From: Taurinivorans muris
Lineage (GTDB): Bacteria > Desulfobacterota > Desulfovibrionia > Desulfovibrionales > Desulfovibrionaceae
Direction: 5' to 3'
Length of the DNA stretch: 64,000 bases
NCBI RefSeq assembly: GCF_025232395.1
Contig: NZ_CP065938.1
Span: 1,178,001 to 1,242,000, forward strand
The translations under genes and the position numbers were made by a program. The notes under the pieces were generated by a model. The model had not been told where the DNA came from. It searched no databases and saw only the letters and a program-made list of their open reading frames with translations. Below, piece by piece: positions 1-64,000 of this stretch (position 1 is the first letter of the stretch; every line of letters starts with the position of its first letter).

Positions 1-123
1 TGCCTGAAACGGTTCCGCTTCAATCTTCCGCTCGACAAAACCGCGTTTTTTCATATAAGCGCCTAACACTTCATCTTTTTTCCGCAAATAAGCCGCTTCT
101 TTTTTTCCGTATTCGAAAATCAT
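1..123 (-). CDS. DNA-3-methyladenine glycosylase family protein (partial, N-terminus only)
   Basis: Only the first 41 codons are inside the window; the rest lies before base 1. The visible N-terminus reads MIFEYGKKEAAYLRKKD, which resembles the opening of HhH-GPD DNA-3-methyladenine glycosylase 2 (AlkA-like) proteins, enzymes that excise alkylated purines in base-excision repair. The catalytic helix-hairpin-helix and Asp are outside the window, so the family call rests on the N-terminus alone. An ATG two codons upstream (base 129) is possible, but the AGAGG ribosome site lies at proper distance only from base 123. Confidence 0.55.
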   Translation of the reverse strand, partial: MIFEYGKKEAAYLRKKDEVLGAYMKKRGFVERKIEAEPFQA

Positions 124-173
124 TTCCATTCCTCTGGGTAACAGAATAACATAATCGCGTTAAAGAATAAATC

Positions 174-202
174 TTGCTTAACCATAAAAAAAAGAATAAT
201 TT
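174..202 (+). promoter_or_regulatory. putative sigma-70 promoter for the TauE/SafE gene
   Basis: TTGCTT (174-179) and TAATTT (197-202) are separated by 17 bases, 24 bases before the coding start at 227. The match is moderate and the surroundings are AT-rich, so chance is possible. Confidence 0.35.
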
Positions 203-226
203 TTAAAAAAATCTTGAGGTGGATTT

Positions 227-1030
227 ATGCTTGCGTATTTGGCTCTCTATGCCTTTTTTGGAATTATTGCGGGACTCTTGGCGGGATTGCTCGGAATCGG
301 CGGGGGACTCGTTATTGTGCCTATTCTTGTATATATGTTCAATTTGCAGGGCTTTCCTGCCGAGCATATCATGCATATGGCTCTCGGCACATCCCTTGCA
401 AGCATCATGTTCACCTCTTTCTCAAGCGCCATGAGCCACCACAAACACGGGGCTGTCAAATGGGATATTGTAAAAAAAGTCACGCTTGGCATTGTTCTTG
501 GAACATGGCTCGGTTCTTTTATCGCCGCAAAAATTCCCACGCATGTTTTGCAGCTGATTTTTGCCTGCTTTATTTTTTATGTCGCTTCGCAAATGATTTT
601 AAGTTCCAAAAAAACATTGGGAGAAAAACCTCTGCCACAAACGCTTGGCATGAATATCGCCGGTTTTGGAATCGGGATTTTATCCAGCCTTGTGGGTATC
701 GGAGGCGGAACTATCTCTGTTCCTTTCATGCTTTACCACAGCGTTGAAATGCGTAACGCCATTGCCACTTCCGCAGCAATAGGCATGCCTATCGCCATTT
801 CCGGATGTATCGGATATTTTTTCAATGGAAGCTCCGCCGCCAACCTTCCCGAATATTCCTTTGGCTTCATTTATCTGCCCGCCCTTTTCGCCATTGTGGT
901 TTGCAGCACGCTTGTCGCTCCTTACGGCGCCCACCTCACCCATACCCTGCCTGTTTCAAAAATTAAAAAATTCTTCGCTTTTCTGCTTCTCTTTGTCGGC
1001 GTGCGCATGCTTGTGACGGCGGTTTGGTAA
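227..1030 (+). CDS. TauE/SafE family sulfite/anion exporter
   Basis: A 267-residue integral membrane protein with about eight hydrophobic segments and the internal duplication typical of the TauE/SafE family: GLLGIGGG near residue 20 and SLVGIGGG near residue 150 mark the two halves. Members export sulfite, sulfoacetate or other small anions across the inner membrane. The ATG at 227 has a GAGGTGG ribosome site eight bases upstream. In a sulfite-respiring or taurine-using bacterium this could export excess sulfite, but the sequence does not fix the substrate. It is transcribed towards the convergent Fe-S gene pair and is not in an operon with it. Confidence 0.85.
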   Translation: MLAYLALYAFFGIIAGLLAGLLGIGGGLVIVPILVYMFNLQGFPAEHIMHMALGTSLASIMFTSFSSAMSHHKHGAVKWDIVKKVTLGIVLGTWLGSFIAAKIPTHVLQLIFACFIFYVASQMILSSKKTLGEKPLPQTLGMNIAGFGIGILSSLVGIGGGTISVPFMLYHSVEMRNAIATSAAIGMPIAISGCIGYFFNGSSAANLPEYSFGFIYLPALFAIVVCSTLVAPYGAHLTHTLPVSKIKKFFAFLLLFVGVRMLVTAVW

Positions 1031-1069
1031 CATTCTGCCGCTTTCAGCCGGCATTTTTCAGTAAATTCT

Positions 1070-1657
1070 TTATTTTTCCGCCTTGTTTTTTAACTTGCAA
1101 ATGCCTTGGGTCATTGTGCCCATGGGACAGAATACGCACCAGGAGCGCGGTTTGTGCAATACCATTGCGAGCAAACCCAAGAGCAGGGAAAAAAGCATTA
1201 TGCCGTACAGCCCGAAACTGAATTGAGCCGCCCAATCAGGGACTTGCCCTGCTGTGTACGCCCAGTCCCAAGGCAAATGTACCGCCCATGCCAAACTCAC
1301 CGCTTGTTTGAGCGAACGCGCACCGGCAAAAACCAAATACGTTTGCAATAACACATTGCCGAACATGATTAAAAAGAAAATCAAAAAACCATAGCGAAAC
1401 CATGGAGAAATCAAGAACGTTGGCGTTGGTTTGCCATGCGACCAGCCCAGTTTTCCCCCAAGCAGGGAAAATAATTGCCCCCGCCCGCAAAGATTATTGC
1501 AAAACCACTTATTTCCGCCAAATACAGCGACAAGCAGCGGCAAAAGAAAATCAATCATGCCAAGCCACGCAAAAAGAATATTGAAAAATCCCAAGGCGAA
1601 ATAAAGAATCACCCAAATCCAAAAATAATCATACCAGTTTTTTTTATTTGCTTTCAT
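1070..1657 (-). CDS. NapH/CcoG-like membrane 4Fe-4S binding protein
   Basis: A 195-residue protein with about four to five membrane segments and two cysteine clusters resembling the polyferredoxin-type membrane domain of NapH/RdxA proteins: FCNNLCGRGQ near residue 50 and CVFCPMGTMTQGIC near the C-terminus. Such proteins pass electrons between the quinone pool and soluble ferredoxin partners. The start at 1657 (MKANKKNWYDY) is preferred over longer forms. It overlaps the end of the upstream ferredoxin gene by 14 bases, so the two are probably translated together as a small electron-transfer module. The partner enzyme is unknown. Confidence 0.7.
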   Translation of the reverse strand: MKANKKNWYDYFWIWVILYFALGFFNILFAWLGMIDFLLPLLVAVFGGNKWFCNNLCGRGQLFSLLGGKLGWSHGKPTPTFLISPWFRYGFLIFFLIMFGNVLLQTYLVFAGARSLKQAVSLAWAVHLPWDWAYTAGQVPDWAAQFSFGLYGIMLFSLLLGLLAMVLHKPRSWCVFCPMGTMTQGICKLKNKAEK

Positions 1658-1859
1658 AGCCTGCCCGCCTTTCAAGTATTTCAATGCAGCCGCCGGGGCA
1701 GATTTTCGCACATTTCCCGCACCCCACACACTGTTCGGCATTGCCCACAGCATAACAGCCTTTATAAATGGAAATTGCCTCTCGTGGACATTCTTTCACA
1801 CACGCCCCGCACGCAACGCAAATTAACGGATTAAATTTCGCTACACTCTTTGATATCAT
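1644..1859 (-). CDS. 2x[4Fe-4S] ferredoxin
   Basis: A 71-residue protein with two classic CxxCxxCxxxCP motifs: CVACGACVKECP around residues 15-26 and CVGCGKCAKICP around residues 44-55. This is the signature of bacterial-type ferredoxins carrying two 4Fe-4S clusters. It is cytoplasmic, with no signal or membrane segment. An AAGGA ribosome site precedes the ATG at 1859. The gene overlaps the downstream membrane Fe-S protein gene, which suggests the ferredoxin is its electron donor or acceptor. Confidence 0.85.
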   Translation of the reverse strand: MISKSVAKFNPLICVACGACVKECPREAISIYKGCYAVGNAEQCVGCGKCAKICPGGCIEILERRAGYESK

Positions 1860-2834
1860 ACGTACTACTATCCTTTTAATTGTACCGAGTTATACTATTT
1901 TTACAAAGGCACGCCTGATAACTCTTTTTATCCCGTCCAATTATCATTATTTTTTTACATCGACTATGACTAGGTCACAAAACAACAGTTTTAACAAATA
2001 ATTTCTTTTTCCCGCTCATGGTATCAATTGACTTTAAAAATAAATTAAAATAATCTTTTTTTACAACTGTATCAGGTCAGCTTACAGGGAACTGCACGCA
2101 CCTTCTGAAACAAGGGGATATCCAAAGATGACAAACCCATTTGGCACACGGCTTTGCAAAGCAACGTTGTAGTGTGTTATATACTCGTTCAGCGCTGCTG
2201 TCTGAGAGGGTAAGAGTATTTGAAACAGCAAAAACAAAGCCTTGTTTGGAGCTGAAAAGTCCGAAACAAAGGGCTGGTTTCACCACGGAGTATTTTGTTA
2301 TTTGAGTTATTGACGGAAACTGTTCAGAACTGTTCAGAGCGGCGGGAAACGGGAGAGAACGAAAGGGGGCAAACCCCGCCTGCGCAAGCTTAGAAGCCGA
2401 TTTTATAGGTAGGCAATAGAAAAACTTATGGTTTCGCGTCTGCAACGTCTTGTAAGTCAAGTTTTATAAAGCCCTATTGCGTAACATTCCATTCTGTTCT
2501 TTGGGAGAGAGGTCGGAGGCACAGAAGCAGAGCCGCCGCAAAACACCTAACAACAGCCACCGCGATAGTGCAGACAGTTTTGCTGTTAGTATGAAGCGGA
2601 GGAAAGTGAGGGCTGAATTTTCAAATCCTGTTCCCGTTTTCGGCAGCGAAATGACAGCTTCAAAAATTCAGACGGTCAAGGGTCTTAGTTTGAATATTTT
2701 TTCGCGTTCTTTAAGAAAAAATACCACTCTCTCCTTGACAGTCTCGATTGGCTGAACGGACATGAAATATTGATTGTTTGCAGCGGGAAAATGGGGTATG
2801 CTTTTATCCGATAATGAGGATTGAGGTGGCGTGA
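1860..2834. other. 975-base stretch without a supported gene
   Basis: AT-rich up to about 2060, then more GC-balanced. Open frames of 127 codons (minus, 2077-2460) and 92 codons (plus, 2477-2755) exist, but neither has a convincing ribosome site, domain or codon pattern. The change in base composition at about 2060 and the racemase and IS remnant that follow suggest imported DNA. I see no tRNA, repeat array or clear promoter here. Confidence 0.5.
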
Positions 2835-3530
2835 ATGAAAAAGATAGGGCTTGTTGGCGGGATTGGTCCTGCGTCAACGGTAGAATATTATCTTAGTATT
2901 ATTAAAAAATGCCGTATTGAGCAAAGGGGAAACATCTATCCTGAAATTGTAATTGACAGTGTGAATATGCTGTCGCATGACAAAGCATTAGCTGAAAATG
3001 ATTATGACAAATTGGCTCATTATCTGCTTCGCAGCCTTTCCAACCTGAAAGCGGCGGGGGCTGAACTAGCCGCAATTACCGCAAATACAGAACATATTGT
3101 GTGGAATATGGTACATAGTAAATTTCCACTTCCTGTTATCAGTATTGTAGAGGCAACAATCCGTGAAATAAAACGGAAAGGATTCAAAAACGTTCTCGTG
3201 TTCGGTACGATGTTCACGTTAAAAAGCAAACTTTATGAAAACGCTTTGAATAATCAAGGAATTACAGCGATTATTCCGTCCGGAAATGATATATCAACCA
3301 TTGACAGCTTGATTTATCCCAATATGGAAAATGGAATAATTATTCCTGCTGATAAACAAAAGTTAGTCAAAATGGCGGAAAAGTATATTTCTGAAAAGAA
3401 TGCGGATTCTATACTGTTGGGCTGTACAGAGTTGCCGCTTGCGATAACGTATTGTGATGTCAGTGTCCCTATTCTGAATACGACAGAAATACATATTAAC
3501 GAGATTTATCGCAGAGCAACACAAGTATAG
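2835..3530 (+). CDS. aspartate/glutamate racemase family protein
   Basis: A 231-residue protein of the Asp/Glu/hydantoin racemase superfamily, which interconverts L- and D-amino acids without cofactor. The N-terminal GLVGGIGPASTVEYY and the C-terminal LGCTELPLAI (around residues 195-204) with the catalytic Cys are clear. At the first catalytic position the usual Cys is absent: the protein reads TANTEH, as in single-cysteine RacX/YgeA-like members. The substrate cannot be predicted. A GAGGTGG ribosome site precedes the ATG. It stands alone between gene-poor DNA and an IS remnant, consistent with an acquired gene. Confidence 0.8.
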   Translation: MKKIGLVGGIGPASTVEYYLSIIKKCRIEQRGNIYPEIVIDSVNMLSHDKALAENDYDKLAHYLLRSLSNLKAAGAELAAITANTEHIVWNMVHSKFPLPVISIVEATIREIKRKGFKNVLVFGTMFTLKSKLYENALNNQGITAIIPSGNDISTIDSLIYPNMENGIIIPADKQKLVKMAEKYISEKNADSILLGCTELPLAITYCDVSVPILNTTEIHINEIYRRATQV

Positions 3531-3625
3531 TTTCTCGTATATCGGGCAGATAAAAACCGGGCAATGGGGAAGATGCTGACTATTCCGCCTCCTTGTTATC
3601 ATTCCGTATCCTGCTCTGCCGCTGT

Positions 3626-3871
3626 TTACAGCAGATCAACTTTTTTACTTGTTCTATAACCGTTTTTCTGCTGCTGCGCCAATTTCCTGCAAAGTCCATA
3701 TCCGAAATAGTAGTGTCCTTTTATAACTCCTTTTAATTTTAAATAAATTACCTGTCTTCCATATTTGGGAACAAACCCGATATGATATTCACAATTCCAT
3801 TTGGTATGGGATGAACTTTGACTGTCTTGCATACGGCTCTGTCTTTCTTTGGGTATCATTAACGAACACAT
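3626..3871 (-). pseudogene. tnpA: IS200/IS605-family TnpA transposase remnant
   Basis: The 81-codon frame contains HTKWNCEYHIGFVPKYGRQV, closely matching the N-terminal beta-strand region of Y1 (HuH) transposases of IS200. After about residue 45 the similarity is lost: the HxH metal-binding motif and catalytic Tyr region are missing and the frame ends early. Intact TnpA is about 130-150 residues. It is therefore a truncated, decayed copy and evidence of past mobile-element activity in the accessory block between the ferredoxin gene and the ribosomal cluster. Confidence 0.75.
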
Positions 3872-3954
3872 CGAAATATGCCGATGGTGGACAGACTTGC
3901 TTTAACAATTTTTTATTCCACCGGGTTGGCAAATAATTACTCATGTCAAAGCAA

Positions 3955-3981
3955 CAAAAAAGCCTTTGAAAAATCAAAGGC
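3955..3981 (-). terminator. second of two tandem terminators after rplQ
   Basis: An 8-bp perfect stem (GCCTTTGA/TCAAAGGC, 3962-3981) with a 4-base A loop, followed on the minus strand by a run of six Ts. It backs up the stronger terminator just upstream in the direction of transcription. Confidence 0.75.
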
Positions 3982-3985
3982 AATA

Positions 3986-4023
3986 AAAAATAAAAGCCCT
4001 AAACCGTTCAGTCTAGGGCTTTT
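3986..4023 (-). terminator. main rho-independent terminator of the ribosomal cluster
   Basis: A 10-bp stem AAAAGCCCTA/TAGGGCTTTT (3992-4023) with a 12-base loop and a T-rich tail on the minus strand, 20 bases after the rplQ stop codon. Confidence 0.85.
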
Positions 4024-4042
4024 GCAATTTTATAACAAAGTC

Positions 4043-4432
4043 TTATTCAGCACTTTCTGCTTTTACTTCGCCTGCATTCTTTGTAAGCTCGATAATAGCC
4101 ATTGGAGCACTGTCGCCTTTTCTAGGCATGGCAAGTTTCATAATTCTTGTATAACCACCTGCAATACCTGCATATTGTGGAGCAATTTCATCAAAAAGCG
4201 TTTTCACTAATTGGTGATCGCCAAGTACACGATAAGCAAGACGGCGTGAATGAACATCATTGCGCTGTGCCAAAGTGATCAATGGTTCTACTACCCCACG
4301 CAAATCTTTGGCTTTAGCAACTGTTGTGCGAATACGACCATGAATCAAAAGAGCTTTAGCCATGTTATTAAACAAAGCTTTACGATGGGAGGGATTTCTA
4401 CCCAACTTTCTGCCAGAATTGTTATGCCTCAT
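4043..4432 (-). CDS. rplQ: 50S ribosomal protein L17
   Basis: 129 residues beginning [18 protein letters not shown], the hallmark N-terminus of bacterial L17, which sits near the peptide exit tunnel. The start is the ATG at 4432, because upstream codons in the frame are not part of L17. It overlaps the end of rpoA by 11 bases and has a GAGGA ribosome site inside rpoA, so it is translationally linked to it. The last gene of the alpha operon, directly followed by tandem terminators. Confidence 0.95.
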
Positions 4433-5465
4433 GGTGTTGCTTCCTCTTCCATTCTTGGTATTTTTTGTCAAAACCGTCAATCTTCATACCGAAATCAAGT
4501 CCCATGCGTACGAGCAAGGCTTTAATTTCATCAAGAGATTTTTTACCGAAATTCTTTGTTTTGAGCATATCGTTTTCAGACCGCTGCACCAATTCACCGA
4601 CGGTTGCGATTTGAGCACCGCGCAAGCAGTTTGTGGCACGGACGGAAAGTTCCAAATCGTCAATACTCATAAAAAGATTTTCGTTGATGTCTCCTGCTTC
4701 AGATGAACCAAGACAACTTTCATCAGAGATTTGTTCATCGAAATTGATGAATACAGAAATCTGTTCTTTTATAATTTTAGCACTGTATGCGATAGCATCT
4801 TCAGGAGTCAATGAACCGTCGGTCCAAACTTCCAAAATGAGCTTATCGTAGTTGGTCATTTGACCGACACGTGCTTGTTCTATCGTATAGGAAACTTTAC
4901 GTACGGGAGAAAAACTGGAATCAAGCTTAATAAGCCCGATTTCCTCATTAAGACCAACATGCATATCAGCTGGTACATAACCCTTACCCATACGAGCTTC
5001 TAATTCAAGGTCAAATTCAATGTCTTCTGTGAGTGTTGCAATATGCAATTCAGGGTTCAACACAGCTACATGTTGATTTTCTTGAATATCAGCAGCAGTC
5101 ACTACGCCTTTCTTATTAACTTTCAATGTTAATTTTTGCGGAACATCGGTATCCATTGCAAGACGGACCTGTTTGATATTGAGGATAATATCGGTCACAT
5201 CTTCAAGGACGCCTGAAATCGTAGTAAATTCATGCTGAACACCAGCAATTTTCACAGACACAAAAGCAGAACCTTGCAAAGAAGCTAACAATACTCGGCG
5301 TAAGGCATTACCGATGGTTGTGCCATACCCTCTTTCAAGCGGTTCACACATGAATTTTCCATACATCTGACCGGAAACTTCATTGTCACGAACAATTTGA
5401 TCAGGTTTAACAAGCACTGCCCAATTACGAGCATTGATGAGCCTATTGGCTTGGTTTGTGGACAT
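4422..5465 (-). CDS. rpoA: DNA-directed RNA polymerase subunit alpha
   Basis: 347 residues. The N-terminal assembly domain shows the conserved [20 protein letters not shown] (residues about 43-62). The C-terminal domain, about residues 260-330, contains [20 protein letters not shown] and the [14 protein letters not shown] helix that contacts UP elements and activators. Alpha dimerises to start RNA polymerase assembly. The position between rpsD and rplQ is the standard alpha-operon order. Confidence 0.97.
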
Positions 5466-5480
5466 GTGAACTCCCGTTTA

Positions 5481-6107
5481 TTATTTGGAGTAAAGTTCGA
5501 CGATAAAGGACTCGTTGATAGGAGTTTGAATATCGTCACGTTGAGGCAATGCTTTCACAATGCCTTTGAACGCTGCACCATCAACTTCAAGCCATACAGG
5601 ACAGCCGCGGCGGGCGATAGCGCCTTGCGCGTCCGCAATCACGGGGATTTTTCTGTTCTTTTCGTTCACAACAATCACATCGCCTACTTTAACCTGCAAA
5701 GAAGGGATATCGACTTTATGACCGTTCAAAGTGAAAATTCCATGACGGACAAGCTGACGAGCCTGAGCACGGGAATTAGCAAATCCCATACGGTAAACAA
5801 CGTTGTCTAAACGGCGTTCAAGGGTTTTGAGAAGGTTTTCACCGGTAACACCTTTCGCCATATCAGAAGAATAAAAATATCCTCTGAATTGTTTTTCTAA
5901 TACACCATACATGCGGCGCACTTTTTGTTTTTCACGAAGCATGAGTGCATATTCGCTAAGCTTCTTTCTAGCACGACCATGCTGACCAGGCGCATACGGA
6001 CGGCGATCCTGCGCACATTTGTCTGTAAAACAGCGATCACCTTTCAAAAATAATTTTGCACCTTCACGACGGCATATACGGCATTTTGCATCATTATATT
6101 TAGCCAC
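5481..6107 (-). CDS. rpsD: 30S ribosomal protein S4
   Basis: 208 residues starting [16 protein letters not shown], a variant with N-terminal cysteines (CRIC ... C ... C) that may bind zinc. The S4 RNA-binding domain lies at about residues 98-160 ([20 protein letters not shown]). S4 nucleates 16S rRNA folding and in many bacteria represses the alpha operon. The start codon is GTG at 6107 with AGGAGATAG upstream. It lies between rpsK and rpoA. Confidence 0.96.
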
Positions 6108-6121
6108 GGTCTATCTCCTAA

Positions 6122-6511
6122 TTATACGCGGCGTCGTTTTGGAGGACGACATCCGTTATGAGGAATAGGGGTTACGTCACGAATGAACGCAACTTTGAAA
6201 CCTGCTGCGTTAATTGCACGCAATGCAGATTCACGACCAGCACCGGGACCCTTAACATAAACACCAACTGTACGCATTCCGTTATCCTGCGCTTTTTTGG
6301 CAGCTGTTTCAGCAGCTACCTGTGCAGCAAACGGAGTGGACTTACGTGAACCTTTAAAACCGCTTTGACCTGCAGATGCCCAACTGATAGCATTACCGCG
6401 AGTATCGGTAAAGGTAATAATGGTATTATTGAAGGACGCTTGAATATGGGCGACACCCAATGGAACGTTCTTCTTTTCTCTTTTTTTAACTGCGCGTTTG
6501 GCTCTTGCCAT
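6122..6511 (-). CDS. rpsK: 30S ribosomal protein S11
   Basis: 129 residues. The core [19 protein letters not shown] and the C-terminal [15 protein letters not shown] are diagnostic for S11, a platform protein of the small subunit near the mRNA exit. The ATG at 6511 follows rpsM by 49 bases and the stop lies 14 bases before rpsD. Confidence 0.97.
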
Positions 6512-6560
6512 TGTACACTTCCCTTGGATTATGATCCAGAAAAATTAGAGGGCAGTCCCC

Positions 6561-6929
6561 TTACTTCTTTTTACCCACAGCACCACGACGAGGTCCCTTG
6601 CGGGTACGTGCATTGGTTTTTGTGCGTTGACCATGAACAGGCAAACCACGACGGTGACGAAGTCCGCGATAGCAACCAACATCCATCAAACGTTTGATGT
6701 TGGAACTTACTTCACGACGAAGATCGCCTTCAACCTTATAATTTGTTTCAATTTCCTTACGGAGTTCGTTCACCTCATCAGCATTCAAATCATCAATGCT
6801 ACGATTCCATTCAATCTTTGTAGCTTCAAAAATCTGTAAAGAGGTCTTCGGACCAATGCCATAGATATAGGTGAGCGCAATATCCGCTCTTTTGCCGCGA
6901 GGCAAATCAACACCTGCAATTCTTGCCAC
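6561..6929 (-). CDS. rpsM: 30S ribosomal protein S13
   Basis: 122 residues: [20 protein letters not shown] at the N-terminus, the helix-turn region IYGIG, and the basic tail [21 protein letters not shown]13 bridges the subunit interface at the head of the 30S subunit and contacts P-site tRNA. The start codon is GTG at 6929 with AGGAG about seven bases upstream. It follows rpmJ, as in most bacterial alpha operons. Confidence 0.97.
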
Positions 6930-6946
6930 AGTACTACTCCTGCAAC

Positions 6947-7060
6947 TTAGCCCTGACGTTGTTTATGTCTGGGGTTTTCGCAGATAACTCTAAGAACACC
7001 CTTCCGTCTAATTACTTTACACTTAGGGCATATTTTTTTTACGGACGGCCTAACTTTCAT
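6947..7060 (-). CDS. rpmJ: 50S ribosomal protein L36
   Basis: A 37-residue protein starting [15 protein letters not shown] and ending NPRHKQRQG. It has the CxxC ... C ... H zinc-binding arrangement of the zinc-type L36. It stabilises 23S rRNA near the peptidyl transferase centre. A GGAGAG ribosome site precedes the ATG at 7060. It is the first gene after an internal sigma-70 promoter, so it opens the alpha-operon part of the cluster. Confidence 0.95.
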
Positions 7061-7108
7061 CGCTCTCTCCGTTTTATTCAAAACTCAACGTTAGCGTTGG
7101 AATTGTGT

Positions 7109-7137
7109 TTAATAGAGGATATTTCTATCCTTGTCAA
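7109..7137 (-). promoter_or_regulatory. sigma-70 promoter inside the ribosomal cluster, before rpmJ
   Basis: On the minus strand, a perfect -35 TTGACA (7137-7132), a 17-base spacer and -10 TATTAA (7114-7109), about 50 bases before the rpmJ start. The 107-base gap between map and rpmJ is unusually long for this cluster, which fits an independent promoter driving rpmJ-rpsM-rpsK-rpsD-rpoA-rplQ. Confidence 0.75.
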
Positions 7138-7167
7138 GAGGCTATCCTCGCCATTTCCTTATTTTTA

Positions 7168-7956
7168 TCAGTAAGCACCTGAATAATTTGAAGATAAACT
7201 TAAAATTTCCGGTCCATCTGATCTAATCGCAACACTATGTTCAAAGTGGGCAGCCAAACTTCCGTCTTTGGTGTTTGCTGTCCATTTATCGGAAAGTATC
7301 GTCACTTCATATGTACCGATGGCAAGCATGGGCTCAATAGCAAGCACCATTCCTTCCTGCAGGGGAACATTCGCTCCCCCTTTCGGCACAAAATTCGGTA
7401 CTTCCGGCTTCTCATGAAGAGAAGAACCAATTCCGTGACCTACAAAGTTACGAATAACTTTCAAACCGTTTTTCTCTGCATGACGCTGCACCGCTGCAGA
7501 AATATCATACAAGGTATTACCGATTTTAGCAGCCGCAATTCCGTAATGCAAACTTTCTTCTGTCACTCTGCATAAATCTTTCGCTTCCTGTGAAACTTCG
7601 CCGACCAAAAAGGTTCTTGCGCTGTCACCATAAAAGCCTTCGTAGCAAACTCCCATATCACAGCTCACAATATCCCCTTCTTTCAAGATCCTGTCTTTGG
7701 AAGGGAAGCCGTGCACGACAGTTTCATTCACAGAACAACAAAGTGCATACGGAAATCCGTAATAACCTTGAAATGCCGGTTTGACATTCATCTTATGACA
7801 AATATCCTGCGTAACCTCTTCAAGGAACATAGTGGAGATGCCAGGTTTAATCGCTTCGCCGAGAGCATCCAAAATCCGAGAAACCATGCCGTTCGCAATG
7901 CGCATTTTAGCAATTTCTTTCTCGTTTTTCAGAAAAATTCCGCGAAACTTTTTCAT
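7168..7956 (-). CDS. map: methionine aminopeptidase, type I
   Basis: 262 residues. The metal-ligand pattern of M24A peptidases is visible: VSCDMGVCYEGFYGDSARTF carries the two Asp ligands, FVGHGIGSSLHEKP the His, and EGMVLAIEPM plus the C-terminal EHSVAI the Glu ligands. It removes the initiator Met from nascent proteins in the cytoplasm. It sits directly after secY (5-base gap), as in many spc operons. The ATG at 7956 has AGGAT upstream. Confidence 0.95.
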   Translation of the reverse strand: MKKFRGIFLKNEKEIAKMRIANGMVSRILDALGEAIKPGISTMFLEEVTQDICHKMNVKPAFQGYYGFPYALCCSVNETVVHGFPSKDRILKEGDIVSCDMGVCYEGFYGDSARTFLVGEVSQEAKDLCRVTEESLHYGIAAAKIGNTLYDISAAVQRHAEKNGLKVIRNFVGHGIGSSLHEKPEVPNFVPKGGANVPLQEGMVLAIEPMLAIGTYEVTILSDKWTANTKDGSLAAHFEHSVAIRSDGPEILSLSSNYSGAY

Positions 7957-7961
7957 ATATC

Positions 7962-9272
7962 CTAGCGCCCCTTAATCCTATTCTTTTCCATTAAGCTGTC
8001 ATATTGCTTGGAAATCATATGAGATTCAACTTGTCCCATAAAGTCCATCGCAACGCCGACCAAAATCAGCAAGCTTGTGCCCCCGAAGTAAAACGGAACA
8101 TTGAACTTTGCAATGAGAAACATGGGAAGAATAGAAATAGCAGCAATGTACACGCCACCCCACAAAGTAAGACGGCTCAGTACAGAATCTATATATTCTC
8201 TGGTTTTTTCCCCCGGACGGATGCCCGGAACAAAACCGCCTGCTTTTTTCAAATTTTCCGCAATATCTTTTGGATCAAAGATAACCGCAGTATAAAAATA
8301 GCAGAAAAAGAAAATAAGAGCAATAAAGCAAATATTATAAATTATGCTTGATGGCTGGAACCAACGAACAATTTCCTGCAGCCACAAAGCTGTTGAAAAA
8401 GACCCGATAGTTGCGGGAAATAAAAGCAAACTTTGCGCAAAAATGGGAGGAATAACACCTGCGGTATTGATTCTTAAAGGTAAATGCGTTGTTTGTCCGC
8501 CGTAAACCTTTCTTCCCATTTGTCTTTTCGCATAGTGAATAGGAATTCTGCGCTGAGCTCTTTCCACAAAAACTATGCCGAACAAGACAACCGCCATAAG
8601 CGCAATCAGGACAAGCACAAAAAGAATATTCATATCTCCTGCGCTTACCAGTTGGTACACACGCGCGATTGCGCTCGGAATTCCAACCACGATACCGGAA
8701 AAGATGATCAAAGAAATGCCGTTGCCAATACCGCGGGAAGTGATTTGTTCCCCAAGCCACATGATAAGGACAGTGCCCGTGGTCAATGTGATGATAGTAA
8801 CAACTTTAAATTCTAATCCGGGATTAAGTACGACAGGCAAATTGCTTCCTGGACTTGTCATGCCTTCAAGCATCGCGGCAATGCCAAATCCTTGAACAAT
8901 GGTAATAGCAACTGTCAAATACCGAGTATATTGAGTTATTTTACGTCGTCCTGCCTGCCCTTCCTCTTTTGCCATACGTTTAATTTCAGGGCTGATTACC
9001 TGCAGCAGCTGCATAATAATCGACGCTGAAATATATGGCATAATTCCCAGGGCGAAAACTGACACATTGGACAGACCGCCCCCGGAAAACATATCTAACA
9101 AGGCAAAAACGGAACCTTGTAAACGAGCGAAGAAGTCCGCAAGAGCAGCAGTATCAACACCGGGGACAGGAATATGCGCACCCACACGGTAACAAACCAA
9201 TAAAAAGAATGTCCATGCAATTTTTACACGCAATTCACTAGAAGATGCCAATTTATCTACTCCGCCAGCCAC
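7962..9272 (-). CDS. secY: preprotein translocase channel subunit SecY
   Basis: 436 residues with ten predicted membrane helices. Conserved SecY features include the N-terminal HIPVPGVDTAAL, the plug-region helix with MFSGGGLSNVSVFALGIMPY, and the cytoplasmic loop VERAQRRIPIHYAKRQ. It forms the protein-conducting channel of the inner membrane with SecE/SecG. The start codon is GTG at 9272 with AAGGAA upstream, four bases after rplO, in the usual rplO-secY order. Confidence 0.97.
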   Translation of the reverse strand: MAGGVDKLASSSELRVKIAWTFFLLVCYRVGAHIPVPGVDTAALADFFARLQGSVFALLDMFSGGGLSNVSVFALGIMPYISASIIMQLLQVISPEIKRMAKEEGQAGRRKITQYTRYLTVAITIVQGFGIAAMLEGMTSPGSNLPVVLNPGLEFKVVTIITLTTGTVLIMWLGEQITSRGIGNGISLIIFSGIVVGIPSAIARVYQLVSAGDMNILFVLVLIALMAVVLFGIVFVERAQRRIPIHYAKRQMGRKVYGGQTTHLPLRINTAGVIPPIFAQSLLLFPATIGSFSTALWLQEIVRWFQPSSIIYNICFIALIFFFCYFYTAVIFDPKDIAENLKKAGGFVPGIRPGEKTREYIDSVLSRLTLWGGVYIAAISILPMFLIAKFNVPFYFGGTSLLILVGVAMDFMGQVESHMISKQYDSLMEKNRIKGR

Positions 9273-9275
9273 GTA

Positions 9276-9761
9276 TTATTCCTTTTCCGCTTTATCGGCG
9301 CAACAGCAGTCACATTCGCACAATTCAGTGACTTTGCCGCCGGCTGCTTCGATTTTAGCTTTTGCAGATTGAGTAAAACGATGAGCTTCCACAGTCAACG
9401 CTTTGCTTACGCTGCCGCCGCCTAAAATTTTCACAGGGGCGCCATAGCTGCAAAGACCGCGGCTGTAAATGTCATCAAGAGTAATTTCGGTTTTTCCTTC
9501 AAAGGACGCTTCCAAGCGATCAAGATTGATAACTTCAAATGTCACTTTGAAATCAAAATTCTTAAAACCACGCTTTGGCAAACGACGCTGCAACGGCATT
9601 TGACCGCCTTCAAAGCCAGCTTTTACGCCACCGCCGGCACGGGCATTCTGACCTTTATGGCCTTTGCCTGCTGTATGACCAAAACCGGAACCGTCACCAC
9701 GACCGACACGTTTCCGTGTTTTGCGTTCTTCAGGGAATGGATAAAGTTCGTTAAGTCTCAT
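9276..9761 (-). CDS. rplO: 50S ribosomal protein L15
   Basis: 161 residues. The N-terminal [20 protein letters not shown] and the Gly/Arg-rich extension with [18 protein letters not shown] are typical of L15, a late-assembling 23S rRNA-binding protein. The C-terminus is unusual: it ends in a Cys-rich stretch, [14 protein letters not shown], beyond the end of most L15 proteins. The ATG at 9761 overlaps the rpmD stop (TAATG). Confidence 0.95.
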
Positions 9762-9937
9762 TATTCGCTGACCTCAATTAGGTGTTTTACCTGTTCGATC
9801 ATGCCGCGAACAGCAGCATTATCCTTAAAAGTTTTTACCATTTCACGATGTTTAAGTCCAAGAGCATCAAGAGTTTTCTTTTGAGCAGGCTTGATGCCGA
9901 TGCGACTGCGTACGAGTTTTACTTTAATTTCGGACAT
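9761..9937 (-). CDS. rpmD: 50S ribosomal protein L30
   Basis: A 58-residue protein beginning [20 protein letters not shown], the characteristic L30 ferredoxin-like fold N-terminus. The stop codon overlaps the rplO start by one base, and rpsE lies 14 bases upstream. The position rpsE-rpmD-rplO is the canonical spc order. Confidence 0.94.
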
Positions 9938-9951
9938 GGCTATTTTCTCCC

Positions 9952-10455
9952 TTATTTACGAGGAGCTTCAAGCTTCTTGCCACGGATTTCAGAAACTTGT
10001 TCTGCACTGCGTAAAGAAGTAAGCCCTTCCATAGTTGCGCGAAGCACATTATGGGAATTATTTGTTCCAATAGCCTTAGAAAGAACGTCGGTAACACCTA
10101 CGGCTTCCATAACTGCACGAACCGCACCGCCGGCAATGACGCCGGTACCGCGGGATGCAGGTTTCAAAAGCACACGTCCCGCACCAAAACGACCTAAAAC
10201 TTCATAAGGCAATGTTCCGTCAACAAGAGGAACTTTCACCATTGATTTTCTAGCTCTTTCACTAGCTTTACGGAGAGCTTCCGGCACTTCCTGAGCTTTG
10301 CCAAGACCAAAACCAACGCTTCCGTTACCATCTCCAACAACAACAAGGGCACTGAAACTAAAACGTCTGCCGCCCTTCACAACTTTTGCAACCCGGTTCA
10401 AATGGACGATTTTTTCGATAAGACCGGAATCTTGCGTTTCTTGCTTTTGTTCCAT
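9952..10455 (-). CDS. rpsE: 30S ribosomal protein S5
   Basis: 167 residues. The double-stranded RNA-binding-like domain contains [20 protein letters not shown], followed by [20 protein letters not shown] and the C-terminal [17 protein letters not shown]5 contributes to decoding accuracy and mRNA helicase activity at the entry channel. AGGAAAAAAC precedes the ATG at 10455. The gene follows rplR. Confidence 0.96.
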
Positions 10456-10503
10456 GTTTTTTCCTGTACTATGATAGTCAGATTATAGCCTTAAGGCTGT
10501 CCA

Positions 10504-10863
10504 TTAGAACTCTAAGCCACCTTCACGTGCACCGTCGGCGACAGCCTTGATGCGACCATGATAAAGGTAGCCATTGCGATCAAAAACAACTTGAGTGATG
10601 TTTTTTTCTTTCGCAATACGAGCAACTTCTTTGCCAACTTTTTCAGCTCCGGCTTTATTGCAAGCTACTTTATCGCCGTTTTTGGAAAGAACCAACGTAG
10701 AAGCCTGAGCCAAAGTCGAACCAGTCATATCATCAATAATTTGGGCATAAATATGCAAATTAGAGCGAAACACCACCAAACGAGGACGTTCGGATGTGCC
10801 GGAGAGTCGCTTACGAATACGGGTTTTACGCTTCATGCGAACTTCATTTTTAGAAAGCATCAT
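10504..10863 (-). CDS. rplR: 50S ribosomal protein L18
   Basis: 119 residues; [20 protein letters not shown] and the C-terminal [20 protein letters not shown] identify L18, which binds 5S rRNA together with L5. The true start may be the ATG at 10863 or an internal one a few codons later ([10 protein letters not shown]), because the first nine residues are not typical. It lies between rplF and rpsE. Confidence 0.94.
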
Positions 10864-10874
10864 ATCTACAACCC

Positions 10875-11420
10875 CTATTTGCCCTTAGCACCGGACTTAC
10901 CGGCTTTGCGGCGAATAATTTCATTTTCGTATTTGATGCCTTTTCCTTTATATGGTTCAGGCATACGTAAACGACGAATTTTAGCGCACATTTCACCGAC
11001 CAATTGTTTGTCGATACCAGAAATCGTGAGCTTTGTACCTTCCGCTTTTGCTTCAATACCTTTAGGAAGTTCAACAATAACCGGATGTGAGAAACCGAGC
11101 GCAAGTTCGACAATATTGCCTTTTACGGCAACTTTGTAACCAACGCCGATAACTTCCATAGTTTTTGAAAAACCTTTTGTCACCCCTTCGATACAGTTGG
11201 CCAAAAGGGTACGGCGAAGACCATGCTGCTGAGCAGTAGCTCTGTCTTCGGTATTTTTACGGGTAATAGTCACTTTCTCAGCAGTAACTTCGTAATCCAA
11301 AAGGCCACAAAGCGGAGTTGTCAAAGAACCTTTTGGTCCTTTTACTTCCACTATATCTTGACCCAATTTCACTTCTACGCCTTTAGGAAGAGTGATGGGC
11401 AATTTACCTATTCTAGACAT
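10875..11420 (-). CDS. rplF: 50S ribosomal protein L6
   Basis: 181 residues starting [18 protein letters not shown]. The C-terminal signature [21 protein letters not shown] is conserved in L6, which binds near the sarcin-ricin loop and elongation-factor site. The ATG at 11420 is chosen because AAGGTGG lies seven bases upstream; two extra codons upstream are in frame but less well placed. Confidence 0.96.
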
Positions 11421-11449
11421 TATCATTCCACCTTGCTAAGTATGTTGGC

Positions 11450-11827
11450 TTACCAAACTTCACAGAGAAGTTCACCACCGCTCTTGCGTTCAAGAGCACT
11501 TGCACCGTCGAGAATACCTTTTGAGGTTGACAAAATACAAATGCCGAGTCCGTTTTGAACACGTGGAATATGGTGGGCGTTTACATAAATGCGGCGACCG
11601 GGTTTACTGATACGGCGTAAACCGTTGATCGCAGGGCGACCTTTGACATACTTCAGCTCAATGGTGATGTTGCGGTCTTCAACCTTAACATCTTCCACAT
11701 AGCCTTCCTGCTTGAGGATGCCAGCTAAAGCTTCCTTCATCTTCGAGCGCGGCACACTTACTTCCTTATGAAGGGCCATGTGTGCGTTGCGGATACGCGT
11801 AAGCATATCGGCAATGGGATCGGTCAT
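11450..11827 (-). CDS. rpsH: 30S ribosomal protein S8
   Basis: 125 residues: N-terminal [15 protein letters not shown] and C-terminal [16 protein letters not shown]...GGELLCEVW are diagnostic. S8 binds the central domain of 16S rRNA and, in E. coli, represses the spc operon by binding its own mRNA. A good AGGAGAAAT ribosome site precedes the ATG. Confidence 0.97.
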
Positions 11828-11854
11828 GGGATTTCTCCTAATTTTTATCGCTGA

Positions 11855-12040
11855 TTACCAGCTTGATTTGCGTACTCCGGGCAATTCGCCTTGGAGAGCC
11901 ATTTTTCTAAAACAAATACGGCATAAACCAAAATGACGCATATAGCTTCGTGGACGACCGCAAATTGGACAACGATTGTAACCACGAGTAGAGAACTTTG
12001 GTTTACGAGTAGCTTTAACTTCAAGAGCAGTACGGGACAT
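11855..12040 (-). CDS. rpsN: 30S ribosomal protein S14, zinc-binding (type Z)
   Basis: A short 61-residue S14 with the two CxxC pairs CPIC and CRIC separated by 12 residues, which bind one zinc. This is the C+ form; the longer C- form of about 100 residues (as in E. coli) lacks the cysteines. It is located in the head of the 30S subunit. GGAGTTAGAGT precedes the ATG at 12040. Confidence 0.96.
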
Positions 12041-12051
12041 ACTCTAACTCC

Positions 12052-12591
12052 TTACTTACGGAAAGGCATACCGAGTTGATCGAGCAACATTTTGCCTTCC
12101 TTGTCCGTGGTTGCGGTTGTAACAATAGTAATATTCAGACCTTTGTTGTTTTCGATACGGTCAGATTCCATTTCCGGAAAAATCATATGTTCTTTGATAC
12201 CAAGGGTAAAGTTTCCGCGACCGTCAAATCCACGGTCAGGAATACCACGGAAGTCGCGAACACGCGGCAAAGCAAAGTTCATAAGCTTATCTAAAAAGTC
12301 CCACATGCGGTCTTTGCGCAAGGTTACGCGAACACCGATAGGCATTCCTTCACGAAGCTTGAACGCCGCAATAGACTTTTTCGCACGGGTTACGACTGCT
12401 TTTTGACCTGCAATGGCGGTTAATTCTTGTACTGCTTCTTCAATGACCTTATTGTTCTGAGCAGCAGTGCCAAGCCCGATATTCAAAGAGACCTTCTCAA
12501 TTCCAGGAACCTGCATTGAAGATTTGTAATTAAATTCTTTTTGCAATACCGGAACAACTTTATCTCTGTAAATAGTTTCAAGACGGCTCAT
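12052..12591 (-). CDS. rplE: 50S ribosomal protein L5
   Basis: 179 residues from the ATG at 12591 ([20 protein letters not shown]), chosen because AGAAGGTG lies just upstream and the codons further upstream are not L5-like. It binds 5S rRNA and forms the A-site finger contact with S13. The conserved [20 protein letters not shown] region is present. Confidence 0.96.
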
Positions 12592-12602
12592 CAAAGCACC
12601 TT

Positions 12603-12926
12603 CTAAAGAGTTTTGTTGCACTTCTTACAGAAGCGAACTTTTTTGTCGTTTTCCATCCTGTACCCGACACGGGTTGGAGTTTGGCAAGATTGGCAAACAA
12701 CCATCACGTTCGATACATGAATAGGCATTTCTTTGTCAACAATACCGCCAGGTTCGCGTTTGTAAGGATTAGGTTTCACATTGCGTTTCGCCATGTTGAC
12801 CTTTTCCACCAATACACGGTCGCTTTTCTTCAAGATTTTCAAAACCTTGCCTACTTTGCCGACTTCCGCGTCTTTACCCGCGATAACTTTAACCACGTCA
12901 CCTTTACGAATACGATATTTATTCAT
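12603..12926 (-). CDS. rplX: 50S ribosomal protein L24
   Basis: 107 residues with an N-terminal KOW motif ([20 protein letters not shown]) and the conserved [10 protein letters not shown]. The C-terminal part has [13 protein letters not shown] and CKKC cysteine pairs that could bind zinc, as in several L24 proteins. An assembly-initiator protein of the 50S subunit. GGAGC precedes the ATG at 12926. Confidence 0.95.
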
Positions 12927-12938
12927 ATCACAATGCTC

Positions 12939-13307
12939 CTACAACACTTCAGGCGCGAGGGACACGATTTTCATAAAGTTCATAGCACGAAGTTCACGTG
13001 CTACTGGTCCGAAAATACGGGTACCTACAGGTTCACCTTGCTTGGAAAGAAGCACGGCTGCGTTGGTGTCGAATTTGATATAGGAACCGTCTACCCGGCG
13101 AACTTCTTTAGCGGTACGAACGATAACAGCCTGCATTACATCGCCTTTTTTTACTTTTGCGTGTGGCATCGCGTCTTTTACAGACACCATGATAATGTCA
13201 CCGACAGAAGCGTAACGGCGGTGGGAACCGCCAAGAACTTTAATGCAAGCCACTTCTTTGGCACCGGAATTATCCGCCACTTGAAGTCGAGATTCTACTT
13301 GAATCAT
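12939..13307 (-). CDS. rplN: 50S ribosomal protein L14
   Basis: 122 residues starting [20 protein letters not shown], with the highly conserved [15 protein letters not shown] and the C-terminal [21 protein letters not shown]. It contacts the 30S subunit at bridge B8. AAGAGGAATAAGCC precedes the ATG. Upstream lies an unusual 107-base gap with a long inverted repeat before rpsQ. Confidence 0.97.
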
Positions 13308-13333
13308 GGCTTATTCCTCTTAAAAAAATCAAT

Positions 13334-13414
13334 CCTAAAATTTTTCTTCACGCATACTATGCTAATTTTTTCAAAAAGAAAAGCAAAAATATGCGTGAAA
13401 AAAATTTTTTTAGG
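13334..13414. repeat. imperfect inverted repeat between rpsQ and rplN
   Basis: The arms 13334-13356 and 13390-13414 are complementary over most of their length, with a perfect core TTCACGCATA/TATGCGTGAA and AT-rich outer parts, and a central AT-rich spacer of about 33 bases. It fills most of the only long gap in the S10-spc section. The minus-strand transcript could fold into a long hairpin, so it may be an attenuator or processing site, or a very small decayed mobile element. Confidence 0.6.
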
Positions 13415-13681
13415 CTAGATAGCTTTTTCAAGCACAGACACTAAGTGCCAGCGTTTGTTGCGGCTCATTGGTCTGTATTCAACAATTTTAACTTTATCGC
13501 CGATGCCACATTCATTCATCGGATCATGTGCGGTGCATTTTTTACGACGACGCACATATTTACCTAAACGAGGATGTTTTACCAACGTTTCTACACGCAC
13601 AACAATGGTTTTGTCGCTCTTATCGCTGATAACGATACCTACGAGCGTTCTGCCCTTGCGGTGTTCAATTGCGCTAGTCAT
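13415..13681 (-). CDS. rpsQ: 30S ribosomal protein S17
   Basis: 88 residues: RKGRTLVGIVISDKSDKTIV and the C-terminal YRPMSRNKRWHLVSVLEKA are characteristic. It is an OB-fold primary 16S rRNA-binding protein. AGGAGCGTAT precedes the ATG at 13681, eight bases after the rpmC stop. The TAG stop codon lies next to the inverted repeat. Confidence 0.95.
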   Translation of the reverse strand: MTSAIEHRKGRTLVGIVISDKSDKTIVVRVETLVKHPRLGKYVRRRKKCTAHDPMNECGIGDKVKIVEYRPMSRNKRWHLVSVLEKAI

Positions 13682-13689
13682 ATACGCTC

Positions 13690-13884
13690 CTATGCCTTAA
13701 TGCCTTTTTCTGACATCACAGTCAAAACACGGGCAATATCTTTTTTAGTGGCAGGAATTGAGGCGGTTTTTTCAAGCTGTGCGGTTGCATGCTGAAAACG
13801 GAGATTGAAAAGTTCCTGACGAAGAGAAGTCAATTTTTCTTTCAAATCTTTTTCGCTCAATTCACGAATTTCTGTCATTTTCAT
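13690..13884 (-). CDS. rpmC: 50S ribosomal protein L29
   Basis: A 64-residue helical protein: EIRELSEKDLKEKLTSLRQE and LFNLRFQHATAQLEKT match the two-helix hairpin of L29, located at the peptide exit tunnel where trigger factor and SRP dock. AAGGGG precedes the ATG at 13884; a second in-frame ATG follows two codons later. Confidence 0.94.
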   Translation of the reverse strand: MKMTEIRELSEKDLKEKLTSLRQELFNLRFQHATAQLEKTASIPATKKDIARVLTVMSEKGIKA

Positions 13885-13885
13885 A

Positions 13886-14302
13886 TTAGAAAGCCCCTTC
13901 TCTTGTTACAATAACAGTTTTGATAGGCAGCTTGTGGGAAGCACGGATCAAAGCTGTTTTTGCAAGTTCAAGGTCAACTCCCTTGATTTCATAAAGGATA
14001 CGACCAGGTTTCACAGGAGCGCACCAGCCCACCGGAGCACCTTTACCGCTACCTTGACGGGTTTCAAGAGGCTTTGCAGTAACCGGATGATCGGGGAACA
14101 CACGAATCCAAACTTTACCGCCGCGGCGAATATGACGCATCATAGCGATACGGGCCGCTTCGATTTGCTGGCTGGAGAGCTTGCCATGTTCCACCGCTTT
14201 CAAACCGATGTCACCGAAAGCTACGGTAGCACCACGAGTAGCAGGACCACGTAAACGGCCTTTTTGCCATTTGCGGAATTTTATTCTTTTTGGCGCAAGC
14301 AT
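13886..14302 (-). CDS. rplP: 50S ribosomal protein L16
   Basis: 138 residues starting [19 protein letters not shown]; the conserved [20 protein letters not shown] and [20 protein letters not shown] identify L16, which helps position the A-site tRNA near the peptidyl transferase centre. The ATG overlaps the rpsC stop by one base (TAATG). Confidence 0.97.
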
Positions 14303-14943
14303 TATTGTTCCACCTCTTTATCAAGGATTTCACCTTTATAGATCCACACTTTGATACCAATGATACCATACGTGGTGCTAGCTTCGGCAAATCCGTAATC
14401 AATGTCAGCACGAAGGGTTTGCAAAGGAACCTGACCGTCGCGATACCATTCGGAACGTGCAATTTCTGCACCTGCCAAACGGCCGCCGGCAGTAACTTTG
14501 ATACCTTCTGCTCCGAATTTACGAGCCATAGTAACAGTACGTTTCATAGCACGTCTGAAAGCGACGCGGCGTTCCAACTGAGCGCCGATGGCTTCTGCTA
14601 CCAATTGAGCATCGATTTCGGGACGACGAATTTCATTAACTTCAAGTGCAAATTCACGGCCGAATTTTTTCTTGAGATCGCCGCGAAGTTTTTCAATTTC
14701 AGCACCTTTGCGTCCGATGATGATTCCCGGACGGGCTGTTGAAAGAATGAGGCGGATTTTATCGCCGAAGCGTTCAATCTCAATTTTGGAAATTCCTGCT
14801 GCGTAAAGAAGTTTCTTCACATGTTTGCGGATTTTGTGATCTTCGAAAACAAAGGAAGCATAATCTTTTTTACTGTACCAGCGAGAAAGCCAGTTTTTAT
14901 TATATCCGAGCCGGAAGCCGTAAGGATGTACTTTTTGACCCAT
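14302..14943 (-). CDS. rpsC: 30S ribosomal protein S3
   Basis: 213 residues: [18 protein letters not shown] at the start, a KH type 2 domain with [16 protein letters not shown] (about residues 70-85) and a C-terminal domain with [21 protein letters not shown]3 forms part of the mRNA entry channel. It is separated from rplV by four bases. Confidence 0.97.
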
Positions 14944-14947
14944 AACC

Positions 14948-15283
14948 TTACTCCTGTCCTTCCGCGAGAATTACGGTGATGTGGCTGGTGCGTTTGCGAA
15001 TATGCATTGCACGACCTTGTGAGCGTGGCATAAAACGTTTCCAAGTCGGACCTTCGTTGACAATGATGTCTCTGACAATCATTGAGTCGACGTCGATATT
15101 TGATTGGGAAGCATTAGCCAACGCTGAACGAACTACACCATATAAAACACCAGCTGGTTTATTAGGCGTGAATTTAAGCATGTTCAATGCGTCTTCAACC
15201 GGTAAGCCCTTAACGTTTTGAGCAACGAGACGGGTCTTACGAGGAGATACGCGTTGATACTTTGCAATTGCTTTAGATTCCAT
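14948..15283 (-). CDS. rplV: 50S ribosomal protein L22
   Basis: 111 residues. [20 protein letters not shown] and the beta-hairpin with [20 protein letters not shown] are diagnostic. The extended loop lines the peptide exit tunnel, the site of macrolide resistance mutations. Standard order rpsS-rplV-rpsC. Confidence 0.97.
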
Positions 15284-15295
15284 GTACGTTACCCG

Positions 15296-15577
15296 CTATT
15301 TTTTTGCTTTGGTTTTCTTGTCAGCAGCGTGACCATAGTAAGTACGAGTTGGAGCAAACTCACCAAGTTTGTGACCTACCATGTTTTCTGTGACAAAAAC
15401 CGGGATGAATTTTTTACCGTTGTGTACGGCAAAGGTAAGGCCAACCATTTCCGGAAGAATAGTAGAGCGACGTGACCAAGTCTTAATAACTTTACGGTCG
15501 CCGGCACTGACTGAAACTTCTACTTTCTTCATGAGGTGGCCGTCAACAAATGGCCCTTTTTTTAATGATCTAGGCAT
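15296..15577 (-). CDS. rpsS: 30S ribosomal protein S19
   Basis: 93 residues starting [20 protein letters not shown], with [20 protein letters not shown] and the C-terminal [20 protein letters not shown]. It sits in the 30S head and bridges to the 50S. Fifteen bases separate it from rplB. Confidence 0.97.
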
Positions 15578-15592
15578 AATGATCGGCTCCTC

Positions 15593-16423
15593 TTACTTCT
15601 GACCGCGGCGCTTTACAATAAGGCGGCTTGAAGGTTTCTTAGGATCACGAGTCTTGTAACCCTTCGTTGGGATACCCCAAGGAGTTACAGGATGACGACC
15701 ACCTGAGCTGCGACCTTCACCACCACCCAATGGGTGATCAACAGGGTTCATCGCAACACCGCGCACCTTTGGACGGCGGGATAACCAACGGTTACGACCT
15801 GCCTTTCCAAGGCTGATATTTTCATGCTGAACGTTGCCAACCTGACCGACCGTTGCGATGCAGGTAAGAAGCACGCGGCGGACTTCACCGGAAGGAAGAC
15901 GCAATGTTGCGTATTTGCCTTCTTTGGCAACCAATTGAGCATAGGTTCCGGCAGCACGGCACATTTGACCGCCGCGTCCCGGATTGAGTTCGATATTATG
16001 TAGATTTGTACCTACGGGAATACGAGCCATCGGAAGAGCATTACCCGGCTTAATATCAGCTTTTTCACCAGCAATGATAGCGTCACCTTGTTTGATGCCG
16101 ACAGGCGCTAAAATATAACGCTTTTCACCGTCGGCATAATGCAAAAGAGCGATACGCGCCGTACGGTTTGGATCATATTCGATATGGGCAACCGTTGCAG
16201 GAATGTCCATTTTATTACGTTTAAAGTCGATAATACGGTATAAGCGTTTATGTCCGCCACCGCGGCGGCGGCTTGTGACGCGTCCGTTATTATTACGACC
16301 ACTTTTCTTTGTCAAACCTTCAGTGAGCGACTTTTCTGGAGTGTTTCTGGTAATTTCAGCGAAATCAGAAACAGTTTGGAAACGACGGCCAGCAGAGGTA
16401 GGTTTTAACTTACGAACTGCCAT
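15593..16423 (-). CDS. rplB: 50S ribosomal protein L2
   Basis: 276 residues. The C-terminal signature [20 protein letters not shown] contains the His important for the peptidyl transferase centre, and the N-terminal [19 protein letters not shown] is typical. It is among the most conserved 50S proteins. The gene follows rplW by three bases. Confidence 0.98.
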
Positions 16424-16426
16424 GTC

Positions 16427-16717
16427 TTACACTCCCTCGAAGAATTCGATTTTGTCACCTTTAGCAAGGGTAACGTATGCTTTGCGATAGCCAGCGATAC
16501 GACCTTTCACACGGCCAGCACGCACTCTTGCGCGTGGTTTGACCGTTACCACATTCACTTTTACGACCTTAACCTTAAAAGCTTCTTCAACAGCTTTTCC
16601 GATTTCGATCTTATTTGCCTTAGGGTCAACAAAAAAAGCGATTTGCTCAGCGGCTTCACGGAGCATAGTTGCTTTTTCGGTTACCACAGGGCGGAGAAGA
16701 ATCTTGGTATAATCCAT
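16427..16717 (-). CDS. rplW: 50S ribosomal protein L23
   Basis: 96 residues. [17 protein letters not shown] and [20 protein letters not shown] mark L23, the tunnel-exit protein that binds trigger factor and SRP. The ATG at 16717 is preferred to one two codons upstream (16723), because the GAGTGAGGA ribosome site is correctly spaced only for the former. Confidence 0.95.
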
Positions 16718-16736
16718 TTTCATTCCTCACTCAAGG

Positions 16737-17369
16737 CTATTTAAGACGTGCTTCAAGATGTGACAAGCTTCCTTCGAGAAGAACAACTTGTTTGTGATTG
16801 AGCACTTCGTAAACATTGACCTTGTCTGGCGTTACCACAGTAATGCCGGGGATATTGCGGGCAGCGAGAGCCACGCCGTTATCTTTCAGCATATCATCAC
16901 CAGGGGTAACCACAAGTGCTTTGGTCAAACCAAGAGCTTTTGCAACCGCTGCAAAGTTTTTGGTTTTTGCTTCAGCCAAATCGATGGATTTAACAACCAT
17001 GATGTCGTTATCGGCGACACGGGAGGATAAAGCCATGCGCAAAGCCAAAGTACGCACTTTTTTATTAACTTTAAAACTATAATCACGAGGTTGTGGTCCA
17101 AAAATAATTGCACCGCCGCGCATGATAGGTGAGCGGTTGCTACCTTGGCGGGCATTACCTGTGCCTTTCTGTTTGAAAGGCTTCTTACCACCACCACTTA
17201 CAAACGCACGAGTTTTAACTTGATGAGTACCTGCACGTAAAGCAGCACGATGAGCACGAACAACCAAGTTAAGAATCTCAGGGCGTACCTCTACTTCAAA
17301 TACTTCAGGAGCAAGGCTGATTTCACCTTGTTCTTGTTTCATTTGATCGTAAACTTTCAAAGTAGCCAT
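16737..17369 (-). CDS. rplD: 50S ribosomal protein L4
   Basis: 210 residues. The loop with KKPFKQKGTGNARQGSNRSP (about residues 60-80) is the part of L4 that reaches into the exit tunnel. L4 of E. coli autoregulates the S10 operon through the mRNA leader. GGAGATAAT precedes the ATG at 17369. Confidence 0.97.
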   Translation of the reverse strand: MATLKVYDQMKQEQGEISLAPEVFEVEVRPEILNLVVRAHRAALRAGTHQVKTRAFVSGGGKKPFKQKGTGNARQGSNRSPIMRGGAIIFGPQPRDYSFKVNKKVRTLALRMALSSRVADNDIMVVKSIDLAEAKTKNFAAVAKALGLTKALVVTPGDDMLKDNGVALAARNIPGITVVTPDKVNVYEVLNHKQVVLLEGSLSHLEARLK

Positions 17370-17381
17370 ATTATCTCCTAA

Positions 17382-18011
17382 CTACTGCTTACGTACGAAC
17401 ACAAGACCGTTTTTAGGACCGGGAACGCTGCCTTTCACAAGGATTACTCCTTCTTCCTGACGAACTTCCACAATGGTCAGACCTTGTTCGGTAACTTGTT
17501 CGTTACCCCAATGACCAGCCATTTTTTTACCCTTGAAAACGTGTCCGGGAAAAGTATTGTTACCGATAGAACCTGCGTTACGGTGAACTTTTTCGTTACC
17601 GTGACCGTCTTTGATACCGGCGAAATTCCAGCGGCGCATAACGCCTTGGTAACCTTTACCAACACTTGTTCCGGTTACTTTGATTTTATCGCCAACGCCG
17701 AACATATCGATAGTGAGAACTTCACCAACCTGCTGTGCAGCAGCGTTTTCCAAACGAAGCTCACGAACCGTGCGATAGTTACCTGCGTTAGCTTTGGCAA
17801 AATGCCCTTGCATGGCTTTAGACACATGCTTTTCCTTAGCTTCATCGAAGGCGATCTGAAGAGCATGATACCCATCTTTTTCCGCCGTCTTCACTTGTGT
17901 AATAGGGCATGGTCCTGCCTTGATTACAGTAACAGATACTGCTGAACCGTCACCAGCAAAGATACGGGTCATACCCAATTTACGTCCTAATATTCCCATT
18001 TTCTCAGACAT
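17382..18011 (-). CDS. rplC: 50S ribosomal protein L3
   Basis: 209 residues from the ATG at 18011 ([20 protein letters not shown]). GAGGGG is well placed there, whereas an upstream GTG overlapping the rpsJ stop lacks support. The conserved [18 protein letters not shown] loop reaches the peptidyl transferase centre. L3 initiates 50S assembly. Confidence 0.96.
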
Positions 18012-18022
18012 AACGCCCCTCA

Positions 18023-18340
18023 CTAGAGCTTAATTTCCACATCCACGCCGGCTGGTAAGGAAAGCTTACCAAGAGCGTCCACGGTCTGTTGCGTGGGGTC
18101 GAGGATATCCATAAGACGTTTATGAACTCTCATTTCAAACTGTTCACGAGATTTTTTATCTACGTGCACAGAGCGGTTAACCGTGTATTTATGAATATTG
18201 GTGGGCAAAGGAATTGGTCCTGCCACCCCAGCGCCTGTATTGCGCGCTGTATCCACGATTTCCGCCACAGCCTTATCCAGGATGCGATAATCGTAAGCCT
18301 TAAGCTTAATACGGATACGATCACTGCCAACTGTTGTCAT
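18023..18340 (-). CDS. rpsJ: 30S ribosomal protein S10
   Basis: 105 residues: [20 protein letters not shown] and [20 protein letters not shown] are diagnostic. S10 (NusE) is a ribosomal protein and a transcription antitermination factor. The first gene of the cluster, preceded by a leader of at least 100 bases containing three stable hairpins. GGAGATTCGCA precedes the ATG. Confidence 0.97.
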
Positions 18341-18366
18341 TGCGAATCTCCATTTTAGGCAATTCG

Positions 18367-18439
18367 CTCCGAAAGATACTGAAAATTTCTTTCGGAGTAT
18401 CCACCGCCGGATAACGGCGGCCGGTCAATTATCTTGACC
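18367..18439 (-). promoter_or_regulatory. hairpin-rich leader of the S10 operon
   Basis: Three consecutive hairpins upstream of rpsJ: a 10-bp stem CTCCGAAAGA/TCTTTCGGAG (18367-18397), CCGCCG/CGGCGG (18404-18420) and GGTCAA/TTGACC (18423-18439). None is followed by a T run, so they are not simple terminators. In E. coli the S10 leader binds L4 and controls the operon; a similar role here is only an inference. Confidence 0.45.
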
Positions 18440-18619
18440 ATCAAAAAGAAGCAAACAAAAACTCAGGAAATGCCTGCTCCTCATTCCATACACCTTTGTT
18501 ATCAGACAACGACAAAAACCCTCATGCCATCACATAGGGCGACTTTTTATGATTTTTTCCTTTTGAAAAGAGAAGAGAACCAGCCCCACCCGTTTCGCAA
18601 CAAAAATCCATCATAAAAA

Positions 18620-18890
18620 AATAAAGCCGACCCGGGTTTGCCGATCCTGTCCGATACGAAATAACTTCGTAATAGATAGGTGGTCCCACAGGGATCACGC
18701 ATGCACAAGCCTTTTGCTTGTTGGATAACCTTTCAACCCATAAACCGTTGATTTATGCGTTGTCACGGTTGACAATACCGGCATGGTGACGCCTGTAAAT
18801 GTCAAACGTTTTCAATATGTTGAAAACACATTAAGACAAGCTCAACTTGTCTTTCTCTGCTGTCCAGAGATTGCCTCAAGAAGAGGTGAT
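18620..18890 (+). ncRNA. candidate structured RNA of unknown family
   Basis: Within the 670-base gap between rpsJ and hemW, at least eight short stable hairpins follow one another between 18655 and 18886, for example GTGGTCCC/GGGATCAC (18680-18698), AACCCATAAA/TTTATGCGTT with one mismatch (18735-18761), GTCACGGT with ACCG and GTGAC (18762-18790), GTTTTCAA/TTGAAAAC (18808-18827) and TCTCTG/CAGAGA (18854-18870). One pair is G-U on the plus strand but A-C on the minus strand, favouring plus-strand transcription. No open frame is convincing. I could not match it to tmRNA, RNase P, 6S or SRP RNA. Confidence 0.4.
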
Positions 18891-19010
18891 TTGAATATTT
18901 ACCTATTTTTCTTAGTTCTGTCAACTTTTTTTTAAAAAATTTAATTTTTTTCTTGCCTTAATGCTTAAAATTTATTTTTATTTTTTCATACCACTTCGAG
19001 AAAAAAAATT

Positions 19011-20576
19011 ATGCAGCTTTATATCCACGTTCCTTTTTGTGTAAAAAAATGCCATTATTGCTCATTTTATTCCATGCCTGCGGCTTCTTTAAATATTTTG
19101 GAAAATTTTCGTTCCACACTCTCATTAATAGATACATCGGCCGATATTTATGAAGGTATAGAAAAATTCGTCCCTCAAAAAAACCAATCCGTGCAATCGC
19201 TTTCTTCGTTTCTTGTAAATAAAAAACAAGAGATGAGTCCGGACATTTTAATCAATGAGGCAAAACCGAATTTAACCTTGGCTGATGCGTTTTTTTCGCA
19301 GGAGCAGGCTCAGGCCTTACGGAACAAACTCGGCGCCGGCAGGTTTTCAAATCAGCAAACACAAGTGAAAAAAGCGAAACGCCTTGAGCTTCCCAAAGAG
19401 TTTTGTTTTAAATTCATCGAAGAACATCCATTAAAACAAAGCAATGAATTTCATCTTTGGAAAACGACCCTTTTAAAAGAATTGTCCATACTTGCGCAGT
19501 ATTATAAGGAAAATCCCATAACAAGCATTTTTTTTGGCGGAGGCACCCCTTCCTATATACCAATAAAAGATATGGAAGACATTTTATTCTTCATTATCGG
19601 CCATTTTTCTGTTCTGGAAAATTGCGAAATATCGTTGGAAGCAAATCCTGACAGCATTTCCAATATCAAGGCTGTCGCATATAAAAAAATGGGTTTCAAC
19701 CGAATTTCCTTAGGCGTGCAGTCCCTTAACAACAAATATTTGCAAATGCTCGGCCGCCCCCACTCCGCCCATGACGCCCAAAAAGCTTACCATTCACTGC
19801 GTTCTGCCGGTTTTGCCAATATCAGCCTCGATTTTATCTGGGCTGTACCGGAACAGCGGCTCAAAACGTGGCTCGATGATTTGAAAAATGCCGTCAAGCT
19901 GGCTCCGGAGCATATTTCCGCCTATGGGCTGAGCATTGAAGAAGGCAGTTATTTCGACTTGCTGAATAAGGACGGCAAACTCAAATTAGCCTGCGAACAG
20001 GAACAAGCCCAAATGTACAAAACAGGTTCCGCCATTTTGGAAGAGGCCGGCTATATGCAGTATGAGATTTCCAATTACGCCAAAATGGGGTATCAATGCC
20101 GGCACAATCTGGGCTATTGGCTTGGCAGTGAATATCTCGGAGCCGGACCTTCCGCGGCGAGCACGGTCGGAAACATACGCAGGACGCACAGTGCCGATTT
20201 GGAGAAATGGGCGGTTGACATTGCAGCGGGTTTCGCCGCTGACATTGAAGCGCAATCCAGAAATGAAGCATACACGGGCATAAGCAATTATACCACGGAA
20301 CATTTATCCAAAACAGAACGGATTTGCGAGCTTGTCATGCTGAGGCTCCGTACCGTCAAGGGACTGAATGCCGATGAGTACGAAGCGCTGAGCGGAAAGA
20401 ATTTTTTCAAAGAACACAGCAGGTTATTAAAACTTTTGGATAAAAACAATCTCATGCGGATAAAAAACGGCCATGTCTTTTTCACACGCAACGGCATGCT
20501 CGTATCCAACAGCATTTTGGAACATTTTTTCAGAAACATCAAAGAAAACCAAGCCAAACTGACGGCAGGAAAATGA
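19011..20576 (+). CDS. hemW: HemW-like radical SAM protein with a large insertion
   Basis: 521 residues against about 375-400 for typical HemW, a heme chaperone related to coproporphyrinogen dehydrogenase. The radical SAM cysteines C10, C14 and C17 (CVKKCHYC) are present, as is GGGTPS at residue 176 and the C-terminal HemW-specific region (SIEEGSYF, CRHNLGYW). About 158 residues separate the cysteine motif from GGGTPS, where family members usually have about 45-50, so some 110 residues are inserted near the N-terminus. The insert is polar and has no domain I recognise. It overlaps gluQ by four bases (ATGA), so the two form an operon. Confidence 0.85.
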   Translation: MQLYIHVPFCVKKCHYCSFYSMPAASLNILENFRSTLSLIDTSADIYEGIEKFVPQKNQSVQSLSSFLVNKKQEMSPDILINEAKPNLTLADAFFSQEQAQALRNKLGAGRFSNQQTQVKKAKRLELPKEFCFKFIEEHPLKQSNEFHLWKTTLLKELSILAQYYKENPITSIFFGGGTPSYIPIKDMEDILFFIIGHFSVLENCEISLEANPDSISNIKAVAYKKMGFNRISLGVQSLNNKYLQMLGRPHSAHDAQKAYHSLRSAGFANISLDFIWAVPEQRLKTWLDDLKNAVKLAPEHISAYGLSIEEGSYFDLLNKDGKLKLACEQEQAQMYKTGSAILEEAGYMQYEISNYAKMGYQCRHNLGYWLGSEYLGAGPSAASTVGNIRRTHSADLEKWAVDIAAGFAADIEAQSRNEAYTGISNYTTEHLSKTERICELVMLRLRTVKGLNADEYEALSGKNFFKEHSRLLKLLDKNNLMRIKNGHVFFTRNGMLVSNSILEHFFRNIKENQAKLTAGK

Positions 20577-21598
20577 CACAGAAAGAACGCATCGTCATCG
20601 GGCGCTTAGCCCCAAGCCCCACCGGATACCTGCATTTGGGCAATGCATGGTCTTTTCTTCTCGCATGGCTTTCCGCCCGCCTCGGCAACGGAAAAATTTT
20701 TCTGCGTATGGAAGATATCGACCCTGCCCGTTCCAAACCTGAATTTATTGACGGAATTTTAGAAGATTTCGCCTGGCTCGGACTTGATTATGACGGAGAA
20801 ATTGTTTTCCAAAGCCGGCGGATTCAAATTTACGAAGAATACCTGCAAAAAATTTCCCCTTTTGTTTATCCTTGCTTCTGCACCCGCAAAGAATTGCGGG
20901 AAGTTGCCGGGGCTCCGCAAGTCACGGCTCCTGGCGACAGATTGATAATGCCCGATATGGGGGCTGTTTATCACCGCACATGCCGTTTCTTCAGTCCGGA
21001 AGAACGAAAGCAAAAAACAGGCAAAAACGCCTGTCTTCGTCTTGCCTGCCCGCCTTTTGAAAAACAGGAATATGAAATTATTCCTGAACAATTTCATACT
21101 GCTGCCCCTATTTTTTCCTTTAATGATTTAATCCTGGGCAAACAGGAATTCGATTTGAATGCCTGCGGCGGAGATTTCGCCGTACAGCGTTCCGACAAAG
21201 TATGGGCATACCAATTCGCTGTCAGCATTGACGATATGCTTATGGGCATAAACCAAGTGGTGCGCGGTGCAGATATTCTCACCTCCACTCCCCGCCAGCT
21301 CTACCTTTTTCAATTATTTGGCCATACCGCTCCGGAATATGCCCATATTCCGCTTTTGCTCGACCCAAAAGGCGAACGTTTGGCAAAACGCCATGCAAGC
21401 TTAAGCCTTAAAACGTTACGCCAAAAATACAAAAGCCCCGCCCCGCTCATTCAATATCTCAGCCGATTTTTAGCTGTTGACGGTAATGCCGGCAGCGCCC
21501 GGGAACTGCTTGCCTGCCTCAAAGAGAAAAAAATCCAATCCCTTCCATGGGATATGCTCAAACAATATGAAAATGCCATTCAAACAAATTTCACTTAA
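20573..21598 (+). CDS. gluQ: glutamyl-Q tRNA(Asp) synthetase
   Basis: 341 residues resembling the catalytic domain of glutamyl-tRNA synthetase but lacking the anticodon-binding domain, which defines GluQRS. This enzyme attaches Glu to queuosine-34 of tRNA(Asp). The HIGH-like motif is LAPSPTGYLHLGNAWS near residue 11, the KMSKS-like motif is RLAKRHAS near residue 270, and a zinc site CFC ... YHRTC lies at about residues 100-140. The full QueA enzyme of the queuosine pathway is encoded near 58 kb. It starts inside the hemW stop codon. Confidence 0.9.
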   Translation: MTQKERIVIGRLAPSPTGYLHLGNAWSFLLAWLSARLGNGKIFLRMEDIDPARSKPEFIDGILEDFAWLGLDYDGEIVFQSRRIQIYEEYLQKISPFVYPCFCTRKELREVAGAPQVTAPGDRLIMPDMGAVYHRTCRFFSPEERKQKTGKNACLRLACPPFEKQEYEIIPEQFHTAAPIFSFNDLILGKQEFDLNACGGDFAVQRSDKVWAYQFAVSIDDMLMGINQVVRGADILTSTPRQLYLFQLFGHTAPEYAHIPLLLDPKGERLAKRHASLSLKTLRQKYKSPAPLIQYLSRFLAVDGNAGSARELLACLKEKKIQSLPWDMLKQYENAIQTNFT

Positions 21599-21824
21599 TT
21601 CTTTTCTTCACAAAAAGCTCTTTTTTGTTTATTTTTCCGCTCCCTATTCTTGATATTTTTTTATCAATAACAAATAGATGTTATTGTTTCCATAAGAAAT
21701 TATTCTTTAAAAAAAACAGAAGAAATATCATGAACAGATGAATGGAAACAGTGACAGTGCAGGCTGCGTATGTCGACGGCGAATTGGTGTACCAAGCATG
21801 ATATATTGCCGTTCTAAAAAAAAT

Positions 21825-21842
21825 AAAGCCCGCAAGGGCTTT
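21825..21842 (-). terminator. bidirectional rho-independent terminator
   Basis: A 7-bp stem AAAGCCC/GGGCTTT with a GCAA tetraloop. A T-rich tail lies on both sides, so it can serve the minus-strand methyltransferase gene (whose stop codon is in the stem) and plus-strand transcripts from gluQ. Confidence 0.75.
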
Positions 21843-22566
21843 ATTTTTCAACATGTTCAAAGGAAGCATTTCTTTGCATGCACGAAACTTGCTCCAGTTT
21901 CCGCTGTTCATTTTTGATAAAATCGCCAATGCCGCTAACAGGCGGAGCATTGAACGTCAAACCGTACCCTATCAACGCCCCGAAAGGTAAATACGATACG
22001 GAGCTATTGAGAAATTCCAACGGCTTGGGAGCGAAACGGGGAACGAAGCCCGTGCTTGCGAAACGAACCCGCCCTTTTGGACAATAGGCTTTGCTTTCAC
22101 GCCACAAGCCATACGGATTACACAATTTTCCCTGATACTTCGACTTGTTCAGAGAAAAACGGTTTTTGGCAACAAAAACAACTCCTTGCTTCGCAACGCG
22201 GCAAAGTTCCGCAAGAATGGTCTCCGTAAACATTTTTCCCTGCAAAGCGCTTGGCAAACCGAAATTTTGCCGGTACGCGTCAGTTGCGTATAAAGAAAAA
22301 AAAGCATAATCAAAGCTGTCGTTTTCAAAAGGCAGGTCATCGAATTTTCCTAACTGATACGAAATTCTCGGACCTGAACGCAAAAGGCTCTCTTCTACGG
22401 CATGATGATTTTCTTCGCACACGGTGACGTCAAAACCGCTGTCCCAAAAAAATTCCGGAATGAGCGGAGCATGAAGTCCGATATGCAAAAAATGCGAACC
22501 GCGCCGCTGCCAGTCTTCCATTAAAAACTTCACAAGGCGTTCTTCCGCCCTTTTATACCATGCCAT
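21841..22566 (-). CDS. class I SAM-dependent methyltransferase
   Basis: 241 residues with a Rossmann-type SAM-binding fold: HFLHIGLHAPLIPEFFW stands in place of motif I, VTVCEEN follows as the strand-2 acidic residue, and FDDLPFENDSFDYAFFSLY matches the post-II region of Methyltransf_11 proteins. The G-rich loop is divergent. Substrate unknown. A GAAGGAAAACT site precedes the ATG at 22566. It stands alone between the gluQ terminator and the unrelated tadA operon. Confidence 0.7.
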   Translation of the reverse strand: MAWYKRAEERLVKFLMEDWQRRGSHFLHIGLHAPLIPEFFWDSGFDVTVCEENHHAVEESLLRSGPRISYQLGKFDDLPFENDSFDYAFFSLYATDAYRQNFGLPSALQGKMFTETILAELCRVAKQGVVFVAKNRFSLNKSKYQGKLCNPYGLWRESKAYCPKGRVRFASTGFVPRFAPKPLEFLNSSVSYLPFGALIGYGLTFNAPPVSGIGDFIKNEQRKLEQVSCMQRNASFEHVEK

Positions 22567-22649
22567 AGTTTTCCTTCATCATTTTACCGCATATCCTCTG
22601 CGGTTCTCAGCAAAAAATATTTAAAAACCGCAGGCAAAACAATTAAGTT

Positions 22650-22946
22650 TCATTCCTCCTCGACGTCCTGCAACCAGCGGCTGAGTGTTTCCGCAATGAT
22701 TTTGCCCTGTCTGACGCTGGAAATATTAAATTTCGCCTGCTGCCTGAATTCACCGGCAATCTTTTTATACCGACGGATAGTATATTTATCGGGACCGTAA
22801 TCATCCACATCGGCGATATATTCCTTATATCGGAAAAGAATAGTCGTATTCAAACCTTTTGAAAGAATTTCCTTGTCAATTTCCTTTACCAGCAAAATGC
22901 CGTTCTCTTCATAATTAATTGTAATTTCATCAATGGTACTGCTCAT
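22650..22946 (-). CDS. conserved hypothetical protein
   Basis: A 98-residue, charged soluble protein with no signal peptide or membrane segment (MSSTIDEITINYEENGILLV at the start). I do not recognise a domain. It starts three bases after the tadA stop codon and is therefore probably co-transcribed with tadA and the LOG gene. The acidic C-terminus ends WLQDVEEE. Function unknown. Confidence 0.6.
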   Translation of the reverse strand: MSSTIDEITINYEENGILLVKEIDKEILSKGLNTTILFRYKEYIADVDDYGPDKYTIRRYKKIAGEFRQQAKFNISSVRQGKIIAETLSRWLQDVEEE

Positions 22947-22949
22947 TTC

Positions 22950-23459
22950 TTATCGCTTTTCCTTAAAAAATTTTTGTAAAACCGCTATGGAAGCATCCGC
23001 CATAAGCCCGCCGTAATGCCAGGTACCGACACCAAGTTCCGGGCAATTCAATCCCTCATAACAAGAACAAACCGCCCCCGCCCTTTTATCATACGCACCG
23101 AAAACAAGCCCTGCAAGGCGCGCCTCGCGGATCGCCCCCATGCACATGAAACAAGGCTCCAAACTCACCACGAGCACACAGTCGGACAAGCGGTAATTGT
23201 TCCGCCGCAGTCCTGCCGCACGCAAAGCAAGAATTTCCGCATGCGCCGTGGGGTCGCAATTTTGTATGCTGAGATTATGAGCCTTTGCCAAAATAGTTCC
23301 CTGCAGGTCGCAAATCACAGCACCGACGGGAACTTCCCCTTGTTCAGCGCCTTTCCTTGCCATGTCAAGAGCCAATTCCATAAGCCCTTCCCATGAAAAG
23401 CCCCTGGGGGCTTCCGGCACGGGACCCCATGGCTTCGCCGCCAAAAAACTTTCCCGCAT
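22950..23459 (-). CDS. tadA: tRNA-specific adenosine deaminase
   Basis: 169 residues of the cytidine/deoxycytidylate deaminase fold. The zinc and proton-shuttle motif HAEILALRAAG (His-Ala-Glu) and the SLEPCFMCMGAI (PCxxC) motif are intact, as is FGAYDKRAGAV. TadA converts A34 to inosine in tRNA(Arg)ACG, an essential step of decoding. The N-terminal extension of about 20 residues is longer than in E. coli. Its ATG overlaps the LOG-gene stop by one base. Confidence 0.95.
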   Translation of the reverse strand: MRESFLAAKPWGPVPEAPRGFSWEGLMELALDMARKGAEQGEVPVGAVICDLQGTILAKAHNLSIQNCDPTAHAEILALRAAGLRRNNYRLSDCVLVVSLEPCFMCMGAIREARLAGLVFGAYDKRAGAVCSCYEGLNCPELGVGTWHYGGLMADASIAVLQKFFKEKR

Positions 23460-24121
23460 TATTTTTCTGTGTTGAATTTATCTATGGCGGCGATAACTTC
23501 TTCCGGGCTGTCGCAAATGGTGAGCAAATCAATTTCTTCCGCCCGAACATATCCGCGGGAAACCATTTGGTCGCGTATCCAGTCGATCATGCCGGACCAA
23601 AACTTGCTGTCATACAAAATAATCGGGAACCGGTTGATTTTATGGGTTTGTACCAAAACAGCCGCTTCAAAAAGTTCGTCAAGCGTTCCGAAACCGCCGG
23701 GCATGACCACATACGCAAACGCATATTTCACAAACATAAGCTTACGCAGGAAAAAATATCTGAAATCGCAGCGGGTTGTGATATACGGATTAGGGTCCTG
23801 TTCATGGGGCAGTTCAATATGCAGGCCGACAGAAACACCGCCAACGTCTTTGGCGCCTCTGTTTCCGGCTTCCATATATCCCGGACCGCCTCCGGTAATG
23901 ACGCCGTATCCTTTTTCACAAACAAGCTGTGCGATGCGTTCCGTCGCTTTATATACCGGGTCCGTTTCATTGGCGCGGGCGGAACCGAAAATGGAAACAC
24001 AAGGAGGAAGTCCTTTCAACGTGTCAAAACCGTCCACCAATTCACCCATAATCCTAAATACCCGCCAGGACTCCATATTGATAACATTGTCGACTTGATA
24101 TTGGTCGCAATTTCTGAACAT
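23459..24121 (-). CDS. LOG family Rossmann-fold protein
   Basis: 220 residues with both LOG signatures: VITGGGPGYMEAGNRGA (about residues 75-90) and MPGGFGTLDELFEA (about 138-151, the PGGxGTxxE motif). LOG proteins release free cytokinin bases from nucleotides in plants; many bacterial members hydrolyse AMP or related nucleotides. GAGAGG precedes the ATG. First gene of the LOG-tadA-hypothetical operon. Confidence 0.9.
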   Translation of the reverse strand: MFRNCDQYQVDNVINMESWRVFRIMGELVDGFDTLKGLPPCVSIFGSARANETDPVYKATERIAQLVCEKGYGVITGGGPGYMEAGNRGAKDVGGVSVGLHIELPHEQDPNPYITTRCDFRYFFLRKLMFVKYAFAYVVMPGGFGTLDELFEAAVLVQTHKINRFPIILYDSKFWSGMIDWIRDQMVSRGYVRAEEIDLLTICDSPEEVIAAIDKFNTEK

Positions 24122-24269
24122 AAAAACCTCTCTTTAAACAGTTTTCTCTTAGCATAAAAATAAATCTGAAAAAAATCAACCAAATTTTAATTTCAATAAA
24201 ACACTTTTCAACCTAAAAAAATTAAGCTATGTTCCTACAATATAATAATCTTTAATAAAGTGAGGATGT

Positions 24270-25886
24270 ATGAAAGTACAATTTTTAGGTGCTGCTCAGA
24301 CAGTAACCGGTTCCTGCCATGTTATTGAAGCGGCAGGGCACAGATTTGCCGTTGACTGCGGAATGCACCAAGGCAACAACGCGATTGAAGAACGAAACTT
24401 TAATTCCGAGCTTTATGAGCCTGACTCTTTAGAATTTATTTTGCTCACGCATGCCCATATTGACCACTCCGGTCTTATTCCCCGCATCGCCGCCCACGGA
24501 TTCAAAGGAAATGTTTACTGCACAGCCCCGACGCTTGATTTTGTCACCCTCATGCTTGAAGACAGCGCCCATATTCAGGAAATGGAATACAGCTGGCGTG
24601 AAAAACAAAGGGACAGAAAAGGGAAAAAAAGAAAAGACGACCTGTTATACAGCGTTGAAGAAGCACGCGAATGCATAAAACAATTCAAACCTGTTGAATT
24701 TAATCAGACATTCGAACCCGTACCCAATATTAAAGTCACATATAAATATGCCGCCCATATTTTAGGCGCCGCCTTTATTGTCATTGACATCACCGAAAAC
24801 GGCGAAACAAAGCGCCTCACCTTTTCCGGCGACCTCGGCAGGCATGAAAACATGCTTTTGTTTGACCCGCAGCCGCTTGAAAAAACAGACTATTTATTCC
24901 TCGAATCAACATATGGCAACAGAAACCACAAGGACGACGAAAACAGTCTGGACGAACTTGCCAACGCCATAGAACGGAGTTACAAATTAGGCGGCAAAGT
25001 CATTATTCCGACCTTCGCTGTCGAAAGAGCGCAGGAAATCATTTACTCCCTGTATCTGATACACAGACGCGGACAGCTTCCAAAAAATATGCCTATTTAT
25101 TTGGACAGCCCTCTTGCGATTAAAGCAACGGAAGTTTTTGAACGCTACAAAGACGACCTTGATTTCCATGAAATCAAGAACGACATGCCTTCCATCGCAG
25201 ATTTCGATTTTAAAGTTAACTATACGTTGGGAACGGAAGAATCCCAAGCGCTTAACGCTATGGAAGGTCCTGCCATCATTCTTTCCGCAAGCGGCATGTG
25301 CAACGCCGGCCGTATCAAACACCATTTGAAACACAACATCTGGCGTCCTGAAACATCTATCGTTTTTGTCGGTTTCCAAGCCGTGGGCACCCTCGGACGT
25401 AAGATCGTCGAAGGTGCGACAAGCGTCAACCTCATGAACAACGATTTGAACGTATCCGCAAAAATTTATACCATTAACGGTTTTTCAGCCCACGCAGGAC
25501 AAAACCAGCTTCTTGACTGGGTCAGCACCATTGCGAAATGCAAACCGCACATTATTCTGATACACGGTGAAAAATCCGCCCAGGAGGAACTCGGACGGCT
25601 TATCAAGGAAAAATACGCCCTTGATGTCACCATTCCTGCATATCTGGACGAAATCGAGCTTACCGCCAAGGCGAGCGACGACGAACAAGTCGCCCTCAGC
25701 CTTGCCAAGCACGCCATACCGAAACTCGATTGGCAATTCGTATTTGACGATTTGGATCTTCGCTTCAAACAGCTGCATAATAAACTCGACCATGTACAGG
25801 AACGTTCATGGGAAGACCAAACGGAAATACATGACAAGGTTGCAAAGCTTAACAACGATCTTTATAAGCTTATCGCACAATTATAA
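24270..25886 (+). CDS. MBL-fold beta-CASP RNA hydrolase (CPSF-like)
   Basis: 538 residues. The metallo-beta-lactamase motif THAHIDHSGLIPR, the beta-CASP region IPTFAVERAQEI, and SASGMCNAGRIKHHL (motifs B/C) are clear. It resembles archaeal and bacterial CPSF73-like nucleases that process RNA ends. A C-terminal extension of about 70 residues (VFDDLDLRFKQLHNKLDHVQ) is probably helical or coiled coil. It heads an operon with rsmD, coaD and miaA, all of them RNA or cofactor genes. GTGAGG precedes the ATG. Confidence 0.88.
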   Translation: MKVQFLGAAQTVTGSCHVIEAAGHRFAVDCGMHQGNNAIEERNFNSELYEPDSLEFILLTHAHIDHSGLIPRIAAHGFKGNVYCTAPTLDFVTLMLEDSAHIQEMEYSWREKQRDRKGKKRKDDLLYSVEEARECIKQFKPVEFNQTFEPVPNIKVTYKYAAHILGAAFIVIDITENGETKRLTFSGDLGRHENMLLFDPQPLEKTDYLFLESTYGNRNHKDDENSLDELANAIERSYKLGGKVIIPTFAVERAQEIIYSLYLIHRRGQLPKNMPIYLDSPLAIKATEVFERYKDDLDFHEIKNDMPSIADFDFKVNYTLGTEESQALNAMEGPAIILSASGMCNAGRIKHHLKHNIWRPETSIVFVGFQAVGTLGRKIVEGATSVNLMNNDLNVSAKIYTINGFSAHAGQNQLLDWVSTIAKCKPHIILIHGEKSAQEELGRLIKEKYALDVTIPAYLDEIELTAKASDDEQVALSLAKHAIPKLDWQFVFDDLDLRFKQLHNKLDHVQERSWEDQTEIHDKVAKLNNDLYKLIAQL

Positions 25887-25894
25887 GGAATCAT

Positions 25895-26455
25895 ATGAAA
25901 ATCATAGCGGGTGCGCTCAAAGGGCGCACCTTGAAAACGTTGACCGGTCCGGCAGGATACAGACCTGCCATGGGAAAAGTGAGGGAATCTCTGTTTTCCC
26001 TTCTTGAAGCCCGCGGAGTCATCTGGGCTGAAAGCGTTGTTTTGGATTTATTCGCAGGCAGCGGCTCACTGGCGTTTGAAGCCGTCAGCCGCGGAGCGAA
26101 AAAAGCCTATCTTGTTGAGAAAGACGCCAAAGCTTCCGCCTGCATAGCCGCCAACGCCGCCAATTTGGGAATCAGCGGACAATGCCTTGTCGCCGCGGAA
26201 GACGCAATTAAATTTGCAGGAAAAAAACCGACGGAACAGGTTTCCGTTGTTTTTATCGACCCCCCTTATGCAGAAAATCTTTTGCCCCAAACCCTGAAAA
26301 ATCTTCTACGCCGCGAATGGCTTGAAGACGGGGCTTTCGTTGTGGCGGAAGTTGAAAAACATCTCAGAATAAACACGGAGGGTTTTGAGGGATTGACGTT
26401 GGAGCTCGACAGGAATTACGGCTCGACAAGGATAATCATATGGTACAAAGAATAG
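25895..26455 (+). CDS. rsmD: 16S rRNA (guanine(966)-N(2))-methyltransferase
   Basis: 186 residues: SAM-binding VLDLFAGSGSLAFEA (about residues 48-62) and the catalytic VFIDPPYAE (DPPY) motif fit RsmD, which methylates G966 of 16S rRNA in the 30S head. N-terminal KIIAGALKGRTLKT is typical. It lies eight bases after the CPSF-like gene and overlaps coaD by 16 bases. Confidence 0.93.
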   Translation: MKIIAGALKGRTLKTLTGPAGYRPAMGKVRESLFSLLEARGVIWAESVVLDLFAGSGSLAFEAVSRGAKKAYLVEKDAKASACIAANAANLGISGQCLVAAEDAIKFAGKKPTEQVSVVFIDPPYAENLLPQTLKNLLRREWLEDGAFVVAEVEKHLRINTEGFEGLTLELDRNYGSTRIIIWYKE

Positions 26456-26946
26456 GAATTTATGCCGGTACGTTCGATCCTATTCACAACGGACACATAA
26501 GCATTATCACAAGAAGCCTCCCCCTTTTGGATACGCTGGTCATCGGCGTCGCCGACGATACGGGAAAAAAAACGCTTTTTTCCCTTGAAGAACGCGTTCG
26601 GCTCATCCGTGAATATTTTCAGGCGACCCCGCATAAAAATCAAATTATTGTCGAACCTTTTGAAGGATTGTTAGCGGAATTCGCCCAAAAAAAAGGCGCT
26701 ATCGCCATAGTCCGGGGGCTGAGGGCGATTTCCGATTTCGATTATGAATTTCAAATGGCGCTTATGAACAGAAAATTATCGCCATCCATCCAAACCATTT
26801 TTTTAATGGCGGATTTTCATCTTATGTACGTCAGTTCCACCAATTTAAAAACCGTGGCGAGCCTAGGGGGCAATGTTGCGGACCTCACCCCCGCCAATGT
26901 TTGGAACGCCCTTTGCCAAAAATATCAGCAAAAAAATTATGAATAA
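26440..26946 (+). CDS. coaD: phosphopantetheine adenylyltransferase
   Basis: 168 residues: IGIYAGTFDPIHNGHISIIT carries the TxxxH nucleotidyltransferase motif. The conserved RGLRAISDFDYEFQMALMNR and YVSSTNLKTVASLGG are also present. It catalyses the penultimate step of coenzyme A synthesis. AAGGATAATCAT (inside rsmD) precedes the ATG, indicating translational coupling. Confidence 0.96.
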   Translation: MVQRIGIYAGTFDPIHNGHISIITRSLPLLDTLVIGVADDTGKKTLFSLEERVRLIREYFQATPHKNQIIVEPFEGLLAEFAQKKGAIAIVRGLRAISDFDYEFQMALMNRKLSPSIQTIFLMADFHLMYVSSTNLKTVASLGGNVADLTPANVWNALCQKYQQKNYE

Positions 26947-27847
26947 AGTCATCTGTATCATGGGTCCGACGGGGTCGGGAAAAACCGCCCAATCTTTGGC
27001 AATGGCTAAAGCCGGTTTGCCCGTTTGCATCATAAATGCGGATTCAAGACAACTCTATAAGGATTTTCCCATAATTTCAGCCCAGCCGGATACGGAAGAA
27101 AAAGCCTTATGCCCGCATATGTTATTCGGATATTTGGAAACAAAAGAAGCAAGTTCGGCAGGTGACTGGCTGGAAAAAGCGAAAAACGAAATAGAGCTCG
27201 CCCATGCCCGCGGACAAATTCCCGTTTTGGTGGGCGGAACTGGTTTCTATTTTCGGGCTTTATTTGACGGCATTGTTAAAATTCCGGACATTCCGCAGGA
27301 TATTCATACCCATTTCATTCAGGAAATTCAAAAAAAAGGCAGCAGGGCGCTGTATGCCGAATTGCAAAAAACAGACAGGGAATATGCGGAAAAAATTCAT
27401 TTCAATGACAAACAGCGCATAGCCCGCGCTTTGGAAGTTTTTGCGGCAACAGGCAAAAAATTCAGCGAATGGCATAAGGAAACCCCGAAAAACACGGAAT
27501 ACGACGTTCTGCGTATCGGTATCGGCTTGCCGCTCAGCGAGCTCAGCCCTTTCTTATATAAGAGGACGGCGCTCATGCTTGAAAACGGCGCAATGGAAGA
27601 AGCAAAAACAGCCTTGGAACATTGCCCCGATATTTCCGCTCCCGGCTGGTCCGGCATAGGCTGCATCGAATTGGCGGATTATCTTCTGGGCAAACATAGC
27701 TTAGAAGAATGCAAAACGCTTTGGAATAAAAACACGCGTGCCTACGCAAAGCGGCAATGGACTTGGTTCAGGGCGGACCCCCGCATACATTGGTTCAGAC
27801 CGGAAGAACAAAGCCTGCCCGCCATTTTGGATTTTTTAAATGCATAA
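26939..27847 (+). CDS. miaA: tRNA dimethylallyltransferase
   Basis: 302 residues from the ATG at 26939. The P-loop GPTGSGKTAQS follows immediately. IINADSRQLYKDFPI, PVLVGGTGFYFRAL and the late WFRADPRIHWF are MiaA features. It prenylates A37 of tRNAs that read U-starting codons. The start is placed inside the coaD end (8-base overlap), because longer frames upstream are coaD shadows. The operon ends in a terminator right after the stop. Confidence 0.94.
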   Translation: MNKVICIMGPTGSGKTAQSLAMAKAGLPVCIINADSRQLYKDFPIISAQPDTEEKALCPHMLFGYLETKEASSAGDWLEKAKNEIELAHARGQIPVLVGGTGFYFRALFDGIVKIPDIPQDIHTHFIQEIQKKGSRALYAELQKTDREYAEKIHFNDKQRIARALEVFAATGKKFSEWHKETPKNTEYDVLRIGIGLPLSELSPFLYKRTALMLENGAMEEAKTALEHCPDISAPGWSGIGCIELADYLLGKHSLEECKTLWNKNTRAYAKRQWTWFRADPRIHWFRPEEQSLPAILDFLNA

Positions 27848-27867
27848 AACGCCCGGAAAGGCGTTTT
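27846..27867 (+). terminator. terminator of the CPSF-rsmD-coaD-miaA operon
   Basis: An 8-bp stem AAAACGCC/GGCGTTTT with a 6-base loop, followed by ATTTTGTG. It directly overlaps the miaA stop codon. Confidence 0.75.
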
Positions 27868-27895
27868 ATTTTGTGTGATAATCCAAAAAATAAGC

Positions 27896-28075
27896 TTATG
27901 CGGTGATGTTAAGATTTGTTCCAATCCCTTGACTTGCACGCATATTATCAGCTGCCTGCAATGAATCCTGCATGAGTTTATTGGTCATTTGAGCATCAAA
28001 ATCAAGACTTTGCTTTTGAATGCCAAGAGACATTTGACCTTGAACAGAACCAAGGCTAGCGGTATCAATTTCCAT
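27896..28075 (-). CDS. YjfB-like putative motility protein
   Basis: A 59-residue protein, MEIDTASLGSVQGQMSLGIQ onwards, resembling the small YjfB family linked to motility. The start is the ATG at 28075, because AAGGAGG lies five bases upstream; longer frames are not supported. A sigma-28-type promoter (28105-28131) sits just upstream, which ties it to the flagellar regulon independently of the family match. Molecular role unknown. Confidence 0.75.
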   Translation of the reverse strand: MEIDTASLGSVQGQMSLGIQKQSLDFDAQMTNKLMQDSLQAADNMRASQGIGTNLNITA

Positions 28076-28104
28076 AAAAGCCTCCTTATTACAATATATT
28101 CTTT

Positions 28105-28131
28105 CTATCGGCTTTTTCAAAAATTTATTTA
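28105..28131 (-). promoter_or_regulatory. sigma-28 (FliA) promoter of the YjfB-like gene
   Basis: On the minus strand, TAAATAAA, an 11-base spacer and GCCGATAG match the flagellar consensus TAAA-N15-GCCGATAA with correct spacing, 30 bases before the start codon. Confidence 0.75.
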
Positions 28132-28147
28132 GCTTTTTTTGGGAAAA

Positions 28148-28984
28148 TCATTCCACGCCAAAAAACCGGCGGGCATTGTTTCCGCATTGCTCCCAAAGTT
28201 CCGCTGTGCCGACTTCCAACTCCTTAGCCACGCATTCCGCCGTGAACACGGTGAAAGCAGGTTCATTGGGCTTGCCGCGCCAAGGTTCGGGGCTTAAATA
28301 AGGACTGTCCGTTTCCAGCAGCAAACGTTCCCTGTCTATGATTTTCAAAGCCTCGCGCACATGGGCGTTGGCTTTGTATGTCACCGAGCCCGGAACGGAT
28401 ATGTGCCAGCCGTGGGAAAGCACAATTTCCGCACATTCCCTGTCCCTGTCAAAGCAATGCCACAGCAAAGGATAATCATGGAATCCCTGTTCCAGCAAAA
28501 TGTTCACGGTATCTTCAAAAGCATCCCTGCTGTGAATAACGACAGGCAATGCGCATTGCTTCGCAAGGGCAAGCATTTTAATAAAATATTCCTGCTGCAA
28601 CGCATGCGGAACTTCTTTCCAATAATAATCAAGCCCTATCTCGCCCACAGCACGGATTTTTCGCTTTTCCTTCTTATCCCGCATGATATCTTCATATATG
28701 CGTTCCGTTTCGCCTGCGTCGATTTCCAACAAATCCGTAGGGTGCAAGCCATAAATGAAAAAGACATGCTCCTTGTCATCAAAATAATCCTTATGCTCAA
28801 TATATTGCTTATGCCCCAAAAGAACTTCCCCAATGGTTCTCACTCCAGCTTCTTTTGCCCGCAAAAGCACTTCATCCCTTTCTTCCCACAAAGGAGGCGT
28901 CACGATATGCGCATGGCTGTCGCAGCCGACCAAGGGCAAATTCAATGTTTTCGGGTCAATATACACTTTCTTTTTATGTCCCAT
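28148..28984 (-). CDS. TatD-family metal-dependent hydrolase
   Basis: 278 residues. GCDSHAHIVTP carries the HxH metal ligands, GEIGLDYYW the Glu, PVVIHSRDAFEDT and LLWHCFDRD the His ligands, and LLETDSPYLSPEPWRGKPNE the conserved Asp. TatD-like proteins are 3'-5' exonucleases or D-aminoacyl-tRNA/nucleic acid hydrolases. An N-terminal extension of about 20 residues is present. GAGGATAAAAA precedes the ATG at 28984. Divergent from the trp leader. Confidence 0.9.
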   Translation of the reverse strand: MGHKKKVYIDPKTLNLPLVGCDSHAHIVTPPLWEERDEVLLRAKEAGVRTIGEVLLGHKQYIEHKDYFDDKEHVFFIYGLHPTDLLEIDAGETERIYEDIMRDKKEKRKIRAVGEIGLDYYWKEVPHALQQEYFIKMLALAKQCALPVVIHSRDAFEDTVNILLEQGFHDYPLLWHCFDRDRECAEIVLSHGWHISVPGSVTYKANAHVREALKIIDRERLLLETDSPYLSPEPWRGKPNEPAFTVFTAECVAKELEVGTAELWEQCGNNARRFFGVE

Positions 28985-29004
28985 TTTTTATCCTCGCTTT
29001 TCGC

Positions 29005-29033
29005 TTGACAAAAGCCCGACTTTTTTTTATACA
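29005..29033 (+). promoter_or_regulatory. sigma-70 promoter of trpL-trpB
   Basis: A perfect TTGACA (29005-29010), a 17-base spacer and TATACA (29028-29033). The expected start of transcription, about 29039-29041, falls on the ATG of the leader peptide. Confidence 0.75.
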
Positions 29034-29040
29034 TGTTTTT

Positions 29041-29097
29041 ATGAAAACGCAAAAAATACAACACTCTTACATTTCTTGGTGGTGGCTCGTGAAATAA
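29041..29097 (+). CDS. trpL: trp operon leader peptide
   Basis: An 18-codon frame with three consecutive Trp codons at residues 13-15, followed by Leu-Val-Lys and TAA. It precedes a rho-independent terminator and trpB, the layout of tryptophan attenuation: ribosome stalling at the Trp run when tryptophan is scarce changes folding of the downstream RNA. No ribosome site lies between the predicted transcription start and the ATG, so translation may be leaderless. Confidence 0.75.
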   Translation: MKTQKIQHSYISWWWLVK

Positions 29098-29099
29098 CG

Positions 29100-29168
29100 G
29101 GTCGGATTTTTTGCAGCCAAATTTTAACTAAAAATTACGACCGAACTTTGCTTGGTCGTTTTTTTTTA
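29100..29168 (+). terminator. trp attenuator (antiterminator and terminator)
   Basis: The terminator stem is ACGACC (29137-29142) with GGTCGT (29154-29159), followed by nine Ts. The competing segment GGTCG at 29100-29104 can pair with CGACC of the terminator to form an antiterminator, and TGGCT within the Trp codons can pair with AGCCA near 29115. This gives the classic 1:2, 2:3 and 3:4 alternatives. Confidence 0.75.
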
Positions 29169-29207
29169 TCCCAGATTAGGCATAGTTCGGAAAAAAAGGA
29201 GAAAACC

Positions 29208-30437
29208 ATGTCTACTCAATCCAACAATTCCAACATTCAAAACTCTCAGGAAAATTCACTCGGGTTTTATGGCAGCCACGGGGGGCAATTTGTTCCCGAT
29301 GAAATGAAAGCGCGTCTTAATGAAGTTGCTGACTGCTTCAATAAATATAAAAACGACAAAAATTTCTTAGCCGAATTGGACGATCTTTACAAGCATTTTT
29401 GCGGCCGTCCAACCCCGATTTTTTATTGCGAAAATCTTTCAAAGCAATTAGGCGGTGCGGATATTTACTTAAAACGTGAAGATCTCAACCACTTAGGGGC
29501 GCATAAGCTCAATAACGCCTTGGGACAGCTCCTCCTTGCAAAACGCATGGGCAAAACCCGCATCATCGCAGAAACCGGAGCAGGACAGCACGGTGTCGCA
29601 ACCGCCGCCGTATCCGCCTTATACGGTTTGAAATGCACTATTTACATGGGTGAGGAAGATATTCGCCGCCAAGAGCTCAATGTGCTTAGAATGAGGATGA
29701 TGGGCGCGGAAGTCATTGCAGCCACGAGCGGACAAAAAACCCTCAAGGAAGCCGTGGACGAAGCGCTTGAAGCCTTTGTGAACGATCCGGAAAGCTTTTA
29801 TGTTTTAGGTTCTGCTGTCGGTCCTTATCCGTACCCCGAAATAGTTCATCACTTTCAATCCGTCATCAGCTTTGAAGCAAGGGAGCAATTCCAAACCATG
29901 ACCAATTCCCTTCCCGACATGGTTGTCGCCTGTGTCGGCGGAGGTTCCAACGCCATCGGCATGTTTTCCCACTTCATCAAAGATAAGGACGTCGCCCTCG
30001 TGGGTGCGGAACCCGGCGGTATCGGTAATAAAATCGGTGAACATGCGGCAAGCCTCGTACATGGCAAAGAAAGCATTTTGCACGGCTTTAAAAGCTATGT
30101 CTGTTTGGACGAAAAAGGCGAAGTCGCCCCTGTCTATTCCATTTCCGCCGGACTTGATTATCCTTCCGTCAGCCCGGAACACGCCCATCTGAAAGACATA
30201 GGCCGCGCAAGTTATGTTGCCGTTACGGATGAAGAAGCTATCAAAGCGTTCTTTATCCTTTCAAAATCACAAGGAATCATTCCCGCTTTGGAATCAGCCC
30301 ACGCTCTTGCCCATGCGATAAAAGTCGCTCCGAATATGAAAGGCAAAAAAATTCTTGTCTGCCTTTCAGGGCGCGGTGACAAGGATGTCGACCAGATATC
30401 AGCCATGTTAAAGGAAAATAAAATTCAAATGTCCTGA
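29208..30437 (+). CDS. trpB: tryptophan synthase beta chain
   Basis: 409 residues. The PLP-binding region [15 protein letters not shown] contains the Schiff-base lysine in [12 protein letters not shown] the phosphate loop, and AEPGG and CLSGRGDKD the late motifs. It joins indole and serine to make tryptophan. The first 25 residues are Ser/Asn/Gln-rich and unlike typical TrpB. AAGGAG precedes the ATG at 29208. No trpA is nearby, so the gene stands alone under an attenuator. Confidence 0.95.
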
Positions 30438-30467
30438 ACATCTTGCGAAATCCACAAAAATTTTTAC

Positions 30468-30498
30468 GGAGAGAAGCTTTGCTTTTCTCCTTTTTTTT
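30468..30498 (+). terminator. terminator of trpB
   Basis: A 10-bp stem GGAGAGAAGC/GCTTTTCTCC with one G-U pair and a three-T loop (30468-30490), followed by eight Ts. Confidence 0.85.
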
Positions 30499-30537
30499 AG
30501 TATTATCCGGCTATATGCTTCTTCAAGTGAGGTACGT

Positions 30538-31638
30538 ATGATTGGTTGGAATCACTATAATCCCGTTGAAATTCACGCAGGGCTCGACTGCCGTAAAGAA
30601 ATCGGCTATTTCTTGCCGAATGCCGGAACTGCATTGATTGTCACCACCAAAGGCATTCAGGAAAGAGGACAGCTGGCGGAACTCACCCGGTATTTACCCT
30701 TGCCCTATGAAGTTTTTACTGCCGAACCCGAACCGGATTTGGATAAATTGGATACATTCTATCAGCAAAACAAACAAAAAGTCTTCCATATCATCATCGC
30801 CCTCGGCGGCGGGTCCGTCATCGACAGCGCAAAAGCCCTGTCCTGCGCTTTCATGCAGACCGAACATGAAAAACCTTTGCATGCCTGGCTCAGGGAAAAG
30901 AAGCCTCTGCCCGCTTCCGCCCTGCCCCTTATCGCCATACCGACAACAGCGGGCACCGGTTCCGAAGTTACAAGTTTCGCAACGATTTGGGACAGACAAA
31001 ACATGAAAAAATGCTCTTTGTCCGCAAGGGCATGTTATCCCAAAGTGGCGCTGCTTGACCCGTATTTTACGAAAACATTGCCTTGGAAACAAACCGTATA
31101 CAGCGCATTGGATTCTTTTTCCCATGCTCTTGAAAGTTTGTGGAACAAGCATGCGACCCCCATAAGTCTTTTTTATGCCAAACGTTCCCTGCAAATTGTG
31201 ATGAATTCGCTCCATTATATCGAACACGACCCCTACGACATGAAAAACCGCTATCACCTGCAGGAAGCAGCCATGGCGGCAGGTGTCGCAATCAGCCAAA
31301 ACCACAGCTCCATTTCCCATTCCATTTCCTATCCGCTGACTCTGCATTACCAAGCGCCCCACGGTTTGGCGTGCTCCGCCTTTTTATTGCCTATTTTGGA
31401 ACTTGTCATAAAAAATAACGCCTTTGTCCTTCCGTTGGGAGAAGATTTCATCAACGGCATGCATGAGTTCTTAACCCGATACAAACCCTATATCCTCATC
31501 CGCAAACATTGCAGTTTGGAAGAAGCGCAAAGCAAAATCGACGAGATGTTCACCCCTGAACGGGCGGGAACCTTTGTTTTGAATTTATCAAAAGAAGATG
31601 TGCTTGCAATTCTTAAACGGGGTTATGAATTACAATAA
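30538..31638 (+). CDS. iron-containing alcohol dehydrogenase
   Basis: 366 residues of the group III Fe-ADH family. [12 protein letters not shown] binds the NAD(P) pyrophosphate, [16 protein letters not shown] is the conserved central motif, and the metal ligands include H in SFSHALES and H in the late [12 protein letters not shown]. The length resembles the phosphonoacetaldehyde- or sulfoacetaldehyde-reductase-like subgroup more than large AdhE-type enzymes, but the substrate cannot be told. GTGAGG precedes the ATG. It overlaps the DUF2065 gene by one base and is followed by glmU. Confidence 0.85.
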
Positions 31639-31835
31639 TGAATGAGTTTTTTGCCTATATTGTCACCGGACTTGGCTTCGCCTGTATTTTCGAGGCGCTG
31701 CCATGGCTTATCAGCCCGGAAAAAATGCGGGATTTTTTATTGCAATTATCAGCCGTCAATGCCGACCAATTAAGATATTACGGCTATTTTTTGCTCGTCC
31801 TCGGAATTTTCTTTGTCTGGTCAGCACGTCCATAA
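31638..31835 (+). CDS. DUF2065 (YjeT-like) small membrane protein
   Basis: 65 residues with two hydrophobic helices separated by a short polar loop: FFAYIVTGLGFACIFEALPW and YYGYFLLVLGIFFVW. The PEKMRDFL segment between them matches DUF2065. Function unknown. Its ATG overlaps the stop of the Fe-ADH gene, so they are translationally linked. Confidence 0.8.
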   Translation: MNEFFAYIVTGLGFACIFEALPWLISPEKMRDFLLQLSAVNADQLRYYGYFLLVLGIFFVWSARP

Positions 31836-31844
31836 GGAGAACCT

Positions 31845-33269
31845 ATGCAAATCTGCACCCTTATTTTAGCAGCAGGAAAAGGAACAAGAATGCCTTCCGC
31901 CAAGCCTAAAGCCTTGCAAACCGTTTTAGGCGAAGCCATGCTTTCCCATGTTTACCAAGCCGCATCACAAATAAGCACTGCTCTTTGGACCGTGATCGGA
32001 CATAAAGCCGAACTTGTGGAAAAGCACCTGTCGGAAGAGTTCGGCGAAACAGCAAGCCAGCATTGCATTTTGCAAACGGAACAGTTAGGCACGGGACACG
32101 CGGTTCTTTGCGCAATGGAAAAAATTAAAAACACCATTGACTTGGACCATACGAAAATTCTTATTTTAAATGCCGATGTTCCTCTTATAAAGAAAGAACT
32201 GCTTTCCGATTTCATACAAAAAGCAAAGGACTACCCTCTCGCTTTTATCAGCATATTGCTTGATGACGCTCAAAGCTACGGACGTGTCGTGCGTGAAGGT
32301 TTTTTGGAAAAAGCCCGAAAAAACTCCATAAAGGACCATGCAGGCAACACCGGGAACGTCACAAAAATTATCGAGGCGAAAGATTTTAAACTCGCCTATC
32401 CGGAAAGCGAAATTTTTGAAGTCAATTCCGGAATTTACCTTGTCAATGCAAGATTGCTGCTTGATTTTCTGCCTAAGCTCACAAGCGCGAATGCGAGCAG
32501 GGAATATTACCTTACCGATATTGTCAGCCTTGCGAAAGAAAACGATGTTCCTATCGAAGCTTTTTGCTATGAGAACGCTTCCGCCCTGCTCGGAGTCAAT
32601 ACCCCTTTGGAACTCAGTCAAGCGGAAACGATTTTACAAAAAGAAATCAATACGTCCCTTATGCAAAACGGCGTTGTTTTGCATAATCCCGACACTGTCC
32701 GTATCAGTCCTTTTGCAGCCATTTCACGAGGCGTGGAAATTTTCGGACCTTGTGAAATTTACGGAAAAAGCGTGATTGGAGATTACAGCACCATTCAGTC
32801 CCATTGCGTCATAAAAAATACTTCCATCGGTGAAAATTGCACAGTCCGAAACTTCTGTCATTTTGAAAACGCCGGCGTCGGCAATAATGCAAAGCTCGGA
32901 CCTTACGCCCGCCTGCGTCCGCTAGCGCAGCTTTGTGACGATGTGCATTTGGGCAATTTTGTTGAAATCAAAAAAAGCACTATCGGCAACGGTTCAAAAG
33001 TCAATCATCTATCCTATATCGGCGACAGCCTCGTGGGAAGCGGGGTCAACGTGGGAGCAGGCTGTATCACCTGCAATTACGACGGAAAAAACAAGCACCA
33101 AACCATTATTGAAGACAACGCCTTTTTAGGCTCAAACTGCGCTTTTGTCGCACCCGTGACCATTGCGAAAAATACCCTTGTGGGAGCTGGTTCCGTTATC
33201 ACCAAAAACACGGAAGAAAACGGCCTCGCCATTGCAAGAGCGAAACAAACCAATATAAAACGGAAATAA
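31845..33269 (+). CDS. glmU: bifunctional UDP-N-acetylglucosamine pyrophosphorylase / GlcN-1-P acetyltransferase
   Basis: 474 residues. The N-terminal pyrophosphorylase opens LILAAGKGTRMPSAKPKALQ. The C-terminal left-handed beta-helix has isoleucine-patch repeats (for example GPYARLRPLAQL and LSYIGDSLVGSGVNVGAGCI), the acetyltransferase part. It makes UDP-GlcNAc for peptidoglycan and lipopolysaccharide. AAGGAGAACCT precedes the ATG. Last gene of the three-gene run before a bidirectional terminator. Confidence 0.96.
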   Translation: MQICTLILAAGKGTRMPSAKPKALQTVLGEAMLSHVYQAASQISTALWTVIGHKAELVEKHLSEEFGETASQHCILQTEQLGTGHAVLCAMEKIKNTIDLDHTKILILNADVPLIKKELLSDFIQKAKDYPLAFISILLDDAQSYGRVVREGFLEKARKNSIKDHAGNTGNVTKIIEAKDFKLAYPESEIFEVNSGIYLVNARLLLDFLPKLTSANASREYYLTDIVSLAKENDVPIEAFCYENASALLGVNTPLELSQAETILQKEINTSLMQNGVVLHNPDTVRISPFAAISRGVEIFGPCEIYGKSVIGDYSTIQSHCVIKNTSIGENCTVRNFCHFENAGVGNNAKLGPYARLRPLAQLCDDVHLGNFVEIKKSTIGNGSKVNHLSYIGDSLVGSGVNVGAGCITCNYDGKNKHQTIIEDNAFLGSNCAFVAPVTIAKNTLVGAGSVITKNTEENGLAIARAKQTNIKRK

Positions 33270-33275
33270 AAAACA

Positions 33276-33309
33276 CCCTTGCCCGGCTTTTATATTCGGA
33301 ACGCAAGGG
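33276..33309 (-). terminator. terminator between convergent glmU and bamD
   Basis: A 7-bp stem CCCTTGC/GCAAGGG with a long loop; on the minus strand it is followed by GTGTTTTTT, so it fits best after bamD, but it may stop both transcripts. Confidence 0.6.
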
Positions 33310-33362
33310 AGTTTTCAGTTTATTTTTTATTTATGCCGCAACAAGAAAAATTTCCGTATGTT

Positions 33363-34088
33363 TTATAACCAGCTTTTCAGCCAGTTTTTCCATGAACCTT
33401 CTTTCTGCTCCCTTATTTCCTCCGCACTTTCCTTTCTGAAGAGGATATAAGAAGCTTCAGCCTGTTTTTTGGAATATTCATATACCTGCTCGACATCGGG
33501 AAATTGCTCCATGATACGGGTATATCTGTTATAGGCAGCCTCGTAGTTGCCCATATTCCAATATACATTGCTGATAAAAACCTCACGTTCCGCCAAAAGC
33601 CTGCGGCATGTTTTCAGTTCTTCCTGCGCAAGCGCCGCATATTCCGTATCAGGATATTCATTGACAACACGGCTTGCATATTCTTCCGCCATTTGAACGT
33701 TTGAAGAAGCCCTGTCGATGGAACGGTAACTCAAACGCAAGGACCGCGCCGCCTGCAGCAAAACATACGGAATGGCTTCATGCCTTGGGTGCAAACTTTC
33801 AAAATCACGGTACGCATCCGCGGCATTGAGATAATCCTCATTCAAATACAGAGCATCCGCAAGTCCCAGTTCCGCTTCAATAACATAAGGACTGAAAGGG
33901 TAATTGTCTTTAATATCCGTAAACAGAAGCACCGCCTTTCCATACTCTTTCATCTGCATGGACTCAACGGCGACTTCAAATTTTTCCTGCACGGTATCGG
34001 TCGGAGTTTCGACAAAATAACTGTCGATAAGCCCGCCGCAGCCCGTTAAAGAAAAGCAGAACATCAAGGCAAGAACAAAATTACGCAT
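33363..34088 (-). CDS. bamD: outer membrane protein assembly factor BamD
   Basis: 241 residues starting with a lipoprotein signal: MRNFVLALMFCFSLTGCGG has the lipobox LTGC with Cys at residue 17. TPR-like repeats follow, for example AVLLFTDIKDNYPFSPYVIE, typical of BamD, the TPR lipoprotein of the BAM complex that inserts beta-barrels into the outer membrane. It overlaps trxB by eight bases, an unusual neighbour. Confidence 0.88.
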   Translation of the reverse strand: MRNFVLALMFCFSLTGCGGLIDSYFVETPTDTVQEKFEVAVESMQMKEYGKAVLLFTDIKDNYPFSPYVIEAELGLADALYLNEDYLNAADAYRDFESLHPRHEAIPYVLLQAARSLRLSYRSIDRASSNVQMAEEYASRVVNEYPDTEYAALAQEELKTCRRLLAEREVFISNVYWNMGNYEAAYNRYTRIMEQFPDVEQVYEYSKKQAEASYILFRKESAEEIREQKEGSWKNWLKSWL

Positions 34089-35019
34089 TTAACTGCTCCA
34101 AATACCGAATGGCGGAATTTGCCGCAGTCGCGCCGTCACCAACAGCTGTGCAAACCTGGCTGCATAATTTCGCCCTGGTATCCCCGGCTGCAAAAATTCC
34201 GGGAATATTCGTCTGCATTTCCTGATCCGTGAGAATGAAGCCCTGTTCATTCCTTTCAAGATTTTCAGGCACAAAACGCGCATTGGAAACATGCCCGATG
34301 TACACAAAAATACCTTCCACCGGAAGTTCGCGTTTTTCATTGGTTTCAACATGCCGGACAATGACTTTTTTCAAAGTGGGCTCACCGGCGAGGCTATCCA
34401 CGACGCAGCTTGTCACAAGTTCGATTTTTTCCGGAACGGCACGTATTTTATCAAGATAAATTTGCGCGCCTCTGAACCCTTCGCGGCGGTGAATGATATA
34501 TATTTTATTCACAATACGGGAAAGATACAGCGCTTCTTCGAGGGCGGAATTGCCCCCACCCACAATTGCGACATCCAATCCGCGGTAAAAGTTGCCATCG
34601 CATAAGGCGCAGTAAGACACGCCCTTTCCTTTATACGTTTCTTCTTCGGGCACGCCGAGGGGACGGCTGCTCGCACCTGTTGCGATGATGACTGCGCGGG
34701 TTTTTACCTGATCTCCGTTTTGCATGTGCAAAACATGCATCGCCCCGTTTTCTTCAATCGTTTCAATTTTCAACACTTCGCCGCGAATGTGCTCGACATC
34801 GTACTCATTGACATGAGCGGTGAAAAGGTCAGCCAATTCCCAGCCCTTCACGCCTTTGGGAAAACCCAGATAATTCTCAATTTCCGATGTGCTGAGAACT
34901 TGTCCGCCCGAACTGTTTTTTTCAATAAGGGCGGTTCGCAATCCTGCACGGACCAAGTAAAGGCTGGCATTCAAACCGGCCGGACCTGAACCGATAACAA
35001 CAGCATCAAATGTTAACAT
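34081..35019 (-). CDS. trxB: thioredoxin reductase
   Basis: 312 residues. FAD-binding VIGSGPAGLNASLYLVRAGL, the redox motif CALCDG at about residues 136-141, NADPH-binding GGGNSALEEALYLSR, and GIFAAGDTR near the C-terminus. It reduces thioredoxin with NADPH. It follows trxA by one base and shares its promoter. Confidence 0.95.
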   Translation of the reverse strand: MLTFDAVVIGSGPAGLNASLYLVRAGLRTALIEKNSSGGQVLSTSEIENYLGFPKGVKGWELADLFTAHVNEYDVEHIRGEVLKIETIEENGAMHVLHMQNGDQVKTRAVIIATGASSRPLGVPEEETYKGKGVSYCALCDGNFYRGLDVAIVGGGNSALEEALYLSRIVNKIYIIHRREGFRGAQIYLDKIRAVPEKIELVTSCVVDSLAGEPTLKKVIVRHVETNEKRELPVEGIFVYIGHVSNARFVPENLERNEQGFILTDQEMQTNIPGIFAAGDTRAKLCSQVCTAVGDGATAANSAIRYLEQLNA

Positions 35020-35020
35020 A

Positions 35021-35338
35021 TCACAATGCCTTATTAATCAATTCAACGATATTGTCTTTTGCGACGGCACCGGTCACCTGATCAACAACTTCACCGTCTT
35101 TGAACATGATTAAGGTCGGAATAGCGCGAATGCCAAAACGGCTCGGTGCGGATTGATTTTCATCAACATTGACTTTGCAGACAAGAACTTTGCCGTCAAA
35201 TTCTTTGGAAATTTCTTCAACAATAGGGCTAACAGCACGACATGGACCGCACCAAGGCGCCCAAAAATCCACTAAAACAGGAAGTTCGTTTTTCAAAACA
35301 GTTGCATCAAAATTTGCATCGCTTACTTCAATAGCCAT
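35021..35338 (-). CDS. trxA: thioredoxin
   Basis: 105 residues with the active site WAPWCGPCRAVSP (residues about 28-40) and the cis-Pro segment IRAIPTLIMFKDG. It supplies electrons to ribonucleotide reductase and other reductases in the cytoplasm. AAAGGAGAAAA precedes the ATG at 35338. First gene of the trxA-trxB-bamD transcript. Confidence 0.96.
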   Translation of the reverse strand: MAIEVSDANFDATVLKNELPVLVDFWAPWCGPCRAVSPIVEEISKEFDGKVLVCKVNVDENQSAPSRFGIRAIPTLIMFKDGEVVDQVTGAVAKDNIVELINKAL

Positions 35339-35388
35339 ATTTTTCTCCTTTCATGCTCTTAAGCTTAAATTTTAACTGTATAATCTTT

Positions 35389-35417
35389 TATTTAAGATTA
35401 AAATGCCATTCTGTCAA
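35389..35417 (-). promoter_or_regulatory. sigma-70 promoter of trxA-trxB
   Basis: On the minus strand, TTGACA (35417-35412), a 17-base spacer and TAAATA (35394-35389), about 50 bases before the trxA start. Confidence 0.65.
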
Positions 35418-35440
35418 CGTTATAATTAATTCCAAACCCG

Positions 35441-36511
35441 TCAGCATTTCTTGTAATCACAAGGAATAATTCTCCCTCTCGGTACGGCGGTCAGCGTATC
35501 GTCATGGCATAAACCCGATTTTGCGAGCAATAACCCGGTGTATGCGACCATTATTCCGTTATCGGAACAAAATTTATTTTGAGGGATGTATAAAGGCAAA
35601 CGCATTTCACGGGCAAATTCCGCAAACCTCCTGCGGACAAAACTGTTTGCGGCAACTCCGCCTGCAACGATAATACAGGCTGCCGGAAATTCTTTAATAG
35701 CCCGTCTCGCTTTTATGACAAGCGTATCGGCTACCGCATACAAATAGGAAGCAGCCCCGTTTTTGGTTTCCGAAGGGGCATTTTCAAAAAATTCTTCCGC
35801 ATATTCTTTCCCTAAAGGCGGAAGATGCAATCCGGCGTTTTTATGCTGTTCAAGCCATAAGGCGGCAGCGGTTTTCATGCCGCTGAAGCTGAAATCATAG
35901 GTTTCATTTTTAATATAAGGACGCGGAAAAAGATGTTTATCAACGTCGCCAAGCTGTCCCAATTTATCAAGATACATGCCGCCGGGATACGGCAAACCAA
36001 GCATTTTCCCGAACTTGTCGCACGCTTCCCCTGCCGCGTCATCAAGGGTTTTTCCAAGCACATGCATGTCAACCGGGCTGTCCATCCGTATCAAGTGCGT
36101 ATGCCCCCCGGATACGAGAACACCGAGAGCGGGGAATGGTATTTCGTTCTCCAACCCTGCCGCCAATAAATGGGCATGCAGATGATTGATGCCGATAAGA
36201 GGAATGTCAGCCGCCAAAGAAAGGGTTTTAGCAAAAGAAACCCCGACAAGCAGACTGCCCAAAAGCCCGGGACCGCGCGTCACGGCAATCCTGTCGATAT
36301 GCTGCAGGCTTTTTCCACTTTCCTGCAAAAGTCTGTCAAAAAGCGGACCGATAAGCCGCGCATGTTCTCTTGAAGCAAGTTCAGGAACAACACCGCCAAA
36401 AAGCGCATGAATGGGAACCTGCGACGCCATAACGGAAGCCACAAGTCCGTTTTCGTCAACCAGTGCCAACCCCGTATCGTCACAGGAAGTTTCTATTCCC
36501 AAAACAAGCAT
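35441..36511 (-). CDS. tsaD: tRNA N6-adenosine threonylcarbamoyltransferase subunit TsaD
   Basis: 356 residues of the ASKHA fold: LGIETSCDDTGLALVD at the N-terminus, NHLHAHLL with metal-binding His residues, GVLVSGGHTHL and VAGGVAANSFVRRRF. It transfers threonylcarbamoyl to A37 of ANN-decoding tRNAs. GGGACTT precedes the ATG at 36511. It lies eight bases after fbp. Confidence 0.95.
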   Translation of the reverse strand: MLVLGIETSCDDTGLALVDENGLVASVMASQVPIHALFGGVVPELASREHARLIGPLFDRLLQESGKSLQHIDRIAVTRGPGLLGSLLVGVSFAKTLSLAADIPLIGINHLHAHLLAAGLENEIPFPALGVLVSGGHTHLIRMDSPVDMHVLGKTLDDAAGEACDKFGKMLGLPYPGGMYLDKLGQLGDVDKHLFPRPYIKNETYDFSFSGMKTAAALWLEQHKNAGLHLPPLGKEYAEEFFENAPSETKNGAASYLYAVADTLVIKARRAIKEFPAACIIVAGGVAANSFVRRRFAEFAREMRLPLYIPQNKFCSDNGIMVAYTGLLLAKSGLCHDDTLTAVPRGRIIPCDYKKC

Positions 36512-36519
36512 AAGTCCCT

Positions 36520-37494
36520 CTAGCCAAAAGCGCTTCTGTACTTCTCGACTTCCCTGACGGAACCGAAAATAAACGGTGTCCGCATATGCACGTGTTCAGG
36601 CATGGTTTCAAGAATGCGGTTTCCTTGCCCGTTTACGGCAAGTCCGCCTGCCTGCTCCATTAAAAAAGAAAGAGGGTTTGCTTCGTAAAGCAAACGAAGT
36701 TTTCCGTTTTTATTTTTCATGTCAGCAGGGTAACTGTAAATTCCGCCGTACAGCAGCGTTCTGTGAAAATCCGCGACCAATGAACCGACATAACGCAGGG
36801 AATACCCGCCATGCGTGAACATATCCACCGCCCTTTGGTCCTCTTTCGCCCATTTGTCATAATTGGCGGCATTGACAGAATAGTATTTGCCCGTTTCGGG
36901 AATTTTAATATTTTCATGGGAAAGTAAAAATTCCCCGACACTGGGGTCAAGCGTAAAGCCATAAACCCCATGCCCTGTGGAATAAACAAGCATGGTTGAA
37001 GGTCCGTACAGAAAATACCCTGCCGCAACCTGTTCGCTGCCTTTCCGTAAAATGTTTTCTTTTGTCAAGGCTGTGTTATCATCGACACGGTAAATGGAAA
37101 AGATAGTGCCGATGCTCACATTCGCTTCAATATTGGAAGAACCGTCGAGCGGGTCGAAAAAAATCACATAATTTCCGCGCTCTCCCGCATTGTCAATGAT
37201 GACAAGTTCCTCCTCTTCCTCCGAACCCAAAGCGCAAACCACTCCGCAGTTTTTCATGCGGTAAATCATCACGCTGTTTGCAAAATCATCAAGCTTTTGC
37301 ACCTGTTCGCCTTGGATATTGATATTTCCCGTTCCGCCCAAAATATCCACAAGTCCCGCTTTTGTGACGCTTCTGGAAATGATTTTGGCGGATAAGATCA
37401 AATCATGCAAAAGGGAAGTGAATTGTCCGGTAGCGGTGGGCGACCACTTCAATTGCATGGAATGGATATGCTCGATAACACTGATTTCTGCCAT
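36520..37494 (-). CDS. fbp: class I fructose-1,6-bisphosphatase
   Basis: 324 residues from the ATG at 37494, because GAGG is seven bases upstream; a longer in-frame form would run through the terminator. DPLDGSSNIEANVSIG is the metal-binding signature of class I FBPase. The YGGIYSYPADMKNKNGKLRL region is the active-site loop. A gluconeogenic enzyme. Confidence 0.95.
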   Translation of the reverse strand: MAEISVIEHIHSMQLKWSPTATGQFTSLLHDLILSAKIISRSVTKAGLVDILGGTGNINIQGEQVQKLDDFANSVMIYRMKNCGVVCALGSEEEEELVIIDNAGERGNYVIFFDPLDGSSNIEANVSIGTIFSIYRVDDNTALTKENILRKGSEQVAAGYFLYGPSTMLVYSTGHGVYGFTLDPSVGEFLLSHENIKIPETGKYYSVNAANYDKWAKEDQRAVDMFTHGGYSLRYVGSLVADFHRTLLYGGIYSYPADMKNKNGKLRLLYEANPLSFLMEQAGGLAVNGQGNRILETMPEHVHMRTPFIFGSVREVEKYRSAFG

Positions 37495-37508
37495 GTCAAA
37501 CCTCAATA

Positions 37509-37532
37509 AAAAAGTCCGATTCCGGACTTTTT
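37509..37532 (-). terminator. terminator after the lipoprotein gene, before fbp
   Basis: A 10-bp stem AAAAAGTCCG/CGGACTTTTT with a 4-base loop and T-rich tail on the minus strand. It sits just upstream of the fbp ribosome site and separates the two transcripts. Confidence 0.75.
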
Positions 37533-37539
37533 CCATATG

Positions 37540-38298
37540 TTATTCTTGTCCTTTTTCTTCTATGATACCGTAAATAAGTCTTAATCCGCCATAATACCGT
37601 ACTATCCACGCCCCTTCATACCTGTCGTTGCTGACAATGTCATAAGACCTGCTTTTCAGCTCTTTTTCCCATTCCAAGGCGAAAGGAGTATCCTCATAGG
37701 TATGGTTCCCCACCCAAAAAACGGTGTTTTCCGCTAAAAATACGACATTTGACGGATCACCGACATAAGGAAGCAATGATTTAGGGTCGAACGATACGGC
37801 TAAAAATGCTTGAATTTCCCCGCTCATCAGATAAGGGCGAAGCAAAACGATTTCATTGCCCACGGCATTTTCCCTGATGTCCGCGTAAATTTCACGGGAT
37901 TTCACTTCTTTTTCCGCAATATAATCGAATTGGGCGTAATCCGGAACATAGGAAGGAATAGCGCCTAAAACCTCTCCATAGGGGCTTAATGCATAAATGT
38001 GGGAAATCCATGGGAATTTAGAAAACAAACCGGTAATCGCCTGCGCATTGCCAATATCCAAAATGCTGTCAAGTTCGCGTTCTAATTTTGTCAATTCCTT
38101 ATCAAGACCCGCAAAGGTTTGCGTCAGTCGGCTGTCTATGGGTGAAATCTCCGCAACGGTATAATCGACGACAGCGGGTTTGTTTATATGGGTATAATAA
38201 AATCTTCTCGTATCTTTAAAAGTTCTGGAATCCGTTAAAGAAGAACAAGCTGAACATGCCAAAAGAACACACAGACAAATAATTATATTTTTTTTCAA
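37540..38298 (-). CDS. putative PDC/Cache-like lipoprotein
   Basis: 252 residues from a TTG codon at 38298, supported by AGGAGAAGATT. The signal peptide has a lipobox around LLACSAC with Cys at 15 or 18. The mature part (YTVAEISPIDSRL ... WISHIYALSPYGEVLGAIPS) resembles a Cache/PDC extracellular sensor fold, but there is no output domain. Function unknown. It follows the TPR-protein gene by nine bases. Confidence 0.6.
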   Translation of the reverse strand: MKKNIIICLCVLLACSACSSLTDSRTFKDTRRFYYTHINKPAVVDYTVAEISPIDSRLTQTFAGLDKELTKLERELDSILDIGNAQAITGLFSKFPWISHIYALSPYGEVLGAIPSYVPDYAQFDYIAEKEVKSREIYADIRENAVGNEIVLLRPYLMSGEIQAFLAVSFDPKSLLPYVGDPSNVVFLAENTVFWVGNHTYEDTPFALEWEKELKSRSYDIVSNDRYEGAWIVRYYGGLRLIYGIIEEKGQE

Positions 38299-38307
38299 AA
38301 TCTTCTC

Positions 38308-39795
38308 CTACTTTGCGCGGATTTCCAAGCGTTCAGCAAGTTTTGTCAATAAATCGGCAACATCGGACCGGGACTTCGGATTTTCTTCGCTTTGCGCTGT
38401 CTGCTGAAAATGCGCCTGCTCTGTTTCGTCAATATCATGAGGCATGCTTTCTTGGACGGCGTTTTCTATTTCTGCAAATTCCGGCATGTCATCGCCTTCA
38501 CTGTCCGCAGGCATATCGAAAGAAAGCATTTCATCCAAACCGTTTTCCGCCACCGGAGCTGTTTCTTCAGTCAAAAGATTTTCCGCCGTTTCGGCAGCTT
38601 CCGTGTCTTCCGCCGTATTTTCCGCAAAATCCGCAGCATTTGCTTCCAGTTCCGCAGTATCGGCTTCAAAACCGCCCATATCGGCATTTGCCGCTTCCAG
38701 TGTTGACAAATTTTTCGCCATAGTTCCGAAAGAAGTATCCACTAAATCGTCAATGGCGAGCAATTTTGACTTATCTATTTCAATATTGAGTTCGGGAGCG
38801 AGCATTTTCACATCGGCAATGCGTTCTTCCAGTTCATCTTTATTGCCGTAGCCTCTTGCCAAGAGTTCCTGGTATATTTCCAATGCGCCCTTGTAATCAC
38901 CTTGTTCCGCAAGCAAATCCGCCATGCTTTTCGTTCTGAAAGGGGAATTTTCAAGAGGTTCCACCGTAATATTCGCATCTTTGATGAGTTCCGCCAGCGT
39001 TTCCTTGGTACTCTTCGTTTTTTCCTGCAAAACTTCTTGCTGTTCCGCAAAATTCACATAATTGTCAACATGTGATTTCGGCAGGACAACCGACAAATCA
39101 TCTTCTTCGCCGTTTCCGAATGCGGTATCATCTTCCTCATTGCCGGAAAATTTTTCCAAATCCGCAGGATCTTCCGCATGTTCCTGATTTTCAAAAACAG
39201 CATCTTGCCGTGCGGTTTGCTGCGCCTCGTTTTGCGGCATGCAGGGTTCAACGCCGGAAACACCGGGGGTTTTCGCAAAAACGTTTTTTCCGATATTTTT
39301 CGCAGCATTTACCGTTTCAGCGGAAAAAACAGGGCTTGCGCTTGTTTTTATCGAATTAAGCCCCGCTTCCAAAACCTGCACGATACTCAAGGATTTATTC
39401 CGCATAATCGCACTCATGAAACCAAGGGCGACAGTAAAATCGGAGCTTTCATTTTCCGTTATCGCATATTCGCGCCATGCGTCCCAAAAATCCGGATAAC
39501 TCAAAAACAAGGAAGCCAAACGGGCGACTTCCGCCCCGCATTGGGCTTTACAGCCGCAAATATTCAGCAATTCGATAAGAAAAAGGCGGGCTTCCATAAA
39601 ATCAGGCTGAATATCAAGACCGCGGCGCAAAACCTCAAACGCCTCATTCATCAAATCCGCATTGTTATCTTCAGTCCCGAGCTCCGCCAAAAGCCGTGCA
39701 AGTGGTAAAAACAGCTTTGAATTCGGTTCTAAAGAAACAACTTCTTTATACCATTCCAGTTTCGCATATTTCACTGTTTTATCATCTGCGGACAT
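38308..39795 (-). CDS. tetratricopeptide-repeat protein with an acidic central region
   Basis: 495 residues from the ATG at 39795 (AAGG seven bases upstream). N-terminal TPR-like helices (VVSLEPNSKLFLPLARLLAE, RRGLDIQPDFMEARLFLIEL) and a second TPR around LLAEQGDYKGALEIYQELLA flank very acidic, Glu/Ala-rich, low-complexity stretches near residues 180-240 and 370-470. Cytoplasmic. Likely a scaffold protein; function unknown. It is upstream of the lipoprotein gene in the same direction. Confidence 0.6.
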   Translation of the reverse strand: MSADDKTVKYAKLEWYKEVVSLEPNSKLFLPLARLLAELGTEDNNADLMNEAFEVLRRGLDIQPDFMEARLFLIELLNICGCKAQCGAEVARLASLFLSYPDFWDAWREYAITENESSDFTVALGFMSAIMRNKSLSIVQVLEAGLNSIKTSASPVFSAETVNAAKNIGKNVFAKTPGVSGVEPCMPQNEAQQTARQDAVFENQEHAEDPADLEKFSGNEEDDTAFGNGEEDDLSVVLPKSHVDNYVNFAEQQEVLQEKTKSTKETLAELIKDANITVEPLENSPFRTKSMADLLAEQGDYKGALEIYQELLARGYGNKDELEERIADVKMLAPELNIEIDKSKLLAIDDLVDTSFGTMAKNLSTLEAANADMGGFEADTAELEANAADFAENTAEDTEAAETAENLLTEETAPVAENGLDEMLSFDMPADSEGDDMPEFAEIENAVQESMPHDIDETEQAHFQQTAQSEENPKSRSDVADLLTKLAERLEIRAK

Positions 39796-39831
39796 ATTCA
39801 TACCTTTCATCGAGTTCTTTATAGCACAAAC

Positions 39832-40188
39832 TTATTCACTTAGCAAATCATCTTCCGTTTCGGTCCAAATGGAATGAACAGATTGTTTTTTTTCAAAAAC
39901 ATATAAAATTTCATTTTCACGCACAAAATTCAAACGTTCCCGGACCGCACGCTCGATATAGCCGCTGTCGCTTTGCAAAAGCCTGATTTCTTCGCTCAAA
40001 AAGGCGAGTTTCTGCTGAATGGCTTTCAATTCCTGCTGCATACCGGCATAATGTTCCTGCACGCCTTGCCATGAAAAAATGCTCTGTTCGCTGAAAAGCA
40101 AACGATAGCCGAGCGTCACGTTCAAAAGCAAAGCGAAACTCAAAAACAATGTTTTCCAAAAAAAAGATAAAGAAACCGTTTTTTTCAT
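39832..40188 (-). CDS. DivIC/FtsB-like septum formation initiator
   Basis: 118 residues from the ATG at 40188: one N-terminal membrane helix (SFFWKTLFLSFALLLNVTLG) followed by a coiled-coil segment (QQELKAIQQKLAFLSEEIRL), the pattern of FtsB/DivIC proteins that link division proteins at the septum. A GTG 15 bases upstream is in frame but overlaps the pgsA stop. Short and divergent, hence moderate certainty. Confidence 0.7.
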   Translation of the reverse strand: MKKTVSLSFFWKTLFLSFALLLNVTLGYRLLFSEQSIFSWQGVQEHYAGMQQELKAIQQKLAFLSEEIRLLQSDSGYIERAVRERLNFVRENEILYVFEKKQSVHSIWTETEDDLLSE

Positions 40189-40199
40189 AAAATACGCTC

Positions 40200-40754
40200 T
40201 CACACTTCCTTATCATGCATATCGACACAAAACTGATAAAAATAATTATATCCGGAAAGCACGGTAAAAAAGACCGCCGCATACAACAAGACCATGCCTA
40301 TCAAATGCAAATCCATTCCGAAATAGGGATAATGCAGCATAAGGGGAATAACAGCCAAAATCTGAAATGTCGTTTTCCATTTTCCATACGTGTCGGCAGC
40401 CAAAACTATGCCGTAATCCGCGGCGACCGCCCGAAGCCCCGTAACGGCAAGTTCGCGGATGACAATGATATGCACAGTCCAGGAGGGAATCCAATTAAGG
40501 GAAGCCAGTTCAATAAGCGTAGTGCAAATAAGGAATTTATCAGCCAGCGGGTCCAAAAATTTGCCGAGGCTCGTCACCTGCCCGTAGCGTCTTGCGATAT
40601 AACCGTCAATGAAATCGCTTAGCGCCGCAACGACAAAGAGCGCACACGCAATAAAACACGTAAGTTTTGTGGCAAAAGAAAGAAGCATTAAAACAGGGAT
40701 AATGATAATAATACGAAGAATCGTTATCTTTGTGGCAAGATTAAGATTTTTCAT
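40200..40754 (-). CDS. pgsA: CDP-diacylglycerol--glycerol-3-phosphate 3-phosphatidyltransferase
   Basis: 184 residues from the ATG at 40754 (MKNLNLATKITILRI), the usual PgsA start. Further starts upstream (40799 or 40817) are in frame but not family-like. The CDP-alcohol phosphotransferase motif SDFIDGYIARRYGQVTS ... GKFLDPLADK is complete. Four to five membrane helices. It makes phosphatidylglycerol phosphate in the inner membrane. Confidence 0.92.
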   Translation of the reverse strand: MKNLNLATKITILRIIIIIPVLMLLSFATKLTCFIACALFVVAALSDFIDGYIARRYGQVTSLGKFLDPLADKFLICTTLIELASLNWIPSWTVHIIVIRELAVTGLRAVAADYGIVLAADTYGKWKTTFQILAVIPLMLHYPYFGMDLHLIGMVLLYAAVFFTVLSGYNYFYQFCVDMHDKEV

Positions 40755-40976
40755 AGAACGCAAAACAAGATAAAAAAGTTCTTTTTTTTGTTTAAGCATA
40801 GGAAAACCCACTATCAACCCTAATTAATTTTATTTTTTTTAACATATATTAAAAACTATGGCAAGAATAAAAACAGCACTATTTTTTTTCTTTTTTCAGA
40901 GAAAAAACACAAAATGCAAAAGAAAAAGTTTTGTCTTTTTTGGAAAAATACCGTATGGTTGTCATCAGGAGCAAGC

Positions 40977-42641
40977 ATGAATAAGAAATTTCTGCGCATA
41001 CACCCGCTCGGAGGGCTTGGGGAAATAGGTCTGAACTGTCAAAAATGGGAATGTCCGGAAGGAACGTTCCTTATGGACTGCGGACTTATGTTTCCCGACG
41101 ACAGCCACTACGGGATCGATGCCGTCATTCCCTCATTCGAATCGTTAATCAACAATAAGGAAAAATTCTTGGGAGTTGTTTTAACCCATGGGCACGAAGA
41201 CCATATAGGGGCGTTGCCATGGCTTTTGCGTATCGTTAAAAATATCGATATTTACGGCTCCGCCTTTACGCTTGCTTTGGTCAAACACAAACTCACAGAA
41301 CGGGGACTGCTTGAAAGGGCGAACCTTATCCTTGTGGAAACCTATGATGTCATAACCATCGGTTCGCTTAAGTTTCAGGCGATTCCTGTCTGTCATTCCA
41401 TTCCGGGCGGTTATGCCTATTTTATTGAAAGCCCCATTGGAAAAATAGCATACACGGGCGATTTCAAACTTGATGAATTTTCTGAAGAATATCCCCTTGA
41501 AAACACCTGCGCACTGCAATCCGATTTAAAAGATTTCGCAAAAGACGGAATAAAGCTTTTGCTTTCAGACTCCACAAACATAGAAAACCGCAGACATTCC
41601 GCTTCCGAAAGCATGGTCAGGGAAGGGCTTGACAAAATTTTTACGCAAACCAAAGGCCGTATCATCATTGCGCTTTTCGCAAGCCATATCCAACGTATCG
41701 GCACGGTTTTCGAATTGGCGAAGAAACATGGAAAACACGTCATCATCAGCGGACGGAGCCTTGCAACAAATATCAATATCGCCAATGAGCTCGGTTACCT
41801 GACATCGGAAAATTATTATGTTGAAAACGATGAAACCATAACGGAACTTTCGCGTGAAAACACTATTGTTCTTGCAACCGGCACGCAAGGGGAAGCCCTT
41901 TCCGCCCTGACCCGCATTTCTTCCGGAGAGCACAAGCGCCTCGCCCTGCATGAAGGGGACACTGTCATCATGTCTTCCCGGACTATCCCGGGTAACGCAA
42001 AAGCCGTATCCCGCATGATCAACCAAATGTACAAACAAGGGGCGACGGTGTACAATGACGACCGGTTCACCATTCATGCCACCGGACACGCCTGCCATGC
42101 CGAACTCAAAACAATTTTGGAACTGGCGAAACCTGAACATTTCATCCCGCTGCACGGCGAATACCGGCATTTATCACAACATGCCGCTTTAGCGAAACAA
42201 GTCGGCATTGAACACTGCCACCTTTTGGAAGACGGACAGCCTATCTGCTTTTACGGTGACAATACTTTTGAAATCGAGAAAAGCGAACCCGTGGACTTTG
42301 TGCTTGTTGACGGAAAAGGCGTCGGCGATGTGGGGCGTTTGGTTTTGAAAGAACGAAGAGTCCTATCCAACGAAGGCATTCTGATCGTATCGATTGTCCT
42401 CGCCGAAGAAACGAACGCCGTTCTTTCGGGTCCGTTTGTCCTGTCCCACGGTTTCGTGTTCGAGCAGCAGTTCAATCATTACCTGCAGGACGCCCAGTGT
42501 CTTGTGCTGGAACAACTGGAAATGCCCGACAGCAAAAACCGCGACAAATTGCCGGAAATGATCCGCATAGCGTTAAGAAGATTTTTCCGCGATATTCTCG
42601 GCAGAGAACCCATTATCGAAACCATCATTCATACTGTTTAG
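40977..42641 (+). CDS. rnj: ribonuclease J
   Basis: 554 residues. The metallo-beta-lactamase motif THGHEDHIGALPW, the beta-CASP region with GSGxxxE-like ATGTQGEALSALTRIS, and the late HATGHACHAELK match RNase J, a 5'-3' exo- and endoribonuclease. The start at 40977 has AGGAGC upstream. It lies alone, divergent from pgsA. Confidence 0.92.
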   Translation: MNKKFLRIHPLGGLGEIGLNCQKWECPEGTFLMDCGLMFPDDSHYGIDAVIPSFESLINNKEKFLGVVLTHGHEDHIGALPWLLRIVKNIDIYGSAFTLALVKHKLTERGLLERANLILVETYDVITIGSLKFQAIPVCHSIPGGYAYFIESPIGKIAYTGDFKLDEFSEEYPLENTCALQSDLKDFAKDGIKLLLSDSTNIENRRHSASESMVREGLDKIFTQTKGRIIIALFASHIQRIGTVFELAKKHGKHVIISGRSLATNINIANELGYLTSENYYVENDETITELSRENTIVLATGTQGEALSALTRISSGEHKRLALHEGDTVIMSSRTIPGNAKAVSRMINQMYKQGATVYNDDRFTIHATGHACHAELKTILELAKPEHFIPLHGEYRHLSQHAALAKQVGIEHCHLLEDGQPICFYGDNTFEIEKSEPVDFVLVDGKGVGDVGRLVLKERRVLSNEGILIVSIVLAEETNAVLSGPFVLSHGFVFEQQFNHYLQDAQCLVLEQLEMPDSKNRDKLPEMIRIALRRFFRDILGREPIIETIIHTV

Positions 42642-42729
42642 CCTCCTCCGTCATTCCCGGAGGAAAAATCTTGACGAGCGGATATTTTTTGGTGCAGTAT
42701 GAGCGAAAGAAAATTTTTTTTTAACTCTC

Positions 42730-42756
42730 TATACTTTTATGCAATGTTGCCGATGT
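42730..42756 (+). promoter_or_regulatory. sigma-28-like promoter of cheW
   Basis: TATACTTT, an 11-base spacer and GCCGATGT resemble the flagellar consensus (TAAAGTTT-N11-GCCGATAA) with the right spacing, about 45 bases before the start codon. Confidence 0.55.
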
Positions 42757-42799
42757 ATAAAGTAGCTTGAATTATGTAATTTCTTGAAAGGGGATATTT

Positions 42800-43303
42800 A
42801 TGAGCCAAACGCAAGAAATAAATTCCAACAATAAAGAACCTGACAACAAGATATTGCAGCTGGTATCTTTCAAACTCGGGGAAGAAGAATTTGCCGTCGA
42901 TATTTTGATTGTCAACGACATCATACGCCTTGTGCCGATTACTCCCGTTCCCCATGCGCCCCATTTTATCGAAGGTGTCATTAATTTACGCGGACGTATC
43001 CTGCCGGTTGTGAGCTTCAGAAAACGTTTCCACATGCCGGAAGTCGAACAGACCAACCAAACAAGAATTATCGTCATGGTTTGGGAAAATCAGCTTGTCG
43101 GTTTTTTGGTCGATTCCGTTTCCGAAGTTTTGAGAATACCTTCCAATACGGTTGAAAGCGCTCCGCCGGTTATCGCGGGGGTCGGTGCGGAATATATTGA
43201 AGGTGTTGGAAAAATTGACGATAATTTACTTATTTTATTGAACATGAACTTTTTATTTTCAAACACCCAAGTATCGCAGCTCGATATGCCTACAATAGCA
43301 TAA
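42800..43303 (+). CDS. cheW: chemotaxis coupling protein CheW
   Basis: 167 residues with the CheW fold: QLVSFKLGEEEFAVDILIVN and the conserved FIEGVINLRGRILPVVSFRK. CheW links chemoreceptors to the kinase CheA at the inner membrane. AAAGGGG precedes the ATG. It is single, not inside a che operon, and is preceded by a sigma-28-like promoter, so it joins the motility regulon. Confidence 0.93.
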   Translation: MSQTQEINSNNKEPDNKILQLVSFKLGEEEFAVDILIVNDIIRLVPITPVPHAPHFIEGVINLRGRILPVVSFRKRFHMPEVEQTNQTRIIVMVWENQLVGFLVDSVSEVLRIPSNTVESAPPVIAGVGAEYIEGVGKIDDNLLILLNMNFLFSNTQVSQLDMPTIA

Positions 43304-43341
43304 AAACCGCCTGTACAGCAATTTTTGACATATTGATAAAG

Positions 43342-43372
43342 GAAAAGCACGTATTATTCGTGCTTTTCAATT
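43342..43372 (+). terminator. terminator of cheW
   Basis: A 10-bp stem GAAAAGCACG/CGTGCTTTTC with a 7-base loop, followed by AATTTTTAA. It contains the stop codon of the convergent NFACT gene. Confidence 0.75.
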
Positions 43373-45180
43373 TTTAACCGCTCTTCATATTCCGGAATTA
43401 TTTTTATTTCCAGCGTTCCCTCGCTCTTATCCACATGCACCAACCCCTTTGCGGCATTCTTCATGGGGCGGATGAATTTGGCATAACTGTACTGGACATA
43501 TCCTTTTTCCTGCGTTTTCGCCCAGCTTTTCAAAAGAGCCAAAGCCCCTGCTTCCTGCATGGTCCGGGGCGGAATTTCCTGCTTCGCATGGTCGCGTTTG
43601 ATAAGCACATGGGCGGATGTTCCCTCCGCAATATGCACCCATATGTCATACGGCGATGCCATTTTTAAAACCAAGCCGTTTCCCTTCGTATCACGTCCCC
43701 GCAAAATCATGAAGCCGTCAGAACTGCGAAACACCTGCACTTCTTTCGGGTATTTGCTTATTGCTTTGCTTTTTTCATTTTTTATTGCGGCTTCTTGGCT
43801 GAATTTTGCCTTTTTATTGACATTCTTTATTTTTCCAAGCAAACCGTATTCAAAAACAGGCTGTTTCTCCCCTTTTTTCTTTGTTTCTTTTATGCTTGCG
43901 CCTGCGTCTTCTTCCCAAATCTTATCCAGCACATTCTGCTTTTCCCGTTCCAATTCCTGCCTGCGCCTGACCAAATGCTCAAGCCCGCGTATGCCCCGTG
44001 CCGCCGCATGGAAATAGCCGTGCATGTTTTCACGCACGGTTTTGGCTTTATCAAGAACAATTTTCACTTCCTCGCCCGCATAGTCTTCAAGAATAACGTA
44101 TTCAGCTTTATAATCAGCTGCGAACCGATACAAATTCGCCTGCAGAAGAAGGGCTTCATCTTTTTTTTGAACAAGACGCGCGAGCCTTTCCTCCTCTTCC
44201 GCAAGTTTTATCTCAAGACGGGCAAGACGCTTCAATTGAGCTTGGAATTGTTTTATCGTTCCCGCGGAATTTTGCTTTTGCAGTTTCGCTAAAACCATAT
44301 CTCCGATATATGAAAAAGCTTCAAGAGCATTTTCAAAAACAAGCTCGTTCGCAGCTTGCAGCCCGCTGATATTTTTCAATAATTCCTGAGGAATTTTCCA
44401 TGCGCTCAACAAGAACGCGTCATCGTTTCTGGCGAACCGCAACGGATTGTTTTCTGCCGATTGGTTTACTCTTAACTGCCTTGAATTTTGCGTATATACA
44501 AAAACATCACCTCCGCCGTACTGCAAATCGGCATATAAGGCGGCTTGCTCCTCTTCGGCGAGGTAAGGCAATGTTTTTCTTAAAAAAGGCGTAAGCGTTT
44601 GGTATTCTTTCCAAACATCCTTATCTTGAATCCGGCGCAATTGTGAAAAATCAGCCCAGTACGAATCAAAATTCCCATCAGACAAAGCCGGACTGAGCGT
44701 ATAAGACGCTTCAAAATCAAAATAACCGCCTGCGGGCGAACAAAGGGCGTTTTCCGGGCACTCGAAATGCAATTCAATCCCATGCCTTAAGTCAAGAGAA
44801 ACCCAGCAATCCGAAACTTCCAAAATGATTTTCCGCTCCAGCCAATTCGCAGCGGCGGTTTTTATGTGCTTTCCCGCCAAATGCTTCCGCAAACGCATGA
44901 CAAAAGCGGGAGGTTCATCATTTTTCGTTATACGGCTGTGGCTTAAAAATAAAAACGCCTCTTTACCCTCTTTATATGTCAAATAATGCTTTCGGTCCGC
45001 AAAGACATTTGTTTTCAATGTATCTTTAGCAGAAGCGGAATTTTTTTGCTGAACGTTTGCAAGTCCGTATAAAGAGAACGTGATGACGCCGTCCGCGGCT
45101 TGATAAATTTTTTCTATTCTGGAACCGATCAAAGCCGGCAATAAGTCTTCACAAAAACGGCGAAAAAGGTGTGCGTCCAC
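43354..45180 (-). CDS. NFACT (RqcH-like) RNA-binding protein
   Basis: 608 residues, GTG start at 45180 with GAGG upstream. NFACT-N domain with VMRLRKHLAGKHIKTA, a central coiled coil (RLARLEIKLAEEEERLARLV) and the C-terminal NFACT-R domain with LRGRDTKGNGLVLK and DIWVHIAEGTSAHVLIKRDH. Members add alanine tails to stalled nascent chains (RqcH/Rqc2) or act in related quality control. Where the RqcH DR pair is expected the protein shows ER, so tailing activity is not assured. Confidence 0.82.
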   Translation of the reverse strand: MDAHLFRRFCEDLLPALIGSRIEKIYQAADGVITFSLYGLANVQQKNSASAKDTLKTNVFADRKHYLTYKEGKEAFLFLSHSRITKNDEPPAFVMRLRKHLAGKHIKTAAANWLERKIILEVSDCWVSLDLRHGIELHFECPENALCSPAGGYFDFEASYTLSPALSDGNFDSYWADFSQLRRIQDKDVWKEYQTLTPFLRKTLPYLAEEEQAALYADLQYGGGDVFVYTQNSRQLRVNQSAENNPLRFARNDDAFLLSAWKIPQELLKNISGLQAANELVFENALEAFSYIGDMVLAKLQKQNSAGTIKQFQAQLKRLARLEIKLAEEEERLARLVQKKDEALLLQANLYRFAADYKAEYVILEDYAGEEVKIVLDKAKTVRENMHGYFHAAARGIRGLEHLVRRRQELEREKQNVLDKIWEEDAGASIKETKKKGEKQPVFEYGLLGKIKNVNKKAKFSQEAAIKNEKSKAISKYPKEVQVFRSSDGFMILRGRDTKGNGLVLKMASPYDIWVHIAEGTSAHVLIKRDHAKQEIPPRTMQEAGALALLKSWAKTQEKGYVQYSYAKFIRPMKNAAKGLVHVDKSEGTLEIKIIPEYEERLKIEKHE

Positions 45181-45206
45181 GGCTTCCTCACAAAGTCAAA
45201 AAAAAA

Positions 45207-45230
45207 GCTCTTTTATAATCATAAAAGAGC
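45207..45230 (-). terminator. terminator of dksA
   Basis: A 10-bp stem GCTCTTTTAT/ATAAAAGAGC with a 4-base loop and nine Ts on the minus strand. Confidence 0.85.
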
Positions 45231-45239
45231 CATATATTT

Positions 45240-45602
45240 TTAGCTGCCTTGAATGTCTTCACCCTCTTCCTGACGGGCTTTGCAGTCAACGCACAAAGTT
45301 GTCACAGGCCGGGCTTTCAAACGGGCAACCCCGATCTCTTCTCCGCATTCTTCACAAATTCCGTATGTACCGCTTTCAATACGCTGCTGAGCTTCATATA
45401 TTTTATGAATAAGACGGCGTTCTCTGTCTCGAATGCGCAAAGTAAAGGAACGATCGGACTCCACAGACGCCCTGTCCGTAGGGTCGGCATAGCTGCTTGG
45501 GCTTTCGGTCAGATCTTCCAATGTGGAATCGCCGTTTTGCTGTGCTTCGACAAGCATTTGGTCAAGCAGTTTTTTAAAAAACTCTAAATCGTCAGGTGTC
45601 AA
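45240..45602 (-). CDS. dksA: DksA/TraR-family zinc finger regulator
   Basis: 120 residues if started at the TTG at 45602, which follows the strong ribosome site AGAGGAGG by four bases; an upstream ATG at 45635 is weaker. The C4 zinc finger CEECGEEIGVARLKARPVTT...CVDC and the coiled-coil acidic tip DPTDRASVESDRS are DksA-like. DksA binds RNA polymerase and mediates ppGpp control of rRNA transcription. Confidence 0.85.
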   Translation of the reverse strand: MTPDDLEFFKKLLDQMLVEAQQNGDSTLEDLTESPSSYADPTDRASVESDRSFTLRIRDRERRLIHKIYEAQQRIESGTYGICEECGEEIGVARLKARPVTTLCVDCKARQEEGEDIQGS

Positions 45603-45716
45603 AGTTCCTCCTCTCAATGCTAGTAATCCTAACATGAATTATTGGCATTAAATTTAGCCTCGTTTACGCTGTTTTTAATTCTTTGTAAAGCAAAATATTC
45701 CCTGCCAAACGCCGGA

Positions 45717-46403
45717 TCATTCCTCGATAAAAGACAATAACGCCTTTTCAAGCAAAGCGAAATCACAGCATGTTCCATAATCGATAATGCTGTCGTTGCG
45801 GTAGGAAAGGAAAGGAATTTTCGCAGCCCGCGCAGTTTGCATATCCATGGAACTGTCCCCGATGAAAAGGACCTGATGGGGTTCCAAACCCCATTTGGAC
45901 AAAATTTTCACTGCGCCGTCGGGGGAAGGTTTGGGTTCGCAATAACGGACAGTCATTATGGGATCGAAATATCCGCCCATTTCCAGCCTTTCCAGCATAT
46001 AATCGATAGGTCCCGTCCTGTTGGTATGGATACCCAAAAGAAATTTTCCCGAAAGGGCTTTTAAAAGCGGCACCAAATTTTCCGAAGCTTGAATCATGGG
46101 TTCAATATCACGGGCATAAGAAATTTCCCTGACGGCAATATGCATTTGCTCCCGCAAAGGCTCGGGGGTGATATGCTCAAGGGCTTGGGCAGCCGTGCTC
46201 ATTTGGCAATATTCCCTTTGTTCCGCATTCAATTCCGGCAAACCTAATTTTTTTCGTATCGCATTATAAAAAGCCATATTCGCTTCAACGGAGTCAACCA
46301 AAACACCGTCACAGTCAAAAATCACCCCTTTAGGAATACCTTTGCAGTTTTCTTCAATAAATTCAATTAATTGTTCTAATTTCATACATTGTTGGCAACA
46401 CAT
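45717..46403 (-). CDS. HAD-superfamily phosphatase
   Basis: 228 residues with all HAD motifs: VIFDCDGVLVDS (I), GIHTNRT (II), CEPKPSPD (III, Lys) and LFIGDSSMDMQTARAA (IV). Similar to phosphoglycolate phosphatase-like enzymes; the substrate is unknown. The start at 46403 has AGGA six bases upstream. The first residues MCCQQC are unusual. It follows an unknown gene by eight bases. Confidence 0.82.
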   Translation of the reverse strand: MCCQQCMKLEQLIEFIEENCKGIPKGVIFDCDGVLVDSVEANMAFYNAIRKKLGLPELNAEQREYCQMSTAAQALEHITPEPLREQMHIAVREISYARDIEPMIQASENLVPLLKALSGKFLLGIHTNRTGPIDYMLERLEMGGYFDPIMTVRYCEPKPSPDGAVKILSKWGLEPHQVLFIGDSSMDMQTARAAKIPFLSYRNDSIIDYGTCCDFALLEKALLSFIEE

Positions 46404-46411
46404 ATATTATC

Positions 46412-47149
46412 CTATTTTTTTGCCACAATAAAAATATACTCGTTTTTTTTGCAGCATTTCTCCAATTTGCCAGTTATATAATACATCAAAACATTTTTAT
46501 CAAGTCTATAATAAGAATGATTATCATCTTCAGTAATTTTTTGTCCCGATTCGGCTATTTCCTCCGCCATGGCTTCATCATTAATATAATAGGCTGAAAC
46601 GTCCTGCGTAAAAAATAAAAACGCAGGCAAAAGCTGTTTCCACGAAAAAAGCACGTCTTCGACACAATAGGAAGACTGCACGACATACTCGTTTTCATCC
46701 AATAAATCTTTAAGTTTCCGCTCTTGTTCCAGCAAAGCTTCATTCGCTCGCGCCAATTCCAAATACAGCGCCTCATTATGATATGCGATAAGCAAAATAC
46801 GCTGCGCAAGCTCCTGCATATTCTCTTCCTGAGCCTGCGAAGCCTTTTCCCCCGAAAATTCCTGCAAAGCACATTGTTCATCATAAGAGAGCGCTTCAAC
46901 GCTTTGCATCTGGAAATTGACAGTATCAAGCAAAGAGCCGTTCTTTTCCTTTGCCAGCCGGGCGGTATTTTCCTGTAAATCCTTAAGATACTGCAAGGCG
47001 TATTGCCTGTTCCAGCAAAAAGCGGGACAAGCCGCATAGGCTTTGCTGTTTTGCCCTGTCGGGTCAAGCGCTTTCACGCTGCCGCCGGGTAAAAATTCCT
47101 CATGCATGCGGGGTATTGCGACAATTTCCTGATAATCTTCCAAAGCCAT
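46412..47149 (-). CDS. hypothetical protein
   Basis: 245 residues from the ATG at 47149, which has AAGGA upstream. No recognised domain. A helical middle part (ELARANEALLEQERKLKDLL) may form a coiled coil. The rest is a mixed soluble fold with FSWKQLLPAFLFFTQDVSAY. It sits between a methyltransferase gene and a HAD phosphatase gene, all on the minus strand with small gaps, so co-transcription is likely. Function unknown. Confidence 0.5.
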   Translation of the reverse strand: MALEDYQEIVAIPRMHEEFLPGGSVKALDPTGQNSKAYAACPAFCWNRQYALQYLKDLQENTARLAKEKNGSLLDTVNFQMQSVEALSYDEQCALQEFSGEKASQAQEENMQELAQRILLIAYHNEALYLELARANEALLEQERKLKDLLDENEYVVQSSYCVEDVLFSWKQLLPAFLFFTQDVSAYYINDEAMAEEIAESGQKITEDDNHSYYRLDKNVLMYYITGKLEKCCKKNEYIFIVAKK

Positions 47150-47188
47150 ACTTTTTCCTTTTTCGTACACAATATAATGAAATTTCAA

Positions 47189-47956
47189 TCACACGCAAGC
47201 CGGCGCTACAATCTCAAAAACCGCTTTGCTCATATATTTCCCTTGCAAAATAAAGAAAATCGCATTTTTTTGCAAGGAATTATGCACAGACTGCATAGCC
47301 ACGAGCCGGATTGTCCCCGGCATTGCCTGCACAAAATCCATATAGCACGCACATTTGGCGACAGTCACTAACGAAGCGTTTTTTTTCAAAAATTTTTCGC
47401 CAAATGAAAAAAACAAATTCAGCACGGTTTCATCACCAAACAAGGCTTTGTTTCTCAATGCAAAAACGCTGTGCAGTTTGCTGTCCGCCTTGTACCACGG
47501 CGGATTTGTGATAACAAGGTCAAATAAACGGGGATTTTTAAACGTTCCTCCGTCTTGCTGCCTCAAAAGCGGAAGCTTATCAAGAAAAACCGTTTCAAGC
47601 ACAAATTTTTGCACCGAAGCGACACTTTCCTTTTGGAAAATATCCGTTTGAAATACGAAAAAGTTTTTTTCATGCTCGAAAAGTTTCGCATTATACTTGG
47701 CGGCCTGATACAATTCCTCTTCTTTTTCAATGCCGACAACCATTAAATAAGGATACCATTCCGGATACAGTTCTTTAAAAAACTGCAAAACCAATATGCC
47801 GATGACTCCGCACCCGCAGCCGACATCCATAATCAAATAAGGATCTTTTACTTTCTTTTTCTGCAGTTCCTGCACGATGAGAGAGCAGGCGAAACGTACG
47901 GCGCAAACGGCATCGGAGCTGAAACGGTAACTTCCTTCCGGTTGATAAAAATCCAT
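47189..47956 (-). CDS. tRNA/RNA adenine-N6 methyltransferase-like protein
   Basis: 255 residues. MDVGCGCGVIGILVLQFF is SAM motif I and VITNPPWYK is the NPPW catalytic motif of N6-adenine or N-methyltransferases. The opening QPEGSYRFSSDAV resembles TrmN6 (YfiC), which methylates A37 of tRNA(Val). The substrate is only an inference. AGGGAAT precedes the ATG at 47956. Confidence 0.75.
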   Translation of the reverse strand: MDFYQPEGSYRFSSDAVCAVRFACSLIVQELQKKKVKDPYLIMDVGCGCGVIGILVLQFFKELYPEWYPYLMVVGIEKEEELYQAAKYNAKLFEHEKNFFVFQTDIFQKESVASVQKFVLETVFLDKLPLLRQQDGGTFKNPRLFDLVITNPPWYKADSKLHSVFALRNKALFGDETVLNLFFSFGEKFLKKNASLVTVAKCACYMDFVQAMPGTIRLVAMQSVHNSLQKNAIFFILQGKYMSKAVFEIVAPACV

Positions 47957-48033
47957 ATTCCCTCAAATATAAAAGTATTGCCAAAGTATACTAAGCTCTT
48001 TATACTATTGCAAATTAATTTATCGGACAGCGT

Positions 48034-49083
48034 ATGTTCAGGGCAGACTTACACATTCATTCCCGCTTTTCAAGGGCGACATCGAAAAATCTTACGTTAA
48101 GAAACCTTGCGAGCCACGCCTGTATTAAAGGCATTCACTTTCTCGGAACGGGCGACTGCACTCACCCTGAATGGCTGCAGGAAATCGAGGAAGAACTTGT
48201 TTATGATGACAACACCGGCTTTTATCGGCTGAAAAAACCTCTTGGCACGCAAGACATCGAAGAGCAGACCAATATCCGTTTAAAAGAGGTGTCTTTCCAG
48301 CCGCAGTTCGTTTTGCAGGGCGAAATCAGCTGTATCTATAAAAAAGACAACACCACGAGAAAAAATCATCAATTAATATACATACCCGATATTGAAACGG
48401 CGAAAAAAATCAATGCGAAACTCGCCCGTATCGGCAATTTGAACGCAGACGGCCGCCCCATGCTCGGGCTTGATGCCAAAATCCTTTTGGAATATGCCCT
48501 TGAAGAAAAGCACAGCTACCTTATTCCCGCCCACATCTGGACTCCGTGGTTTTCAATTTTCGGTTCAAAATCAGGCTTTAATACGCTTGAAGAATGTTTT
48601 GAGGACTTGACGGAAGAAATTTTCGCGCTGGAAACAGGGCTTTCTTCCGATCCTCCCATGAACAGGCTTTGTTCCGCCCTTGACAGATATGTTCTTATTT
48701 CCAATTCCGACGCCCATTCCGGAGAAAATCTCGGACGCGAAGTAAATATTTTCCATGCCGTCCCAACCTATCAAAGTTTGTTTGAATCGCTCAGGCGGAA
48801 AAACGCATTTTTTTACGGCACAGTGGAATTTTATCCGGAAGAAGGCAAATACTTTGCGGACGGACACAGAAACTGCGGCATTTGTTTTCTGCCGGAAGAA
48901 AGCGAAAAACACAAAAATATCTGCCCTGTTTGCGGAAAGCCTCTGACTATCGGCGTATAGAACAGGGGTATGGAATTAGCGGACAGAAAAACACCCTTGA
49001 CTGCCAAAGAACAATTTGAATCTTGCGTACCTTTGAAAGAAATTCTTGCGGAACTCCACCAAACAGGCGCAAAAAGCAAAAAA
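48034..49083 (+). pseudogene. endonuclease Q-like PHP-domain protein, 5' part of a split gene
   Basis: The frame opens MFRADLHIHSRFSRATSKNL, a PHP metal-binding start, and continues through IPAHIWTPWFSIFGSKSGF and ISNSDAHSGENLG to a Cys4-type zinc motif (CGICFLP ... CPVCGKP). A TAG interrupts it at 48958-48960, but the same frame reads on from 48961 with family-like residues (ELADRKTPL, VPLKEILAELHQTGAKSKK) until about 49083, where the foreign island begins. The missing C-terminus is found at 56291-56473. EndoQ-like proteins cut damaged DNA. Confidence 0.82.
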
Positions 49084-49186
49084 CTCCATTCCCAAGAGGA
49101 CATTTGTCAAGGATATTTTCACCCTAAAAACGCAATGTTTCCTTTCCCATGATACCAGCGTTATTCAATACTACCCCACATAAAGG

Positions 49187-49219
49187 CAGAGGACAGCACC
49201 TTGTAGATGCTGTCCTCTG
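49187..49219 (-). terminator. hairpin after phoR, probable operon end
   Basis: A 12-bp perfect stem CAGAGGACAGCA/TGCTGTCCTCTG, but with only a weak T-rich tail (CCTTTATG) on the minus strand. Confidence 0.55.
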
Positions 49220-49255
49220 TGTAGTTAGCCAAACCCTAAGCAGAAGGCACAAATC

Positions 49256-50938
49256 TCACATTTCCCCTATGGCGAACAAAATCTCAATAATGGTCCCGCG
49301 TCCATTCCCGCTATGCAATTTGATTTCTGCGTGATGATACTGCGCGATATGCTTGACAATCGACAGCCCCAGCCCGGTGCCACCGGAAGCCTTGGAGCGG
49401 CTTTTATCCACTCGGAAAAACCGTTCAAATACTCGCGCCTGATACTCCGGGGGGATGCCGATCCCGGTATCTTTCACGGAAACAGTTGCGGCAGTATCAC
49501 CTGTTAAAACAGTAACTTCCACCTTGCCGCCGTCTATGTTGTATTTTATGGCGTTGTCGATCAGGTTATAGAACATTTCATACAGGAAGTTCCGCACTCC
49601 GTCTACCATCAGATTTTCGCCTGAAACGGACAGGCCGATATGCCGCTCCTCCGCCCGCTCCCGCAAAGCGGATACCGCACTGTCCGCCAGTTCCAAAAGG
49701 TTCACCTGTTCCTTTTCCGGCGCGGTTCCCTCGTCCAGCTGCGACAAGTGAATAATGTCCTCCACCAACGTTACCAGCCGCGCCGCCTCTGTACGGATGA
49801 CGCCGACAAACTGTGGAACATCCTCCTGCTTGACAAGGCCGTTCTCTAACAGCTCGGCGCTGCCCATGATGGATTGCAGGGGCGTTTTCAATTCATGGGA
49901 CACGTTGGCGGTAAACTCACGGCGGCTATGTTCTGCTGCGGCCTGTTCTGTCACGTCAAAGGCCAGCAGTACCGTTCCTGCTGTAAGTCCGTCCGCTGTG
50001 ATCCGGCTGATACCAAATTGATACTCTCGGTCATTTCGCACAGCGCGGACTTCGCTATGCCCTCCTTCCAATGCGGACTGAATGGCAAGATTGATTGTAT
50101 GGTCACGGTCTATCACAAGAAATTCCTGTCCAACGCAGGCGCTGTCCACATGAAAGATTGTCCTCGCAGCGGGGTTGATGCTTAAAATGATGCCCTTCCC
50201 ATCCAGCAGGACAAGCCCTTCACTCATGTTTTCTGTGATCTGCTCAAATTCTTCGGTTTTCCTTCTCAACTCGCGGAGTTGTGTCTCGATCTGCCTGTGC
50301 TGCTGGTGGATACGCACCAGGAGGGGGGACAGTTCCTCGTAGGAATTGTTTTCCAGCGGGTTATCCAAATTCAGGTGATTCAGCGGCGCAACAATGCTTT
50401 TCGCCATCCGATGGGCCAGCAGAGCGGAGAGAATGACTGCTATGATTGCAGTCAGTAAAATCAGCTGAAGCATCCCCATCGCCAGGGCAAACACCGTCAA
50501 CTGGCTGATGGAAATACGCAGGACGGTTCCATCCGTCAGTCGCTGTGCGTAGTATAGCGTTCGCTCGGTCAGTGTCTCCGAGTAGCGAACCCCGCCGCTC
50601 TCCCCTTCGGCAAGAGCCTCTTTAACCTCTAATCGGTCTGCATGGTTTTCCATCTCCGCCGCCGGAACATGAGTGTCAAACAGCACTTCGCCGTCAGCAG
50701 CGATCCAGGTCAGGCGGCAGTCCGCTACGGACGCAAACCGATAGGGAGAGGCCAACTGCTCCAAATAGCCGCTTCCACCTGCTTCCACCCCATAAGAGGC
50801 CAAACGAAGTTCATCCCGCAGCTGTTTCTCTTGGACGTTTCTGTAATAGTCATACAGACAGCCCATGATAATCACCAGGTTTGCCAGGAGAACGGAAACC
50901 GCCGCCAGCAGGATAGAACGGAAGATTTTCTTTGTCAT
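49256..50938 (-). CDS. phoR: phosphate sensor histidine kinase
   Basis: 560 residues. TM1 (SILLAAVSVLLANLVIIMG), an extracytoplasmic sensor loop, TM2 (about 140-165), a PAS-like domain, HisKA with FTANVSHELKTPLQSIMG (phospho-accepting His), and HATPase with NLIDNAIKYN, DTGIGIP and GGTGLGLSIVKH. It phosphorylates the adjacent regulator in response to phosphate limitation. Its start overlaps the phoB stop by four bases. Typical of Gram-positive PhoR/WalK-type kinases. Confidence 0.93.
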   Translation of the reverse strand: MTKKIFRSILLAAVSVLLANLVIIMGCLYDYYRNVQEKQLRDELRLASYGVEAGGSGYLEQLASPYRFASVADCRLTWIAADGEVLFDTHVPAAEMENHADRLEVKEALAEGESGGVRYSETLTERTLYYAQRLTDGTVLRISISQLTVFALAMGMLQLILLTAIIAVILSALLAHRMAKSIVAPLNHLNLDNPLENNSYEELSPLLVRIHQQHRQIETQLRELRRKTEEFEQITENMSEGLVLLDGKGIILSINPAARTIFHVDSACVGQEFLVIDRDHTINLAIQSALEGGHSEVRAVRNDREYQFGISRITADGLTAGTVLLAFDVTEQAAAEHSRREFTANVSHELKTPLQSIMGSAELLENGLVKQEDVPQFVGVIRTEAARLVTLVEDIIHLSQLDEGTAPEKEQVNLLELADSAVSALRERAEERHIGLSVSGENLMVDGVRNFLYEMFYNLIDNAIKYNIDGGKVEVTVLTGDTAATVSVKDTGIGIPPEYQARVFERFFRVDKSRSKASGGTGLGLSIVKHIAQYHHAEIKLHSGNGRGTIIEILFAIGEM

Positions 50939-51609
50939 GCCTTTGCCTCCAGCCGGTAGCCGATATGCCGCACCGTTTCGATCATCCCGCCATAGTCTCC
51001 CAGCTTCTGCCGGAGCGTCTTGATGTGCATATCAACCGTCCGGGTTTCCCCGATGTAATCCACGCCCCAAATGTCGGATAAAAGCTGTTCCCTGGTGAAC
51101 GCAACGCCGGGGCGGGAGAGGAACAGGCGAAGCAGTTCAAATTCTTTGTAGGTGAGCAAAATACGCGCTCCGTCTGCGGTAACTGTCCGTTCTTCCAGAT
51201 CCATCGTCAGACCACCGGCTGTCAACTGCTTTGCCGGAGATGCTGGCTGGCAGCGGCGCAGGACGGCTTTTACCCGCGACACCATTTCCATCATACCGAA
51301 GGGTTTCACCAGGTAATCGTCCGCGCCCAGATCCAGGCTTTGGATTTTATCGTATTCCGCGCCCTTGGCGGTGGCCATGATGACGGGAATATCCGCAAGA
51401 TGCGCCGCCGCTTTCATTCGCCGCAGCAGCTCCACGCCGTCCATTCCCGGCAGCATGACATCCAGAATGACAAGCTCCGGCCGCTCTGTTTCCAGCGCCG
51501 CCAGGAACGCTCCGCCGTCGGCAAAGCCCCTGGCCTCAAAGCCGGTGGAGCGCAGGGTGTAAAGCTCAATATCCCGAATGCTGGCATCGTCCTCTACACA
51601 CCAAATCAT
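50935..51609 (-). CDS. phoB: PhoB/PhoP response regulator
   Basis: 224 residues from the ATG at 51609 with AAGGAGAAG upstream. The receiver domain has the acidic pair EDD near residue 6, the phospho-Asp in LVILDVMLPGMDG, and Lys in YLVKPF; the C-terminal winged helix has TRTVDMHIKTLRQKLG. It should bind the PHO boxes upstream of pstS. Immediately upstream is phoU. Confidence 0.93.
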   Translation of the reverse strand: MIWCVEDDASIRDIELYTLRSTGFEARGFADGGAFLAALETERPELVILDVMLPGMDGVELLRRMKAAAHLADIPVIMATAKGAEYDKIQSLDLGADDYLVKPFGMMEMVSRVKAVLRRCQPASPAKQLTAGGLTMDLEERTVTADGARILLTYKEFELLRLFLSRPGVAFTREQLLSDIWGVDYIGETRTVDMHIKTLRQKLGDYGGMIETVRHIGYRLEAKA

Positions 51610-52262
51610 AGCGCTTCTCCTTTGTGTTCCCCGGTCACGGCAAAAATCACCCATTCCGCAATATTGACCGCGTGATCTCCGATGCGTTCCAGGTATTTGT
51701 CGATCATCAGCAAATCAAGAGCGTGTTCGCCGCAGTCCGGGTTTGCCGCGATGCTCCCGATCAGCACCTGTTTTACCCGGTCAAAGCACTGATCCACAAT
51801 GTCGTCATGGGCAATCACCAGCTTGGCCCGGACAGTATCTTTCTGGACGTAGGAATCCACGCTTTCCGTGACCATCTTGATGACCTCCGCCGCCATTTCC
51901 CGGATATGGCCCACATCCTCCGGCACATACCCCTGGGCCAGACACGCCCGTATGATCTCTGCAATGTCCGCCGCCTGATCTCCGATGCGCTCCATATCCG
52001 TGATGATCTTCATGGCGGCGGAAATCTGCCGCAGGTCGCGGGCCACCGGCTGCTGCTGGAGCAGCAGCTTCAGACACAGCGTTTCAATGTCCCGCTCCAT
52101 CTGGTCGATCTCGCCCTCCAATGGTTTGACCGTTTCCGCCAGCGCAGGATCGCCAGCCTCCAACGCCTTCGCCGCCTTTGAGATGGCCTCCTCGCACAGC
52201 GCGCCCATCTGGATCAGCTTCGTATTCAGAAGGGCGAGCTGGCTGTCAAATCTGCTCCGCAT
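51606..52262 (-). CDS. phoU: phosphate signalling protein PhoU
   Basis: 218 residues starting [20 protein letters not shown], an all-helical protein with two PhoU repeats (MERDIETLCLKLLL ... AAMKIITDMERIGDQAADIA and the second DKYLERIGDHAVNIAEWV). The ERIGDxA motifs bind metal clusters. PhoU connects PstB and PhoR to shut the regulon off when phosphate is high. Its ATG overlaps the pstB stop. Confidence 0.95.
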   Translation of the reverse strand: MRSRFDSQLALLNTKLIQMGALCEEAISKAAKALEAGDPALAETVKPLEGEIDQMERDIETLCLKLLLQQQPVARDLRQISAAMKIITDMERIGDQAADIAEIIRACLAQGYVPEDVGHIREMAAEVIKMVTESVDSYVQKDTVRAKLVIAHDDIVDQCFDRVKQVLIGSIAANPDCGEHALDLLMIDKYLERIGDHAVNIAEWVIFAVTGEHKGEAL

Positions 52263-53017
52263 CACCCAAACCTCCCTGTGATATAGTCCTCGGTCCGCTG
52301 ATCCTCCGGTTGAGAAAACAGCTTTTCCGTTTCGTCATACTCGATCAGCTCCCCCAGCAGGAAGAATGCCGTGCGGTCGGAAATACGCACCGCCTGCTGC
52401 ATGTTGTGGGTCACGATAACAATAGTGTACCGCTCTTTCAGCCCCATTGCAAGCTCCTCAATTTTTGAGGTGGAAATGGGGTCCAGGGCGCTGGTGGGTT
52501 CGTCCATCAGCAGCACCTTGGGCTCCACGGCCAGGGCGCGGGCGATGCAAAGCCGCTGCTGCTGGCCCCCGGACAGGCCCAGGGAGTTCTTTTTCAGCCG
52601 GTCTTTCACCTCGTCCCAAATGGCCGCCCCCCGGAGGGACTGCTCCACAAGTTCATCCAGCTTGGCTTTGTTTTTGACGCCGTGCGTGCGGGGGCCGTAG
52701 GCGATGTTATCATAGATGCTCATGGGGAAGGGGTTGGGCTTCTGGAACACCATGCCGATTTCCTTACGCAGAGCGTTCACATCCAGGCCGGGAGCGAAAA
52801 TGTCCGTATCCAGATACCGCACCTCTCCGGTGATCTTCACGCCGGGGATTAGGTCATTCATGCGGTTCAGTGTTTTCAGAAAAGTGGACTTTCCGCAGCC
52901 GGAAGGGCCGATCAGAGCGGTGATGTTGTTCTCTGGAATCTGGATATTGATATTTTTCAATGCCTGGGCGCTACCGTACCAGAGGCATAAATTTTTTGCG
53001 GTGATTGCGTGATTCAT
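52262..53017 (-). CDS. pstB: phosphate ABC transporter ATP-binding protein
   Basis: 251 residues: Walker [12 protein letters not shown], signature [15 protein letters not shown], Walker [13 protein letters not shown] and [20 protein letters not shown], which is a PstB hallmark. It powers phosphate import. The ATG at 53017 overlaps the pstA stop by four bases. Confidence 0.97.
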
Positions 53018-53871
53018 AGTGCTCTCCTTTTCTTGAAGCAGCGGCCCACCAGGGCGGCGGTCAGGTTGACCGCCAGTGTCAGGAGCATCAGAATCGCGGC
53101 AATGGCAAAAGCCACACCGAACTCCCCCTGCTCCTTCGCGTAGACATACAGCGCCACGGTGAGGGTAGCCCCCGGACTGGTCAGGCCGGTAAAAAAGCCG
53201 TTCAGCGCATGGGCGAAGCCCGCTGTAAACAGCAGCGCCGCCGATTCACCCAAAATGCGCCCCACCGACAGGATGCAGCCGGTGATGATGCCGTCCGCAC
53301 ATCCGGGCAGTACCACCGTGCGGATGACCCGCCACTTCCCGGCCCCCAGGCCAAAGGCCCCCTCCCGGTAACTTTGCGGAACCGTCCTCAAACTCTCTTG
53401 GGTCGTTCTCATGACAGTTGGCAGGTTCATCATCACCAGGGTCAGCGCACCAGCCAACAGGGAAGTCCCAAACACGCTGGTAAATACCAGCATCCCCACA
53501 AGGCCGTAGATGATGGAGGGGATGCCGGAGAGGGTTTCCGCCGCGTACTCGATGACAGACACCAGACGCTTATTTGCGGCGTACTCGGTCAGATAGACCG
53601 CCGCTCCCGCCCCCACGGGCAGGACGATCAGCAGGACGGCGAGGATGATGTAGATGGTGTTCAGAATATCCGGCAGGATGCCTATGGTGTCCGACAGGTA
53701 GCTGGGTTTGGTGGTCAGCAGCTCCCAGGACAGGTTGGGGAGACCCTCAGCCAGCACATAGCCTATGAGGAACAACGCCAGAGCGCACACCAGCAGCACC
53801 GACAGGGCGCACAGCAGCCCCATTACACCGATATAGGCCCTCCGGGATGGGGAGATTGGTCTGTCCAGCAT
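53014..53871 (-). CDS. pstA: phosphate ABC transporter permease PstA
   Basis: 285 residues with six predicted membrane helices and the EAA-type cytoplasmic loop [20 protein letters not shown]. The N-terminal part has [20 protein letters not shown], typical of PstA. It pairs with PstC. Two bases separate it from pstC. Confidence 0.94.
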
Positions 53872-53873
53872 AA

Positions 53874-54749
53874 TCAGCCCTCCTTTTGCCCCTTGAGGAA
53901 GAAATTCAACTCGGCGTTGATCAGCATGATGAACAGGAACAACACCAGGGCGATAGAGAACAGTGCCTGCCTCTGGAGGCCGCTGGAATAGGACATTTCG
54001 CTGGATACCGCCGTGGTAAGAAATCGGACGCTTTCAAACAGTGAGGGCATATTTGCCGCGTTGCCGGATACCATCATCACCGCCATAGCCTCCCCGATGG
54101 CCCGGCCTACTCCCAGCACCACCGCCGCCGCGATGCCGCTTCGCGCCGCAGGGACGGATACCCGAAAATAGGTTTCTATCGAGGTCGCGCCGAGGGCCAG
54201 GGATGCGTCCTCGTACTCTTTCGGTACTGCCTCCAGCGCGGTAATGGATACTTTGATGATGGAGGGCAGAATCATGACCGACAGGACGATGATTGCCGCC
54301 AGCAGGCTAGCCCCGTCCGGCACATGGAACAGCGCCCGGGTACCCGGCACAAGCACCAGCATCCCCACCAGACCGTAGACCACAGATGGAATACCCGCCA
54401 GGAGGCTAACAGCGGCCTCAACGATGGATTTTACTTGGGTTGGAGCCAGCTTCGCCAGATAAACCGCCGCGAAAAATCCTACCGGGACACCGAACAGGAT
54501 AGCGCCCGCTGTGCCGTAAATGCTGGTGAGAATGAACGGGAGGATGCCGTATGAGGGCTGTGCGGCGGTAGATTCCCAGGTGTCACCCAGTAGAAAGGGC
54601 ACAAGCCCGATCTGCCGGATGGCAGGGATGCCGGAGACCACCAAATATACGGTAATCAGCAAGACACAGCCTACTGTAACCAATCCCAGCATCAGAAATA
54701 TCCCGTGGACTGCGGTTTCCAGCAGTTGCTTTCTACTGCGCATAGTCAA
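53874..54749 (-). CDS. pstC: phosphate ABC transporter permease PstC
   Basis: 291 residues, six membrane helices, EAA loop YEDASLALGATSIETYFRVS and the conserved [16 protein letters not shown]. Partner of PstA in the transmembrane channel. It overlaps pstS by four bases. Confidence 0.94.
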   Translation of the reverse strand: MTMRSRKQLLETAVHGIFLMLGLVTVGCVLLITVYLVVSGIPAIRQIGLVPFLLGDTWESTAAQPSYGILPFILTSIYGTAGAILFGVPVGFFAAVYLAKLAPTQVKSIVEAAVSLLAGIPSVVYGLVGMLVLVPGTRALFHVPDGASLLAAIIVLSVMILPSIIKVSITALEAVPKEYEDASLALGATSIETYFRVSVPAARSGIAAAVVLGVGRAIGEAMAVMMVSGNAANMPSLFESVRFLTTAVSSEMSYSSGLQRQALFSIALVLFLFIMLINAELNFFLKGQKEG

Positions 54750-55552
54750 TTTGCCGCCACAGCGCCCGCGCCAGAGATCAGCTCCGCCGCATCAGGGGAG
54801 GTTGCGAAGTCGAAGAACTTTTGCGCTTGCTCCGAAAGGGGCGTGTCCGTCTTGGTGACCAGGACAAAGGGCCGCTGAATGACATAGCTGCCGTCCTTCA
54901 CCGCATCCTCTGTGGGTGCTACGCCGCCTACTGTGACGGCCCGCACCGTGTCCTTGACGGAGGCGAGGGAGGCGTAGCCGATGGCATCCGGGTTCTGGGA
55001 CACGGCGGTAATCACATCGCCGGTGGAGGTCAGCTCCTGGCGGTACTGGCAGTTGTCTGCTGTGCCGGTGATGGATTCAAAGCCGTCCCTGGTTCCGCTG
55101 CCGGCTTCCCGGCCAATCAGGACAATCTCTGCGTCGTGTCCGCCCGCGTCCTTCCAGTTGGTGATCTCCCCGGTAAAGATTTTGGCGATGGTGTCCACAT
55201 CGAGATCAGAAACGGGATTGTCGGGGTTGACGATCACCGCAATGCCGTCATAGGCCAACACCGTTCCGGTCAGGCCCTGGGCGGATTCTTCCTCCTTCAG
55301 ATTGCGGCTGCTGAGGCCGATGTCGCAGCGCCCCTCCAAGACTGCCTGGATGCCAGAGCCGGAGCCGGTGGGGTTGTAGGTGAAGGTCACGCCACCGTTC
55401 TGTTCCATAAACGCCTCACCCAGCGCACCGATCACCTTCTCCATGGAAGTTGAGCCGTCGGTGGTGACGGTACCGGACGTTTTCTGTGAACATCCCGCCA
55501 TAACCGACAGGGCTAGCACAGCAACCAGCATAAGACTTGCAAATTTTTTCAT
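54746..55552 (-). CDS. pstS: phosphate-binding lipoprotein PstS
   Basis: 268 residues from the ATG at 55552 (AAGGAGAG upstream). The signal peptide ends in VMAGCSQ, a lipobox with the lipidated Cys, as in Gram-positive PstS; Gram-negative PstS is usually a soluble periplasmic protein. The phosphate-binding segments TTDGSTSMEKVIGALGEAF and GREAGSGTRDGFESI are present. First gene of the operon, behind the PHO boxes. In a diderm host it would be anchored to a membrane instead of free. Confidence 0.94.
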   Translation of the reverse strand: MKKFASLMLVAVLALSVMAGCSQKTSGTVTTDGSTSMEKVIGALGEAFMEQNGGVTFTYNPTGSGSGIQAVLEGRCDIGLSSRNLKEEESAQGLTGTVLAYDGIAVIVNPDNPVSDLDVDTIAKIFTGEITNWKDAGGHDAEIVLIGREAGSGTRDGFESITGTADNCQYRQELTSTGDVITAVSQNPDAIGYASLASVKDTVRAVTVGGVAPTEDAVKDGSYVIQRPFVLVTKTDTPLSEQAQKFFDFATSPDAAELISGAGAVAAN

Positions 55553-55928
55553 GTTCAAATTCTCTCCTTTCAACTTTTGGGGTACGAGAAAAGAATACTG
55601 CTGGTATGTAAAATTCAAAAGAGAGGTATTGTAAAATGAATGTAAAATCGGGTATCACCATTGTAGCAAGCAGTGTCTTTGTTCCCACAAAGACTCGAAA
55701 CTGCAGTTCCCGGCGTTGCCGGAAACCGCTGTTTCTGCTTGTTGGGGTAGCACCCCAACCCCCTTGAACAGCCCCGTTGCCGGGGCTGGCTGCGCGTTCG
55801 TTTCACGAACGCTGTTGTCCCTGCTGCGCAGGAACAGGCGGGACTTTCGCCCCTCGTGGAGCCAGAAACGACCGCCTCGGTGTTTCCGGGAAAAAGAAAA
55901 AGACGGAAATGCCTCACTCTCCTGCTTG
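55553..55928. other. gap between pstS and the mobC relic (376 bases)
   Basis: Contains the PHO-box promoter (55607-55646) and, further on, three tight inverted repeats: GTTGGGGT/ACCCCAAC (55741-55759), AGCCCC/GGGGCT (55770-55787) and CGTTCG/CGAACG (55795-55811). No supported gene. The repeats next to mobC resemble the origin-of-transfer region of mobilizable Firmicutes elements. Confidence 0.55.
55607..55646 (-). promoter_or_regulatory. PHO-box-like repeats in the pst promoter
   Basis: On the minus strand TTTACA occurs at 55646-55641 and 55635-55630 (11-base spacing) and again at 55612-55607, two helical turns on. This matches the tandem TT(A/T)ACA direct repeats bound by PhoP-type regulators in Gram-positive bacteria. 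A possible -10, TATTCT, follows at about 55597-55592. Confidence 0.6.
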
Positions 55929-56261
55929 CTATCGAATAGCGGCAAGGCTCGCAAGGGACTGTCTGGACAATTCCCAAATCTCGTCCAGGCGGTTCTGTAA
56001 ATCTTCAATGTCCGCCGCATAGATGCTCCCGGTTTCGTTCGCCCGTTTAGCGTACTGGTTCAGATTATCGGAGCATCACCGGAGCATGACAGTAAGCTGG
56101 CGCACATCCTTCAGGTCCAGCCGGATACAGATTCCGTCCAGCGCCATCTTGCGGACATAGGCGCTCATGTTCAAAATGCCGGCGTCCTCCATCTTGAGTT
56201 TTATCCGCTCCTTGTCCTCCGGGGAAATGCGGATTTTCAGTTCTTCGGTCCGTTTGCTCAT
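55929..56261 (-). pseudogene. mobC: MobC-like plasmid mobilization protein, broken by an in-frame stop
   Basis: The frame starts MSKRTEELKIRISPEDKERI, a ribbon-helix-helix relaxosome protein start, continues through MSAYVRKMALDGICIRLDL, and meets TGA at 56078-56076 where Arg would fit (CGA to TGA). It then reads on in frame for 48 codons (CSDNLNQYAKRANETGSIY ... LASLAAIR) to a natural TAG. Without the stop it would be 110 residues. No relaxase gene follows. A relic of the element that brought the island. Confidence 0.75.
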
Positions 56262-56290
56262 TGCTTTTGAGTTCCTCCCCTCGCAAATAA

Positions 56291-56473
56291 AATCATTATG
56301 AAAAATTAATAAATTCTTACGGAAATGAGCTTGATATTTTGCAAAATGTGCCGATAGAAACAATATCGCATGAAAACGACATGCTTGCGAAAGCTCTTTA
56401 CAACATGCGGACGAACGCGATCCGTAAAAATTACGGATTTGACGGTGAATATGGTAAAATCCATATTTTATAG
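56291..56473 (+). pseudogene. endonuclease Q-like PHP protein, 3' part of the split gene
   Basis: A 60-codon frame beginning after a TAA: NHYEKLINSYGNELDILQNV and ending RKNYGFDGEYGKIHIL. This resembles the C-terminus of EndoQ-like PHP proteins and continues the 5' part at 48034-49083 in the same strand and sense. Together they show that the island inserted near codon 350 of the resident gene. Confidence 0.75.
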
Positions 56474-56510
56474 CTTGACAAAAAGAAAAGAGTAAACTAG
56501 GAATTAAAAT

Positions 56511-57335
56511 ATGGTACAAGCTAATTTTAGTAAAATATCCACGTCAACGACTGTGCAAAGTGCTAAAGACATCCACAGCACGCTCAGTTACGCCCAAGCG
56601 CACAAAACGCAAATTTTTGTTGACATCATCAGCGAAGGAAAAACCATCCACCAAATTCGCGCCTATTGCATTGACCATAACAAATCCATCATCCGTCTTT
56701 TCGTGCAGTCGAAACAAGAAATAAAATTCCCCCAACACGCGGAAGTTTCCATGCTTTTTTATACGGAAAAAGACGGAAAACAAGTTCCCTGCAACTTCTT
56801 AAGCACCATAAAAAATACCTTTACCCATAAGGGCTTGTTTTTCATCGACGTCAGCGTCCCCAATTTCATCGGACACTCCCAACGCCGCAACTGCGTGCGC
56901 ATTCCCATTACGAAATCAGAAATTCCCAACCTGAAACTTTGGGCTGAAAGCAAAGCGGGCTCGGACGAGCAAATGCAGTGGCTTGCCATTCAGGACGAAG
57001 AATTTGATATTGTGGACGTTTCCACCGGAGGCATGCTTTTTCTGCTCAACGCAAATATCGAAATCGCAAAACAGCTCAAAGAAGGCTCCAAAATTTTGCT
57101 TACGGCGATTTTTCCTTATTCCAATAAAGCGCCGCTTTGCCTTTCCATGCTTTCGACAATCAGGCGTTATGTGAAAAATCCCCATAATTCCGAATGGTAT
57201 TCCATGGGCATACGCTTTGTGCGTTGGGCTTATCTGGAAAATTACAGCACATGGAACAGCATACCGGACGATAACGGCATACCTCCTTTGTCCAACTGGG
57301 TTTTCCAAGTCATGGCGAACAGAAAAAGAGCATAG
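56511..57335 (+). CDS. PilZ-domain (YcgR-like) c-di-GMP effector
   Basis: 274 residues. A N-terminal YcgR-like segment (about 1-125) precedes a PilZ domain with RRNCVRIP (RxxxR) near residue 126 and DVSTGGM (DxSxxG) near residue 172, the two c-di-GMP-binding motifs. Such proteins adjust flagellar motility or exopolysaccharide output. AGGAATTAAAAT precedes the ATG. It is the first intact host gene after the island. Confidence 0.82.
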   Translation: MVQANFSKISTSTTVQSAKDIHSTLSYAQAHKTQIFVDIISEGKTIHQIRAYCIDHNKSIIRLFVQSKQEIKFPQHAEVSMLFYTEKDGKQVPCNFLSTIKNTFTHKGLFFIDVSVPNFIGHSQRRNCVRIPITKSEIPNLKLWAESKAGSDEQMQWLAIQDEEFDIVDVSTGGMLFLLNANIEIAKQLKEGSKILLTAIFPYSNKAPLCLSMLSTIRRYVKNPHNSEWYSMGIRFVRWAYLENYSTWNSIPDDNGIPPLSNWVFQVMANRKRA

Positions 57336-57498
57336 ACATTCCGCCTGCTTTCCTTTTCTCAGATAATCGTATATTGTATTCTCAGCCTCAAAATCAATTT
57401 TGCACAAAACTTTCTGTTTTTTTACTGGTTCGGCTTCTTAATTTTGCTTGATTTTTAAGCCTGATTTTTCTACTGTTGTTCATGCGTCAGGAGGTTTT

Positions 57499-58179
57499 AT
57501 GCTGGGGACGACAGTAAATGTGGGGGCTATTCTTCTCGGTTCGCTTATCGGCGGAACAATAAAAAAAGCGCTCCCGGAAAAAATTCATGACAGCCTTTTT
57601 CTTGCCATGGGTTTAGCCGCACTTTTCATCGGCATTAATTCCGTTGTGCATACTATGCCCAAAACCGAATATCCGGTGCTTTTTATCGTCAGCCTCGCGC
57701 TGGGAAGCAGCTTTGGCACATACTGCAGCATAGACGACAATTTCCATAAGTTCGCGGCAAAATGCGGAAAAGGACATTTAGGCAAAGGGCTTTCAACGGC
57801 GATTTTGATTTTCTGTATCGGAACACTGTCCATTTTAGGTCCGATAGAAAGCGCGCTGAATGGAAACAACACCTTTCTTTATACCAATGCGACCCTTGAT
57901 TTCATCACGTCCATCGTTCTCGCCTCCGCTTACGGCTACGGAATCATGCTTGCCGCCGCGGTGCTTTTTCTTTGGCAAGGCTCTTTGTATGTGGGTGCGA
58001 TAAGTTTATCCGGTTTTTTGCAGGGTGCTCTTTTAAATGAACTTTCCCTTATCGGCGGTATTTTAATTGCGGCATCGGGCTTAAGCATTTTGCAAATCAA
58101 GGATTGCAAAACCCTCAATCTTCTGCCCTCCCTGCTTGTCCCCGTGCTCTTTTTTCTTATTAAAAACAATTTCTTTTGA
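57499..58179 (+). CDS. DUF554 membrane protein
   Basis: 226 residues from the ATG at 57499, which has AGGAGG five bases upstream. Seven or so hydrophobic segments. GTTVNVGAILLGSLIGG and LPEKIHDSLFLAMGLAALFI match the DUF554 (YdfK) family of inner membrane proteins of unknown function. It ends within the first codons of queA. Confidence 0.85.
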   Translation: MLGTTVNVGAILLGSLIGGTIKKALPEKIHDSLFLAMGLAALFIGINSVVHTMPKTEYPVLFIVSLALGSSFGTYCSIDDNFHKFAAKCGKGHLGKGLSTAILIFCIGTLSILGPIESALNGNNTFLYTNATLDFITSIVLASAYGYGIMLAAAVLFLWQGSLYVGAISLSGFLQGALLNELSLIGGILIAASGLSILQIKDCKTLNLLPSLLVPVLFFLIKNNFF

Positions 58180-58184
58180 TAATT

Positions 58185-59348
58185 ATGAACGATAAAAACC
58201 TTTTTCTTTTAAACAGTTATGATTATGTTCTTCCCGAAGAACGTATCGCCCAATGTCCCGCTTCTGAAAGACAAAATTCCCGCCTTCTTTTTTTGGAAAG
58301 AAAAACAGGAAAATACGCGGATCACACGTTTAAAGACATTGTTCAGTTGCTTCCTGACAACGCCCTCATCATTGCCAACAATTCCAAAGTGATCCCCGCA
58401 CGCCTGCAAGGACACAGAAAAAGCGGCAGCAAAATTGAACTGCTCTTTCTCGAACCAGCCCCGCTTATCGACAGAAAAGCCCGAAAAAACGGCGAATACC
58501 GCATTGCCCGGACAGAAGTTTTGCTCAAAGGTGCAAAACGTGTGAAACCAGGCGAAACCTTGGACTTTCCCGAAATGGAACTCACCGCTCTTGAAAAACG
58601 GGATTTTGGCAAACATATTGTCAGCATCACGTATAAAGACAGCCTTGTTCCCCTGCTGAAAAAATACGGAGACCTGCCTTTGCCTCCCTATATCAAAAGG
58701 GAACACGGTTCGGAGCGAGAAGATTTCACACGCTATCAGACCGTTTATGCCAAGGAAAAAAACATCGGCTCCGTGGCGGCTCCGACCGCAGGTCTGCATT
58801 TTACGGAAGAAATACGCCGGGAACTTTTGAAAAAAGGCTGTTCATGGCAGGAATTGACGCTTCATGTAGGCTACGGAACATTCAGCCCTGTGCGGGCTGA
58901 CGATATTCGGGAACATGTCATGCATTCCGAATATGTTGAAATTTCAGCAGAAACAGCCCAAGCAATAAACAATGCCAAAAAGAAAGGATGTCCCGTCATT
59001 GCTGTCGGCACAACCAGCACCCGCAGTCTTGAAGGTATGGCGCAAGCTTTTTCCGAAGCGAAACTTGGACAAAACAATGCTTTTTTCTGCAGCAATTCCG
59101 AAGAATTGAATGAAAACAGCTTGTTCCCCTCCCACGGCTGTTTCGGACATACCGATATTTTTCTTTATCCTGGCAAAGAGTTTCATATTGTCGACGGGCT
59201 GATTACCAATTTCCACCTGCCCAAATCCTCCCTGATCATGCTTGTTTCGGCTTTTGCGGGTTATGAACATGTCATGCGGGCATACCGGCATGCCATAGAA
59301 GCGGAATACCGTTTTTTCTCCTATGGGGACGCAATGCTTATTGTATAA
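58185..59348 (+). CDS. queA: S-adenosylmethionine:tRNA ribosyltransferase-isomerase
   Basis: 387 residues from the ATG at 58185; a TTG three codons upstream overlaps the DUF554 stop. LNSYDYVLPEERIAQCPASE, NNSKVIPARLQGHRKSG, GSVAAPTAGLHFT and VTALLHVGYGTFSPV-like LTLHVGYGTFSPV are QueA signatures. It makes epoxyqueuosine at tRNA position 34. With gluQ at 20.6 kb, the host probably has the queuosine pathway. Confidence 0.95.
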   Translation: MNDKNLFLLNSYDYVLPEERIAQCPASERQNSRLLFLERKTGKYADHTFKDIVQLLPDNALIIANNSKVIPARLQGHRKSGSKIELLFLEPAPLIDRKARKNGEYRIARTEVLLKGAKRVKPGETLDFPEMELTALEKRDFGKHIVSITYKDSLVPLLKKYGDLPLPPYIKREHGSEREDFTRYQTVYAKEKNIGSVAAPTAGLHFTEEIRRELLKKGCSWQELTLHVGYGTFSPVRADDIREHVMHSEYVEISAETAQAINNAKKKGCPVIAVGTTSTRSLEGMAQAFSEAKLGQNNAFFCSNSEELNENSLFPSHGCFGHTDIFLYPGKEFHIVDGLITNFHLPKSSLIMLVSAFAGYEHVMRAYRHAIEAEYRFFSYGDAMLIV

Positions 59349-59377
59349 TTTTTTTTATAAATAGGAATAATTCCTAC

Positions 59378-59406
59378 TTGCTTAAAAAAATATTTTCTTT
59401 TATACT
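59378..59406 (+). promoter_or_regulatory. sigma-70 promoter of the ccm operon
   Basis: TTGCTT (59378-59383), a 17-base spacer and TATACT (59401-59406), about 43 bases before the ccmE start. Confidence 0.65.
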
Positions 59407-59448
59407 TAATCTGCTTTTTAAGCGTTACAAAAACAATAAAGGATCACC

Positions 59449-59865
59449 ATGGCAAAAAAATCCCGCTCAATTTATTATACGGCTTTCTTCTTATTTGTTG
59501 CCGGCATCGGATATATGATTTGGTCAGGACTTTCGCAAAACAGCGTTTATTTCCTCAATGTTTCCGAAGCCCTCGCCCAAGAAACCCCTCAATCGGCGCT
59601 GTCCGCCCGCGTTTTCGGAATTGTTTCCGATACGCCCATAGAACGTCCCCAAGACGGACTTGGAGCGAACTTCACCCTTGAAGACTATGAAAACAAATCA
59701 CAAACGATTCAAGTGAATTATCGGGGTGTTGTGCCTGACACATTTAAAGCGGGCTCGGAAGTGATCATCGAAGGTTCGCTGCAAAATTCCGTATTCACGG
59801 CAAAAACCTTGATGACGAAATGTCCTTCAAAATATCAAAAAGAAAACAGAGAAAAAAACGTTTAA
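59449..59865 (+). CDS. ccmE: cytochrome c maturation heme chaperone CcmE (Cys type)
   Basis: 138 residues. One N-terminal membrane helix (YYTAFFLFVAGIGYMIWSGL) and an OB-fold periplasmic domain (VNYRGVVPDTFKAGSEVIIE). The heme-binding site near the end reads KCPSKY (CxxxY) instead of the usual His-type HxxxY, a variant known from Desulfovibrio-like bacteria. CcmE accepts heme from CcmC and passes it to CcmF. First gene of the operon. Confidence 0.92.
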   Translation: MAKKSRSIYYTAFFLFVAGIGYMIWSGLSQNSVYFLNVSEALAQETPQSALSARVFGIVSDTPIERPQDGLGANFTLEDYENKSQTIQVNYRGVVPDTFKAGSEVIIEGSLQNSVFTAKTLMTKCPSKYQKENREKNV

Positions 59866-59894
59866 CCTTTATCCTACGGATTTAACAAACCATT

Positions 59895-61844
59895 ATGACA
59901 CAATTCGCCCATATTCTCATGCTTCTTTCCCTTGTTCTTGCGACACTGGGAACACTTTTTTGCATATTCGGACTCGGCAGAAACAAAATGACAGCCTCTT
60001 CCCTGAAACTTCTTGAAAATGCAAATCTTGCCGTAACGCTTTTTTACTGCCTCGCTTCAGCCATTCTCTTTTTCGGTTTCTGGAGCTATGATTTCAGTAT
60101 AAAATATGTGCATGATTACAGCGACTTATCCTTGCCTCTTTTTTACCGGCTGACAGCATTTTGGGGCGGGCAGGCAGGTTCCCTGCTTTTTTGGGCATTG
60201 AGCCTCGTGTTGTGCGGCGCATATTTTCAAAGCACGGAATCATATACAAAACTCAGCCTTGAAACAAAAATATGGTATCTGCTCTTTTATTTTTCAATAT
60301 TGGCTTTTTTCGGAGTATTGCTCACAACATACAACAATCCTTTTGAAATCTTATCCCCGGCTCCTGTCAACGGACGGGGACTGAACCCCCTTTTGCAAAA
60401 CCCCGGAATGATTTTCCACCCGCCCCTTTTATTATTGGGTTACGGCGGGTTTACCATTCCCGCATGCCTTGCGTTGGCGCAAGCCCTTTCCCTGCAAGGC
60501 GGCACGCAGTACAATATTTCAAAAACTGAAACCGCATGGCATGTCTGCACAAAACCCCTTATCTTGGTTGCATGGCTTCTGCTCACAGCCGGCATAATCC
60601 TTGGTGCATGGTGGGCGTATATGGAACTTGGCTGGGGCGGCTATTGGGCATGGGATCCCGTTGAAAACGCGTCAACAATTCCATGGTTCTTCGCAACGGC
60701 AGCGCTTCATTTCGGCTTTATCGAACAATACAGAAACAAAGCCCATCGCTTCCACACCCTTTTCATGGCATTGACCTGTATTTCAGCGTTCTTCGCTACA
60801 TGGCTGGTACGGGGAAACGTCGTGGAATCCGTCCATGCTTTCGGAAGCGGAGGCGTCGGTCCTTTGCTTTTATGTTTCGTCATCGGCACAAGCATTGTAG
60901 CCTTTTTGACCGTTCTCACCATGCCGAAAAAAGGCGAGCCTTTCAACGGACTGGAAACGAAAGAAGGCTTTTTGCTTTCCACCAGTATTGTCTTAATCAC
61001 CATCAGCCTTATCATCGGGCTTGCAACCCTGTGGCCCGTTATCAGCAAACTTTGGTCAGACAATCCGGTGGGCTTGCAGGCAAGTTTTTATAACGGCGTA
61101 ATCTTGCCGCTGCTGACTGTGGTCATCGCTCTTTTAACCGTCTGCCCTTGGCTTTCATGGAAACAGGGATTGAACCATGCAAAATATTTTCTTGCCGTTC
61201 TTTTGATTTTTATCGCCTTCATGGGAATTTTCTGGACATTTTTCGCTGTCAAGGACCCCACTCCGCTCATAGCCGCGAGTTTTTCCGTCGCCTGCATGGC
61301 AAGCTGGGCATTGTATTTCATGGTTCTCAAACATCCGCTGCAAAAGCTTTCCCCCGTGCTCGTGCATATGAGCTTGGCTGTCATCAGCCTTGGCGTCGCT
61401 TTTTCAGGTCCTTACAAGGTTGAACAGGAAGTTGCGCTTGAACGCGGACAAGAAATACAAATTGACACGTTTACGGTGAAACTTCTGGAAATCTACGAAG
61501 GGCGGGAACGCACGGGACGGTATGATTTTTTAGAGGCGGAATTGCTCGTGACCCGAAACGGCAAAGAAACGGGCATTGCCCAAGCGCAGCGAAGAATTTA
61601 CGCAAGCTTTCCGCAAAACGCCTATGCGGAAGCAAGCACGATCTTCTCCCTCGGCAAAGAATTTTATGCGACATTCCTCGGACTTGATGAAAAAACACGT
61701 GCCGTGATGCGTTTATCCGTACATCCTCTTGTCAACTGGCTGTGGATCGGCGGAACCATTATGAGCCTTGCCCCGTTTATCAGTGTGTACGCAAACAGAA
61801 AGCGCAGGAAAAGCACACAAGAAAATCCTCCCGAAAATTCCTAG
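59895..61844 (+). CDS. ccmF: cytochrome c heme lyase CcmF
   Basis: 649 residues with about 14-15 membrane segments. The heme-handling motif WGGYWAWDPVENASTIPW near residue 250 and FHPPLLLLGYGG are intact. It attaches heme from CcmE to apocytochromes c. The C-terminal part is shorter than in CcmF/NrfE fusions. Ribosome site weak. No ccmH or ccmG is seen in this window. Confidence 0.93.
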   Translation: MTQFAHILMLLSLVLATLGTLFCIFGLGRNKMTASSLKLLENANLAVTLFYCLASAILFFGFWSYDFSIKYVHDYSDLSLPLFYRLTAFWGGQAGSLLFWALSLVLCGAYFQSTESYTKLSLETKIWYLLFYFSILAFFGVLLTTYNNPFEILSPAPVNGRGLNPLLQNPGMIFHPPLLLLGYGGFTIPACLALAQALSLQGGTQYNISKTETAWHVCTKPLILVAWLLLTAGIILGAWWAYMELGWGGYWAWDPVENASTIPWFFATAALHFGFIEQYRNKAHRFHTLFMALTCISAFFATWLVRGNVVESVHAFGSGGVGPLLLCFVIGTSIVAFLTVLTMPKKGEPFNGLETKEGFLLSTSIVLITISLIIGLATLWPVISKLWSDNPVGLQASFYNGVILPLLTVVIALLTVCPWLSWKQGLNHAKYFLAVLLIFIAFMGIFWTFFAVKDPTPLIAASFSVACMASWALYFMVLKHPLQKLSPVLVHMSLAVISLGVAFSGPYKVEQEVALERGQEIQIDTFTVKLLEIYEGRERTGRYDFLEAELLVTRNGKETGIAQAQRRIYASFPQNAYAEASTIFSLGKEFYATFLGLDEKTRAVMRLSVHPLVNWLWIGGTIMSLAPFISVYANRKRRKSTQENPPENS

Positions 61845-61865
61845 GAAAAATCATAGGAAATTCTT

Positions 61866-62510
61866 ATGGACAAGCCGGTTTTAACCTTTGAAAACATAAG
61901 CAAAATGTACGAGTTGCGTTTACTTTACAAAAACGTGCATTTTTGCTTGTATCCAAAGCAAACGGCTCTTGTCACGGGAAAAAACGGTTCCGGCAAATCC
62001 ACGCTCCTAAAACTGGCGGCGGAATTGACCAAGCCGACACAAGGCAAAATCATCTGTTCTTTTGAAAAGGAAAAAATCGGATATTTGGGACATCAGACAT
62101 TCATTTACCCGCACTTGTCCGCCTATGAGAATTTGCTTTTCTGGACCCAGGCGTTCACCCGAAAAAAATGCTCGGAAAAAGAAATTCTCACACTTCTCAA
62201 AAGAGTATTCTTGGAAAAATTCTGTTACGACAAAGCGGGAATTTTTTCACGGGGCATGGCGCAGCGCCTCAATATCGCACGTATCATCCTGCAGGATCCG
62301 AGCCTGTTGCTCTTGGACGAACCTTGCACGGGACTCGACAAAGAATCGCAGGAACTTTTTTATGCCGTCATTCAAGAGTTTCAGGCAAAAAACGCGGCTA
62401 TTCTTTGGGTCAGCCACAACCCGCAGGAAGATATGCGCTGCGCAAGCCATATGCTGCACATTGAAAAACAGCAGATCGCATTCACTAAAATACAAGGGGC
62501 GCTGGCATGA
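61866..62510 (+). CDS. ccmA: heme exporter ATP-binding protein CcmA
   Basis: 214 residues: Walker A TGKNGSGKSTLLK, Walker B LLLLDEPCTGLD, and an atypical signature FSRGMAQRLNIAR in place of LSGGQ, as usual in CcmA. It powers release of holo-CcmE with CcmB. AGGAAATTCTT precedes the ATG; it overlaps ccmB by four bases. Confidence 0.92.
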   Translation: MDKPVLTFENISKMYELRLLYKNVHFCLYPKQTALVTGKNGSGKSTLLKLAAELTKPTQGKIICSFEKEKIGYLGHQTFIYPHLSAYENLLFWTQAFTRKKCSEKEILTLLKRVFLEKFCYDKAGIFSRGMAQRLNIARIILQDPSLLLLDEPCTGLDKESQELFYAVIQEFQAKNAAILWVSHNPQEDMRCASHMLHIEKQQIAFTKIQGALA

Positions 62511-63196
62511 TAAAAACAGCCCTCCTCCTTGCCAAAAAAGATTTAACCATTATTTTGGGCAGAAGCGCAGGATTATGCCAAGCCCTCCTTCTCGGCTTAT
62601 TGCTCATTTTCCTTTTCAGCCTTTCTCTGCAAAACGGGGAAAGCCTTTCCCCCCATGCGGCATCGACCATGTTTTGGCTTGCTTCCGTATTTTGTCAAGT
62701 CCTTATTTTTCAAATGCTCTATGCCGTTGAAGAACAAAACGGGGCAAGAACCGGACTGCAAACCTTGCCTTGCCCCCTGCAAACCATCTGGCTTGGCAAA
62801 TTTTCAGCAGGCATTTTTCTTTTACTGGCTTCCCAAGTCCTTTTCATTCCCGCGGTTTTTATTTTTCTCAACCAGCACCCCGGCGAACATTTCCTCTATG
62901 CGCTTTTTGGAATTTTTCTTACCGATATAGGAATTTGCACGTGCGGAAGCTTGCTCGGAGCACTCTGTACCGGACAATCAGGCAAAGAATCCTTGCTGAG
63001 CATCATCCTTTTTCCTTTATTGATTCCTCTTTTATTATCTGCTATTTCCTTATGTTCGGCGGGACTTCTGGATTTACATAACCCTCCCGTGCAAACTGCC
63101 CGAATAATCCAATGGATCGGAATTACGCTTGCTTTCGATTTTATTTTCAGCGCTGCAAGCTTGCTCCTTTTCCCTTATCTATATCATGGTGAATGA
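62507..63196 (+). CDS. ccmB: heme exporter permease CcmB
   Basis: 229 residues with six membrane helices; KDLTIILGRSAGLCQALLLG at the start and GARTGLQTLPCPLQTIWLGK are CcmB-like. Partner of CcmA and CcmC. The ATG lies in the ccmA stop, so the pair is translationally coupled. Confidence 0.88.
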   Translation: MIKTALLLAKKDLTIILGRSAGLCQALLLGLLLIFLFSLSLQNGESLSPHAASTMFWLASVFCQVLIFQMLYAVEEQNGARTGLQTLPCPLQTIWLGKFSAGIFLLLASQVLFIPAVFIFLNQHPGEHFLYALFGIFLTDIGICTCGSLLGALCTGQSGKESLLSIILFPLLIPLLLSAISLCSAGLLDLHNPPVQTARIIQWIGITLAFDFIFSAASLLLFPYLYHGE

Positions 63197-63197
63197 A

Positions 63198-63887
63198 ATG
63201 AAACATACCTATCCGGCTTTTCTTGCGGCAAGCGTCGTCATTTGCACCGCCATCGCGCAATACCTCATTTATTTTTATGCCCCCGTAGAACAAACCTTGG
63301 GATACGCCCAAAAAATATTTTATTATCATTTGCCTGTCGCGTGGTGGGCTTTCGTCAGCTTTTCCTTCGCCGCCCTTTTCGCCGTCCTTTATCTTCTGAA
63401 AAAAGAAGAGAATTTCAACATATTAAGCCACGCCAATGCCGAAGTAGGCTTTTTGCTGGCGACTCTCACGCTTATCACAGGCAGCCTTTGGGGAAAACAT
63501 TCTTGGGGAGTTTGGTGGACATGGGATCCGAAACTCACCACAGCCCTTATCTTATGGTTCATTTTCGCGGCGTATTTGGTGATACGCACCATGCCCATGC
63601 CCCGTGAGCAAAAAAACAATATTGCCGCGGTTATCGCCATCATCGGCTTTTTAGATGTTCCCCTCGTCTTTTTCGCAACAAGGCTGTGGCGTTCCATCCA
63701 CCCTGCTGTTTTTCATTCCGAAGGCGGCGGACTTGAACCCGCCATGGCGCACACCGTTGTTTTTTGCGTGCTTTCTTTCGCCTTTATCTGGCTTTGGCTT
63801 GTCAGGTACCGAAAACAACAATTATCCCAAGAACTCAAACTTGAAACATTAAAAACAAAACTTCTGTATCAGGAAGAACAAGAATAA
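63198..63887 (+). CDS. ccmC: heme exporter protein CcmC
   Basis: 229 residues from the ATG at 63198; frames upstream overlap ccmB. The WGVWWTWDPKLTTALILW (WWxWD) motif and flanking His residues bind heme, and the family's six helices are present. It loads heme onto CcmE. GGTGA precedes the ATG, and the ccmB stop is one base away. Confidence 0.93.
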   Translation: MKHTYPAFLAASVVICTAIAQYLIYFYAPVEQTLGYAQKIFYYHLPVAWWAFVSFSFAALFAVLYLLKKEENFNILSHANAEVGFLLATLTLITGSLWGKHSWGVWWTWDPKLTTALILWFIFAAYLVIRTMPMPREQKNNIAAVIAIIGFLDVPLVFFATRLWRSIHPAVFHSEGGGLEPAMAHTVVFCVLSFAFIWLWLVRYRKQQLSQELKLETLKTKLLYQEEQE

Positions 63888-63896
63888 GGATCTGTT

Positions 63897-64000
63897 ATGA
63901 ATGCTGTCACTTCTTTGATTTGTGCGAACATCGGACTTTGGCTCGGTTTTGCCGTTTACTTTTTATTATTGTCCAAAAAACAGCGGCAAATAGAAAAACA
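63897..64000 (+). CDS. ccmD: CcmD-like small membrane protein (partial)
   Basis: Runs off the end of the window. The visible 34 residues form one membrane helix (ANIGLWLGFAVYFLLLSKKQ) followed by basic residues, as in CcmD, which joins the CcmABC complex. AAGGATCTGTT precedes the ATG, nine bases after ccmC. Confidence 0.7.
   Translation, partial: MNAVTSLICANIGLWLGFAVYFLLLSKKQRQIEK

Follow-up and report, generated by a model that had tools for sequence, protein, structure and literature searches.

A conserved RNA of about 270 bases, apparently not catalogued, as the predicted leader of the S10 ribosomal-protein operon in Desulfovibrio-type bacteria

What lies between rpsJ and hemW in the genome of Taurinivorans muris (Desulfovibrionaceae)? 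In the window, that is, the whole stretch of 64,000 nucleotides of contig NZ_CP065938.1 that was analysed, these two divergent genes are separated by an interval rich in short hairpins. A first-pass annotation placed the hairpins at 18620-18890, regarded them as possibly an undescribed structured RNA or a large leader of hemW, and suggested an Rfam search and a covariation analysis as checks. Three questions follow: (i) whether the hairpins belong to a genuine RNA; (ii) which strand encodes it; and (iii) which genes it serves. The neighbouring genes are listed below (the names rpsJ, rplC and rplD are presumed from general knowledge of these protein families).

18023-18340, minus strand: rpsJ (uS10), first gene of the operon behind the RNA (open reading frame list; tblastn against related loci)
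18023-17382, minus strand: rplC, which follows rpsJ (same evidence)
17369-16737, minus strand: rplD, which follows rplC (same evidence)
19011-20576, plus strand: hemW, starting about 120 nt from the right edge of the hairpin-rich stretch

In the HemW-like protein, the N-terminal cysteine motif is followed by what appears to be a long region of low complexity, and this region aligns poorly with the genus relative G003.

The annotated coordinates proved right, and the claim of hairpin density was upheld. Counting only non-overlapping perfect stems of at least 6 with loops of 3-8, seven hairpins were found in 18620-18890 (the annotation had mentioned at least eight near-perfect ones); dinucleotide shuffles of the interval contained 0.35 on average and none of 1000 reached seven. 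The folding energy corresponded to z values of -5.1 on the plus strand and -6.2 on the minus strand, better than all 200 shuffles in each case. Open reading frames within the stretch are short (40-58 aa), no conserved coding frame was seen by informal inspection of the frame list and the related loci, and ARAGORN detected neither tRNA nor tmRNA in the window. At gathering score, no Rfam 15 family, with 6S RNA, tmRNA, RNase P and riboswitches among those covered, gave a match in the window or in 14 related loci; a relaxed search of four related loci (E up to 1) gave none either, and one of window positions 18300-19100 (E up to 5) returned two hits, both outside the conserved core and far below gathering score.

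Relatives of the stretch were sought at increasing distance. In a DNA search of 59 genomes, its own included, strong matches (75-84% identity) occurred in all four of the other members of the genus, and whatever else matched was short, with E 0.002 or weaker; a search of the genus matched six of six genomes, including the own one and another of the same species. Two covariance models were then available: R1, built from the six genus sequences (alignment A5), and R2, built from 16 diverse family sequences (alignment A7). Among 288 Desulfovibrionaceae genomes, R1 matched 127 at E 0.1 and R2 matched 148 at E 0.01 (143 at E 0.0001). The R2 carriers comprise 97 of the 205 high-quality genomes and 16 of the 44 genera; carrier genera include genomes without an R2 match, such as G070. 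Five of the 148 matches have E above 0.0001 (G170, G179, G181, G183 and G185). Two of these are taken as chance, although still within the 148, namely G185 (E 0.001), where merely 37 nt match in a stretch, L047, without rpsJ, and G183 (E 0.0016), which has no full-length match at its own rpsJ; the genus of both is counted as a carrier solely through these weak matches.

Beyond the family, hardly anything was found. R2, run over 297 genomes across the phylum, matched nine, of which eight belong to the Desulfovibrionaceae and one (G479, E 0.002) is marginal. R1, run at E 0.1 over 247 genomes of the order, matched 72, all of them Desulfovibrionaceae except the marginal G037 (E 0.06), a match that was dropped because it lies on a different contig from its rpsJ. 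A weak R2 match in the own genome (E 0.002), considered as a second copy, falls inside a coding frame and is taken as chance. In a pattern scan of named genomes, 62 stretches were obtained, labelled as Desulfovibrio, Nitratidesulfovibrio, Mailhella, Bilophila, Desulfovibrionaceae or Deltaproteobacteria; the core pattern is present in records of Desulfovibrio piger, Candidatus Bilophila faecipullorum and Mailhella sp. The reduced genome G069 (main contig of 1,457,619 bases), which we take to be Lawsonia intracellularis, retains a degenerate copy (L052, 714-972; E 4e-10), and a full-length match is kept in G165, presumably a termite-gut endosymbiont (single contig of 1,410,056 bases).

The RNA delimited by these models has the following parts.

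18624-18889, minus strand: conserved core of the putative leader, about 270 nt with several helices (R1 and R2 matches, covariation)
18854-18870, minus strand: hairpin P2, UCUCUG/CAGAGA here and UCCCCG/CGGGGA in a sister species
18833-18853, minus strand: P3, the best conserved hairpin of the family, with six of seven pairs compensated across 16 sequences
18808-18827, minus strand: hairpin P4, variable in sequence, with compensatory changes and 81% of cells paired in the family
18769-18805, minus strand: arms of a likely pseudoknot, UUGACA (18805-18800) and UGUCAA (18774-18769), with conserved complementarity
18688-18796, minus strand: long-range helix P5 (arms 18796-18781 and 18704-18688), which closes the central domain
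18734-18762, minus strand: hairpin P7 inside the central domain, with five of six pairs compensated in the family
18655-18671, minus strand: P10, terminal hairpin of the 3' domain and one of the perfect hairpins counted above, with compensatory changes and 78% of cells paired in a partly misaligned stretch

Compensatory changes support this structure at both levels. In the genus, 97.8% of the cells are paired and 12 of 77 pairs are changed on both sides, values that none of 500 shuffles reached; the number of further pair types, reached by 459 of 500 shuffles, does not exceed chance. In the family, 88.7% of the cells are paired and 24 of 51 pairs are changed on both sides, a number that none of 500 shuffles attained; sliding the partners by 1-3 columns lowers the paired cells to 36-49%. 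The two doubly changed pairs of P2 in the genus come from two rows of the same species. As to P5, its core pairs are invariant, and its outer pair, A-U within the genus, is replaced by G-C in the other sequences; several of its pairs fail in part of the family rows, which we read as a one-base alignment shift. One genus helix (A5 columns 117-120 with 128-131) was omitted from the family structure. By eye, L041 and L042 (genomes G066 and G016) have a long insertion in or near P3.

The core probably also contains the pseudoknot UUGACA/UGUCAA, for which conservation is the main argument. Of the 37 sequences, 36 allow at least five contiguous pairs, L037 and L058 only with a shift in register, and L050 lacks the pairing. 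The mean pairing score is 15.9 versus 9.4 for shuffled arms; covariation is weak, the observed mean being attained in 22 of 500 between-sequence permutations. Other pairings came up as well. RNAalifold offers an alternative in which P2 pairs with the 3' arm of P5 (A7 columns 46-61 with 291-300), and in much of the family CCCUGC could pair with either the 3' arm of P2 (GCAGGG) or the 5' arm of P5 (GCAGG). This shared partner hints at a two-state switch elsewhere in the family, one that appears, by eye, impossible in the genus of the window. A pairing of GUUCC in the core with GGAAC near rpsJ, judged by eye, showed no covariation and was set aside.

The claim of the annotation that a G-U pair favours the plus strand does not hold. 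Read as the minus strand, the structure contains 36 G-U versus 2 A-C cells over the six sequences of the genus, and 72 versus 26 over the 16 of the family. Since G-U cells exceed A-C cells in this orientation, the functional strand is, on this sequence criterion, the minus one, which reads towards rpsJ and away from the divergent hemW.

The genomic position points in the same direction. Carrier loci were inspected in 58 genomes, and in 57 of them rpsJ follows on the same strand, 76-344 nt downstream (median 243; the shortest distance is that of L138); the remaining locus is the 37-nt fragment of G185. A promoter motif precedes the core, and the linker between core and rpsJ contains several further elements, as follows.

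18896-18924, minus strand: promoter motif with -35 TTGACA (18924-18919), a 17-nt spacer and -10 TAAATA (18901-18896), from the genus alignment
18514-18540, minus strand: candidate intrinsic terminator T1, GCCCUAUGUGAUGGCAUGAGGGU followed by a U run
18438-18480, minus strand: candidate terminator/attenuator T2, a 10-bp hairpin followed by UUUUUGAUGG (-10.5 kcal/mol)
18367-18397, minus strand: hairpin shortly before the ribosome-binding site of rpsJ, with ten of ten pairs kept in six of six rows and hardly varying
18348-18351, minus strand: Shine-Dalgarno GGAG of rpsJ, by direct reading

The promoter motif recurs across the family: each of the 27 rows has TTGAC just before the core, and TA follows the -35 hexamer at a distance of exactly 17 nt (these rows exclude L042 and L046, whose 5' insertions are long). 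A consensus promoter scanner missed TTGACA/TAAATA, its -10 being too far from TATAAT. No conserved second promoter was found between the core and rpsJ. Core and linker together span about 460-653 nt in the 27 rows.

Terminator-like sites occur between core and rpsJ in 18 of the 27 rows, versus 3-11 rows in eight mononucleotide-shuffled sets; the other nine rows have none, so termination may not be universal. The clearest arrangement is that of L045 (-25.4 kcal/mol) and L138 (-20.8), where a GC-rich hairpin and U run stand right before the rpsJ ribosome-binding site and the rpsJ start follows within about 30 nt, with the ribosome-binding site in between. In the genus, the three counted pairs of T1 hold in five of six rows with no compensatory change. 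For T2, 95% of the cells are paired over the six rows, with two compensatory pairs, a number reached by 59 of 500 shuffles when three linker helices are counted together; G003 breaks three of the ten pairs. An antiterminator for T2 (AGGAAUG/CAUUUCC), considered by eye, fails in G003. A GUG..GGAAY-like motif, at 18480-18494 on the minus strand of the window, was noticed by eye before the rpsJ-proximal hairpin in many genera; in many loci it lies about 50-155 nt upstream of rpsJ.

How did such an arrangement originate? Upstream of the RNA, fusA is found in six of the 57 carriers, and in 47 at least 1100 nt upstream of rpsJ are free of both fusA and tuf (for four of the 57, less than 1100 nt of upstream sequence entered this count). 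For comparison, rpsJ loci were sought in 29 selected genomes, of which nearly all lack an R2 match and five belong to different families within the order. rpsJ is present in 26, two of which (G015 and G023) carry the RNA. Among the 24 non-carrier loci, 22 have tuf or fusA upstream of rpsJ, and in the remaining two the contig ends less than 60 nt upstream. Where resolved, the gap before rpsJ is 2 to 244 nt, which leaves little or no room for the RNA; with all filters off, R2 gave in these 24 only fragments or scores below 15 bits (best E 0.0009, over 19 nt). In eight of the 24 loci rpsJ is preceded by fusA but not by tuf, and the RNA is still absent; losing tuf is therefore not enough for it to appear. 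By eye, five fusA-only non-carriers (L154, L156, L159, L160 and L161) have a TTGACA-type promoter and a short spacer before rpsJ, which could represent a parallel stage of operon separation.

In a tree of rpsJ and rplC proteins with 75 rows, all 51 carrier rows lie on one side of a single branch (support 100/97); these represent 50 genomes, G095 appearing twice, and carriers with cut or unclear rplC or rpsJ were omitted. The sister rows of the carrier clade, G018 and G019, are non-carriers: G018 has tuf just upstream, and G019 has, 6 nt before rpsJ, a mostly masked open reading frame ending in EIME, tuf-like by its end. Since the carriers form one clade and its sister rows have tuf or a tuf-like frame before rpsJ, a single origin of the element is most likely, in a line descended from an ancestor with tuf at that site.

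Computational support thus extends to the structure, the strand, the promoter motif, the constant site before rpsJ and the single carrier clade. The most economical reading is that of a transcription-attenuating leader of the S10 operon, and we consider it probable that the stretch is the 5' leader of this operon (rpsJ-rplC-rplD and following genes), with a putative sensor core that would act by attenuation and, most likely, an r-protein as effector. Transcription would proceed leftwards from the promoter at about 18924-18896. The nascent RNA would fold into the multi-helix core of about 270 nt, likely with the pseudoknot, to be followed by a linker that often holds terminator-like hairpins and then by rpsJ. 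The core would act as a sensor that sets the output of the operon through transcription attenuation, and access to the rpsJ ribosome-binding site may be a second control point. In this manner, the leader would probably allow the cell to throttle the production of ribosomal proteins, and the regulation is probably autogenous, by analogy with known systems. Binding of an r-protein to the core is inferred because uL4 acts on the long structured S10 leader of E. coli; by that analogy, uL4/RplD, encoded in the operon, would be the first choice, with uS10 or uL3 as possible alternatives.

Two traits are expected of an r-protein leader: a structure with covariation, here with a family score that none of 500 shuffles equalled, and a same-strand site upstream of an r-protein operon, here found in 57 genomes as a predicted 5' UTR. 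Mimicry of 23S rRNA was also considered. None of 27 leaders aligned to the 23S locus of its own genome better than the best of 40 shuffles; this was a local sequence alignment to one such locus with its flanks, and structural mimicry remains compatible with it. The own genome gave four 23S matches.

The rival that survives best is a free-standing, trans-acting small RNA of the 6S or CsrB kind, with its own promoter and terminator, which would merely happen to lie upstream of the S10 operon. The promoter motif, a weak terminator-like site at the 3' end of the core in the window, and the discreteness of a strongly conserved unit of about 270 nt would all suit it. Nevertheless, it is an unlikely reading: the site before rpsJ in 57 of 58 carriers (bar the 37-nt fragment), the restriction of carriers to one clade, the absence of a conserved second promoter for rpsJ, the mere 76 nt that separate core and rpsJ in L138, and the lack of an Rfam match all count against it. 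Rather improbable, too, is a new category of sensor RNA, that is, a pseudoknotted leader of about 270 nt whose signal would be a metabolite, a tRNA or an assembly intermediate in place of an r-protein; it would set the output of the S10 operon and would have arisen once in the Desulfovibrionaceae as that operon split from the str operon. A metabolite riboswitch before the S10 operon, responding for instance to a growth-rate signal, is more doubtful still. The RNA resembles riboswitches in its size, its likely pseudoknot and its nearly invariant motifs, and no rRNA-like sequence was found; but it stands before a single ribosomal operon in all 57 genomes measured and is found in one family, a pattern typical of r-protein leaders, and no Rfam riboswitch was matched at gathering score, the only relaxed listing being 2dG-II at 18368-18419 (E 1.9), outside the core and on the other strand. 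Finally, a plus-strand leader of hemW, suggested by the proximity of that gene and by a plus strand that folds well too, as any inverted repeat must, is very hard to sustain against the 36:2 bias for the minus strand, a promoter motif that points the other way, and the occurrence of hemW beside the RNA, among 40 loci, only in the genus of the window.

The two options of the annotation can now be told apart. An undescribed structured RNA is supported by the lack of an Rfam 15 match at gathering score and by compensatory changes across genus and family. The idea of a leader also stands, with the S10 operon in place of hemW as its target, given that rpsJ lies downstream on the RNA's own strand in all 57 carrier genomes measured. 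The gap thus appears to hold a genuine and conserved RNA, about 270 bases long and apparently uncatalogued, predicted to head a ribosomal-protein mRNA in Desulfovibrio-type bacteria.

Interpreted as an S10-operon leader, the element adds a large, strongly conserved RNA family without an Rfam 15 match in a bacterial family that includes gut sulfidogens. It also offers an evolutionary case, in which an operon once behind tuf or fusA would have gained a promoter and a complex leader once in the sampled tree. In addition, it may show how the supply of ribosomal proteins is controlled in a lineage for which the searched literature yielded no such leader: no title on an S10 leader in Desulfovibrio was found there (most subscription journals lay outside its scope), and the main text of a 2020 survey of r-protein leaders, which names Deltaproteobacteria for an L20 leader and Firmicutes for S10 leaders, contains no occurrence of Desulfovibrio (PMC7247131).

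Three known systems are closest: (i) the S10 leader of E. coli; (ii) the rpsJ leaders of Firmicutes; and (iii) the autogenous leaders of B. subtilis. The E. coli leader is described as long and structured, with a Rho-independent terminator, and as the site of uL4-dependent transcription attenuation and translation control (PMC10931766). The present RNA resembles it in that the S10 operon would be preceded by a long and structured 5' UTR containing a terminator, here a candidate one, and differs in its core of about 270 nt, its likely pseudoknot, its core and linker of about 460-653 nt and the absence of an Rfam family; uL4 dependence is a feature of the E. coli leader and, for that of the Desulfovibrionaceae, a possibility drawn by analogy. 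The leaders of B. subtilis L20 and L10/L12 place alternative structures and an intrinsic terminator before r-protein genes (PMC10931766). The present RNA would resemble them in such structures and in its candidate terminators; the operon and the protein are different, and any antiterminator here would be hypothetical. Structured RNAs in the rpsJ 5' UTR are likewise represented by the motif RLC-47-1, reported in a 2024 survey from three genera of one clostridial family, the Peptostreptococcaceae (PMC11109978), and by the S10 r-leaders of Firmicutes (PMC7247131); these belong to another phylum, and the comparison with the present RNA rests on their descriptions. The best reading is, then, that of a new, lineage-specific leader within the known class of r-protein operon leaders.
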